This document shows, in pieces, positions 1 to 64,000 of a DNA stretch of 64,000 nucleotides. Source of the DNA: Antennarius striatus (taxonomy: Eukaryota; Chordata; Actinopteri; Lophiiformes; Antennariidae); the NCBI RefSeq assembly GCF_040054535.1, contig NC_090782.1, positions 24,416,501-24,480,500 on the forward strand, written 5' to 3'. The notes beneath the pieces are model-generated. The model had not been told where the DNA came from. It did not search any database and worked only from the letters and a program-made list of their open reading frames with translations. A program made the position numbers and the translations under genes. Numbering within the stretch: the first letter of the stretch is position 1; each line of letters begins with the position of its first letter.

Positions 1-3000
1 AAAAAAAAATTATTGACCCGCCGGTCAATAGAAAAAAAAGATTTCTTGACCCGCGGGTCAACAAAAAATAAAAATTTTATTGACCTTCCAATGACCACGA
101 AAATGACTTTATTTCACCCCACTTTAAACCAAAAGCACTTTTATTTGACCCGCAGGTCATGAAAAATAAAAAAAAATTATTGACCCGCCGGTCAATGGAA
201 AAAAAAATTACTTGACCCGCGGGTCAACAAAAAATAAAAATTTTATTGACCTTCCAATAACCACAAAAATGACTTTATTTGACCCCCCTTTAAACAAAAA
301 GCACTTTTATTTGACCCGCAGGTCATGAAAAATAAAAAAAAATTATTGACCCGCCGGTCAATGGAAAAAGAAAATTTCTTGACCCGCGGGTCAACAAAAA
401 ATAAAAATTTTATTGAAATTCCAATAACCACAAAAATGACTTTATTTGACCCCCCTTTCAACCAAAAGCACTTTTATTTGACCCGCAGGTCATGACAAAA
501 AAAAAATATTGTGACCCGCCGGTCAATAGAAAAAAAAGATTTCTTGACCCGCGGGTCAAGAGAAATTAAAAATTATATTGACCCACCAATAACCACAAAA
601 ATGACTTTATTTGACCCCACTTTAAACCAAAAGCACTTTTATTTGACCCGCAGGTCATGACAAAAAAAAAATTATTTACTGACCCGCCGCTCAATAGAAA
701 AAAAAGATTTCTTGACCCGCGGGTCAACAAAAAATAAAAATTTTATTGACCTTCCAATAACCACAAAAATGACTTTATTTGACCCCCCTTTCAACCAAAA
801 GCACTTTTATTTGACCCGCAGGTCATGAAAAAAAAAACAGAAATTATTCACCCGCCGGTCAATGGAAAAAGAAAATTTCTTGACCCACGGGTCAAGAGAA
901 ATGAAAAATTATATTGACCCACCAATAACCACAAAAATGACTTTATTTGACCCCCCTTTAAACCAAAAGCACTTTTATTTGACCCGCAGGTCATGAAAAA
1001 TAAAGAAAAATTATTGACCCGCCGGTCAGTGGAAAAAAAAATGTCCTGACCCGCGGGTCACCAAAAAATAAAAATTATATTGGTCCACCAATAACCAAAA
1101 AAATGACTTTATTTCACCCCCCTTTCAACCAAAAGCACTTTTATTTGACCCGCAGGTCATGAAAAATAAAAAAAAATTATTGACCCGCCGGTCAATGGAA
1201 AAAGAAAATTTCTTGACCCACGGGTCAACAAAAAATAAAAATTTTATTGAAATTCCAATAACCACAAAAATGACTTTATTTCACCCCCCTTTCAACCAAA
1301 AGCACTTTTATTTGACCCGCAGGTCATGAAAAATAAAAAAAAATTATTGACCCGCCGGTCAATAGAAAAAAAAGATTTCTTGACCCGCGGGTCAACAAAA
1401 AATAAAAATTTTATTGACCTTCCAATGACCACGAAAATGACTTTATTTCACCCCACTTTAAACCAAAAGCACTTTTATTTGACCCGCAGGTCATGAAAAA
1501 TAAAAAAAAATTATTGACCCGCCGGTCAATGGAAAAAAAAATTACTTGACCCGCGGGTCAACAAAAAATAAAAATTTTATTGACCTTCCAATAACCACAA
1601 AAATGACTTTATTTGACCCCCCTTTAAACAAAAAGCACTTTTATTTGACCCGCAGGTCATGAAAAATAAAAAAAAATTATTGACCCGCCGGTCAATGGAA
1701 AAAAAAATTACTTGACCCGCGGGTCAACAAAAAATAAAAATTTTATTGACCTTCCAATGACCACGAAAATGACTTTATTTGACCCCCCTTTCAACAAAAA
1801 GCACTTTTATTTGACCCGCAGGTCATGAAAAATAAAAAAAAATTTATGACCCGCCGGTCAATGGAAAAAAAAATGTCTTGACCCGCGGGTCAACAAAAAA
1901 TAAAAATTATATTGATCCACCAATAACCACAAAAATGACTTTATTTCACCCCCCTTTCAAACAAAAGCAGTTTTATTTGACCCGCAGGTCATGAAAAAAA
2001 AAAAAATATTGTGACCCGCCGGTCAATGGAAAAAAAAATTACTTGACCCGCGGGTCAAGAGAAATTAAAAATTATATTGACCCACCAATAACCACAAAAA
2101 TGACTTTATTTGACCCCACTTTAAACCAAAAGCACTTTTATTTGACCCGCAGGTCATGAAAAATAAAAAAAAATTACTGACCCGCCGGTCAATGGAAAAA
2201 GAAAATTTCTTGACCCGCGGGTCAAGAGAAATTAAAAATTATATTGACCCACAAATGACTTTATTTGACCCCCCTTTAAACCAAAAGCACTTTTATTTGA
2301 CCCGCAGGTCATGACAAAAAAAAAATAATTTACTGACACGCCGGTCAATAGAAAAACAAGATTTCTTGACCCGCGGGTCAACAAAAAATAAAAATTTTAT
2401 TGACCTTCCAATAACCACAAAAATGACTTTATTTGACCCCCCTTTCAACCAAAAGCACTTTTATTTGACCCGCAGGTCATGAAAAAAAAAAAAGAAATTA
2501 TTCACCCGCCGGTCAATGGAAAAAGAAAATTTCTTGACCCACGGGTCAAGAGAAATGAAAAATTATATTGACCCACCAATAACCACAAAAATGACTTTAT
2601 TTGACCCCCCTTTCAACCAAAAGCACTTTTATTTGACCTGCAGGTCATGAAAAAAAAAAAAAATTTTGACCCGCCGGTCAATGGAAAAAAAAAAGTCCTG
2701 ACCCGCGGGTCAACAAAAAAATAAAAATTTTATTGAAATTCCAATAACCACAAAAATGACTTTATTTGACCCCCCTTTCAACCAAAATACTTTTATTTGA
2801 CCCGCAGGTCATGACAAAAAAAAAATATTGTGACCCGCCGGTCCATAGAAAAAAAAGATTTCTTGACCCGCGGGTCAAGAGAAATTAAAAATTATATTGA
2901 CCCACCAATAACCACAAAAATGACTTTATTTCACCCCCCTTTCAAACAAAAGCACTTTTATTTGACCCGCAGGTCATGAAAAATAAAGAAAAATTATTGA

Positions 3001-6000
3001 CCCGCCGGTCAATGGAAAAAGAAAATTTCTTGACCCGCGGGTCAACAAAAAATAAAAATTTTATTGAAATTCCAATAACCACAAAAATGACTTTATTTCA
3101 CCCCCCTTTCAACTAAAAGCACTTTTATTTGACCTGCAGGTCATGAAAAAAAAAAAGAAATTATTGACCCGCCGGTCAATGGAAAAAGAAAATTTCTTGA
3201 CCCGCGGGTCAACAAAAAATACAAATTTTATTGAAATTCCAATAACCACAAAAATGACTTTATTTGACCCCCCTTTCAACCAAAAGCACTTTTATTTGAC
3301 CCGCAGGTCATGACAAAAAAAAAATATTGTGACCCACCGGTCAATGGAAAAAAAAATGTCTTGACCCGCGGGTCAACAAAAAATAAAAATTATATTGATC
3401 CACCAATAACCACAAAAATGACTTTATTTCACCCCCCTTTCAAACAAAAGCAGTTTTATTTGACCCGCAGGTCATGAAAAAAAAAAAAATATTGTGACCC
3501 GCCGGTCAATGGAAAAAAAAATTACTTGACCCGTGGGTCAAGAGAAATTAAAAATTATATTGACCCACCAATAACCACAAAAATGACTTTATTTCACCCC
3601 CCTTTAAACCAAAAGCACTTTTATTTGACCCGCAGGTCATGACAAAAAAAAAATTATTTACTGACCCGCCGGTCAATAGAAAAAAAAGATTTCTTGACCC
3701 GCGGGTCAACAAAAAATAAAAATTTTATTGACCTTCCAATAACCACAAAAATGACTTTATTTGACCCCCCTTTCAACCAAAAGCACTTTTATTTGACCCG
3801 CAGGTCATGAAAAAAAAAAAAGAAATTATTCACCCGCCGGTCAATGGAAAAAGAAAATTTCTTGACCCACGGGTCAAGAGAAATGAAAAATTATATTGAC
3901 CCACCAATAACCACAAAAATGACTTTATTTGACCCCCCTTTAAACCAAAAGCACTTTTATTTGACCCGCAGGTCATGAAAAATAAAGAAAAATTATTTAC
4001 CCGCCGGTCAGTGGAAAAAAAAATGTCCTGACCCGCGGGTCAACAAAAAATAAAAATTATATTGGTCCACCAATAACCAAAAAAATGACTTTATTTCACC
4101 CCCCTTTCAACCAAAAGCACTTTTATTTGACCCGCAGGTCATGAAAAATAAAAAAAAATTATTGACCCGCCGGTCAATGGAAAAAGAAAATTTCTTGACC
4201 CACGGGTCAACAAAAAATAAAAATTTTATTGAAATTCCAATAACCACAAAAATGACTTTATTTCACCCCCCTTTCAACCAAAAGCACTTTTATTTGACCC
4301 GCAGGTCATGAAAATTAAAAAAAAATTATTGACCCGCCGGTCAATGGAAAAAAAAATTACTTGACCCGCGGGTCAACAAAAAATAAAAATTTTATTGACC
4401 TTCCAATAACCACAAAAATGACTTTATTTGACCCCCCTTTAAACAAAAAGCACTTTTATTTGACCCGCAGGTCATGAAAAATAAAAAAAAATTATTGACC
4501 CGCCGGTCAATGGAAAAAAAAATTACTTGACCCGCGGGTCAACAAAAAATAAAAATTTTATTGACCTTCCAATGACCACGAAAATGACTTTATTTGACCC
4601 CCCTTTCAACAAAAAGCACTTTTATTTGACCCGCAGGTCATGAAAAATAAAAAAAAATTATTGACCCGCCGGTCAATGGAAAAAAAAATCTCTTGACCCG
4701 CGGGTCAACAAAAAATAAAAATTATATTGATCCACCAATAACCACAAAAATGACTTTATTTCACCCCCCTTTCAAACAAAAGCAGTTTTATTTGACCCGC
4801 AGGTCATGAAAAATAAAAAAAAATTACTGACCCGCCGGTCAATGGAAAAAGAAAATTTCTTGACCCGCGGGTCAAGAGAAATTAAAAATTATATTGACCC
4901 ACAAATGACTTTATTTGACCCCCCTTTAAACCAAAAGCACTTTTATTTGACCCGCAGGTCATGACAAAAAAAAAATAATTTACTGACCCGCCGGTCAATA
5001 GAAAAACAAGATTTCTTGACCCGCGGGTCAACAAAAAATAAAAATTTTATTGACCTTCCAATAACCACAAAAATGACTTTATTTGACCCCCCTTTCAACC
5101 AAAAGCACTTTTATTTGACCCGCAGGTCATGAAAAAAAAAAAAGAAATTATTCACCCGCCGGTCAATGGAAAAAGAAAATTTCTTGACCCACGGGTCAAG
5201 AGAAATGAAAAATTATATTGACCCACCAATAACCACAAAAATGACTTTATTTGACCCCCCTTTCAACCAAAAGCACTTTTATTTGACCCGCAGGTCATGA
5301 AAAAAAAAAAAAATTTTGACCCGCCGGTCAATGGAAAAAAAAAAGTCCTGACCCGCGGGTCAACAAAAAAATAAAAATTTTATTGAAATTCCAATAACCA
5401 CAAAAATGACTTTATTTCACCCCCCTTTCAACCAAAAATACTTTTATTTGACCCGCAGGTCATGAAAAAAAAAAGAAAAATTATTGACCCGCCAGTCAAT
5501 GGAAAAAGAACATTTCTTGACGCGGGTCAAGAGAAATTAAAAATTATATTGACCCACCAATAACCACAAAAATGACTTTATTTGACCCCCCTTTAAACCA
5601 AAAGCACTTTTATTTGACCTGCGGGTCATGAAAAAAAAAAAGAAATTATTCACCCGCCGGTCAATGGAAAAAAAAATGTCTTGACCCGCGGGTCAACAAA
5701 AAATAAAAATTATATTGACCCACCAATAACCACAAAAATGAATTTATTTCACCCCCCTTTCAACCAAAAGCACTTTTATTTGACCCGCAGGTCATGAAAA
5801 ATAAAAAAAAATCACCCCCCTTTCAACCAAAAGCACTTTTATTTGACCCGCAGGTCATGAAAAAAAAAAAAATATTGTGACCCGCGGGTCAAGAGAAATT
5901 AAAAATTATATTGACCCACCAATAACCACAAAAATGACTTTATTTGACCCCACTTTAAACCAAAAGCACTTTTATTTGACCCGCAGGTCATGAAAAATAA

Positions 6001-9000
6001 AAAAAAATTACTGACCCGCCGGTCAATGGAAAAAGAAAATTTCTTGACCCGCGGGTCAAGAGAAATTAAAAATTATATTGACCCACAAATGACTTTATTT
6101 GACCCCCCTTTAAACCAAAAGCACTTTTATTTGACCCGCAGGTCATGACAAAAAAAAAATAATTTACTGACCCGCCGGTCAATAGAAAAACAAGATTTCT
6201 TGACCCGCGGGTCAACAAAAAATAAAAATTTTATTGACCTTCCAATAACCACAAAAATGACTTTATTTGACCCCCCTTTCAACCAAAAGCACTTTTATTT
6301 GACCCGCAGGTCATGAAAAAAAAAAAAGAAATTATTCACCCGCCGGTCAATGGAAAAAGAAAATTTCTTGACCCACGGGTCAAGAGAAATGAAAAATTAT
6401 ATTGACCCACCAATAACCACAAAAATGACTTTATTTGACCCCCCTTTCAACCAAAAGCACTTTTATTTGACCCGCAGGTCATGAAAAAAAAAAAAAATTT
6501 TGACCCGCCGGTCAATGGAAAAAAAAAAGTCCTGACCCGCGGGTCAACAAAAAAATAAAAATTTTATTGAAATTCCAATAACCACAAAAATGACTTTATT
6601 TCACCCCCCTTTCAACCAAAAATACTTTTATTTGACCCGCAGGTCATGAAAAAAAAAAGAAAAATTATTGACCCGCCAGTCAATGGAAAAAGAACATTTC
6701 TTGACGCGGGTCAAGAGAAATTAAAAATTATATTGACCCACCAATAACCACAAAAATGACTTTATTTGACCCCCCTTTAAACCAAAAGCACTTTTATTTG
6801 ACCTGCGGGTCATGAAAAAAAAAAAGAAATTATTCACCCGCCGGTCAATGGAAAAAAAAATGTCTTGACCCGCGGGTCAACAAAAAATAAAAATTATATT
6901 GACCCACCAATAACCACAAAAATGAATTTATTTCACCCCCCTTTCAACCAAAAGCACTTTTATTTGACCCGCAGGTCATGAAAAATAAAAAAAAATCACC
7001 CCCCTTTCAACCAAAAGCACTTTTATTTGACCCGCAGGTCATGAAAAATAAAAAAAAATTATTGACCCGCCGGTCAATGGAAAAAGAAAATTTCTTGACC
7101 CGCGGGTCAAGAGAAATTAAAAATTATATTGACCCACAAATGACTTTATTTCACCCCCCTTTCAACCAAAAGCACTTTTATTTGACCTGCAGGTCATGAA
7201 AAAAAAAGAAGAAATTATTCACCCGCCGGTCAATGGTAAAAAAAATGTCCTGACCCGCGGGTCAAGAGAAATTAAAAATTATATTGACCCACCAATAACC
7301 ACAAAAATGACTTTATTTGACCCCCCTTTAAACCAAAAGCACTTTTATTTGACCTGCACGTCATGAAAAAAAAAAAGAAATTATTCACCCGCCGGTCAAT
7401 AGAAAAAAAAGATTTCTTGACCCGCGGGTCAACAAAAAATAAAAATTTTATTGACCTTCCAATAACCACAAAAATGACTTTATTTGACCCCCCTTTCAAC
7501 CAAAAGCACTTTTATTTGACCCGCAGGTCATGAAAAAAAAAAAAAATTATTCACCCGACGGTCAATGGAAAAAAAAATTACTTGACCCGCGGGTCAAGAG
7601 AAATTAAAAATTATATTGACCCACCAATAACCACCAAAATGACTTTATTTGACCCCACCTTAAACCAAAAGCACTTTTATTTGACCCGCAGGTCATGAAA
7701 AATAAAAAAAAATTACTGACCCGCCGGTCAATGGAAAAAGAAAATTTCTTGACCCGCGGCTCAAGAGAAATTAAAAATTATATTGACCCACCAATAACCA
7801 CAAAAATGACTTTATTTAACCCCCCTTTAAACCAAAAGCACTTTAATTTGACCCGCAGGTCATGACAAATAAAGAAAAATTATTGACCCGCCGGTCAGTG
7901 GAAAAAAAAAAGTCCTCACCCGCGGGTCAACAAAAAATAAAAATTATATTGGTCCACCAATAACCACAAAAATGACTTTATTTCACCCCCCTTTCAACCA
8001 AAAGCACTTTTATTTGACCCGCAGGTCATGAAAAATAAAGAAAAATTATTGACCCGCCGGTCAATGGAAAAAGAAAATTTCTTGACCCGCGGGTCAACAA
8101 AAAAAAAAAATTTTTATTGAAATTCCAATAACCACAAAAATGACTTTATTTGACCCCCCTTTCAACCAAAAGCACTTTTATTTGACCCGCAGGTCATGAA
8201 AAAAAAAAAAAATTATTCACCCGACGGTCAATGGAATAAAAAATTTCTTGACCCGCGGGTCAAGAGAAATTAAAAATTATATTGACCCACCAATAACCAC
8301 AAAAATGACTTTATTTCACCCCCCTTTCAACCAAAAGCACTTTTATTTGACCCGCAGGTCATGAAAAATAAAGAAAAATTATTGACCCGCCGGTCAATGG
8401 AAAAAGAAAATTTCTTGACCCGCGGGTCAACAAAAAATAAAAATTTTATTGAAATTCCAATAACCACAAAAATGACTTTATTTCACCCCCCTTTCAACCA
8501 AAAGCACTTTTATTTGACCCGCAGGTCATGAAAAATAAAGAAAAATTATTGACCCGCCGGTCAGTGGAAAAAAAAAAAATATTGTGACCCGCCGGTCAAT
8601 GGAAAAAAAAATTACTTGACCCGCGGGTCAAGAGAAATTAAAAATTATATTGACCCACCAATAACCACAAAAATGACTTTATTTGACCCCCCTTTCAACC
8701 AAAAGCACTTTTATTTGACCCGCAGGTCATGAAAAAAAAAAAAAATTTTGACCCGCCGGTCAATGGAAAAAAAAAAGTCCTGACCCGCGGGTCAACAAAA
8801 AAATAAAAATTTTATTGAAATTCCAATAACCACAAAAATGACTTTATTTCACCCCCCTTTCAACCAAAAGCACTTTTATTTGACCCGCAGGTCATGAAAA
8901 AAAAAAGAAAAATTATTGACCCGCCAGTCAATGGAAAAAGAACATTTCTTGACGCGGGTCAAGAGAAATTAAAAATTATATTGACCCACCAATAACCACA

Positions 9001-12000
9001 AAAATGACTTTATTTGACCCCCCTTTAAACCAAAAGCACTTTTATTTGACCTGCAGGTCATGAAAAAAAAAAAGAAATTATTCACCCGCCGGTCAATGGA
9101 AAAAAAAATGTCTTGACCCGCGGGTCAACAAAAAATAAAAATTATATTGACCCACCAATAACCACAAAAATGAATTTATTTCACCCCCCTTTCAACCAAA
9201 AGCACTTTTATTTGACCCGCAGGTCATGAAAAATAAAAAAAAATCACCCCCCTTTCAACCAAAAGCACTTTTATTTGACCCGCAGGTCATGAAAAATAAA
9301 TAAAAATTATTGACCCGCCGGTCAATGGAAAAAGAAAATTTCTTGACCCGCGGGTCAAGAGAAATTAAAAATTATATTGACCCACAAATGACTTTATTTC
9401 ACCCCCCTTTCAACCAAAAGCACTTTTATTTGACCTGCAGGTCATGAAAAAAAAAGAAGAAATTATTCACCCGCCGGTCAATGGTAAAAAAAATGTCCTG
9501 ACCCGCGGGTCAAGAGAAATTAAAAATTATATTGACCCACCAATAACCACAAAAATGACTTTATTTGACCCCCCTTTAAACCAAAAGCACTTTTATTTGA
9601 CCTGCACGTCATGAAAAAAAAAAAGAAATTATTCACCCGCCGGTCAATAGAAAAAAAAGATTTCTTGACCCGCGGGTCAACAAAAAATAAAAATTTTATT
9701 GAAATTCCAATAACCACAAAAATGACTTTATTTGACCCCCCTTTCAACCAAAAGCACTTTTATTTGACCCGCAGGTCATGAAAAAAAAAAAAAATTATTC
9801 ACCCGACGGTCAATGGAAAAAAAAATTACTTGACCCGCGGGTCAAGAGAAATTAAAAATTATATTGACCCACCAATAACCACAAAAATGACTTTATTTGA
9901 CCCCACCTTAAACCAAAAGCACTTTTATTTGACCCGCAGGTCATGAAAAATAAAAAAAAATTACTGACCCGCCGGTCAATGGAAAAAGAAAATTTCTTGA
10001 CCCGCGGCTCAAGAGAAATTAAAAATTATATTGACCCACCAATAACCACAAAAATGACTTTATTTCACCCCCCTTTAAACCAAAAGCACTTTTATTTGAC
10101 CCGCAGGTCATGACAAATAAAGAAAAATTATTGACCCGCCGGTCAGTGGAAAAAAAAAAGTCCTCACCTGCGGGTCAACAAAAAATAAAAATTATATTGG
10201 TCCACCAATAACCACAAAAATGACTTTATTTCACCCCCCTTTCAACCAAAAGCACTTTTATTTGACCCGCAGGTCATGAAAAATAAAGAAAAATTATTGA
10301 CCCGCCGGTCAATGGAAAAAGAAAATTTCTTGACCCGCGGGTCAACAAAAAAATAAAAATTTTATTGAAATTCCAATAACCACAAAAATGACTTTATTTC
10401 ACCCCCCTTTCAAACAAAAGCAGTTTTATTTGACCCGCAGGTCATGAAAAAAAAATAAATATTGTGACCCGCCGGTCAATGGAAAAAAAAATTACTTGAC
10501 CCGCGGGTCAAGAGAAATTAAAAATTATATTGACCCACCAATAACCACAAAAATGACTTTATTTGACCCCCCTTTCAACCAAAAGCACTTTTATTTGACC
10601 CGCAGGTCATGAAAAATAAAAAAAAATTATTGAACCGCCGGTCAATGGAAAAAGAAAATTTCTTGACCCGCGGGTCAAGAGAAATTAAAAATTATATTGA
10701 CCCACAAATGACTTTATTTGACCCCCCTTTAAACCAAAAGCACTTTTATTTGACCCGCAGGTCATGAAAAATAAAGAAAAATTATTGACCCGCCGGTCAG
10801 TGGAAAAAAAAATGTCCTGACCCGCGGGTCAACAAAAAATAAAAATTATATTGGTCCACCAATAACCACAAAAATGACTTTATTTCACCCCCCTTTCAAC
10901 CAAAAGCACTTTTATTTGACCCGCAGGTCATTACAAAAAAAAAATAATTTCCTGACCCGCCGGTCAATAGAAAAAGAAAATTTCTTGACCCGCGGGTCAA
11001 CAAAAAATAAAAATTATATTGACCCACCAATAACCACAAAAATGAATTTATTTCACCCCCCTTTCAACCAAAAGCACTTTTATTTCACCCGCAGGTCATG
11101 AAAAATAAAAAAAAATCACCCCCCTTTCAACCAAAAGCACTTTTATTTGACCCGCAGGTCATGAAAAATAAAAAAAAATTATTGACCCGCCGGTCAATGG
11201 AAAAAGAAAATTTCTTGACCCGCGGGTCAAGAGAAATTAAAAATTATATTGACCCACAAATGACTTTATTTCAACCCCCTTTCAACCAAAAGCACTTTTA
11301 TTTGACCTGCAGGTCATGAAAAAAAAAGAAGAAATTATTCACCCGCCGGTCAATGGTAAAAAAAATGTCCTGACCCGCGGGTCAAGAGAAATTAAAAATT
11401 ATATTGACCCACCAATAACCACAAAAATGACTTTATTTGACCCCCCTTTAAACCAAAAGCACTTTTATTTGACCTGCAGGTCATGAAAAAAAAAAAGAAA
11501 TTATTCACCCGCCGGTCAATGGAAAAAGAAAATTTCTTGACCCGCGGGTCAACAAAAAATAAAAATTTTATTGAAATTCCAATAACCACAAAAATGACTT
11601 TATTTGACCCCCCTTTCAACCAAAAGCACTTTTATTTGACCCGCAGCTCATTACAAAAAAAAAAAAAATTTTACTGACCCGCCGGTCAATAGAAAAAAAA
11701 ATGTCTTGACCCGCAGGTCAACAAAAAATAAAAATTATATTGATCCACCAATAACCACAAAAATGACTTTATTTCACCCCCCTTTCAAACAAAAGCAGTT
11801 TTATTTGACCCGCAGGTCATGAAAAAAAAAAAAATATTGTGACCCGCCGGTCAATGGAAAAAAAATTACTTGACCCGCGGGTCAAGAGAAATTAAAAATT
11901 ATATTGACCCACCAATAACCACAAAAATGACTTTATTTGACCCCACTTTAAACCAAAAGCACTTTTATTTGACCCGCAGGTCATGAAAAATAAAAAAAAA

Positions 12001-15000
12001 TTACTGACCCGCCGGTCAATGGAAAAAGAAAATTTCTTGACCCGCGGGTCAAGAGAAATTAAAAATTATATTGACCCACAAATGACTTTATTTGACCCCC
12101 CTTTAAACCAAAAGCACTTTTATTTGACCCGCAGGTCATGAAAAATAAAAAAAAATTATTGACCCGCCGGTTAATGGAAAAAAAAATTTCTTTACCCGCG
12201 GGTCAACAAAAAATAAAAGTTTTATCGACCCACCAATAACCACAAAAATGACTTCATTTGACCCCCCTTTCAACCAAAAGCACTTTTATTTGACCCGCAG
12301 GTCATGACAAAAAAAAAATATTGTGACCCGCCGGTCAATGGAAAAAAAAATTACTTGACCCGCGGGTCAAGAGAAATTAAAAATTATACTGACCCACCAA
12401 TAACCACAAAAATGACTTTATTTGACCCCCCTTTAAACCAAAAGCACTTTTATTTGACCCGCAGGTCATGAAAAATAAAAAAAAATTATTGACCCGCCGG
12501 TTAATGGAAAAAAAATTCCTTTACCCGCGGGTCAACAAAAAATAAAAGTTTTATCGACCCACCAATAACCACAAAAATGACTTTATTTGACCCCCCTTTC
12601 AACCAAAAGCACTTTTATTTGACCCGCAGGTCATGACAAAAAAAAAATATTGTGACCCGCCGGTCAATGGAAAAAAAAATTACTTGACCCGCGGGTCAAG
12701 AGAAATTAAAAATTATATTGACCCACCAATAACCACAAAAATGACTTTATTTGACCCCCCTTTAAACCAAAAGCACTTTTATTTGACCCGCAGCTCATTA
12801 CAAATAAAAAAAAAATTTTACTGACCCGCCGGTCAATAGAAAAAAAAGATTTCTTGACCCGCGGGTCAACAAAAAATAAAAATTTTATTGACCTTCCAAT
12901 AACCACAAAAATGACTTCATTTGACCCCCCTTTCAACCAAAAGCACTTTTATTTGACCCGCAGGTCATGAAAAAAAAAAAAATTATTCACCCGCCGGTCA
13001 ATGGAATAAAAAATTTCTTGACCCGCGGGTCAACAAAAAATAAAAATTTTCAAGAGAAATTATATTGACCCACCAATAACCACAAAAATGACTTTATTTC
13101 ACCCCACTTTAAACCAAAAGCACTTTTATTTGACCTGCAGGTCATGAAAAAAAAAAAGAAATTATTCACCCGCCGGTCAATGGAAAAAGAAAATTTCTTG
13201 ACCCGCGGGTCAACAAAAAATAAAAATTTTATTGAAATTCCAATAACCACAAAAATGACTTTATTTGACCCCCCTTTCAACCAAAAGCACTTTTATTTGA
13301 CCCGCAGGTCATGACAAAAAAAAAATATTGTGACCCGCCGGTCAATGGAAAAAAAAATTACTTGACCCGCGGGTCAAGAGAAATTAAAAATTATATTGAC
13401 CCACCAATAACCACAAAAATGACTTTATTTGACCCCCCTTTAAACCAAAAGCACTTTTATTTGACCCGCAGCTCATTACAAAAAAAAAAAAATTTTTACT
13501 GACCCGCCGGTCAATAGAAAAAAAAATGTCTTGACCCGCAGGTCAACAAAAAATAAAAATTATATTGATCCACCAATAACCACAAAAATGACTTTATTTC
13601 ACCCCCCCTTCAAACAAAAGCAGTTTTATTTGACCCGCAGGTCATGAAAAAAAAAAAATATTGTGACCCGCTGGTCAATGGAAAAAAAATTACTTGACCC
13701 GCGGGTCAACAAAAAATAAAAATTTTCAAGAGAAATTATATTGACCCACCAATAACCACAAAAATGACTTTATTTGACCCCACTTTAAACCAAAAGCACT
13801 TTTATTTGACCCGCAGGTCATGAAAAATAAAAAAAAATTACTGACCCGCCGGTCAATGGAAAAAGAAAATTTCTTGACCCGCGGGTCAACAAAAAATAAA
13901 AATTATATTGATACACCAATAACCACAAAAATGACTTTATTTCACGCCCCTTTCAACCAAAAGCACTTTTATTTGACCCGCAGGTCATGAAAAAAAAAAG
14001 AAAAATTATTGACCCGCCGGTCAATGGAAAAAGAAAATTTCTTGACCCGCGGGTCAAGAGAAATTAAAAATTATATTGACCCACCAATAACCACAAAAAT
14101 GACTTTATTTGACCCCCCTTTAAACCAAAAGCACTTTTATTTGACCCGCAGGTCATGAAAAATAAAAAAAAATTATTGACCCGCCGGTCAATGGAAAAAG
14201 AAAATTTCTTGACCCGCGGGTCAAGAGAAATTAAAAATTATATTGACCCACAAATGACTTTATTTGACCCCCCTTTAAACCAAAAGCACTTTTATTTGAC
14301 CCGCAGGTCATGAAAAATAAAAAAAAATTATTGACCCGCCGGTCAATGGAAAAAAAAATGTCCTGACCCGCGGGTCAACAAAAAATAAAAATTATATTGA
14401 TCCACCAATAACCACAAAAATGACTTTATTTCACCCCCCTTTCAACCAAAAGCAATTTTATTTGACCTGCAGGTCATGAAAAAAAAAAAGAAATTATTCA
14501 CCCGCCGGTCAATGGAAAAAAAAATTTCTTTACCCGCGGGTCAACAAAAAATAAAAGTTTTATCGACCCACCAATAACCACAAAAATGACTTTATTTGAC
14601 CCCCCTTTCAACCAAAAGCACTTTTATTTGACCCGCAGGTCATGACAAAAAAAAAATATTGTGACCCGCCGGTCAATGGAAAAAAAAATTACTTGACCCG
14701 CGGGTCAAGAGAAATTAAAAATTATATTGACCCACCAATAACCACAAAAATGACTTTATTTGACCCCCCTTTAAACCAAAAGCACTTTTATTTGACCCGC
14801 AGCTCATTACAAAAACAAAAAAATTTTACTGACCCCGCCGGTCAATAGAAAAAAAAGATTTCTTGACCCGCGGGTCAACAAAAAATAAAAATTTTATTGA
14901 TCCACCAATAACCACAAAAATGACTTTATTTCACCCCACTTTAAACCAAAAGCACTTTTATTTGACCCGCAGGTCATTACAAAAAAAAAATAATTTCCTG

Positions 15001-18000
15001 ACCCGCCGGTCAATAGAAAAAAATGATTTCTTGACCCGCGGGTCAACAAAAAATAAAAATTTTATTGACCTTCCAATAACCACAAAAATGACTTTATTTC
15101 ACCCCCCTTTCACCCAAAAGCACTTTTATTTGACCCGCAGGTCATGAAAAAAAAAAGAAAAATTATTGACCCGCCGGTCAATGGAAAAAGAAAATTTCTT
15201 GACCCGCGGGTCAAGAGAAATTAAAAATTATATTGACCCACCAATAACCACAAAAATGACTTTATTTGACCCCCCTTTCAACCAAAAGCACTTTTATTTG
15301 ACCCGCAGGTCATGAAAAAAAAAAAAGAAATTATTCACCCGCCGGTCAATGGAAAAAAAAATTTCTTGACCCGCGGGTCAACAAAAAATAAAGGTTTTAT
15401 CGACCCACCAATAACCACAAAAATGACTTTATTTGACCCCCCTTTCAACCAAAAGCACTTTTATTTGAACCGCAGGTCATGAAAAAAAAAAAAAAATTAT
15501 TGACCCGCCGGTCAATGGAAAAAGAAAATTTCTTGACCCACGGGTCAACAAAAATGAAAAATTATGTTGACCTTCCAATAACCACAAAAATGACTTTATT
15601 TGACCCCCCTTTCAACAAAAAGCACTTTTATTTGACCTGCAGATCATGAAAAATAAAAAAAAATTATTGACCCGCCGGTCAATGGAAAAAGAAAATTTCT
15701 TGACCCGCGGGTCAACAAAAATGAAAAATTATGTTGACCTTCCAATAACCACAAAAATGACTTTATTTCACCCCCCTTTCAACCAAAAGCACTTTTATTT
15801 GACCCGCAGGTCATGAAAAATAAAAAAAATTATTGACCCGCCGGTCAATGGAAAAAGAAAATTTCTTGACCCGCGGGTCAACAAAAATGAAAAATTATAT
15901 TGACCCACCAATAACCACAAAAATGACTTTATTTCACCCCCCTTTCACCCAAAAGCACTTTTATTTGACCCGCAGGTCATGAAAAAAAAAAGAAAAATTA
16001 TTGACCCGCCGGTCAATGGAAAAAGAAAATTTCTTGACCCGCGGGTCAAGAGAAATTAAAAATTATATTGACCCACCAATAACCACAAAAATGACTTTAT
16101 TTGACCCCACTTTAAACCAAAAGCACTTTTATTTTACCCGCAGGTCATGAAAAATAAAAAAAAATTACTGACCCGCCGGTCAATGGAAACAGAAAATTTC
16201 TTGACCCGCGGGTCAAGAGAAATTAAAAATTATATTGACCCACAAATGACTTTATTTGACCCCCCTTTAAACCAAAAGCACTTTTATTTGACCCGCAGGT
16301 CATGACAAAAAAAAAAAATTATTGACCCGCCGTTCAATGGAAAAAGAAAATTTCTTGACCCGCAGGTCAACAAAAATTAAAAATTATATTGACCCACCAA
16401 TAACCACAAAAATGACTTTATTTGACCCCCCTTTCAACCAAAAGCACTTTTATTTGACCCGCAGGTCATGAAAAATAAAAAAAAATTATTGACCCGCCGG
16501 TCAATGGAAAAAAAAATTACTTGACCCGCGGGTCAACAAAAAATAAAAATTTTATTGACCTTCCAATAACCACAAAAATGACTTTATTTCACCCCCCTTT
16601 AAACAAAAAGCACTTTTATTTGACCCGCAGGTCATGAAAAATAAAAAAAAATTTTTGACCCACCGGTCAATGGAAAAAAAAATGTCTTGACCCGCGGGTC
16701 AACAAAAAATAAAAATTATATTGATCCACCAATAACCACAAAAATGACTTTATTTCACCCCCCTTTCAAACAAAAGCAGTTTTATTTGACCCGCAGGTCC
16801 TGAAAAAAAAAAAAATATTGTGAACCGCCGGTCAATGGAAAAAAAAATTACTTGACCCGCGGGTCAAGAGAAATTAAAAATTATATTGACCCACCAATAA
16901 CCACAAAAATGACTTTATTTGACCCCACTTTCAACCAAAAGCACTTTCATTTGACCCGCAGGTCATTACAAAAAAAAAATAATTTCCTGACCCGCCGGTC
17001 AATAGAAAAAAATGATTTCTTGACCCGCGGGTCAACAAAAAATAAAAATTTTATTGACCTTCCAATAACCACAAAAATGACTTTATTTCACCCCCCTTTC
17101 ACCCAAAAGCACTTTTATTTGACCCACAGGTCATGAAAAAAAAAAGAAAAATTATTGACCCGCCGGTCAATGGAAAAAGAAAATTTCTTGACCCGCGGGT
17201 CAAGAGAAATTAAAAATTATATTGACCCACCAATAACCACAAAAATGACTTTATTTGACCCCCCTTTCAACCAAAAGCACTTTTATTTGACCCGCAGGTC
17301 ATGAAAAATAAAAAAAAATTATTGACCCGCCGGTCAATGGAAAAAGAAAATTTCTTGACCCACGGGTCAACAAAAATGAAAAATTATGTTGACCTTCCAA
17401 TAACCACAAAAATGACTTTATTTCACCCCCCTTTCATCCAAAAGCACTTTTATTTGACCCGCAGGTCATGAAAAATAAAAAAAATTATTGACCCGCCGGT
17501 CAATGGAAAAAGAAAATTTCTTGACCCGCGGGTCAACAAAAATGAAAAATTATATTGACCCACCAATAACCACAAAAATGACTTTATTTCACCCCCCTTT
17601 CACCCAAAAGCACTTTTATTTGACCCGCAGGTCATGAAAAAAAAAAGAAAAATTATTGACCCGCCGGTCAATGGAAAAAGAAAATTTCTTGACCCGCAGG
17701 TCAAGAGAAATTAAAAATTATATTGACCCACCAATAACCACAAAAATGACTTTATTTGACCCCCCTTTCAACCAAAAGCACTTTTATTTGACCTGCAGGT
17801 CATGAAAAAAAAAAAGAAATTATTCACCCGCCGGTCAATGGAAAAAAAAATTTCTTGACCCGCGGGTCAAGAGAAATTAAAAATTATATTGACCCACCAA
17901 TAACCACAAAAATGACTTTATTTGACCCCACTTTAAACCAAAAGCACTTTTATTTTACCCGCAGGTCATGAAAAATAAAAAAAAATTACTGACCCGCCGG

Positions 18001-21000
18001 TCAATGGAAACAGAAAATTTCTTGACCCGCGGGTCAAGAGAAATTAAAAATTATATTGACCCACAAATGACTTTATTTGACCCCCCTTTAAACCAAAAGC
18101 ACTTTTATTTGACCCGCAGGTCATGACAAAAAAAAAAAATTATTGACCCGCCGTTCAATGGAAAAAGAAAATTTCTTGACCCGCAGGTCAACAAAAATTA
18201 AAAATTATATTGACCCACCAATAACCACAAAAATGACTTTATTTGACCCCCCTTTCAACCAAAAGCACTTTTAATTGACCCGCAGGTCATGAAAAAAAAA
18301 AAAATTATTGACCCGCCGGTCAATGGAAAAAGAAAATTTCTTGACCCGCGGGTCAACAAAAATTTAAAATTGTATTGACCCACCAATAACCACAAAAATG
18401 ACTTTATCTGACCCCCCTTTCAACAAAAAGCACTTTTAGTTGACCCGCAGGTCATGAAAAAAAAAAAAAATTATTGACCCGCCGTTCAATGGAAAAAGAA
18501 AATTTCTTGACCCGCGGGTCAAGAGAAATTAAAAATTATATTGACCCGCCAATAACCACAAAAATGACTTTATTTCACCCCCCTTTAAACCAAAAGCACT
18601 TTTATTTTACCCGCAGGTCATGAAAAAAAAAAAAAATTATTGACCCGTCGGTCAATTGAAAAAAAAAATTACTTGACCCGCGGGTCAACAAAAAATAAAA
18701 ATTTTATTGACCTTCCAATAACCACAAAAATGACTTTATTTGACCCCCCTTTCAACAAAAAGCACTTTTATTTGACCCGCAGGTAATGAAATATAAAAAA
18801 AAATTATTGACCCGCCGGTCAATGGAAAAAGAAAATTTCTTGACCCGCGGGTCAATTAAAAATAAAAATTATATTGACCTTCCAATAACCACAAAAATGA
18901 CTTTATTTGACCCCCCTTTCAACCAAAAGCACTTTTATTTGACCGGCAGGTCATGAAAAATAAAAAAAAATTATTGACCCGCCGGTCAATGGAAAAAGAA
19001 AATTTCTTGACCCACGGGTCAACAAAAATGAAAAATTATGTTGACCTTCCAATAACCACAAAAATGACTTTATTTGACCCCCCTTTCAACAAAAAGCACT
19101 TTTATTTGACCTGCAGATCATGAAAAATAAAAAAAAATTATTGACCCGCCGGTCAATGGAAAAAGAAAATTTCTTGACCCGCGGGTCAACAAAAATTAAA
19201 AATTGTATTGCCCCACCAATAACCAGAAAAATGACTTAATTTGACCCCCCTTTTAACCAAAAGCACTTTTATTTGACCCGCAGGTCATGAAAAAAAACTA
19301 AAAAATTATTGACCCGCCGGTCAATGGAAAAAGAAAATTACTTGACCCGCGGGTCAACAAAAATGAAAAATTATGTTGACCTTCCAATAACCACAAAAAT
19401 GACTTTATTTCACCCCCCTTTCATCCAAAAGCACTTTTATTTGACCCGCAGGTCATGAAAAATAAAAAAAATTATTGACCCGCCGGTCAATGGAAAAAGA
19501 AAATTTCTTGACCCGCGGGTCAACAAAAATGAAAAATTATATTGACCCACCAATAACCACAAAAATGACTTTATTTCACCCCCCTTTCACCCAAAAGCAC
19601 TTTTATTTGACCCGCAGGTCATGAAAAAAAAAAGAAAAATTATTGACCCGCCGGTCAATGGAAAAAGAAAATTTCTTGACCCGCGGGTCAAGAGAAATTA
19701 AAAATTATATTGACCCACCAATAACCACAAAAATGACTTTATTTGACCCCCCTTTCAACCAAAAGCACTTTTATTTGACCTGCAGGTCATGAAAAAAAAA
19801 AAGAAATTATTCACCCGCCGGTCAATGGAAAAAAAAATTTCTTGACCCGCGGGTCAAGAGAAATTAAAAATTATATTGACCCACCAATAACCACAAAAAT
19901 GACTTTATTTGACCCCACTTTAAACCAAAAGCACTTTTATTTTACCCGCAGGTCATGAAAAATAAAAAAAAATTACTGACCCGCCGGTCAATGGAAACAG
20001 AAAATTTCTTGACCCGCGGGTCAAGAGAAATTAAAAATTATATTGACCCACAAATGACTTTATTTGACCCCCCTTTAAACCAAAAGCACTTTTATTTGAC
20101 CCGCAGGTCATGACAAAAAAAAAAAATTATTGACCCGCCGTTCAATGGAAAAAGAAAATTTCTTGACCCGCAGGTCAACAAAAATTAAAAATTATATTGA
20201 CCCACCAATAACCACAAAAATGACTTTATTTGACCCCCCTTTCAACCAAAAGCACTTTTAATTGACCCGCAGGTCATGAAAAAAAAAAAAATTATTGACC
20301 CGCCGGTCAATGGAAAAAGAAAATTTCTTGACCCGCGGGTCAACAAAAATTTAAAATTGTATTGACCCACCAATAACCACAAAAATGACTTTATCTGACC
20401 CCCCTTTCAACAAAAAGCACTTTTAGTTGACCCGCAGGTCATGAAAAAAAAAAAAAATTATTGACCCGCCGTTCAATGGAAAAAGAAAATTTCTTGACCC
20501 GCGGGTCAAGAGAAATTAAAAATTATATTGACCCGCCAATAACCACAAAAATGACTTTATTTCACCCCCCTTTAAACCAAAAGCACTTTTATTTTACCCG
20601 CAGGTCATGAAAAATAAAAAAAACATTATTGACCCGCCGGTCAATGGAAAAAAAAATGTCTTGACCCGCGGGTCAACAAAAAATAAAAATTTTATTGACC
20701 TTCCAATAACCACAAAAATGACTTTATTTCACCCCCCTTTCAACCAAAAGCACTTTTATTTGACCCGCAGGTCATGAAAAAAAAAAAAAATTAGTGACCC
20801 GCCGGTCAATGGAAAAAGAAAATTTCTTGACCCGCGGGTCAATTAAAAATAAAAATTATATTGACCTTCCAATAACCACAAAAATGACTTTATTTGACCC
20901 CCCTTTCAACCAAAAGCACTTTTATTTGACCCGCAGGTCATGAAAAAAAAAAGAAAAATTATTGACCCGCCGGTCAATGGAAAAAGAAAATTTCTTGACC

Positions 21001-21571
21001 CGCGGGTCAAGAGCAATTAAAAATTACATTGACCCACCAATAACCACAAAAATGACTTCATGTGACCCCCCTTTAAACCAAAAGCACTTTTATTTTACCC
21101 GCAGGTCATGAAAAATAAAAAAAACATCATTGACCCGCCGGTCAATGGAAAAAAAAATGTCTTGACCCGCGGGTCAACAAAAAATAAAAGTTTTATCGAC
21201 CCACCAATAACCACAAAAATGACTTTATTTGACCCCCCTTTCAACAAAAAGCACTTTTAGTTAACCCGCAGGTCATGAAAAAAAAATAAAAAATTATTGA
21301 CCCGCCGGTCAATGGAAAAAGAAAATTTCTTGACCCGCGGGTCAACAAAAATGAAAAATTATGTTGACCTTCCAATAACCACAAAAATGACTTTATTTCA
21401 CCCCCCTTTCAACCAAAAGCACTTTTATTTGACCCGCAGGTCATGACAAAAAAAAAAAATTATTGACCCGCCGGTCAATGGAAAAAGAAAATTTCTTGAC
21501 CCGCGGGTCAACAAAAATTAAAAATTGTATTGACCCACCAATAACCACAAAAATCACTTTATTTGACCCCC
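1..21571. repeat. 167-bp satellite array, about 130 monomers
   Basis: Head-to-tail tandem array running off the left edge. The consensus monomer is about 167 bp and splits into five subunits of about 33, 34, 33, 32 and 35 bp. Each subunit starts with TTGACC: the CGCC palindrome, the perfect palindrome TTGACCCGCGGGTCAA, TTGACCTTCC or TTGACCCACC, TTGACCCCCC, and TTGACCCGCAGGTCA. The rest is A/T-rich with poly-A runs. Variants such as acccacggg and acctgcagg recur. Groups of monomers are themselves duplicated (offsets near 1,184, 1,334, 1,987 and 2,248 bp), and a shortened monomer recurs at about 5,806, 6,988, 9,240 and 11,113. Monomer length near one nucleosome repeat and array size fit a centromeric or pericentromeric satellite, but location is inference. 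No gene is seen; short open frames here are repeat shadows. Confidence 0.97.
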
Positions 21572-22860
21572 CTATAAGACAAGTTTTCGGAAAAAAAATT
21601 TGGCTGTTTGGAAAAAAATGTTTTTTGGAAAAAAAATGTTTTGGAGGGACAAAAAATTTGTTTGGAGAGATAAAAATTCCCAAAAACAACATTGGCGGGA
21701 AAAAAAATTTGCCGAAAAAAAAAAATGTTGAAAACATTTTTTTGGGGGGGGCGTTAAATATGAAGTTTTTGTGACATAACATCAATTCGAAACAAATGCG
21801 GTTTTTTTGGTTGGTTGGTTGGTTGATTGACAAAGAATTTTTGGGGTCTGTCGATGCAAAAAAAATAAAACGGTCAGATGCTCTCAAAAAAAAATTTTTT
21901 TAAAAGAAGTTTCCAAAACAAAAGTTTGTTTTTTTTAATTTGGTTGTTTGGGGAAAAAACTGTTTTTTGGAAAAAATATGTTTTGGAGGCACAAAAAATT
22001 TGTTTGGGGAGAAAAAAAATTTCTGCCCCAAAAAAAAATGTTGTTTTTGAAAAAAAATCTGGGGGGGTGAAGCATAAAGTTTTGTGATGTAACATCTTTT
22101 TGAAACAAATGGGGTTTTTTTGGTCAGTTGGTTGATTGACAAAGAATTTTTGGGGGTCTGTCGAGCCAAAAAACACGGTCACACGCTCTCAAAGAAATTT
22201 TTTTCAAAAGAAGTTTCCATAAGACAAGTTTTCGGAAAAAAAAATTTGGTTGTTTGGAAAAAAAGGTTTTTTGGAAAAAAAATGTTTTGGAGGGACAAAA
22301 ATTTGTTTGGAAAGAAAAAAATTCCCAAAAACAACATTGGTGGGAAAAAAATTTTGCCCAAAAAAAAAATGTTGAAAAAAAATTTTTTTGGGGGGGGTGG
22401 GGGCGTTAAATATAAAGTTTTTGTGACTTAACATCAATTCAAAACAAATGTGTTTTTTTGATTGGTTGGTTGATTGACAAAGAATTTTTGGGGTCTGTCG
22501 ATGCAAAAAAAAAAAAACGGTCAGATGCCCTCAAAAATTTTTTTTTCAAAAGAAGTTTCCAAAACAAAAGTGTTTTAAAAAAATTTGGTTCTTTGGAAAA
22601 AGAAAGTTTTTTGGAAAAAAATATGTTTTGGAGGCACAAAAAATTTGTTTAGGGAGAAAAAAAATTTCTGCCCCCCAAAAAAATGTTGTTTTTGAAAAAA
22701 AATTGGGGGGGTTAAATATAAAGTTTTTGTGACATAACATCTATTCGAAACATGGGGGTTTTTTGGCCGGTTGGTTGATTGACAAAGAATTTTTGGGGGT
22801 CTGTTGAAAAAAAAAAAAAAGGTCAGTAGCTGTCAAAGATTTTTTTTTTTTTAAAAACAT
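21572..22860. repeat. Second tandem array: two ~646-bp dimers of ~305/~340-bp units
   Basis: Four units follow the satellite directly, aligned on AATTTGG(T/C)TGTTTGG-like starts at about 21,598, 21,939, 22,243 and 22,582. The spacings (341, 304, 339) alternate, so the true period is a dimer of about 646 bp; the phrase ATAAGACAAGTTTTCGG recurs at 21,573 and 22,219. Each unit carries GTGACATAACATC, a GGTTGGTTGATTGACAAAG block, and long homopolymer runs of A, T and G. Composition is very low complexity. The many overlapping open frames on both strands are rich in Phe, Lys and Asn and look like by-products of the A/T runs. Confidence 0.85.
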
Positions 22861-23560
22861 TGTTTTCAGTGTGTCAGTCCAAAAACTATTGATATTGATA
22901 TACACAATTGATATAAACAATTGATATTGATATAAGAATTGATATTGACATTGATCTTGCTTATTCTTTGGACTCTCAGTATTTGCAATCTTTTTATTTT
23001 GTATTTAGAATAAAAATATTAAGAATAATGCACCCTTCTTTTCAAGCATTTTTAGCCCCCGTGGCTAATGTATCCTCATCCTGATATCGATTAAAGTGAC
23101 TTTACCTGTCTTGTGGTAAGAATGAAAGGTTTCAGCTTTCACCAATAATACTGCTGCTGATAGTTTCTCCTGCTCCCTTACCCCTGACCGTACTTGACGG
23201 GAAATGTAATGGAAGAATTTCAACTACTGTCGCCACAGAAGAATACTGTGTTTCACGTTTGTATCTCATTCATTAAAACTGCCCACTTCATTCATGTTTT
23301 TATCTTACTTGTTAATCTCCAAGGCCAGGCCCATGAGAAGCTTCCTCCTTTGTCTTTCCCACCGAATGTATCGGATTAAGTGTCATTTATTTCATAGGGA
23401 GAGCTTTGTTTTGCATATATCTCTCCCATATAAAACTGATCACTCACTGAATAATGATTTGGTTCAACCCAGCCTACAGGTTGACTGGTATCTGTCACCC
23501 ACTTTCCACTGCAGCAACGTGAAATAAAATGTTGAATACAATTCCTTGTGATTGCCTTCA
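22861..23560. other. Non-repetitive island between arrays
   Basis: About 700 bp of ordinary-complexity sequence between two tandem families. It opens with a short degenerate ATTGATAT repeat (about 22,886-22,955). Later it has a TATAAAAC motif near 23,429 and an AATAAA near 23,524, about 95 bp apart. That spacing is what a solo long terminal repeat of an old retroelement can look like, but I see no convincing terminal TG...CA pair, primer site or target duplication. It could equally be unique host DNA. No gene recognised. Confidence 0.3.
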
Positions 23561-26500
23561 TTACAAAAAATTCCAAGACACCATTCAGTCTAAAGAAAAT
23601 TTTATTTTTTGTAAAAACAATATTTTTGGGGAAATTTTTTTTTTGTACTGCATGTCTGGTCGAACAAAAAATTTTTTTGGTCTGTCGGCTGGTCCAAAAC
23701 GTATGTTTTTCTCGGTCTGTCAAAAAAAAATTCCACCAGTTGGTGGGTGTAAAAAAATGTATGTGGGTCAGTCTGAAAAAATGTTTTGGGTCAGTCGGTT
23801 GGTCCAAAAAAAAATTTTTTTTGGTCACTTCAAAGAAATTATTTTTTCCCGACCAGTCGGTCAGTTGGTCAAACAACTTTCGGTAGGAAAAAATAGGCTT
23901 TTCGAGGGGGAAAAAAAATGGTCGAAAACATTTTTTTTTTTGGTCAGTCAGCCCATGAAAAGGTTTTTTCTAAAAATGTTTTTAGTTGGTTGGTTGTTCT
24001 GTCTAAAAAAATTTTTTTTCAACTAGAACAAATGACTGACCGGTTAGTTGTAGAAAAATGTTTTTCACCATGTTGACAGTAGGTCAGCCTAAAAAATATT
24101 TTTGGTTAGTCAGTCAGTTTAAAAAAATTTTTTTTAGATGGTTAATGGGTCTCAGAAAGTTGTTTTTCAAACCTGTCAGTTGGCCGAAAAAATAATTTTT
24201 TGAGGGGGCAGCATGCGAACTCTGCACAGAAAGGGACTCGAACCCGAGTCTGCCGTGTTGTGAGGCAACAGCGCTACCCACTGCGCCACCGTGCCGCCCT
24301 TACAGTCAATCAGTTCAAATAAAAATTTTTTGGTCAATCTGTCGGTCCCAGAAATTCATTTTTTCACACATAATTGCTGGTCGTAAATGTTTTGTTTCAT
24401 CCATGAGTCTGTCAAAAACTAATATTTGGGGCCGATCTCTAAATTATTTTTTTTTAGTCGGGCACTTCAAAGAAAATGTTTTTGATGTAAAAAAAAATCT
24501 TTTTTTGAGTGAAAAAAATTTTTTTTTTTAAATTTGGGGGGAAAATATTTATTTGGAAAATAATGTTTTTTCCAAACAAACAAGAAACCCCCTCCCCCAC
24601 CCAATTTAAAAAAAGGTTTTTATGTCACTCAAAAATGTTTTTGGAGGGGGAAAATTTTTTTTGGAAGAAATAAATTTTGTTACTACTGACTGGTCAAACA
24701 AATTTTTTTTTGTTGGTCGTACAACAAAATTTCTTTTGTATGGTCGATCGGTCCAAATACATTTTTTGGTCCATCTGTCTGTCCCAGAAATTCATTGTTT
24801 CATACCTGTCTGTCGGTCTGAAATACTTTTTTTTTCTTCTGTCTGTTGGTCCAAAAAAAATTTGGCGGTCGATCTTCAAATTTTTTTGACTTCAAAAACA
24901 ATTTTTTATATAACAAAATTTTTTCGAGGGAAAAAAACATTTTGTTTTCTTTTTAAAATTCCTACCGACCACAGAAAAACTTTTTTGTGAAAAAAAAATT
25001 GACACTTTTTAGTAATTGTTTTTGGTAAAATGTTTTCGGAAAAAAAATTTGGGAAAATTTTTTTTTGGAAGAAATTATTTTGCAAAAATTTTTTTTGCAA
25101 TAAAAAATTTGGGGGTATGAAAAATACCGATTTGTGGACTAAATGTCTGGTCAAAAAGATTTTCTTTTATTGGTCATAACTTTAAAATAAAGTGTTTTTT
25201 CCAACTGGTCGGAGGGTCTAAAAAAAATTTTTCAATAAGAATTAAAAAAAAAAAAACATTTGGGGGAGAAAAATACCTTTTTTTGGCCCAACAGCGGTCA
25301 AAGAAAGCATTTTTTTTGGGTTGGTCGGCCATTTCAAAAACAAATTTTTTTTCCATTTGGAGAAAAAAATTTTGTTATGAAAAAAATTTGGCGGGGAAAA
25401 ATTTATATGGAAAATTGTTTTTTTCAAACAATTTCACACTAACAAGAAAAAAAACTTTTGGGAAAAAAATTTTTTTTAGAAAATTTTTTTGGAAAAAAAT
25501 TGTTTGGTGTGACAAATGAATGTTTTTGGATGACAGTCTACTCGGAAATTTTTTTTTTTCAGTTCGTCGAAAAAAAAATTGTTGGTTGGTTGCAAGGTCC
25601 AAAAAAAATTTTTTTTGAATGGTTGATGGGTCTCAGAATTTTTTTTTCCAAACTGTCATTTAGCTGGAAAAAAAAATTGTGGGTCGGTTGATCTTAAAAA
25701 AAAATTTTTTCCTTAGGAAAAAAAACTATTTCTTAAAATAAACAATTGTTTTTTTGGAAAAAAATATTCTAAACAGTATTTGTTTTTGGTCGGTCCTCAA
25801 AATTTTTTGTTTTTTTTGGGGGGGGGATTTTGGAAAAAATAAATTTTTGTTTGTACTGACTGGTCAAGAAAAAAGCTTCTTCGTTGGTCGGACAACAAAA
25901 TTTATTTTGTACGGTCGATCGGTCCAAATAAATTTTTTTTGGTCCATCTGTCGGTCCCAGAAATTCATTTTTTCATACCTGTCTGTCCGTCTGAAATGTT
26001 TTTTCTTTCTTCCGTCTGTTGGTCCAAAAAAAATTTTGGGGTCAATCTGCAAATTTGTTTTTTAGTCAATCCCTTCAAAAAAATATCTTTGATATAAAAA
26101 AATTTTTTTGGAGGGAAGAACATTTTTTTTCCTTTTTAAATTCCTACCAACCAGAAAAAAAAGTTTGTCGAGAAAAAAAAAATCTGGCACATTTTTAGAA
26201 ATTATATTTAGAACAATGTTTTCGGAAAAAAGTTTTTTGAAAAAAATTATTTAGTAAAAATTTTTTTTGCAATTAAAAATTTTGGGGTATGAAAAATACC
26301 AATTTGTGGACCAAATGTCTGGTCAAAAAGATTTTCTTTATTGGTTGATCACTTGAAAATAAAGTGTGAAAATAAAGTGTGACCAACTGGTCGGCCGGTC
26401 TAAAAAATTTTTTTGGTAAAAATCTTTTGAAAAATGCTTTACAAATTTTAAATTTTGTTGGTAAAAATACCACTTTTTTGACCCAACAGCAGTCAAAAAA

Positions 26501-27015
26501 AACTTTATTTTTGATTGGTCAGTCATTTCAAAAACAATTCTGTGTCTGCTTGGGGAAAAAAATTGTTTTTGAAAAATATTTGGGGGGAAAAAATTTATAT
26601 GGAATTTTTTTTTTTTTCGAACAAAAAAAAAATTCCCACTAACAAGAAAAAAACTTATTTGGAAAAATATTTTTTTTGTAGAATTTTTCTTTGGGGAAAA
26701 ATTGTTTGGTGTGAAAAATGATATTCTTTTGATCACAGTCTGGTCGGACAGTTCGTTAAAAAAAAAATTTTGTTGGTCGGTTGCACAGTCCAAAATAAAA
26801 ATTTTTTGAATGGTTGATGGGTCTCAGAAATGTGTTTTTCCAACCTGTCATCCGGCTGAAAAAAAATAAAAATTGTGTGAAAAAAACTATTTTTTGCAAT
26901 AAATTTTTTAATTTTTTTTGGGAAAAACAAAAATTCTAAAAAAAATGTTTTTTGTCAGTCTGTCCTCAAAATTTCTTTTGTACAGTCGACCGGTCCAAAT
27001 ATTTATTTTTTTTGG
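23561..27015. repeat. Third, degenerate GGTC-rich tandem region (~1.17-kb period)
   Basis: A/T homopolymer-rich DNA punctuated roughly every 30-40 bp by GGTC-type words such as GGTCAGTCGGTTGGTCC. A block with TGACTGGTCAA, GGTCGATCGGTCCAAATA and CCCAGAAATTCATT occurs at about 24,685-24,880 and again at about 25,856-26,050, an offset of 1,171 bp. A third truncated start lies at about 26,960-27,015, and an older partial copy sits near 24,305-24,520. The units are strongly diverged. A SINE fragment interrupts the array at 24,208-24,302. No coding capacity is credible. Confidence 0.75.
24208..24302 (-). mobile_element. tRNA-derived SINE fragment (head only)
   Basis: Read on the minus strand it begins GGGCGGCACGGTGGCGCAG, contains an A-box-like TGGCGCAGTGG and a perfect B box GGTTCGAGTCC, and ends shortly after. 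The same head occurs, with a full body, at 61,930-62,282, so this is a dispersed family and not a tRNA gene. The body is missing and no clear target duplication is visible, so it is probably a truncated insertion into the surrounding tandem DNA. Confidence 0.75.
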
Positions 27016-27039
27016 TCAACAGTATGGGCGGCGAGACTT

Positions 27040-27190
27040 TTTGTTGTGGTTACGACTTTCGTCCACACGACAACACAACGCAGATGTCCGGGACGAAAAT
27101 GCAAAAGTGAAGTTTTTTGAAAACACCAGGTCTGCGTTGTCGTGTGGCTATTTTCTGACGTATAACAGCTCCAGGTCGAAGACGCGTTGA
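27040..27190. mobile_element. Hairpin DNA-transposon (MITE-like) fragment
   Basis: Imperfect inverted repeat: the arm at 27,063-27,084 (CCACACGACAACACAACGCA...) is complementary to 27,131-27,147 (TCTGCGTTGTCGTGTGG) apart from a 2-base insertion. GAAAATGCAAAAG and TTTTTTGAAAACACC lie between. Such hairpins with GCGTTTTCGTGTGG-type termini are common non-autonomous DNA elements in fish. The outer ends and the target duplication are not clear, so the limits are approximate. Confidence 0.4.
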
Positions 27191-27246
27191 TGAACATGCT
27201 GACAGCTGGATATTTGTTTGTCTGTTTCTTTATTAGTCATGAAGTT

Positions 27247-27271
27247 TATTCATTCATTCATTCATTCATTC
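27247..27271. repeat. (ATTC)n microsatellite
   Basis: About six copies of TTCA between the MITE-like hairpin and the 3' flank of dph5. Confidence 0.9.
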
Positions 27272-27735
27272 GTCACCAAAGACGCCAGTTCTGGGTCAGA
27301 CCGGGATGCGCTGCCCCCTGGTGGGAGAACTCTGATGGGTGCACTTCGTTTATAATACCAATACATTTGCTTTCATGTTTGGTATAAAGTCTGAATGCAC
27401 CGCATTTTGACACAGGTCCCTGAATGCACCACTTCTTCACACTGGTATTTGAATGCACATCTTCACAGAGATGCTGGCGCTTAAACTAGAGCAAAGCATT
27501 GTGGGTAAGTTCCTTCATCATGAATCAAAGACAATTTGAGCCTGCTTCCTGTTCACAAAATCCCTCCACCAATCACGGCTGGACCAGACTGCTGCCATCT
27601 GATTGGTTCGTGGAGTGACGACAATTTATTTTTAAGTGCCAAACCATGTGACTAGTCAGTGGCTCTAAAGTTAAAAAAAAAAAAAAAATTGCAATAAATA
27701 TCTTTTTTGTTGACATGAATATTGATCTCCTTTTT

Positions 27736-27741
27736 TTTATT
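27736..27741 (-). terminator. Candidate dph5 poly(A) signal
   Basis: Minus-strand AATAAA about 100 bp past the dph5 stop codon. Position and orientation fit a polyadenylation signal, although it sits in a poly-T/A run that makes chance occurrence likely. Confidence 0.45.
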
Positions 27742-27838
27742 GATGACATCACACTGAACAGTTTCCCAGAATTCAACATCGGTCTTCTGGTTCGTCCTGA
27801 GGACCATCCCCCACAAGAAGACGATACAAAAACTTGAG

Positions 27839-29107
27839 TTACGACCAGTAGGTGGAGCTGTCCACCGTCTGCAGGTGTTGTAGCGCCGCTGGTTCTGCGG
27901 TCACTCGCAGCATGTCCACCTCCAGTGGGTGGAGTCGCCCAGTGATGACCAGCGAATGGAGCGGCCCGCCAAGGTCATGTGACACCAGCTGCTGCAGCGT
28001 TGCAGTGCAGACTTTCTGGTCGTCGGCGCCGAGTCGGGCCACGCCCACACACACCGTGTCCTCCGTCACACCTGGAGGGGGGGTGGGGGGGCGACAGCGT
28101 TAGCTAGCATTCAGGTTATGCTAACTCGCATTTAGCAGTTTAAACTATTTTGAACAACCACCAGATGACCTCTGGTCATGTGACTGATGGGTGGAGCTTC
28201 GCACCACGACGCATTAACCTGACGGGGCTGTTTGATAAAAACCAAAGTACTTTCAGCTGCGTGTTTGTGTGATCTCTTGAGCCAATCAGATGGGGGGGGT
28301 GTCTCTCACCTAGCTCCGCCCCTTCCACCCGCCTCCTCTGGATGATCTGGATCAGCTGATCTGCAGCCTGGCTGACGGTCATGAAGCGAGGAGGTTCGTA
28401 GATCTTCTTCCCTCTGGAGCGTGAATAAACAGAATAAACACCTGACTTTTATTGACATGTTTACAATTCGGGATGCGTTGTAAACAACAAACAATGGACC
28501 AATCAGGATTTAACATTCAAACCAGATCGAAAAACTCAGAACCCAGAATGTTCTTCAGTCCCGCCTGAAGGAAAGAATCCCTTAAATTCATGTGGTTTAT
28601 TTTCCTCTCTTCTAATCCCAGACGGATCATTTTTCAACATTTTCCAAATTACATAAAACTCCTGAACAGATTTTCCAGCTCACTTTTTGGTTTTCTGGAA
28701 TCTTGATCCTCCGGTTCGTTTACACAAATCATATTTAAAGATCCTCTCCAGCATCGTTACCGGTGGCAACCAGAGGTCTTGGGGTTCTCGTGTCACCGTG
28801 AGGTTCACTGCAGAACGCCAAACATGACATCGTGATGACATCATCGGGGTTCTTACCTCATCATGTTCTCCACGCTCTGCTCTTTGACTTTGATGTCTGG
28901 AAAGAAGACAGACGGTTCGAAGTTAACGCTCAGAAACAAACAAGTTCACGTCAGTTGTCAGGAAATTAATTTCGTAGCAAACAGGAAATCAGCTCTAATG
29001 AGCCCCGCCCCCAGGAAACAGGAAGTGATGGTTTTAAAAAATCAACGCCAGATGAGTGAGAAAAGATCATCTCATTTTATCAGACATGAGAAAATATAAG
29101 AATCAGA

Positions 29108-29162
<55 letters not shown>

Positions 29163-29379
29163 CCAAAAGTCACCAGTGGGTTATTCTGCCCCCACTGGAC
29201 TGTGTCTAACGGGAGGGGGTCCCTGGGGTCCCCATGTCTGGGGATGGTGGGGGGTTGATTAATGGTCTCTGAATAAAGAGATACCCCAGGTCTGGGATCT
29301 ACCCCAACGTAGATGGTGTCCTGCCCCACCCACTTGAGCTGACTTCTCCCTTCTAGACTGCCGCAGCATCAGTTATTAA

Positions 29380-29474
<95 letters not shown>

Positions 29475-29602
29475 CTCACCCAGCAGACAGAGTGTGTGTA
29501 GTCCAGCTGTTCTGTTTTTACAGATTTTGTCGTAGAAGCTCTCTGGTTTCCACGTCTCTGTCCAAAACACCACCGACACCGTCTCCCCGAAGTTATACAG
29601 CT

Positions 29603-29638
<36 letters not shown>

Positions 29639-32406
29639 CATCATAGTGATATCATAATAACCCCTCAGAGAGCAGGGGCTGATGGGATTGACTCCCAGCG
29701 GAGTGTATTTACATAGCCCGCCCCTCATTAACATAAGAACGACCCCCCAGTGGAGACGCTACCAGCTCTGTTAGCATGAGCGCTAATCTCTTTGTGTGTT
29801 AGTGGACAGATGGGTCCTGCTCTCTGATTGGCTGCTCTGACAGGTCAGTTATTGATGAGGTGATGTTCAGGAACATCACATCAGGTTAATGTCTTCCAAC
29901 AGCAGATGGGACACAAGCAGAGGGTTGGTGCCCTCAGTCGTGACTCCCAGGCAGACGGAACGTTCCCGTCTCCTGAGACGGTTTCATCAAATTCATTTCA
30001 CATCCTGACATTTTGTACAATCTCTTTTAAAGAAAAAAAAGAGTCAAAATCTAAAAACATCAAGTTCACTGCAGATCTGCCTGTGAGACCCAGCTCAGGG
30101 CACACAGATCGATTTGTGACGTACCTGCAGACCACAGCAGCCCACCGCGTTCATGATGGAAGCGTTGTGGATGACTTTGTATGCTATCCCAGCATTCACT
30201 GCTCTCAGGACCAGGTCACTGTGGGTGGTGGCTCTGCAACAAGACAAAGACCTCCCTCACTACTGCTAGTACTACCACTAGTAGTAGAACTAGCAGTACT
30301 ACCAGTACTGCTACACCAGATGCTGTCAGGTTTGCGTTGGTAACACTAATCACAGAGTAACACAGCTGCTGAGGTCAGCGGTCCAACCAGCGCCTGATGA
30401 AAAGTAAAAGCACCACATTGGCCCTCAGCAGGCCAATCAGGCGCGTCATCCCTTCATGTGAGCGACTGAACCAACATTCCCAGCAGCGTCTCTGACCGCA
30501 GCCGCAGCTCTGTGATTAACTCTCACAGGAATCTGGTGGTTTGGAGGCGAAGGCCGAGCTGCTCCCAGAGCGCCGCGGTCGCCCGGAACGCCGACGCAGC
30601 AGAATCGATACGAGCCGCCGGACACACACACCCGAGACGTGACCGAGCCCGCTCACCCAAAGGGTCGCCCACTCACCCGAAAGGGTCGCCCACCACCAGG
30701 AAGGCCACGTCAGTGACATCAGCATCCTGCAGGATCTCAGCTGCTCCCTGTTCAACCAGGTCCCGGTCCGCCAGGATCAACTCCTTCCCATAGTACTGTT
30801 CCTAAGAACGACATAGCACTGCTAAAAATGACATAGTACTGTTCCTAAGAACGACATAGCACTGCTAAAAACTGCTCCTAAGAACGACATAGTACTGCTA
30901 AAAATGACACAGCACCGCTCCTGAGAACGACATAGCACCGCTCCTGACAACAACATAGCACTGCTCCTGACAACAACATAGCACTGCTCCTGAGAACGAC
31001 ATAGCACTGCTAAAAACGACATAGTACTGCTAAAAACGACGTGGTACTGCTAAAAATGACATAGTACTGCTCCTAAGAACGACATAGTACTGCTAAAAAC
31101 GACATAGTACTGCTCCTGAGAACGACATAGCACTGCTCATGAAGACGACAAACTGCCAAGATAACACATAGCTAAAACAAACTAATATGCTAAAGTAGCT
31201 ATTACCAACTAATTGAGCTAACAGACATGAGATTTTAAAATACTGCTAAAGTAATTCATTAACCAGTACTTAAGCTGGTTAATGACTACTTTAGCAGTGT
31301 GTTACGTACTGCATTAACCAGTACTGTAGCTAACACACCGCTGTACTGTAGCTAACACACCGCTGTACTGTAGCTAACACACCGCTGTACTGTAGCTAAC
31401 ACACCGCTGTACAGCTGCTAACACACCGCTGTACTGTAGCTCACACACCGCTGTACTGTAGCTAACACACCGCTGTACTGTAGCTCACACACCGCTGTAC
31501 TGTAGCTCACACACCGCTGTACTGTAGCTAACACACCGCTGTACTGTAGCTCACACACCGCTGTACTGTAGCTCACACACCGCTGTACTGTAGCTAACAC
31601 ACCGCTGTACTGTAGCTAACACACCGTTGTACTGTAGCTAACACACCGCTGTACAGCTGCTAACACACCGTTGTACTGTAGCTAACACACCGCTGTACAG
31701 CTGCTAACACACCGTTGTACTGTAGCTAACACACCGCTGTACTGTAGCTAACACACCGCTGTACTGTAGCTAACACACCGTTGTACTGTAGCTAACACAC
31801 CGCTGTACTGTAGCTAACACACCGCTGTACAGCTGCTAACACACCGCTGTACTGTAGCTAACACACCGCTGTACAGCTGCTAACACACCGCTGTACTGTA
31901 GCTCACACACCGCTGTACTGTAGCTAACACACCGTTGTACTGTAGCTAACACACCGCTGTACTGTAGCTCACACACCGCTGTAGAGCCGCTAACACACCG
32001 CTGTACTGTAGCTAACACACCGCTGTACTGTAGCTAACACACCGCTGTACTGTAGCTAACACACCGCTGTACTGTAGCTAACACACCGTTGTACTGTAGC
32101 TAACACACCGCTGTACAGCTGCTAACACACCGCTGTACTGTAGCTAACACACCGTTGTACTGTAGCTAACACACCGCTGTACTGTAGCTAACACACCGTT
32201 GTACTGTAGCTAACACACCGCTGTACTGTAGTTCACACACCGCTGTACAGCTGCTCACTCTTCCCACTCACCAGAGCTTCCTTGCCGACTGTCAGGACGG
32301 AGGTGTAGGCCTCCAGGTAGACCCTGGTGCAGCTCCTCACCGCCTCCAGACCCTTCACCGTGATGTCCGCCGCGTCACCCAGCCCCAGGCCGATCAGGTA
32401 CAGCAT
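27839..32406 (-). CDS. dph5: Diphthine methyl ester synthase (DPH5), 7 coding exons, 288 aa
   Basis: S-adenosylmethionine-dependent methyltransferase of diphthamide synthesis; it methylates the modified histidine of elongation factor 2 in the cytosol. Coding exons (minus): 32,272-32,406; 30,677-30,801; 30,125-30,233; 29,480-29,600; 28,857-28,896; 28,310-28,413; 27,839-28,071. All joins are GT-AG and frame-consistent, giving 867 nt against 285 residues in human. It starts [20 protein letters not shown]. Family hallmarks include GDPFGATTHSDL at the exon 2/3 join, [15 protein letters not shown] in exon 3, [17 protein letters not shown] in exon 4 and the late GADDQK...[11 protein letters not shown] block in exon 7. 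The first exon encodes 45 residues, as I recall for human. The gene is head-to-head with s1pr1, the conserved vertebrate order. Intron 1 (1,470 bp) is almost wholly minisatellite, and exon 4 is flanked by dinucleotide tracts on both sides. No break is seen. Confidence 0.96.
29109..29158. repeat. (CA)n microsatellite in dph5 intron 4
   Basis: About 25 uninterrupted CA units. Confidence 0.98.
29383..29471. repeat. (GT)n microsatellite next to dph5 exon 4 donor
   Basis: About 44 GT units on the plus strand, so (AC)n in the transcript. It starts only a few bases beyond the exon 4 splice donor (GTGAGA at 29,474-29,479). Confidence 0.98.
29604..29635. repeat. (CA)n microsatellite forming the dph5 exon 4 acceptor tract
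   Basis: About 16 CA units on plus, so (TG)n in the transcript. It lies directly before the exon 4 acceptor CAG, in place of an ordinary polypyrimidine tract. Confidence 0.98.
30790..31140. repeat. Minisatellite seeded on the dph5 exon 2 acceptor
   Basis: Units of roughly 20-43 bp built from CATAGTACTG, CTCCTAAGAACGA and CTAAAAATGA. The first unit overlaps the exon 2 acceptor itself: the boundary TACTGTTC|CTAAGAACG (plus strand) is repeated intact 43 bp further on and then in degenerate form. Lies wholly in intron 1 apart from the shared boundary bases. Confidence 0.9.
31314..32250. repeat. 22-bp minisatellite in dph5 intron 1
   Basis: About 42 copies of GCTGTACTGTAGCTAACACA plus CC, with a recurring variant GTACAGCTGCTAACAC and A/C and C/T point variants. 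It ends about 20 bp before the exon 1 splice donor at 32,266-32,271. Cysteine/Val/Ser-rich open frames here are translations of the repeat. Confidence 0.97.
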
Positions 32407-33889
32407 CCTGTCGGCTTCCCCCTCAGCATCGAGTCGGTGTCTCTAATGCAACGACTCTCACACGTTATAACCGCCTCATGAAGTCGCTTCTTCTGACAGC
32501 TAGAGACGCTCCAGCTTTCACGTGTGGTCTCAATTGAGCGACTGGAATACGGCATGACGTAAACTGTTTTCATTTTACGACAGCTGCAGCCGTGATACGT
32601 TCCGTCAGTGTGAGGAGAACCAAACTGCAATGAAAAATCTGTGCATTTAAGATTTAATGGATTATTAACCAACATTTGTGCAGTAAACACAACTTTATTT
32701 ACATAAACTGATTTATTTTGAAGTTATATTTAATTCGGCATACCTTATATAAGCGAATTCATGTTATTAATATGCTTAATTACTCTTTTTTTAGTGCATG
32801 ACGGATTTATTCAGATAAGACAGTCATTTGATTTATCTTCATTTAAAACTACAAATAAAGCTGATTAAAATGTAAAAGCAGCAATAAGGTCATGGAATTT
32901 TTTCCTACCGGATCTAGAACCGGGATTCTTTTTGTGTGTAATTTCTTCAGTGTTGTCATATGAAACTTGTTCCAGACTTTTTTTTCCTGAACACAAATAA
33001 ACCACAGAAATTATTTCCTCTAAACTTTGTGGTTGGGTTTGAGTCAGACAGGAACTCATTCCACGTTCGTTCAAATCTGGGCGGAGCGACGGATCCTGGA
33101 GCCTTAATCACGGAAAATTGCGATTTTCTACATTTTATCTACTTTTCATTTATTTTATCTTTTTGATGGAGTTGTGTTTTACTTGGCTTTAGTCGTCACA
33201 ATCACATAGACGTGTCTCTATACTTTTGGCTAAATGATGTTTCTCAGCCCAAAAACGGACCCCCCCCCCCACTCTCTCTCTCTCTCCAGTGGTTTCCATG
33301 GTAACGGCGGCCGGCAGCACGGCGTGTGAAAGCAGTTGAGTTGTGAATGAGATGTGGGAAACGCTGCCTCTCCTCCTTTCTTCCTCTCTTTCTCTTCTCA
33401 GTCTGTTTATCTCTCGTTCACCCCTTGTTGTGGTAAACAACCCTCTGTGGACCACGTGACAAACCCCCCACCCCACCCCTGAACCCCCTTCCTTCCCTCT
33501 TTTTAGCTGGGAAGCAGTTAATGACTGGGATGGTTGGTCGATTACATAATGGGCTCCTCTGGTTTTTCTGGGGGAGGGTGTGGGGGTGCAGATGAGGGTT
33601 GCGGTCTTTTGTTGCCGTGTTTTGGGGCTTGTTCAGCGCCAGTCATCCAGAGAATCGATGTCCCTCCGTTAACAGTTTCTCTTCAGCCTCAGATCCTGAT
33701 CCTGCTCCTGCTCCTAGAGGATTCTAGAGCCCGACTGGAGGAACAGGATCGGTGTCACCTCTGGTCTCGATGTTATTTTGGAGCTGAGATCATCCAGAAA
33801 AGTTCAAGACATTCACGCTGCTGTTGGACGCTGATCAAACATCTTGATTGGGGGGCCCAGCTGAGGAGCAGATGGATGGAGTCTTTATG
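32407..33889. other. Intergenic, dph5 5' flank
   Basis: The first few hundred bases must hold the dph5 promoter and 5' UTR; no TATA box is evident near the start codon. Beyond this the sequence is mixed, with a CT-rich stretch at about 33,261-33,290. The open frame at 33,534-33,926 has no recognisable domain and is not supported as a gene. Confidence 0.4.
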
Positions 33890-34072
33890 TGCACAAATAA
33901 AACGCCATTTAAAAACAATTGTATAACAATTTTGGGCTTTAATAGGCATCAAAGCAAACACATGCAAGGTTTATCATAAAAAATATTTTACAACTGCATT
34001 TAGTTTGACGGGCCGGACTACCAAGCCTAAGGGGCCACAAATGGCCCTAGGGCTATAATTTGCCCATATCTG
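33890..34072. mobile_element. hAT-like DNA transposon end (remnant)
   Basis: GGGCCGGACTACCAAGC, GGGGCCACAAATGGCCC and a terminal ATAATTTGCCCATATCTG match in style the inverted-repeat end of hAT/Charlie-type elements, whose left end reads CAGnnnTGGGCAAA...GGCC. Only this end is visible; no partner inverted repeat was found, so it is a fragment with an uncertain left limit. Confidence 0.45.
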
Positions 34073-34611
34073 TTATAAGATAAAATAGATGGGCTGTTAC
34101 CACAGTGTTTATCCCTTTCCTGACTGAATCGAGGCCAAACATGAACCGATCTCTCCGAGGCGTCGCGTCCAGGTGAATTCAAGCGTCACATGACCTCAGA
34201 AGTCAGACGCAAACAGGATTAAACAGATAGAGCGTCTAAACTGGATTAAAAGTGTTCCTGATGCGTTATCTGTCTGCTGCGACATTTAGAGGTTTATCTC
34301 TTTAGCGCAAACGTCAACATTAACAGCAGACCGCCACGCGACGCAGCTGCGTCGTCTCCATCTATCATCCACGCTGTGGTTTAGTCCGTCCTCAGATGGA
34401 AACGTGAGAAATAAACCGGAGGAGAAAATAGAGCTCTAACCGGAGACAGATGAGCATCTGCAGTTCATTGAGGTTATTTATGAACTCTAAAAGCCTCACA
34501 CTCCCTGTCGTTCTGGCTGATCATCTGTCGTCACGGTAACACGTCTGTTATTTCAAATACTGTGAAGGAAAACAAAAAATATTCTCCGATAGAAAGTCGA
34601 CAAGAACGACA

Positions 34612-34792
34612 TCCTGATGATGGTGGTGGTGATGATGGTGATGGTGCTGATGATGATGATGGTGATGATGGTGGTGGTGATGATGGTGATGGTGGTGGTG
34701 GTGATGATGGTGGTGGTGGTGATGATGGTGATGGTGCTGATGATGATGATGGTGATGATGGCGGTGGTGATGATGGTGATGGTGGTGGCCTA
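34612..34792. repeat. GATGGTG-type minisatellite
   Basis: Nested ATGGTG/GATGAT repeats with a longer unit GATGGTGCTGATGATGATG appearing twice. Purine-rich on plus. Poly-Asp, poly-Met and poly-His frames over it are artefacts of the triplet periodicity. Confidence 0.95.
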
Positions 34793-34799
34793 CCATGTG

Positions 34800-35926
34800 A
34801 TGTTGATGAATGTTTGTTTACCAGGTAAACATCATGTGACCAGATGAATACGCGTCACCACAGCGTCCAGCTTCTGCTTCATTTCTCCCGAAATCAAATC
34901 TTTATGCAACGAGTTACACAACTATGTTGAGTTGGTGGTGGTGGTGGTGGGCGGGGGGGGGCTGAATCAGAAATGTGGTGGGGGGGTCTGGGGGTGAGGA
35001 GGCCCCGGGTTCTTTGTGGCTCCCACAGAAACATCTCCAATTACAGGACAAAGGCGACTCATTCAGGCCCGCAGCTCCGGCCCTGCAGCTTTGCATGTCT
35101 AATGAGGACGCCGCTGAATGCTAAGAGGACCCCAGGGTGCAGCAGAGGCCCCCGCCCCCCCATCCCGCCCCGCCCACTACGCCGTACCCCCTCCAGCCTG
35201 ACGTCCACCACGGGCCTCCTGCCCCAGCCTGGCGATGAAGAACGTCCAAACATCCTTCACTTAAAGCTCTTTAGGTTTGTAACTCCGCCCCCTCAGTCAC
35301 TACAAATGCTAACCCAAACGCTAACGCTCAGGGCTAACATGACATGACAGTTGTGACCATGTGAATAAGGCAAAAGCTAGGATATATTCCAGCTAATGCA
35401 ACCTTAGCATTATGTTCGCATCGACCAAAAAGACTACAAATAATGGAGAGGACTACAAATACCTTTCTGACGCCATGTTTTCCCATCAGTCTGTTCAGCA
35501 TTCTCTCCCAGACATGATGTTTTATGTGTGCAATAAAGTAATGGCGTCTCATCCATCTTTTATTTTGGCGGGGATGTTGTTGTGGTCTTCCTTTCAGCTG
35601 TGAGTGCTTCCTGTGAGGCGGCCTCTCCGACCAGACGGACGCTTTGATGTCATTAACTTTTCATCTCTTATCGATTCCTGTCTTTTATTTTCCTTCTTCC
35701 AAAGTAAACTACGATCAAACTGACGGCCAATCGGAGGCGAGCAGCAAACTGGCAGGACGACCTCTGACCTCTACTCAGGTCCTTAGGTCAAGTGTTCTTA
35801 AAACCGTGTGACTAAACACACTCAGAGGCTCAGGTCCACTCTCCACTCGACTACTTCTGTCTGATGGCTTGGCTACTGATACCACCAGAAAGTCCAGGAT
35901 TGTCTTCTTCTGTGGTGTTTATTGTG

Positions 35927-35981
<55 letters not shown>

Positions 35982-37719
35982 AGGTAAACGATGGCGACCC
36001 TCCACGTTCCCCTCAGCTGGGGAAACAAGGATTAACATGACAGGAAGTCAGAGAGGAAGAAGCGGGCTGGCTTCCTGTCACGCCGGCGCCGATCCAAACC
36101 ATAATTACAGGCTGCACAAGTTCTGCAGCTAATATTTCACTGAGGAATGTTGGACGGCACCAGGACCTGAACTGAAACCTGGACCAGCGAAACGACACCA
36201 GAGACGAGGATCAGGAACAAGAACCGGGAACACTCTTACGCGTTCTGGTCTGGAGAACCGGGACCGGGATCCGACGTGAACCTGAACGCCTCACGAGTTA
36301 AAGTCTGATCATTCGTCCTCCTGTTCCGTTCCCCCTGCCCTCGTCGCCCCCCCGTTCCCTCCGGTCGTCATGGCGACGCTTTGCTATGCAGCTCTGAGGA
36401 AAGAGGCTTTTGTTATCCAGCACCTCTTCACCCCCTCCTCCTCCTCCTCCTCCTCACCCCATCCTCACCCTCTCTGCTGCTCCTCATCTCAGCTCCATTT
36501 TCTGACTGAGAGCAGCAAACTGGAATCAAGGACTGGTCACATGACCAACAACCAGTATGACCCCAGTTTCACCAGCTGACCCTGGATCTGATCCCAGTAG
36601 CATTTCCCAACATGTTACTGGGATAGGCAAGTATTCCCTGCTACCATAGTGGGATCCCACTATGGTAGCAGGGAATACTTTCTCCATCCATCATCCATCC
36701 ATCATCCATCCATCATCCATCCCATCAGTACAGCAGCTGTTCCAGTTCAACCAGTTGACCTGAGGGTCTGAAACAATGGTACCGCCTGGACAGGAAGTGA
36801 GGTCACAGCCCAGACATCTCACAGAGACCGACCCACAATGCACCTCTCTGAGCTAGTGTCAGTGTTTCTGTTGAGACAAAAACATAGTCGGTCCAATCAG
36901 GCGTGACGTGTTTGTGATGTCATCGGGTCTGGTGACGCCGGGAAAACTTTCTGTCCAGAAGCATCGACGCGTAAAGTTTGTTTGGAGATTGCCGTTAGCG
37001 TTAGCGCACCATGCTACGTAGCCTGATCCTGGATCTGATAGAAGAGGAAAGTTTAAGAACGTTCCGATGAGAACATGTTTTCATTTGACGATGATGAAGA
37101 TGATGATGTTGAAGATGATGATGATGATGCAGACAGTTCTTCAGTCTGATCTGATTCGCAGCCCCCCACCACCACCACCAGAGAGTGTGACTCCACCCTG
37201 CTGACCTCACAGATATGATGGAGGTCAGAGGTCAGGGTTTTGTGGGGGCGGGGCTCAGCTGGTTGTTCTCACGCACTAAACAGAGGTGAAATTTGAAATA
37301 TCAAACCTTTAATACCAAAAACGAAAATCATAAATTCTATCAGAAACAGTTACTTTTAATTAATTGGCCTCACCTGGTCACATGACCATTTCATGTTTAT
37401 TTACACGTGTGATTTATTTGCAGCGTTCACGTTTCCTTCTTTGCGTTGGTGTATTTGCGTGAATCAGCGCCCCCCGTGGTTTGTGGCGGTACTGCACCGG
37501 TAACGGGCGGTTCGAGTCTTCTCCGGTGAGAATAAATTATTAGAATTAAAATTACAAGACTAGGAAATAAAAGGTTTTAATTCTAACAAAACAAACTGAA
37601 GAGTTTATTTTAATATAAGTTTGATTCTGTCATCAGTTCAACATCATTAGAGAGTAAAAGACTGAACTGAACCGGGAGGGAGCGGGAGGAGGGCAGCATC
37701 TTCATCCCCTCCTCCTCCT

Positions 37720-37720
<1 letters not shown>
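34800..37720. other. Intergenic, s1pr1 upstream
   Basis: No gene recognised. Contains a (CA)n tract at about 35,928-35,979, the palindrome at 36,629-36,680, CCATC repeats at about 36,685-36,722 and a GAT-rich run at about 37,085-37,130. Likely holds regulatory DNA for s1pr1, but I see no specific element that proves it. Confidence 0.4.
36591..36680. repeat. Hairpin pair: 9-bp-arm stem plus perfect 52-bp palindrome
   Basis: Positions 36,629-36,680 read the same on both strands over all 52 bases, centred on GGGATCCC, with no spacer. Directly before it lies a second inverted repeat, ATCCCAGTA at 36,591-36,599 against TACTGGGAT at 36,616-36,624, with a 16-base loop. CCCTGCTACCATAGTGGG forms the palindrome core arm. 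No transposon terminus is recognised around it. Confidence 0.9.

Positions 37721-37721
<1 letters not shown>

Positions 37722-37762
<41 letters not shown>
37722..37762. repeat. (GT)n microsatellite, s1pr1 promoter side
   Basis: About 20 GT units followed by GCGCGCGC, just before the candidate non-coding first exon of s1pr1. Confidence 0.97.
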
Positions 37763-37768
<6 letters not shown>

Positions 37769-37819
37769 CTCCGGTTCAAGCTGCCGTCGGGTTGTTTTTC
37801 CTCCGGACTCCCGCTGAAG
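37763..37819 (+). promoter_or_regulatory. Candidate s1pr1 5' UTR exon end with splice donor
   Basis: A C/G-rich stretch with CGCTGAAG|GTAAAA at 37,819/37,820, a good donor. The coding exon has candidate acceptors such as CCGCCTCCAG at about 38,610. S1PR1 genes usually have a non-coding first exon and a single coding exon, so a 0.8-kb 5' intron fits. The start of the exon is unknown. Confidence 0.35.
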
Positions 37820-38731
37820 GTAAAAACTCTCTTTTCTCCGGTAAACCCGGTCAACCGGTTCGACCGACCGTGAAGCTCCGGTAGAAACTCGTTCACGGAA
37901 TAAAATCAAGTGTAACGGAGTTTTGTGAGATCCGGTGTTAGTTTGATGGGATCGATCCGGATTTGATTAAAAAGTTAAAAAATTTTTTTAAAAAAACACG
38001 TGAACGCGTTTAAGACTAACTTTAAAGCTGATTTAAAGCTGAGGTGACGTCACCGGGACTTTTGATTTGATCGCGTTTAAACCCGAACGAATCCGGATCG
38101 TTTGATTGATTGAAAACGTGTGAACGGTGGGAACGAGTCGGTTTCAACGTTTAAAACGTTTTTAAATCTGCTGTCGGGGTTTATTTTTATTCTTATTTCA
38201 TGCAAACGTATTTAACAATCAAGCTGGTCTCGGATCAGGTTAACGGACTAATAAAGAACCGAACCGAACCGAAGCTGAGAATCGATTCGATCGAAGAGGT
38301 CAGTGAATATTTCATCTCCGATGACGTCATCACCAGAAAGACTCACTGAAATGCATTGAAGGGTCACTTTTGATGTTTTCAGGACGTTTGATCTCCATAA
38401 TCAGGTTTTAAAGTGGAACTGAATCGGTTCGTGACCCGATCAGATTTTGGTAAACCGGTTTATTCGGACTAACAGATTTGGCTGAGGTGATCCGGTTTCG
38501 GGACGGATGTTTGGTTTTTTTCTGTCATAAAAGTTGGATTCAGACTTAAATGAAACCGTTTTGTTCCCTCAAAGTTCTGAATCCGCTGAGAGTCTCCATC
38601 CGCCTCCAGGACCATGCCCCCCCCCAGCAGCAGGACCGTCTCTGCCCCTCTTCAGGGCGACCACCTGACATGAAGGCTGAAGTTTGAGGACGCAGCGCCC
38701 CCTGCTGGACCCCCCTTTGCACCTGCGGGTC

Positions 38732-39847
38732 ATGGCCGAGTCCAGCTACTCCGACCTGATCGCCAAACACTACAACTACACCGGAAAGTTCCGCAAGACG
38801 GAGCAGGACTCTGGTCTGAAGGCCGACTCGGTGGTCTTCATCATCGTGTGCTGCTTCATCATCCTGGAAAACATCCTGGTCCTCACCACCATCTGGAGGA
38901 CCAAGAAGTTTCACAAGCCCATGTACTACTTCATTGGGAACCTGGCGCTGTCCGATCTGCTGGCGGGCGTGGTCTACACCGCCAACATCCTGCTGTCGGG
39001 CGCCAACACCTACAAGCTGACGCCCACGCAATGGTTCTTCAGGGAGGGCAGCATGTTTGTGGCGCTGGCGGCGTCCGTCTTCAGCCTGCTGGCCATCGCC
39101 ATCGAGCGCCACCTCACCATGCTGAAGATGAAGCTGCACAACAACGGCAACACCTTCCGCGTCTTCCTGCTGATCAGCACAGTGTGGATGATCGCGGCGG
39201 CGCTGGGCGGTCTGCCGGTGATGGGCTGGAACTGCATCCAGAGCATGACCCGCTGCTCCACCGTGTTGCCCCTCTACCACAAGACCTACATCCTGTTCTG
39301 CACCACCGTCTTCAGTATCATCCTCATGGCCATCGTCGTGCTCTACGCCCGCATCTACGCCCTGGTGCGCACCCGCAGCCGCAAGCTCATCTTTCGCAAG
39401 GTCTCCAACGGACGCAGCAACGCCGGCGCCAACATCAAGAGTTCCGAGAAGTCCATGGCTCTGCTGAAGACTGTCATCATCGTCCTGAGCTGCTTCATCG
39501 CCTGCTGGGCGCCGCTCTTCATCCTCCTCCTGCTGGACGCCGCCTGCGAGACACTGAGCTGCCCCATCCTCTACAAGGCGGAGTGGTTCCTGGCGCTGGC
39601 TGTGCTCAACTCCGCCATGAACCCGCTCATCTACACACTGACCAGCAACGAGATGCGCCGGGCCTTCCTGAAGACGCTGCTCTGCTGCACCGCCTGTGTC
39701 CGGCCCAAGTTCACCGGGCCCATCATGGGGGCGGAGTTCAGCCGCAGCAAGTCAGATAACTCCTCCCACCCCAACAAGGAGGAGACCGAGTATTCGCCAA
39801 GGGAGACGAGGGCGGCGTCTTCAGGGAACATCGCTTCATCATCCTAA
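38732..39847 (+). CDS. s1pr1: Sphingosine-1-phosphate receptor 1, 371 aa, intronless coding region
   Basis: Class A G-protein-coupled receptor of the plasma membrane; binds sphingosine-1-phosphate and signals mainly through Gi in vascular and lymphocyte trafficking. The start ATG (GGTCATGG context) gives [20 protein letters not shown], with an N-glycosylation site NYT at the position known in the family. Seven hydrophobic segments follow, the first near residues 30-52 ([16 protein letters not shown]). The lipid-headgroup pair Arg-Glu is present in WFFREGSMF at the start of helix 3. The DRY-equivalent is ERH, where human has ERY. CWAP is in helix 6 and NPLIY in helix 7, with a cysteine cluster LLCCTAC after it for palmitoylation. 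The tail [11 protein letters not shown] and the ending SSGNIASSS closely resemble human. Length is near human (382). Intact. Confidence 0.98.
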
Positions 39848-40177
39848 ACACCTGGATGTACAGTAGTCGTAGCGACTTAGAAGTTTGGAAAGTGGCACAA
39901 ACGCGACCGGCGATGGCGTCGCCGATGGAACCGAACCCTCCAACTGGTCGAACTGGTGCAACCGAACCCTCAGAGGAAGACGCTCACATCTACATGCTGG
40001 TTGAACTGGTGGATGAGTCCGTCTTCTTATCTGTTGACGTGGATCTTGACCAGAACGAGTCATGACTCCATGAAGTTGGACATTTACCGAACTCCTCATG
40101 CATGATCAAGCCGCTGAATTATTCAAGTTATAATCCATTACGAAGATCAATATTACTCCAAACCAACCCCAGCTTCA

Positions 40178-40183
40178 AATAAA
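40178..40183 (+). terminator. Candidate s1pr1 poly(A) signal
   Basis: AATAAA about 330 bp after the stop; a second AATAAA lies at 41,060-41,065. Which one is used cannot be told from sequence. Confidence 0.45.
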
Positions 40184-41404
40184 GTGTTATTGATTGCCGT
40201 AGAAGACTGTACTGACCCTCTAAGAACCACTAGAACCTTTAGCATTTAAACACACAACTGTCAATATTTAAGAAATATCAATTAATTCATGATGCTTTCT
40301 TTTCATTTCCCTTAAAAAAAAACCCATGACGTACCTGTAAATTGAAATCAAAGCTCAGGTGTTCCTCCGGATCCTGTTAAAGGCGTGAAGCAGCTCTAGA
40401 ACTGTTTGGGTTGTTCTAAGCTGTTCGATCGGGTTTCTGATGGTTCCTGAAAACAAAAGGAACACCTGAGCTCGGAAAGTTTCTGTTGGTATTTTTGTAA
40501 AAGTTGTAGCATCCATTGGTCAGAATGTATTTTCTACTTCCTGTCTGTGTTTTCTTGTTGGTAGTGATGTTGTTTTAGCGAAATTAATTTATACTTGGAG
40601 CCAGAAAGAAAAGACAAATAAATTCTCTGTCATTTCTGCCGAGTAAAAACATCAGAAGAGAAAATGGATTGAGGAACAATTAAAAACAGAAAAGCCATAA
40701 AGATTTTTCCAGCACTTATCATATCACGTGACCTGGACTAAAGTTAATCTCAGGCTTCTGATTGGATGAGAAGCCAGAGGAAAATGTAAACATGTAAAAT
40801 ACATCAAGGCTGAAGATCCTGATTGGGTAGAACTTCTAAACAACCCATTTAAAATCCACCTTTTGATTTCCTTTCTGATGTTGCTGCTCAGACCCAGTTG
40901 ATCATCGCTGATCTGGCAGGCGTCCAATCAGATGACGGGAACGAGAACCATCTTCTATTGGAATCTGACCGATTAATCCATTAATGTGTGTCCAGCCTGA
41001 GATGTGTGTGTGTGTCCGTCTCCATCGCTTCATTCCTGAATGTTGGTTTGTTAGGATTCAATAAAGAGAAATAGAAACGCCTCGTGTACCAGAACTAGTT
41101 CCACACCGACGGAACGGCCAAACCGGTTTCAATCAGAGGAATGAGAACAGGAAGTGTTTCAGCTGCTGACACTGGAGGGACTGATAGAAACTGAAGCGGT
41201 GTCTGAAACGCTGAGATGATTCAATTTATTCAAACAGTTTGTCTTAAACGTCTCAAACTGTTTCTCCTTGAGAAGAGGTGGAAACAGCAGGAGCTGAGTG
41301 ACTGCTGCCCCCCTGTGGTCACATTCAGACATTACAGCAGTAGCAAGATTCTGTATTAAACCCCAGTGGAGAAGTTATTCTTACTCTACTGTATATATTA
41401 TATA

Positions 41405-41750
41405 CAGTGCGCCCTCGCACATTATCGCATCAAAGCTTGCAACTTCACCTCATCTAGGATTTTTGGTAGGCAGTCACGTGATACCATACGCACATTCTAT
41501 TGGCTGACGGCATCTAGAAGCGCACTTGGTTCCGTGAGTCTCGGACTTAAGTAAAACATAAAAGTGCTTTAAACAGTTAATAAGAGTGTTGGAAACGGTA
41601 ATACAGACAGAAGGTGGTTTAATATCAGTATGGGGAGGGTTCATAACGATTAAATTACCATAAATAATAAGATACATAGTTTGTAGCTCTATCGCAGAAT
41701 TCATTAATCGTGTGTGGAACGCATTAACCGCAAAGAACGAGGGCGCACTG
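41405..41750. mobile_element. Tigger/pogo-like MITE, 346 bp, TA duplication
   Basis: Terminal inverted repeats CAGTGCGCCCTCG (41,405 on) and CGAGGGCGCACTG (to 41,750), each flanked by TA. Subterminal bases also pair: TTATCGCATCA against CGCATTAACCGCAAAG-type sequence. The terminus CAGTnn(G/A)nCCCTCG and TA target are those of Tc1/mariner-superfamily Tigger/pogo elements. The interior has no transposase, so it is non-autonomous. Ends are nearly intact, so the copy is moderately young. Confidence 0.8.
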
Positions 41751-42420
41751 TATATATACACACACTCAGAAGTCATGAAGTCTTCCACTAACGTCCTGCT
41801 CCACTTCCTGGTCGGCAGAGGAGTCTCTGCCTCTCCGTTCAAGATCTCATTTACATAAAAACCATGAAAATGTTCTCACCGCTCTCACGATCCACACACT
41901 GAGATCCCTGGTCCTCTAGGAATGAAGATGTCTATTTCCAGACACCTGATTGGTCGGAGAGCTCTGCAAACATGACTTGAGGTTACCTGCTTGTGCTATG
42001 CTAGTCCTGTGGCCCTGCTAGACATGCAGAAAATACATTAAAGTCCACGTTGGTCAGGAAGAGTTATGTCTTTTTAACAATTACATACTTTATATCTTCA
42101 ATGATTTGTCAGAGGAACTCGTTTTTATTTAGTTCTCTCAGCTTTGGGATACAAAACATGACGCTTTCCAGATAAAAGTCTCTTTTGCTGTGGTTTTATA
42201 TGATGACAGTGTTTGTGTTGTCTTGAGTACACATTAATGTTGTTGTTGGGTACAGGGCGGGCTATGTACATATATGGGCGTGGGGCAGTTAGGGACAGAC
42301 AGGGTTCAAAGTATTTTACCAGGGTAAAGAGGCATAAACCTGAATCTCTTCCGAGCCCTGAACAAAAAGTTCCTGAATACATCAGAGAGTCAGGATTGAG
42401 CTGTACCTGAGGAGCACCTG

Positions 42421-43863
42421 ATGGACCTGATCCTGGTCTTCATGCTGCCCCTCTGCTGTGAGTCTGAACCCATCCATCAGAAATCTGTTTAGACGCTTCT
42501 CCATTTTTAAAGTGGTGAAACACAAAATCTCAAACATCATGTGGGAGGAGTTCAGAACAGAGTTTTTATCATTTAGTGGAGAACAACAAAACGTGATCAG
42601 CTGACTTTTTGTTTGTCTGTGATTGATCGACAGGGTGGACAGCAGCGGCCCGGCCAATGTGGTCTGGTGAGTTAAATGAGGAACAGTCATCAAGAAGTAT
42701 CCTACTAAAACTCTAGATGAAGTCTTTTCAAGATGATGTGTTCAATCTAGATGATGTGTTCTCTCTAGATTACATCTTGTCTAGATATGTTCTCTCTAAA
42801 TTAGGTGTTCTCTCTAGATTGCATCTTCTCTAGATATGTTCTCTTTATTTGTTGTCTCTAGATTGCATCTTCTCTAGATGACGTGTTCTCTCTAGATGAC
42901 TTTTCTCTAGTCAACATGTTCTGTCTGCAGAGAAACCCCGGATCATTATCGACAGTAGTGACATCCAGGACGGGGAGGCGGTGGTGGTTGTCTGTACCCT
43001 CCCCATCGACTACAGAGGGGGGGAATGCCGCCTGTACAGGGACGGCTCTCAGACCCCCTTCAGGGTGACGGGGACCACCCACTTCCTGTGTCGGTTCCAC
43101 CTGACCTCCAGGCAGCTGCTGGGGACACGCCCAGTGGGCAGCCGGGTCTACCTAAGGTGCGACTACCACCTCCAGCAGTACACGTCAGCGCTCAGCGATG
43201 TGAGTGGCGTGACCGTGTGGGGTGAGTGGATTTAGACACTGCCCCCTCTGACCTTCAACTTGAGCCGTTAGCTTCCTTGTTCTGTCCTGACCGCTAGTGG
43301 TCTCTCCTCCAGGAAGTAGACCCAGCCCCACGTTATCCGTCGGCAATCGCTTTGTCTCCCCTGATGACAGCGTGGAGGTCACCTGCTCGCTGCCGGTCGG
43401 CTCCGCCTTCAGCTGTCGCTTCTACAGAGGTGAGATCCGGTTGGCCGAGGGCTCCTGCAGCAGGAACCTGACGGGGGAGCAGCTCACCGTTTGGGAGAAG
43501 AAAACCGTCCTGCTTCCGGTCAACCTGACCTGCAGGTACGACCCAGAGGAACATCTCAGCATCCGCTCGGAGCCCAGCAACCACAAGATGCTGTTCGTGG
43601 TCGGTGAGGAACCAATCACCATCTGGACCCCTCCCCCCATCATCATCAATGGGTAATTCTTGACTCTTCGTGTCTGGGGTTGGTTTTCAGACTGGACTCA
43701 GGTCTCCTCCTCAGGCCGCTGGGACGTGCTGGCGGATGATGATCAGATGGAGGCCTTTAGAAACGGGATCTGGGTGTTCGTTGGGGCTGGAGATCGGAGG
43801 GTCACCATCCAACCGACCAACCACCGACCGGCGCCCAACGAGACCTGCAGCACCCAACTGTGA
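42421..43863 (+). CDS. Secreted protein with two four-cysteine Ig-like domains, 274 aa
   Basis: Not recognised as a named gene. Exons: 42,421-42,457; 42,634-42,666; 42,931-43,221; 43,313-43,603; 43,691-43,863. All are GT-AG and all joins are phase 1, as is usual for Ig-superfamily genes (825 nt). A leader MDLILVFMLPLCC is followed by a small 11-codon exon. Two 97-codon exons each encode one C2-like domain of the same plan: VVVVCTLP...GECRLYRDG...HFLCRF...VYLRCDY, and VEVTCSLP...FSCRFYRG...GSCSRN...VNLTCRY. Each domain has four cysteines at matching positions. The last exon adds a 57-residue tail ending APNETCSTQL without a membrane segment, so the product looks secreted. N-glycosylation sites NLT (twice) and NET are present. 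It may be a soluble leukocyte-receptor relative. The alternative is a membrane gene whose last exon is missed. Confidence 0.7.
42733..42910. repeat. Degenerate TCTCTCTAGAT minisatellite in intron 2 of the Ig gene
   Basis: About eight diverged units of TTCTCTCTAGATGATGTG type. Several contain TCTCTAG, a run resembling a splice acceptor, upstream of the real exon 3 acceptor CTGTCTGCAG at 42,930. Confidence 0.75.
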
Positions 43864-44756
43864 TCGGCACATCCAATTAGTTCTCGAACCCAAAGCCACC
43901 TTCAGGTGTTCCCACAAACAACCTTATCACGGATGAACCACCTGATTTTCATGATTGGACTTGATTGGATGTTTCAGAACACATCCATAAAGGGGGCGGA
44001 GCTATAATTTGTTATGAAAACTCCGTGGGATACCAGATTTGAGTATTTGGTGAACTTTTCTTAAATTTCCTCCGCGATTAAGTAATTATTTCATTCTTTC
44101 ATTAAGGATCTATCAATCCATCTATCTAATTTTGATTGGTGGGGTCTTAGAGGAAGGGGAGGAGCTACATGGTGGCCTTCACTTTACTTCTGGTGATGAA
44201 TCTGATTTTGTGTAAGTTCTTGAGAATCATTTTGAACTGTTTTTGTGATAAATCCTGAACATTTTTTGAGTTTTGAATCCCTGACATCTGATTGGATTTT
44301 TTCTCATAATACTTCCTGGGTGTGTCCCTCCCCCTTCATTTGTGATTGGCTGGAAGTTAAAGAGTCTCATGGTGCACATACTGATTTGTATTACTGATCT
44401 ATTGATCCAGGTCTATTGATGACATGAAGAGAGTGAAATTTTCAAATCTTTGGATTTAATATCAAATGTTTTAAAGGTTCTAACAGAACTTTTGATTCGC
44501 TGAGCAACACTGAGAACTCTCCACACAATCAACGAGCCAATCAAAACATCGAACTTTAAACACAACCCGGTGAAAGTCTGAACATTAAGTTCTCCAGCAA
44601 GAAAATGTTGGAACGGAGAAACTTATTAAGAAATAAATAAAACAAAACAAAAAATAGAACAGGTAAAAAAGAACGGGTGTCTCTCTGCGTGCTTAACAGC
44701 CACATCCTGATGACATCATCGTGACATCATCACCATCCGGGGTCCACGGTCTTACC
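43864..44756. other. Intergenic between Ig gene and SMN-like gene (tail to tail)
   Basis: A/T-rich, no gene or clear repeat recognised. Both flanking genes end towards this stretch, so it should hold both 3' UTRs. Confidence 0.5.
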
Positions 44757-45022
44757 TCAGGGTTTCTGACTCGACTTGGACTCCTGCTGGGCCTGAAACA
44801 CAACCAGAACCAACCATCGTCATCACCGCACTCTCTTGTGAGGCAACGTGTCACATGACCTCAAAAGACTCCCCCCACCCCCCCAGTGGAGTCCCCTCAC
44901 CATGTAGCTGCCAGTGTGGAACCCACAGATGTACCACAGCATCATCATGCTGGTGGTGGCGCCGACGCCGTCAGACGACTGGAGAGGGGGAGGAAGAGGC
45001 ATGAAGGGCACGTTGTCCTGGA

Positions 45023-45091
<69 letters not shown>

Positions 45092-47295
45092 CTTTAAAGA
45101 GGACAAACTCAGTTCAAACAGGTTCATGAACATCGGTGTCTCTTTTACCCCCGGGTTCAGCTGAGGAGGAAACTGGGGGAAGAACGGAATGCCGTGATTG
45201 GTCGGTTTCTCCGCGTCTTTCTTCTTCTCTTGACTGGGGTTCTCTTTGTCCTGCAAACAGAAGCGACAGATTTAAAGGTTCACGACCGGAACCAACACTG
45301 CAACACAAATTAACGGGTCACATGATGATGATGTCATCAGTGCTGGTCTTGCGTGGAGGTGGATCTTCGTGCAGCGGTAGACTGAGATCTCACCATGGGG
45401 GGGCTCTGGTGCACCCCTCTCCTCCTCTCTCTTCCTTGCTCGCCGTGGTTCTCACCTCTGCTCCTCCTCCCGTCGGCGGCGGCACCGCTGGTCGCCACGG
45501 ACTTCCATCTGTGGTCCTGCCGGACCATTGGGGAGGGGTTAAAGATCAACACAGCATCACTGGACAGACCGTGCAGTCGGGTCCAGGTCCGGGTCTCTAC
45601 CTTGGGCCTTGTGGCTCTGCTGTTGCCATGGAGCTCGCTGGGGCTCAGGAGGCTGCTGACATCATGTTCCTCCATGTTGTTGTAAATGTCGAAGCGAACG
45701 CCGCAGCGTTGACCTTCGACCCACAGGACCACGGCCGGATAGACCAGACCGTCCTCTGAGTAAACCGCCCGGCAGCGACATCCTGGCCTCCACTCCTGAA
45801 AGCACAACGAGACGATGACAGAGACGAGGTGGCGACTCGCGCTGATGGTCGCCGGCTGGCGCGTGAACGTCACCTGAGAGCTCTCAGCCGGCGTTTTGAG
45901 GACACTCAGCTCCACCTCCTCCTCGTTGCCGTAGTCATGGAAACGGACGCGGCAGTGATCTCCCTCCACCGACACCACCTTAGCCGGATACAGCTTGCCG
46001 TCCTCTGCCCACACGGCTACACATTCGGCGCCTTCCTCCCACTGGGGGGGGCAGACTCGTTCAGAGACGGGGGGCCGTCACCGGGTCAAAGCCCTACCTG
46101 AACCCCGGTAGGTCGTCACCTCCGGTTCGGTGCGGACGAACTCCAGAGCAGGTGGGGAGACGTCCTGTTGCTCTGTCGGTTCCAGCTTCTCTTTGTCGTC
46201 TTCCTCCTCTGACTCCGCCCATGTCAACAGGCTGAAGTCCTGTAAACACAAACAAAACAAGCAAACACACAAACATCACAACACACAACGACTTAATGGG
46301 ATTACCGGCCAGGAAATGACTGCTAACTGGTCTGTGCTTTTCAAAAAGCGCATTACTCGGGCGGCAAAGGGGATGAAAAATTAGATGATGACCTTGAGAA
46401 AACTAAGTCAAGGTCAAATTTCAAGTTCTGTACACTCAGAAACCGAATAAAATAGAAAGATCTTTGACCAATGCACGTAGGTCAGGGTAAAATTTCGAAT
46501 TCAGGGATGTTGAAGTCTGTCAGTGCTTTGTTTTTAGTTATGTTTTACTATCATGAAGTTTTGATATTTTAATGGTGATATATTTGATTATTTTAAGACA
46601 AACTTGTTGACATGTTTGTTCTTTCTACAATGTCTGACGTGCGATGTGTGTTTTATGCTGAAAAATGTGTTTTTTTTAAAAAGGTCTTGTGTACAAATTA
46701 ATTTAGAAAACTGTGTCATTCATTCATTTTCATTCATTCATTCTACAGAAATATCAGATCATTTCGTTTTTGCAATAATTCTCTGATAGTGTGATATTAT
46801 TTTAGGGCCACATTAAGAGAGCTCGTAAAAAAAAAACAGGCGATTAGAAAAATAATTAGCAAAACTAACACAAAAAAATACGGGACGTGACGTTTTTACA
46901 AGAATTTTGCGTCAGAAATGACGTAATTTTAACCTTTGTGTGGTAACATTTCAGTTTATTTTTTGTATTTTCAGCATAAATAATTTATTTTTACAAACCT
47001 CTGTTATTTCCAGTGTTTTGTGTAAAGTTTCCACCAGTGAAGTTTCCTCCTCTTCGTTTTCCGCGGATTCCTGCGAACAGAAACTGTTAGCTAGCAGAAG
47101 GCTAACAGAAAACAGCCGCCAAGTGACGGGTGGCTAACCACTTGTTCAAAAGGTGGTTTCCCGGTAATTTTACGTTTTATAAGTGAATATCAACATTAAA
47201 ATAAAAAATCTTATAATTAATAATAAAAATAATAATAATACATAATAAACACGTACCGGCTCCGTGGAAACGTGGAAGTCCGTCTCCTCCGTCAT
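44757..47295 (-). CDS. SMN-family protein with two tandem Tudor domains, 282 aa
   Basis: Exons (minus): 47,257-47,295; 46,999-47,070; 46,120-46,239; 45,874-46,041; 45,601-45,795; 45,149-45,250; 44,901-45,017; 44,757-44,792. All joins are phase 0 and GT-AG; 849 nt. Residues about 14-37 hold EEETSLVETLHKTLEI, loosely like the SMN Gemin2-binding helix. Tudor 1 (about 78-128) has CVAVWAEDGKLYPAKV...HDYGNEEEV. Tudor 2 (about 134-184) has CRAVYSEDGLVYPAVV...DIYNNMEEHDVSSLL. The aromatic-cage positions read W/Y/F/Y/N and Y/Y/F/Y/N. Proline-rich PFFPQFPPQLNPG and PFMPLPPPL follow, then the YG box LWYICGFHTGSYM. The splice falls right after SYM, as after YYM in SMN. SMN assembles Sm cores on snRNAs; a methyl-arginine reader role here is inference. 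Known SMN has one Tudor domain and a WDDTALIKAYDKAV helix, so this is a divergent paralogue. Human SMN is 294 aa. Confidence 0.85.
45024..45091. repeat. (CA)n microsatellite at the SMN-like exon 7 acceptor
   Basis: About 34 CA units. In the transcript it reads (TG)n followed by TCTCCAG, the acceptor of the exon at 44,901-45,017 that carries the YG box. Confidence 0.98.
45456..45516 (-). other. Possible 61-nt frame-breaking cassette exon of the SMN-like gene
   Basis: Bounded by a good acceptor (CCGGCAG|GAC with an upstream CCCCTCCCC tract) and a good donor (AGAG|GTGAGA). At 61 nt it shifts frame, and inclusion would bring a stop in the YG-box exon. One of its frames reads GSPWRPAVPPPTGGG, much like the SAPWNSFLPPPPP region of SMN exon 4. 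It may be a decayed ancestral exon or a regulated poison exon. The main model skips it. Confidence 0.4.
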
Positions 47296-47659
47296 GACCG
47301 GCTTCAACTGAACTGTCAAGCATTAATTCAACGTTGACACCAGTGTCAAGTTGCCCGGATGTACGACGAACGTTTCCGGCTACTCCTTTCAAAATAAAAG
47401 TTTTCCAGGAAGACAAACATCGTTGCCGATAGATGGAGTTCGTGTTTTTGGGTTTTTTTTTTTTGTTTTTTTACAGCACGACCGTTTAAGAAGTTATTTA
47501 ATCCAGATCCACAGAAACTAATAACTCAATGTAGTGACGTCACACAGACAACAGTAAAAAGTTTTCAAATTATTTGTAAATGTAAAATTGTTATTATTAT
47601 TATTGTTAATATTTTTAATATTATTTTTCCCTATTGTCTTATTTTTCCTCAATGTATGT

Positions 47660-47745
47660 TTTTCCCTGTTTCTGTCTGTTCTGCTACTGTAACGTTTAAA
47701 CTTTCCAGTTTGGGATAAATAAAGAATATCTATCTCTCTAAAATG
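47660..47745 (+). mobile_element. LINE 3' tail-like fragment
   Basis: Ends TTTGGGATAAATAAAG followed by ATCTATCTCTC, the style of the 3' end of fish non-LTR retrotransposons with a short simple-repeat tail. Too short to assign a family; no reading frame is attached. Confidence 0.35.
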
Positions 47746-48017
47746 GAATTAAGTACAGTACATGCAATTTGTTAGTTTCAAACATTGAAGTCTAAATTTT
47801 GAGCTCCTGGTCAATAAAGACAGAAAACATGGTAGAAACTTTTCAGGTTTATTATTTCATGAACACCACCCCCCACTCCCCAACACCCTTGTCCCCCACC
47901 CCCCACCCCCCAATCCTCATTCTTAGCGCTCCCTTCAAATTTGATAAAACCTTCTCAAAAGTCGAGTCTTTTGCCGGCTGCAGTAACAGAGCTTCAAGCT
48001 TCATGAATAAAATCAGA

Positions 48018-48177
48018 CCCCGTTTACACCTGACTCTGGATCAGCTGTTCCATTCGCGGTTGATCAGTAGTTGCTGATAATCTGAATTCACCGATCAGTA
48101 AAATAACGGTGAATCTATAACCATCAGCTGTGTGTGTTGTACCTCTGGACCAGATCAAGAGTCAGGTTTAAACGCGG
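48018..48177. mobile_element. MITE-like inverted repeat, ~160 bp
   Basis: CCCCGTTTACACCTGACTCT (from 48,018) pairs with the complement of CAGATCAAGAGTCAGGTTTA (from 48,151), arms about 27 bp with a few mismatches, about 106 bp apart. Non-coding interior. GTTTACACCTG-type ends are common in fish hAT-like MITEs, but the exact termini and target duplication are not clear. Confidence 0.45.
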
Positions 48178-48199
48178 CACCCCAAACTTCCCTGTGGGT

Positions 48200-49500
48200 C
48201 CCTGCTGATCGTTTTCTAGATACACAGAATCTTCATGAATCACTGCAGAGACAGAATTCATCACAACGCGTTCAAGATCAGGTCCGCATTAGGAACGGGA
48301 GGCTCCGCCCACCATTCCACCAACCAATCACTCCTCTGGAAGATGTCCAGAATGACAATTAAATAAAAGTGAATTAAAAAAAAGTAAGTTTTAATATTTT
48401 TTTTATGCATAATTCATCAGAATCTAAACAAAAACTTTATATTATTATGATATTAAATCTATTTTGTGATGTTTGTGGCCGAATGTTAACAGTAGATTTC
48501 CTGTCCTGTTCCAGAACGGCGCGTCGTGACTTTGATGAATTCTTTCCCTGCATGTCTGAATCAATCTAAAGAGAATATTTACCAGGCTGAAACGTGACAA
48601 GAAGCAGCGGAAACGACGGTTCAGCTCGAACAGAGAAAACAGTGGTGAAGCAGCGGAGTCTTTAAATCTGTCAGTAAACGTCTCAGCAGAGTTTGGGTCC
48701 AATCGTTCGTCCTATGACAGCGTGACGCGTCTCCATGGCGATCTGAGTCCGTCCAGGCTCCGCCCACATCCTGGACCACAGTGCTCTCTGTCGATGGACA
48801 GGTGGACGCCGGGTCGAGCTCCTGAGGACAGGAAACACATTCAAAGTGAAGGGAACCCTTCCTCTTTATCTGTCTGGGTTGTTTTGCGTCCTGTTTTTCC
48901 AGAGTTGTTGCTGCAGGAAGCAGCTCCCGCCAGCAGGTGGCGACACCACCCCGGTTGAGGAGATGGAGCCCTTCAAACGTCGCTCTAGTGTATATTTAGT
49001 GGTCGGATTTACAGGAAGGATTTAAACTCGTTTTTGATTCTTTTTTCCCCCACTCCTGATGGTTTTAAATTCAGTCACTTCTGACTCAGCTCATGTAAAA
49101 TGTTTTTTAACCATTTTACTTCCATAATATAGATGTATTTACTAAAAAGTCTGGTCTTTTTTGTCTATTTTTGTTAGTAACTGTGTCAAAACATTCCTTA
49201 GATTTGCACATTTTTTCCAGGAGAATTAGAACTTTCAATATCTGTTACATATTTATTAGTGTGATGTAATTAAATACGTAAAAATGTGTGTTATATAAAG
49301 AAAAGGACAAAAACAGAATTGGGAATTTTCTTCAATTTTTTCTTCTAAGAAATTGTCAGATTTCTGAGATTGCAAAAATCTATTTTCAAATCATTTTAAT
49401 TTGAAATAAACATGTCTTAAACCAGTGATCCCTTTGGTAGTAAAAGGGTTAAACTAAACTTAATCCTTCTTGATTCACATTAGAAAATATTTTAAGTGGG
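48200..49500. other. Intergenic, no gene recognised
   Basis: A/T-rich in its right half. The open frame at 48,722-48,958 has no domain and no splice support. The stretch lies between the 5' end of the SMN-like gene and the 3' end of the coiled-coil gene. Confidence 0.5.
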
Positions 49501-49502
49501 AT

Positions 49503-52500
49503 TTATTTATAGGCTTTCTTGTTGCAGATGTTGGAATGCAGATTCTTGTTTTTGATGCGTTCGGGTGCAGCGGGAACTTTCTGTTCTGTTATCATCTGGT
49601 GGCGTGTTGGCTGATACTCACAGGTTGTCAGGTGCAGGGCGCCGCAGACGAGGAGCATCATCGCTGGAATGCCAGAGAGGGGCGAGGCGGCGTCGGTGGG
49701 AGGGGGGCAGGGGGCTTCCTGCCGCTTGGGCTGCTGGGAGGCTTCAGCGCTCTTGTCTTTACACTTCTGACTGCAAAACAAAGAGGACGATTGTAACAAA
49801 GATACACTCATTTTGTGCATCCAACTGGTAGAAGAAAAAAAAACTTTATTTAAAAAATTTTTTTTTTAAACTTTATTTTTCTCTTTATGAGGATCTGATC
49901 GTTCAAATCAGAAATAAATAAACTCTGTGACCTCCTCTCTGACCCGGCTGGCGTTCTATCTGATAACGGCGTGCCGGACCGGGTGGGCGTGGCCAACTCA
50001 CAGCTGTTTGTGCAGGTACTGCTGTCCCGACTCGCAGGCTTTGGTTTGGCTCTGCGCCGCCGTCATGTGACTCTCGGCGGCGGCCTTCAGGCTGAAGCAG
50101 GAGGAGGTCTGATGGAGCGCCTGGGTCATGTTCTCCTGCAGGGACTCGATGTGATCTGAGCACACAGACAAGGACAGACGGGAATCACGCGTCAGTTCAA
50201 GGTCAAATTGAGCTCAAATCTGTTTCTTTCTTTTAAACTTTCAGACCAAACATCCCATTGTTCCTCTACCTCAGGTGCCTCACACTTCAGCAGATGTAAT
50301 GACTCGTTTTGACTCACTTGTTCCACGCAGACCTGCCCTCATTAACCCCCCCCCCCGCCTGATGTTTACCCGCCGTCGTCGCCGCCCGTTCGCACAATGC
50401 TCCCCTCATATCTGCGGCATCCACCGCTTCCCTCCGATTGTTCGGCGCAGGAAGTCGCCTTTTATCGAGGCGTGTCTTCCATCAGGCAGCCGCTCCTACC
50501 GGAGAAGACTTCCCAATCTGAGACAAAAGCTCGTCTCCGATTCCACAAGGAGACGGAAAACATCCCAGCGGGCCTCGAAACGTATTCAAAAAAACCCCCA
50601 ACATTTTCAGCTCATCTTGAACCGTTAAGCATCTCAGCTGCTCCCGGGGTCAGCTGACACGTCAAGTTGGGGTTGCGATGGCCGAGCGGGAGCTGCTAGC
50701 ATCAGCGTAGCGCCGTGACATCGTCACAGGGAAGCCCACATGCCACGGCGCTGACGGCGTCCTGCTGCCGGGCAGCGAACACAAACACGGCTACTGTAGT
50801 ACGACAGTTTCCATTCCCCACACAGGAACCTGCACCCGTTCCTACCTTCCTTTCCTCTCGTCGTTCCTTTTCTTTTTTTTTTGTTTTTTATCTTTTCTCA
50901 CCTTTATTTCCTGCTGATTTTTCCTCTTTCCTTCATTTTCACTCATGTTTCTTACTTTTCTACTTCTGCTCTCTTGAAACGTTCTCTTTCTTTACGCGTC
51001 TTCTCTTTTTAGTCCTCCTTCTTGGATTAAAAAAATACGTTTGTCAGAGTTTCCATCGTTTCCTCCACCCTGGACTGAATTTGACGACTGAAACATTTTA
51101 AAGAGAATCCTTCTTATATTTTTCAGTTTACAACTTTTTCTCTCGGAGCAGAAAGGCTCTCCTGTGTTTTTTTAAGCCAGCCAATCCTGGATGTTTATTT
51201 ACTATGACTCACAGGTCGTCATGGTAACAGAGGGGGGAAAATGCAGCTAAGAATGCCGCCGGTGGCTCGCTGAGAAAGTCTCCTTTCATGGCAGTGATGG
51301 GGTTTTTCCTACCTTCCTGCAGGCTGAGCTGATGCGTGAGGTTCGCCTCCTTCTGGCGCAGCAGCTCCACGTCCTCCTGCAGGACGCTGATGTTCCCGTT
51401 CAGGACGACCTGCAGGATGAAACAAACACACCCCAGGAGGAAGCATCCTGTTAATGAGAGAGTGATGGGACACGCCAACACGAGAAGAGTTTACACTCGA
51501 TTGGAATAACGGCTGACTGTAAAACCACTAAACATTTAGCATTTAGCTTCTGAACAAAGTTGAACAAAGTTCCTGCTGCAACAGGAAACCAACCTGCTGT
51601 ACAGGAAACCAACCTGCTGTACAGGAAACCAACCTGTTGTACAGGAAACCAACCTGTTGCAACAGGAAACCAACCTGCTGTACAGGAAACCAACCTGCTG
51701 TACAGGAAACCAACCTGTTGTACAGGAAACCAACCTGTTGCAACAGGAAACCAACCTGCTGTACAGGAAACCAACCTGCTGCAACAGGAAACCAACCTGT
51801 TGTACAGGAAACCAACCTGCTGCAACAGGAAACCAACCTGCTGTACAGGAAACCAACCTGCTGTACAGGAAACCAACCTGTTGTACAGGAAACCAACCTG
51901 TTGTACAGGAAACCAACCTGCTATACAGGAAACCAACCTGTTGCAACAGGAAACCAACCTGCTGTACAGGAAACCAACCTGCTGTACAGGAAACCAACCT
52001 GCTGCAACAGGAAACCAACCTGCTGTACAGGAAACCAACCTGCTGTACAGGAAACCAACCTGCTATACAGGAAACCAACCTGCTGCAACAGGAAACCAAC
52101 CTGCTATACAGGAAACCAACCTGTTGTACAGGAAACCAACCTGCTGCAACAGGAAACCAACCTGCTGTACAGGAAACCAACCTACACAGACCATCAGAGA
52201 TCCTGAAGACGTTTTTGCAAGGCCTAAACTGGCCTAAACCCAGCGACACCCGTGGGCTAACATGTGGTTTGCGATCTGGTTTGGGTCGGGCCGGGCCGGG
52301 CGGTGCCAGCCTGTCAGGGTGGAGCTGCTGATGGAAAGCAGCGGCGCTCCATCTGTGAACTTGACGGCTTTTAGAAACATTCCTTTGTCTGAACGCAGCG
52401 GCTAAAATTAGAGCCGCTCTTTAAACAGAGTTAAAGGAGCCTCCGAACAAACGCCTGCTAGCAGAACCACATGAGCTAACGGCTCCAGAACCGAGGGAAC

Positions 52501-55290
52501 CAGGAGGGCATCAGGACCACATCAGGACCGCGTCAGGACCGCATCAGAACTACCTCCAACCCTTCTGATTAAGGAGCCGTTGATTGATCAACACCAGTGT
52601 CCTGAAGGTCCAGTTCTCCTAGAGAAACCTTTACCTGCTCTACACCTGATCCACATCCAGATCCAGTTTCTGGTTCCTGAGGAATCTGATACCGTTCCTC
52701 CAGCTCTGGAACGTTCCTGCTTCTCCTCCTCCAGATCCACCAGAGGGTTTCTCAGGTTTCCAGTCAGATGAGGCCTCTAGAATGATCCAGGACTTCTTCT
52801 GGAACCGGGTCTTGGTGGACTCTTGATGTGTTCTTGTACTATCTCCTGATCCTTGATGGGATCCACCTGACCCGTTTTTTAGGGTACCAGGAAGCAAAGC
52901 TGACTCAGAACCCCTGCCCACATCAGGAGGGGGTTCACATCAGGACGTACCACTGATCCAGAGACCTCAGAAGGTCCAGTTTGGTTTCATAGCTCCACAG
53001 AACCTTGTGGGCTCTGATCCAGATGGTTCTGAACTACTGGTTCTTCTGGATCAGCAGTGGGGAACATCTGAACCCTGATGGAGCTCCAGACCAGGATGGA
53101 CTCTGCTGAGACCTTCTAACACCGGTTTGATCTACAAAACACAAGAAGTGGACACCCACCAACCCACAATATCACACAACACTTTGAAATATCACAGGTA
53201 GCTCATGAGTTTCACAGATTAGAGCCCCCCCCCCGCCCTCACTGTGTGGCGTGGAGGGGGTTAAAGCCTGAGGTCAGGTGGTTTCAATCCTGGACGTGTA
53301 AAAGCAGGTGGGAACAGTTAGAGCTCAAATATGAAGCTTTATTCTGCAGGAATGCAGCAGCTGTCAGATGAAACGAGTTCAGAGGGAAAAGACGTTCCTG
53401 ATTCATTCAAACACGTCGTTTCTTCTCTGTCTGAACAACTGATAGAAGAAAAAACATCTAAAAACATCTAAAAACATCTAAAAACATCTAAACACAAAAA
53501 AACAAAATCAATAAAACCCCTAAACGCAGAAAAAAACACCCGCTTCAGCTGACGTGACGGAGATCCAGATCCAGATGTGGACGACCCTACAGGTAGATGA
53601 GGTGAACCAGGTTCAAGAAGGTGGGGTGGGGGGTGTGTGTGGGGGTGCATTCCATTCAGTTTGTCGAAACAGAAGCCGGCCTCCATTACAAGCACATTTT
53701 CCAGATAGATTTTTTTTTTCAGGATTTATCAGAGGAATAATTCGATGTGTTTCAGACGCGGTGACCTCTAACCGTCAGTTAGAGGTCATCTGAAGGGCGC
53801 TTGTCAGAATGTGTTCCCGTCACGACTCTGGAGCTGCTTTTCTGGAGGAACTCCAGATTTTGAGAATCCCAGAGTCGCTTTTTAACGTTTACTTTGGGCT
53901 CTAAACGTGACGTTTGGGGTTATTTCTCACTTCTGGAAGTGAAGGCGTCTGGGTAAAACACGGCGGGAGGAGGAGGAGGAGGAGGAGGAGGAGGAGGAGG
54001 AGGAGGAGGAGTGGAGCAGAGGTGAAGAGCAGTTGGAATGAGTCAGGACGAACCGTCAAAGAGGAGAAGGAAGGAAGGGAGGGGGACATACAAGGGCAAA
54101 CACTCACTTTTTCCAACCGACTCCAATGAAATCCTGAAAGCTACCAAAGCCTCTCGTGTGAAACGCTCCCGTTTTCAGGGAGGGAAAAACGATTGGTCTC
54201 GTTATTGGAGGGAAAATAAAAGTTTCCCGAAATGGAAACGGTTCCTGAAGAGGAGGGAGGGAGGAAGAGGAGAATCCCTCCCCCTGTCGGGTTCCTGTAT
54301 GAAGAAATGTTCACTTTCTCTTCTGCAGAAACAAAACTGTGAAATGTTTGTTTGCTAGAAGCTAACCGGGTCCAGGCTCTGTTGATTCTCGGGAAATAAT
54401 CTCTGTCAACTTTTACCCACAATCCTCCACTGGGAGCAGAAGTTCTACCCTCTGCTGGTTCTGGATGTTTATCGAAAGGTCGTTGCAGATCAGGAAGCCG
54501 GCCATCGCAAGATTTTATCTGCTAACTTTAGAAAAATAACGCGATGACATCACCGTCATGAGATCTAGATCATGTGGGTTAAAGTTCTATTCTGGATCAG
54601 GTGATCCAGAATAGAAAGCCCTACTGTGAGGATTCAGACTGACCTGGGATCAGATCGGTGTGGAGTTTAATTCTACAGATCCTCAAGGAAACCATCATCA
54701 GTGATATTTAGATTTTCTAGAATAACTGTCTGACCAATAGGATCCAGATTCCAGGGATGGAGGAGTCACATGACGAGACTCAGCAAATCATGGGACTTTA
54801 GGAGCCAATATCATCAACAGATCCCTGAGGACGCAGTTCTCCTGAAGCGAGACGGCGTTTAGGAGCTACACGGAAATCAAGTCTAGCTTCTGGAAGAGTT
54901 TTCCAGAAGCAGGATGAACATTCAGGAGAACCCGAACGAACACCAAGCTGGGGACAAACTCACCGCCTCCTGCCGACACTCCTCCAGCGTGGCGTTGGTG
55001 GCGCTGAGGCGCCCCAGCAGCATCAGGATCTGGGCTCTTTGGCGCTCTCGCTCCTCCCTCCCCTCCTCCACCATCTCCTCCAGAGCCACCTTGTTCTTCT
55101 TGAACACCACCTTGGCCCCCTCCAGCTTCTCCGTGGCCTCCTGCAGCTCCGCCCGGCACTGGGACGAGCTCTTCAGGTCCGGAGATGTGGCCCAAACCAC
55201 GATGACGATGAGCGAGATGATGGACCAGAGCGCCAGCAGGGCGATCACCACGTTCTTGGCCTTCTCGGAGGATCTGGAGGCGGCAGCCAT
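49503..55290 (-). CDS. Type II membrane coiled-coil protein, tetherin-like plan, ~281 aa
   Basis: Exons (minus): 54,964-55,290; 51,313-51,409; 50,002-50,155; 49,503-49,770, phases 0, 1 and 2, all GT-AG. The start MAAASRSSEKAKNVVIALLA gives a short basic cytosolic tail and one membrane segment (about 13-34). The ectodomain is predicted coiled coil from about 45 to 160 (EEMVEEGREERERQRAQILM, LQEDVELLRQKEANLTHQL). It has cysteines near 45 and 104 and more in exons 3-4, and N-glycosylation sites NAT, NIS, NLT, NMT. Near the end lies a Pro-rich stretch, then a hydrophobic SGIPAMMLLVCGALHL. That hydrophobic tail resembles the GPI signal of BST2/tetherin. However, the frame runs on 36 polar residues to a stop at 49,503 that overlaps AATAAA, unless the donor ACCT|GTGAGT (49,616-49,622) is used. 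BST2 orthology is not shown; PLVAP- or GOLM1-type proteins are alternatives. Confidence 0.7.
51575..52185. repeat. 20/21-bp minisatellite in intron 1 of the coiled-coil gene
   Basis: About 30 copies of TACAGGAAACCAACCTGCTG alternating with a CAACAGGAAACC variant. Because 20/21-bp units keep long frames open on both strands, it yields repetitive open frames up to 237 codons that are not genes. Confidence 0.97.
52190..54960 (-). other. Remainder of intron 1 of the coiled-coil gene
   Basis: No coding feature recognised. It includes a (GGA)n run at about 53,968-54,012 and GAACC/TCTGGATC-rich low-order repeats at about 52,560-53,110. The short open frames (for example 52,640-52,921) lack domains. 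Confidence 0.45.
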
Positions 55291-55908
55291 GAGGATGAGG
55301 ATGGCGTCGATGAAGAGGAGCGGCGGAGCACACAGCCGGTCTGGGTGAGTCTCAGGTTGGAGTGAGCTGAACTTTCCCTTCGGGCTGGGCAGGAACGTGA
55401 GGAGGGGCTCCCTCACGGGGTGACAGGAGGACGGCAAACCTCGGCCACACCCCCTGCCTCACCCTCCTCTTCCTCCTCCTCTCCTCTCCTCCGTATCAGC
55501 GTTACGCAGCCCGGAGGACACTCTGATCACCAGGAGTCACTCCAGCAGGGTGTGAGCACTCCGTCTGGACTGGGACGACCTCTGGGATCCCACAATCCCT
55601 CCTCAGCAGCTCTCACTCTTTCCTGACCTCCTGCCAGCTGCTGGCACACAGTTGGCACAAGCCCCGCCTCCACCGGCCTGCCCATGCCGCGATTGGCTAC
55701 AGGCTCCGGCGTTTGGGACCCTGGAAACACCCAAACAACCACCCTATAAATATCTAGAGATCGCTGCTGCCAGGGCGCCCGCCGTATCGGCATCGCTAAT
55801 CCGTCTGGCCACACCCACTCAGGCCCCGCCCACTCCGTTACATCCCAGATTGACAGTGGAAACATGTGGCTTCTGATGAGTGGTGTGTTTGTCAAGTCTT
55901 TCTCTTAC

Positions 55909-56082
55909 TGTAGTTTGGAGACAGCTGCCGTTGCCGGGGGCGACGGATGGGGCCCCGACGCCTCCGCGCCTGACAGGCCTGCTGCAGAACAATCTCAAAC
56001 ATTCTGCTGAGCGTCTCCGGCGTGCAGCGGAGGAACGCCGCCGGGCTCCTGATGGTTAACACCAGCCGCCACAGCTCACTCC
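55909..56082 (-). CDS. Orphan exon-like sequence, 58 codons, unrecognised
   Basis: Minus-strand segment with a good acceptor (TATCCTCTGCAG) and a strong donor (ACTACA|GTAAGA), 174 nt, phase 1 at both ends, open throughout. It reads SELWRLVLTIRSPAAFLRC then TPETLSRMFEIVLQQACQ and a basic tail RRRRGPIRRPRQRQ. The composition is protein-like: amphipathic helix, then Arg-rich. It lies about 620 bp upstream of the coiled-coil gene on the same strand and could be an alternative 5' exon of it, an exon of another gene or a relic. No function assigned. Confidence 0.35.
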
Positions 56083-56429
56083 CTGCAGAGGATAAACCCT
56101 CACATTAAAGGATGAGTGTTTGTCATACTGCCCCCTGGTGACACATCACACACACTACACATACACGCCACTGGAAAAAATCATAGGTGTAAAGCTGGTT
56201 GACGTAGAACAAACATCAAGTTTTCCTTTTATATTTACATTTATTCAAGTTCTAAAATTTTATTTTTATTCTCCTAAACTTTGGAAGTCGCTGCTGTTTG
56301 ATTATAGAATGATAAGAAATCTGATAAATAAATAAAATCACAATATTTTTAACTTTTATGTTTTACGCTTTCATTTTAACTCTGCTGTTATTTACATTTA
56401 TAAATTTGCCATAGATGATTTAGTTAACA

Positions 56430-56435
56430 TGTGTG

Positions 56436-56480
<45 letters not shown>
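56430..56480. repeat. (GT)n microsatellite upstream of the V-domain gene
   Basis: About 25 GT units with one TT interruption, 50 bp before the TATA box. Confidence 0.97.
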
Positions 56481-56482
<2 letters not shown>

Positions 56483-56529
56483 ATGTGCCCAGCTGTGTAT
56501 CTGTTAGGAAGCGTTTTTGAACCGTTGGA

Positions 56530-56537
56530 TATAAAAA
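56530..56537 (+). promoter_or_regulatory. TATA box of the V-domain gene
   Basis: TATAAAAA 42 bp before the start codon, which predicts a very short 5' UTR of about 10-15 bases. Confidence 0.7.
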
Positions 56538-56571
56538 CAGCAGCAGCAACAGTTTCCTCCATCGCTCCACG

Positions 56572-57471
56572 ATGGCGTCTGCGTTGGTGTGTCTGATGCT
56601 GCTCTCTGTTAGCGGTGAGTTCCAACAGTATTTGCCTTCATCAATAACAATATAGATCATTCATCAATAAAGATATTATAGCTATTAATACAATGAGGAA
56701 CCATTTGCAACAGTTGAAGAGATTTGAATGCTGAAAATGTCAAATTAAAGGTTCTTTTAGAAAGAATTGAAGATTCTGAAGGAGATTAAACATCTAAAGT
56801 CTCAGTTTATTCATATTTAAAGCTAAAAAATAAACTAGATCAGCAGAGAATTAGCCAGGAAATACCTTTATAATTAATCATTTCAGACTGTCAGGAAAAA
56901 CGCATCTTAAATAAATTTTTTTAAATATTCGCTTGTATCTCAAAAGCTTTGTTTGTTTCATTCCTAAAAATATTAAGTATTTGTTGTAAATTAAGACTAA
57001 AAACAGATTCCACAGGCGGTGGTTGGTTTGACCCCTCTGACCCCTCTGTGATGGGCGGTGCTCTCATTGGCTGTCTGTGCCTGACACCACTCCTGATTCG
57101 TCAATAAGTGCAGGTGTGTCTGCGGTTTGCGTCTAGGGGCCACGGTCCCACCTGCGTCTACTGTGAAGGTGAGGGTGGGGGAGGACGCCACCCTGCAGTG
57201 CCCCCTGCTGGACGCCAACAGCCCCTCCTCCAGGGCGGACCCCCCCACCATCAGCTGGTACAGGGTGGCCCCCGGACAGAGTCCGCAGCTGCTCCTGTCC
57301 ATCAGGTCCACCGACGTGAGGCCCGGCCCTGGGGGGGAGGCTGGTAGGTTCACCGGTGGGCCTGACGGGTCGATGCGACTCAGCGCATCCCGTAGGAGTG
57401 ACTCAGCAGTTTATTACTGCAGCATCACCGAAGGACGCCAACAGGAGGAGATGGGGGATGATGGGACGTGA
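56572..57471 (+). CDS. Secreted Ig V-domain protein with acidic tail (VpreB-like architecture)
   Basis: Exons 56,572-56,614 and 57,137-57,471, phase 1, GT-AG, 126 aa. The leader MASALVCLMLLSVSG is followed by one V-set domain: VKVRVGEDATLQCPLLDA (first Cys), TISWYRVAPGQSPQLLL (Trp of strand C), GRFTGGPDGSMRL, and SDSAVYYCSI (second Cys). Instead of a J segment the frame ends EGRQQEEMGDDGT-stop. No recombination-signal heptamer follows the YYC codons, so this is not a rearranging V segment. There is no membrane segment. A V domain with a short acidic non-J tail is the plan of mammalian VPREB. NITR, TCR-like V genes and other germline V proteins are alternatives. ATTAAA at 57,617-57,622 may be the poly(A) signal. 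The stop overlaps a weak donor AC|GTGATG that could join to the J-like exon at 59,006. Confidence 0.75.
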
Positions 57472-58882
57472 TGCTGGTTTCAGATGGATCCAATGGAGCG
57501 TCTGCAGATCCGTTTGTTTCTTCAGCCTCCTTCAGATTTTAGTGCTTATCTGATGTTTAAGTCACAAAAACAGCTGTTCACTAAAGTAAATGCAGTGAAT
57601 TCCCCTTCATTGGCTCATTAAACTACCTTGTTCTTGACTGTGATTAATCAAATTCTTCAGAACTATTTTTTTAAAATTATTATTCTTGTTATTTCTTTAA
57701 TATATTAAATATTATTTATCTCGTATTCAGTTTTTTTTTTTTAATTAACAGCGTGAATGCATCACTATATTTATCTCTAAACTGATCTGTTTACAACCAG
57801 ACTGCTGTTTGTCAGAAACATGAAAACTTTAGGAACTTTATTGTTTTGTTTTGAAATATATTTTTACTTAGAATTGGACCTGAAATACATAAAACTAAAC
57901 TAAAGATGTTTCCTGTTTGTGTTGTAATAAAACCACAGACAGCTAACAGACAAACAGCCTGCTAACAGTCAGGCACCACACAGAGCTAACAGACAGACAG
58001 TTGACATATTTACAACTTGTTCTATGTTTTACTGGGTATCAAATACCGTTCTATCACCTTGTTCTCCTGAGCCACATCTTGGGTTCGCGTTTGATCGATG
58101 TCATAGCCTGTCTGATTGTGTTGAAAAGACTGCAATACCCTGTTTGACCACACGGATTAAGCGGGATTAAACACTTACAATCCAGGGGGCGCTGTTTTCA
58201 CCTGTCACTCAATTCACCTTTTTTTTCTTACTTCACACGAAGAAGATAAACGAGTTAATGACAACACAAAGAATAATTTAAGTTAATTTTTTAAAAGAGA
58301 CAAATAAAACCTGATCTGTACTTTTATAAATGCTTATCTCTGATCAAACTATGAATTTAAATTAAGAAAATACCTACAGTGCAAGAAAATTCAGTGATTG
58401 TCATAACCAAAGTAAACATTTAACGTGTAAATAAGTAGAATAAACAAATACTGAAGCCAAAATGGTTCAGTTCAATTTCAATTTATTTTAGGTTACAGTT
58501 TTAAATATTTAGTTATTCAGATGATAAGAAAAGACACCTTTAAAAAACACAGTTAGCGGCTCCTCCAACAGTTTCATCTCATCTATTTTTTTTTTTTAAT
58601 GTCTGTCTTTTGTCGTCTCGGTTATTAGTTGCAGTAACCACAGGTGATCCTTCCTTCAAGTATGTTTTTGACAGTTTGACATGGACACAACATCATCAGT
58701 GAGAGAACTTCCTGTTTGTCTGTCCTTCTCTAACTGACTGGAGCGGCGGTTGATGGGATCCCACAGCAGTTGGTTTCTGCTGCTGCTGTTCCGCTCCAAC
58801 AGTTTCTGCTTCACTCAAAGTCTCCTGGCTTCAGCTGTCGGGAACAGAAACACCCAGGAGGTCTGCAAGAGACATCTTCAGG
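57472..58882. other. Spacer between the V-domain and J-C genes
   Basis: A/T-rich, with no V exon, repeat or other gene recognised. If the V-J-C splice is used this is its intron; otherwise it holds the V gene 3' UTR and the J-C gene promoter. An ETS-like ACTTCCTGTT lies near 58,706. Confidence 0.5.
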
Positions 58883-59535
58883 ATGACTGCAGCGCTGACC
58901 TTCGTCCTCCTGCTGTGGTGAGACTCAGGAGAATGAAGCGCTCCTCTGGCGGTCCGTCTGACCTTCTGTTCATGGTTTCTTTCTGGTCTGTGTCCCCCGC
59001 TGTAGTTTCTGGGGTATCTGGTCTCAGCCCACCCCCTTCTCCGTGGTCTTCAGTGCTGGAACTCAGCTGATTGTTGAAGAAGGCAACTTGGATCATCTTC
59101 ATCACCATGGAAACAAGACAAGAGGTAAACTTCAGTCCAACATTCAAAAAGAACCCGGAGACCGAGCTGGTCTCTGAGTCTTTGTGGCTCTTATTTTTGA
59201 TTGATGTGATTTTTATTTCCATGTTTTCAGATTCTGGTCCATCTATCCAGACTCTATCGTCCGTCCCCTTCAGTCAGGGTCCCGGATCCCCTCCGGTGCT
59301 GGTCTGCATCCTCACCGAATTAACCTCCCCTAGGCAGGATGTCCTGTGGTGGATTGACGACACAGTGGTCACATCACCAGACGTGGCGTTGTGGAGGTCG
59401 GAGGGAGGTGGAGCCTACAGCGCCACATCAGCGTGGAAGGTTTCAGCAGCCAACTGGAGGACAAGGTCCAGGTACTGGTGTGGGACCATCCAGCATGGAC
59501 AGGTGTTCAGGCAGAGTGTCTGCCCAGGAGACTGA
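58883..59535 (+). CDS. V-less Ig chain: leader, J-like segment, C1 domain (lambda5-like), 152 aa
   Basis: Exons 58,883-58,917; 59,006-59,124; 59,231-59,535, phases 2 and 1, GT-AG, 459 nt. The leader MTAALTFVLLLCFWGIWS crosses the first splice. Next comes a J-like stretch, PFSVVFSAGTQLIVEE, resembling light-chain J sequence such as VFGGGTQLTVL but with FSAG for FGxG. A linker follows, with a glycosylation site NKT. The C1 domain has PPVLVCILTEL (Cys), DVLWWIDDTVV (Trp), YSATSAWKVSAANWRTRSRY, YWCGTIQHG (Cys), and ends FRQSVCPGD with a terminal cysteine like Ig light chains. No V exon or membrane segment lies inside. Leader-J-C is the layout of lambda5 (IGLL1). pTalpha is another V-less chain but has a membrane segment. 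The J exon runs past the usual J donor site to a later one. AATAAA lies at 59,655-59,660. Confidence 0.72.
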
Positions 59536-59654
59536 ATCAAGGCTTGAGGTTTGGGTCAGGGTGAAATCCAACATCAACTTAAAGTTCTCATCTGTTGAGG
59601 TGACTTTTAGATCATCATGTTTGAAATTAGATCTGAAGAATCACATTTGGAAGA

Positions 59655-59660
59655 AATAAA
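59655..59660 (+). terminator. Poly(A) signal of the J-C gene
   Basis: AATAAA 120 bp after the stop of the C1 exon, on the same strand. Confidence 0.6.
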
Positions 59661-60237
59661 ATGTGATATCTTGTCCAACATTTTCTTAATGGAATGTTTG
59701 TGAATCATCCCGTCGTGATTTCATTTATCACTTCTTGTTATAATTTGAAACTTCTGTCCGTATGTCCCATCTGTCTTTCTCTTTCTACTTCCTGTCGTAG
59801 CAGGTTTTGCCCCAGTTTCACTTGATTGGTCGACTGTATTCAGTTCGTGACCATACTTTCAGTCCATTTTTGACCCGTCTTCCCCTTTTGGACTTCCTGT
59901 CTCCTGTTGTGGTCGTCTGCTCCACCCTGATTGGTGTCATCGTTTTGCTCACATAAAGAGTCCTTCCAGTATTCAGAGAGTAAAGATAAAATAAAGCATG
60001 ACTACCAAAGATGCGGACGGCAGAGCAAGATTTTATTAGGGTTTATTTTACAGTAAAAATAACCGTTTTCATTCCGTATTATTTAGAATCAACATTTAGA
60101 AGGTTTATTAAAATTTTTAAAAAGTATCTAGTCCCATTTCTCTTATTACCATATTTGGCATGCTGCATCAACAATAAAATAAAAATGTTTAAATATCGTA
60201 AAATTCCGTTTAACTGGCTCTTCAAGACGTCCTTTCT

Positions 60238-60480
60238 GTGGGTGATGCGGTTCTGGTTCCATCTTCGTATGTAAGTTCACCCACGTCCCGGTCCTGTGCC
60301 TCACTCGTCACATATTCCGATCATCCATTGATTATGAGCGAGTTTTACCTGCGCCAGGGTGGACGTGGGTTCCGACATCACTTCCCTTACAATTACAAGA
60401 AAAACCCGAACCTGCCGCCACAACAAAATGATCAGTGGGATCAGCCGCTTCCACCTAGGCCGCGGGAGTCTTTAATCTGA
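60238..60480 (+). other. Unassigned open frame, possibly a 3' terminal exon
   Basis: The right part reads FYLRQGGRGFRHHFPYNYKK and then PQQNDQWDQPLPPRPRESLI-stop, less biased than the surrounding random frames. No domain recognised, no clear acceptor chosen, no partner exon found. Could be chance. Confidence 0.2.
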
Positions 60481-61561
60481 TATGGTCAACAGAAATAAAA
60501 TAATACATGCTGTAGATACAGGTGTGACAGTCCCGACCTCCGTTTATGTCGTCCTTCAAAATAAAAAAAGGAACAAGTTCACTCAGAAAACACAAAACAA
60601 ACATTTACAGTTTGGACCCCAGAAGTCGCTCAGAGGCCGAGATAAATAGAAGCAAAATATTCATGTTTGTACATAAGAGTATAGATGTAAATCAAATATA
60701 CAGAGTACATGCTTATATGATGACAGTTATCCAGTGTGTTCCATTTGGCAGGAAGTGAGAAACACCTGTGGACCGGTAAATGCCACTGCGTCCAGATGTG
60801 ACACATCAGTCCAGCAGAGGAGCGCCAATCATTTTAGAGAGAAGCCAAAATCTGTCTAGGGTTAGACATGTCTTCTTCATTCAGAACAACCAATCACAGA
60901 GCTGCTTCCTGGGTCACGGCGCATTGGCATGGGGGTTACACTGATCCAGCACCAGGATCCAGTTCTTGTGACTGCAGCGGTCTTCACCTTTAAACACTTT
61001 GGGGGCTCCAGAAGTTTGATTCCTCTTTAAGGAGAAAAACACGTCAAAGGTCTCCAATGAGGAAAGTTTGTTGTAGCACACTTCTAAACAGAAGAAGATG
61101 GAGACTGCAGACTTCCTATTTGCCTAGGAAAAGATTCTCATTGCGCCTACATTTATGATAAATAAATCCGATATTGACATTTCTTTCAAGCAAACTGTTT
61201 CTCCACTTCCAACATTTCAGACAGAACAAAAAGAACAACAAACTGAGAAACCTTCCGCTAACTCGACACAGAAACAGAAAGAAAAGACCTGGCCCCTCGT
61301 GCTTTGTACCCCATCCCGTAGATACAAACACTCACACAAAACACAGATTAATTATCTGTCTCTTACTTTCATAAAACTTTTGAATCCTGTCAATCGAATT
61401 GAAAACAAAGACCAAGAAACCTATTTGGACTGTCTCAGCCACTGTAGATGAGCCCCATTTACTTTGGGTGACCTCTGTTCTGCGTCCAATAAGCCAACCC
61501 TTACAAACATTAGGAGCCTTGTGTAAAATCATTGATAGTATTAAACCATCTCCCAAGTTAT
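60481..61561. other. No gene recognised
   Basis: Ordinary-complexity A/T-rich sequence; only short unsupported frames on both strands. Confidence 0.4.
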
Positions 61562-61929
61562 GGTAGGGTTAAGGTTAGAGTAAAGTAAGGGTAAGGCAAG
61601 GCAGGGTACGGAAGGGTAGAGTAGGGTAAGGTAAGGTGAGGTAAGGTAAGGTCAGGTGAGGTAAGGTGAGGTGAGGTGAGGTGAGGTAAGGTAAGGTAAG
61701 GTAAGGTAAGGTAAGGTAAGGTAAGGTAAGGTAAGGTAAGGTAAGGTAAGGTAAGGTAAGGTAAGGTGAGGTAAGGTAAGGTAAGGTAAGGTAAGGCAAG
61801 GTAGTGTAGGGTACGGGTATGGTTGGGTAAGGTAAAGTGAGGAAAGGTAGGGTAGAGTAAGTTAAGAAAAGGTAAGGACAGGTAGGGTAGGGTAGAGTAC
61901 GGTAGGGTAGGGTAAAGTAAGGTAGGTGT
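61562..61929. repeat. (GGTAA)n microsatellite/minisatellite
   Basis: Core perfect run of GGTAA from about 61,681 to 61,795, with degenerate GGTAG, GGTGA and GGCAA variants on both sides. TTACC-type frames (Pro-Tyr-Leu-Thr repeats) on the minus strand are artefacts. Confidence 0.97.
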
Positions 61930-62282
61930 CAGTCAGTCAGTCATCTTCAGATTACCGCCGCTATATCCGCTGCAGCGGGTCACAGGGAGCCGGAGCCTAT
62001 TTTGGCGGCATAGGGCGTGAGGCGTGGGACACTCCGGGCACGACGCCAGTGCACCGCCACGGAGCCACACACAAAGACATACAACCATGCACACACACTT
62101 CCCTTACAATCAGGTTGATTGGCCTACGGGCCAATCAACCTGAAGCGCATGCTTTTGGAGGTGGGAGAGAACCCACACAGACACGGGGAGAGCATGCGAA
62201 CTCCGCACAGAGCGGGACTCAAACACGGGTCCGCCGTGTTGTGAGACGGCAGCGCTAACCACTGCGTCACCGTGCCGCCCCC
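61930..62282 (-). mobile_element. Full-length tRNA-derived SINE with 12-bp target duplication
   Basis: Minus-strand element with a 5' tRNA-like head (GGGCGGCACGGTGACGCAGT, B-box-like GTGTTTGAGTCCC), a body with GTTCTCTCCCACCTCC and ACCCGCTGCAGCGGATAT, and a 3' (ACTG)n tail. It is flanked by the perfect direct repeat TAAGGTAGGTGT at 61,918-61,929 and 62,283-62,294. The target is the edge of the GGTAA tract. The perfect duplication suggests a fairly recent insertion. An internal inverted repeat has 14-bp arms at 62,111-62,124 and 62,129-62,142. The simple-repeat tail suggests mobilisation by an RTE-type LINE, which is inference. Confidence 0.85.
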
Positions 62283-62294
62283 TAAGGTAGGTGT

Positions 62295-63860
62295 ACTACT
62301 GTAATTTTAAAATGAGGTTTGGATTTGTCATCGCTATAGTTTTCCACTCAAGATGCAACATTCTGGTGGATTCACATCAAATAGAAATTGATTCTGATGT
62401 CAAACTGGTTTGAGTTTACCCACATCATTCAAGGGAGGCATGAACATCCAACCTCTTTTCCTCCAGATGGGAGGAGTGATCACATGGCCTGGAGTGATCA
62501 CGATGTCTGCCTTGCATTTGTTGTGAACATCACGGATACATAGGAAACAAACCATCGCCATATCTGAGTTCACGATGCTAAGGAGGATGTGTGTTACACC
62601 TAAAAAACTCCACTTTCTTGCCAAAGTATACCTTTCAAAGTTGTGACAAGTTGTACATGACACTACATTCGCGTCCGTCGGCGGAAGCAGTGTGAAACCA
62701 CCATTCCATCGAGACGTTCCATCAGGGAACAATGTGCCTGAAAACTTTGTAAAGGTTTCAGCTCAAGCCTTCAAATTTTTCTCCAGACACATCTGTGACA
62801 TGCTAGTCTTCATCGGTTTGGAAGCCCCTGTACAAAACGAGGTAGAGCGTGTGGTTTCAGATCAGCTGAACAGGTCTCATTTTCAGCAAAGGTCAAATTT
62901 ATTTTGAGGGTTCTGAACTCTGACTGTCTCTGGTCACACCGAGCCGAACACGTCGGTGATAAATCGGTCTGAACAGTGCAAACAAGAGATCAACACTGCT
63001 GATAAAGTGTAAACACAACGTTATGCTATAAGGTCACAAACACAACACGGCACTTACCTGAACACTACTCACTGAAGCTAATTATGGGTACATCTGCATA
63101 ATAAATGTAGCAGGAATCAACAGTAAAGAGTAGAAAGGATAAAAATCTGAAAGCAGATTGTCTCTTCAAGTCACCTGTAAAGTGAACTGGACCTGTTTCT
63201 CCGAAGTTCAAAAGAATCTGAAATGACGTCAGCACTGCCAGCTCTTTATCTCCTCGTCCTTCGAGTTGGAGTCCACAAAGGTCGCTAAAGTCGAATAAAA
63301 TACAATCAATCCGCTCTGTCCTGAGCGCCGGAGAAAAACATTGCATTCTGCACCAGGAGAAGAAGCTGGAGAGGAAACCAGACACCCCTTTTGTACCGGA
63401 TCAGAACACTGTTTCTCTGTGACTGTAAGATGTTCAGATAACATGGATCTCTTTCTATGGAATCACAAGTTGTGCAGGTTCTGGATATTGCTTTTTTAAC
63501 CTTTGATGGAGCACTCAGCATTTTAATTTTGTAAATATTTGGGAACATTTGGGACTAGATGGACCACATGGAACAATACCAAAGGGCAGTGTGGTTGCAA
63601 TTCAAGCAAGACACACAAATGGTGTCCTGAGGCCTCGGGACACCTCAGGACACCGACCTACAGTACATCATCACAAACTGTTGGTATTGATGTTGCCCTC
63701 TGGTGGTTGCATTGATACCAACATAAAGGATGCAAGAAAGCATTTTTCTCATAAAGGACTAATTATTGATTTTAGTATTTAAATGCAGGAAGAGCCTTTA
63801 TACAGCTTGCCTTCACGGAAAGCGCAACCAGTCATATCCTGAATCCAGATCTGTTCTTGC
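62295..63860. other. No gene recognised
   Basis: The frames at 62,400-62,732 (minus) and 62,692-62,907 (plus) overlap head-to-head and are somewhat protein-like (for example FVKVSAQAFKFFSRHICDM on plus), but I recognise no family and see no supporting splice structure. May be relic transposon or exon sequence. Confidence 0.35.
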
Positions 63861-63861
63861 A

Positions 63862-63887
63862 AGGTTAGGGTTGGGTTAGGGTTAGGA
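63862..63887. repeat. Short interstitial telomere-like run
   Basis: About four TTAGGG-type units with one GGGTTGGG interruption and a final TTAGGA. Confidence 0.7.
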
Positions 63888-64000
63888 TTGAGATACTCTG
63901 AACATCTCACAGTGGAAGAAAAACAATTGCAAAAACGTTTGCCCATTTTCCTGAAGGCAGGCCATACTGCCGTGGCCTGTTCTCAGCTGAAGAGTTTCTG

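Follow-up and report, generated by a model that had tools for sequence, protein, structure and literature searches.

Results

Two immunoglobulin-domain genes and their products

The window, the whole 64,000-nucleotide stretch of Antennarius striatus DNA that was analyzed, carries two small immunoglobulin-domain genes on the forward strand, a V gene at 56572-57471 and a J-C gene at 58883-59535. The stop codon of the V gene and the start codon of the J-C gene are 1.4 kb apart. Both reading frames are intact and every intron is GT-AG; exon limits were set by eye from the sequence. An earlier note on this DNA had described a germline single-V protein with an acidic, non-J tail and, 1.4 kb downstream on the same strand, a V-less leader-J-C1 chain with a light-chain-like terminal cysteine. 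Its coordinates for both genes proved exact, with open frames and GT-AG introns, and the description was borne out in its parts: V-set domain, 16-residue tail, three J-C exons, C1 domain, terminal C149, spacing and shared strand. The features of the locus are as follows.

54950..55290, minus strand: first exon of a divergent neighbor of the V gene (approximate, by eye)
56530..56536, plus strand: TATA-like box 42 bp upstream of the start codon of V (motif scan)
56572..56614, plus strand: V exon 1, with the start codon and the greater part of the signal peptide (sequence; donor score 5.2)
57137..57471, plus strand: V exon 2, V-set domain with C36/C109 and stop codon (Pfam; no recombination signal behind it)
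57421..57468, plus strand: acidic non-J tail of the V protein, 16 residues (sequence)
58883..58917, plus strand: J-C exon 1, with the start codon and the beginning of the signal peptide (sequence)
59006..59124, plus strand: J-C exon 2, end of the signal peptide, about six residues, the J-like strand and 16 further residues (sequence)
59043..59075, plus strand: J-like G strand VVFSAGTQLIV (motif scan)
59231..59535, plus strand: J-C exon 3, C1 domain with C77/C135 and stop codon (Pfam match at about 59284-59484)
59521..59523, plus strand: terminal C149, three residues before the end (sequence)

The V gene consists of a leader exon and a V exon and encodes a protein of 125 amino acids (Pfam V-set, E 1.4e-13). 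The match ends at position 99 of the 109-position profile, and strand G is missing. Five of the 16 residues past the last cysteine are acidic and one is basic. By eye, the V protein retains most of the VL positions facing VH (Tyr36, Pro44, Leu46 and Tyr87), with the J phenylalanine carried by the J-C chain; Gln38 of VL is a valine. The predicted structure of the V exon alone has a mean pLDDT of 47.

The J-C protein, 152 amino acids long, has no V domain, and its C1-set match is barely over the Pfam cut-off (E 1.1e-4; 22.9 bits against 21). The signal peptide, as judged by eye, is followed by about six residues, none of them basic, and then by the J strand. The strand VVFSAGTQLIV compares with VVFGQGTKLIV in the J segment of this fish's own immunoglobulin light chain (IgL), and only one stretch among the 83,996 six-frame residues of window positions 22001-64000, which exclude the satellite array, fits the J pattern [FW]..GT.L.[VIL]; it lies in the J-C exon. 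A glycosylation sequon at N48 lies in exon 2, between the J strand and the exon end. C149 has no evident partner cysteine within the chain, and this fish's own IgL constant domain likewise ends in a cysteine with three residues after it. Past the signal peptide, neither chain contains a hydrophobic stretch that could serve as a membrane anchor.

Could the two genes give rise to one chain? A GTGATG donor at 57468, in the V tail, joined to J-C exon 2 is in frame and would give a fused V-J-C chain. The only V-tail donor scored, it reaches -2.3, whereas the three donors in use score 2.7 to 5.2. Fusion by alternative splicing is thus unlikely, and the weakness of the donor argues for two separate chains. 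Upstream of the V and J-C genes there are three CAGSTG E-boxes each, against 1.2 and 0.6 expected, and no octamer or EBF core was found in the 1 kb before either gene. Rfam gave no match in window positions 22000-64000, and the NCBIfam search gave none.

The pair lacks recombination signals

One IgL locus was detected in this genome, on contig C16 at 13.97-14.02 Mb. It has seven C exons, with no differences among them across the 106 query residues, and carries recombination signal sequences (RSS) with a 12-bp spacer at V and a 23-bp spacer at J, which we take to be the kappa arrangement. All 12 V exons found there by similarity have an RSS heptamer in the flank, a perfect one in 11 of the 12.

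We scanned for RSS with a heptamer starting CAC, a spacer of 12 or 23 and at most four mismatches in all. Across 9.9 kb of the IgL locus the scan returned three perfect RSS (a 12-RSS following each of two V exons and a 23-RSS preceding J) and two with four mismatches; in the region 56400-59600, which holds the pair, it returned none. Allowing five mismatches yielded five sites in the pair region, but not one of them is placed where the V exon ends or where the J exon starts. Since the scan finds RSS in the IgL locus, it sees them where they are present, and the pair is without them. A rearranging IgL is therefore ruled out, and the pair is frozen in its germline form.

The order V, J, C is the same in the pair and in the fish's own IgL unit, and the V to J distance is about 1.5 kb in the pair versus about 1.6 kb in that unit. 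Linkage to the IgL locus was rejected, the pair lying on contig C7 and the detected IgL locus on C16. Of at least 90 C1-set matches across the genome, the pair's own is on C7, and among the matches listed no other over the cut-off falls on that contig.

The J strand extends the profile match of the V domain

With the J-like strand of the J-C chain appended, the V exon scored 56.6 bits against the V-set profile, up from 52.0, and the match ended at position 108 of 109 instead of 99. With the fish's own IgL J in its place the score was 59.1 bits; one reversed and one shuffled version of the strand gave 52.5 and 51.0 bits. For scale, an IgL V of this fish joined to its own J goes from 53.9 to 62.2 bits. 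In the joined letters the acidic tail was cut to six residues. By V-set profile match, the J-C strand can complete the V domain. The layout of the pair is that of a surrogate light chain, one light chain split into two proteins.

Similarity searches and trees

The J-C protein had seven matches in the genome, two of which are its own exons; none of the other five fell below E 0.18. The 53 non-self matches of the V protein divide into 12 in the IgL locus, five in the immunoglobulin heavy chain (IgH) locus, 29 in a cluster on C18 and seven elsewhere, and the best 11 of the 53 all lie in the IgL locus on C16. No second copy of either gene was found in these searches. In the PDB, ranked over matches resting on one C domain that passes by itself, the J-C protein is closest to lambda5 (2h32_B, 26.3 and 26.9 bits), with antibody light chains next. 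Within this genome its C1 domain is at least as near TCR-beta C as IgL C. Against human sequences, the V protein scores 88 with VPREB3 and 85 with VPREB1.

Trees were built for each domain. The C1 tree holds the query, five human rows and 29 of the 48 exons read from the at least 90 C1-set matches. The 19 left out are six of the seven IgL C exons, which share one sequence, L011, L028 and 11 weak or truncated exons (L070, L071 and L073-L081). The V tree holds the query, 10 human rows and a sample of the genome's V exons (5 of 12 from IgL, 2 of 5 from IgH and 2 of 29 from the C18 cluster). Both trees leave their domain unresolved and place neither, and the pair's domains sit on long branches in both. 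Holding the J-C domain with IGLL1 was compatible with the data (p 0.508), as was every other group; VpreB3 placement of the V domain gave p 0.279. Left free, the V domain joins TCR-alpha V, without support. The phylogeny that the earlier note had proposed as a check thus neither refutes nor confirms its reading.

The divergent neighbor

The V gene adjoins a gene on the opposite strand which, by eye, encodes a short N-terminus, one membrane span and a coiled coil. Its further exons probably reach to about 50 kb (window 50001-55290, minus strand), and no Pfam family matched it over the cut-off. We take it to be a candidate counterpart of si:ch211-1a19.3. In zebrafish, si:ch211-1a19.3 appears as a network hub with mxa, isg15 and stat1b (extract of PMC7673038).

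Discussion

Proposed counterparts in fish

Extracts of several published reports bear on this locus. In zebrafish, sid1 was taken up as a proposed VPREB1 orthologue and si:ch211-1a19.2 as a speculated lambda5 homologue (Rubin et al. 2022, PMC9365674), and for both labels that paper cites earlier ones. The two genes fall into the same expression module as dntt, in rag1/2+ B cells, and two light-chain genes were undetected in those cells (PMC9365674). A second report, of the same year, confirms that sid1 and si:ch211-1a19.2 are adjacent and co-oriented in zebrafish and disputes the labels: it regards sid1 as VpreB3-like and its partner as not IGLL1, argues that zebrafish lack a pre-B phenotype, and finds that a search with sid1 in Eutheria returns mainly TCR chains (PMC9614664). 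Medaka sid1 was found by TBLASTN with the zebrafish sequence; sid1 adjoins si:ch211-1a19.3 in both species, and medaka sid1 and dntt were seen only in rag1-high clusters of B precursors (PMC11759298). According to those authors, the timing of igh and igl rearrangement was left unstudied (PMC11759298). The gene igic1s1 has also been called a predicted IGLL1 homologue (PMC6365377), so the label has been applied to more than one fish gene. Our searches of open-access papers turned up no account of a J-C partner for sid1 in a species other than zebrafish, and no medaka paper containing the string 1a19.2.

Compared by description rather than by sequence, the window pair resembles the zebrafish one in being an adjacent, co-oriented pair of Ig-domain genes. 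Zebrafish sid1 adjoins si:ch211-1a19.3 as the V gene here adjoins the divergent membrane coiled-coil gene, and medaka sid1 is likewise a V gene next to si:ch211-1a19.3. Because of this order, orientation and domain layout, the window pair is very probably the same locus as sid1/si:ch211-1a19.2 and orthologous to it. Most likely it adds one more member to a teleost pair that others have proposed, and is not a first discovery. The earlier note had entertained an unrecognized fish counterpart, which does not stand, the zebrafish pair having been proposed by 2022 (PMC9365674). Its surrogate-light-chain reading fared better in part: the split-light-chain anatomy is well supported, and the accompanying statement that lambda5 is described from mammals only is outdated. 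The zebrafish and medaka literature suggests that the pair is not absent from all related fish, and it describes lymphoid expression in both of these species. The IgL sigma locus of sterlet is likewise atypical, with a speculated role like that of VpreB/lambda5; unlike the window pair it is described as an IgL isotype locus rather than a split pair (PMC5985310).

Comparison with mammalian chains

Eutherian VpreB1 and lambda5 (IGLL1) are, like the fish genes, two non-rearranging genes in the same orientation, VpreB1 a V with an acidic tail and lambda5 a leader-J-C chain with a terminal cysteine. Past the last cysteine, human VpreB3 has eight residues and human VpreB1 has 30; the fish tail of 16 is thus about half that of VpreB1. 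The fish J-C chain, unlike lambda5, has extra residues between J and C, and the pair does not lie beside the IgL locus as the eutherian genes do. A GPRC motif and a long basic N-terminal region, which together serve as the criterion for eutherian lambda5 (PMC9614664), are both missing from it. Orthology of the fish pair to mammalian VpreB/lambda5 is not supported; the two share an architecture and probably do similar work.

VpreB3 is a partner of Ig chains in the endoplasmic reticulum (ER). Like the fish V protein it is a V-only chain with a short tail; the fish protein differs from it in having a J-C neighbor and a longer, acidic tail. The VFPGQ motif used for VpreB3 (PMC9614664) is absent from the fish V protein sequence.

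What might the pair do?

Why would a fish keep a light chain in two pieces? Between them, the V and J-C chains supply all the strands of a single light chain, divided at CDR3. Most likely co-expressed in rag-positive B precursors, they would pair through the J strand of the J-C chain, which would complete the V domain of the V protein, and C149 would bond to CH1 of a newly made mu chain. Such an assembly could enable mu to fold, exit the ER and start signaling at a stage when no true light chain has yet been made, and so may act as a checkpoint for new mu chains. This account, taken whole, stands at about an even chance, and we regard surrogate-light-chain function of the fish pair as evenly poised; that the pair, a germline-frozen light chain split at CDR3, is this fish's counterpart of sid1/si:ch211-1a19.2 is very probable. 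Against the account stand the missing octamer and EBF core and the similarity scores that tend toward TCR chains. A stronger version, in which teleosts split a kappa-type V-J-C cluster unit at CDR3, made from it a true surrogate light chain and pre-B receptor without any link to eutherian VpreB/lambda5, and have kept them since zebrafish and this fish diverged, we advance tentatively, as falling short of an even chance. As to origin, it is plausible that a kappa-type IgL cluster gave rise to the pair when one of its V-J-C units shed the RSS and acquired a leader ahead of J; we propose this because the V-J-C layout resembles one of the fish's own IgL units, the argument being from layout alone.

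Several of the same observations can be read otherwise. The V protein could be a VpreB3-type ER chaperone of nascent Ig chains, with the J-C chain separate or free and no pre-B receptor at the surface. Its 16-residue tail is nearer in length to VpreB3 (8) than to VpreB1 (30) in human, its score is marginally higher with VPREB3 (88) than with VPREB1 (85), and zebrafish sid1 falls in the VpreB3 branch (extract of PMC9614664). This account meets a V protein without VFPGQ and leaves the complete J strand and terminal cysteine of the neighboring gene unexplained; we consider it somewhat unlikely. The similarity of V and J to the fish's own IgL segments, together with the long branches in the trees, would also suit a relic: a V-J-C unit from an IgL cluster, no longer rearranging and now adrift, with hardly any function left or none at all. 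Both frames, however, are intact, the splice sites are canonical and a leader exon precedes J, while the pair in zebrafish, sid1 in medaka and their stage-restricted expression (extracts of PMC9365674, PMC9614664 and PMC11759298) likewise make a relic improbable.

A role outside lymphocyte development, as a secreted immune or decoy pair of V and C1 chains related to NITR or TCR, would account for two chains without anchors, for a C1 domain at least as near TCR-beta C as IgL C and for the unsupported grouping of V with TCR-alpha V in the free tree; the TCR chains that sid1 mainly returns in Eutheria (extract of PMC9614664) point the same way. The best genome matches of the V protein are IgL V exons, however, and the zebrafish genes are expressed in rag+ B cells (extract of PMC9365674), so that we hold a decoy to be quite improbable. 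An invariant C1 chain with early expression in lymphocytes would in principle fit pTalpha as well; no computed result favors it, and it was already disfavored. The pre-T-cell receptor alpha itself was rejected, as the fish chains have no transmembrane segment, and the pTalpha type is scarcely credible.

Published opinion is divided on whether fish check a newly made heavy chain against a substitute light chain ahead of producing the real one (extracts of PMC9365674 versus PMC9614664). A second fish with an intact, adjacent, RSS-less pair argues that the zebrafish pair is not a one-species accident, and the complete J strand and light-chain-like terminal cysteine add to that argument. The pair supplies exact sequences and makes the fish pre-B question testable. 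If a surrogate light chain is indeed at work here, the pre-B checkpoint either has more than one origin or long predates eutherian mammals; if its teleost origin was independent, the checkpoint arose at least twice, from different light-chain loci.

Other features of the genome and window

The searches brought out further immunoglobulin-type loci. In the IgH locus (G000:C16:10153231-10161297) three C1-type exons form a block that recurs about seven times (7, 7 and 6 matches), its copies scoring equally; this is presumably the IgD exon repeat of teleosts. The cluster of 29 matching V-type exons at G000:C18:1153409-1266963 is TCR-alpha-like by look, and all five of its exons whose flanks were examined are followed by an RSS heptamer. 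A very divergent C1-like exon, L072 (G000:C3:23035896-23036093), lies away from the Ig, TCR and MHC clusters seen and is the sole C3 exon among the C1-set matches listed.

Elsewhere in the window, two open stretches at 42900-43653 (plus strand) look by eye like pieces of Ig-type ectodomains with cysteine pairs, and matched no Pfam family at E 0.01. One reading frame at 45340-46077 (minus strand) encodes two SMN-type Tudor domains (SMN_Tudor, E 1.2e-18, two stretches). An intact single-exon rhodopsin-type receptor at 38681-39844 (plus strand; 7tm_1, E 1.7e-39) resembles, we presume, the sphingosine-1-phosphate receptors. Positions 1-21573 are taken up by a satellite array, strongly strand-asymmetric in composition (GC skew about -0.27); its repeat unit measures about 166 bp and contains shorter palindromic blocks of the GACCCGCxGGTC type.
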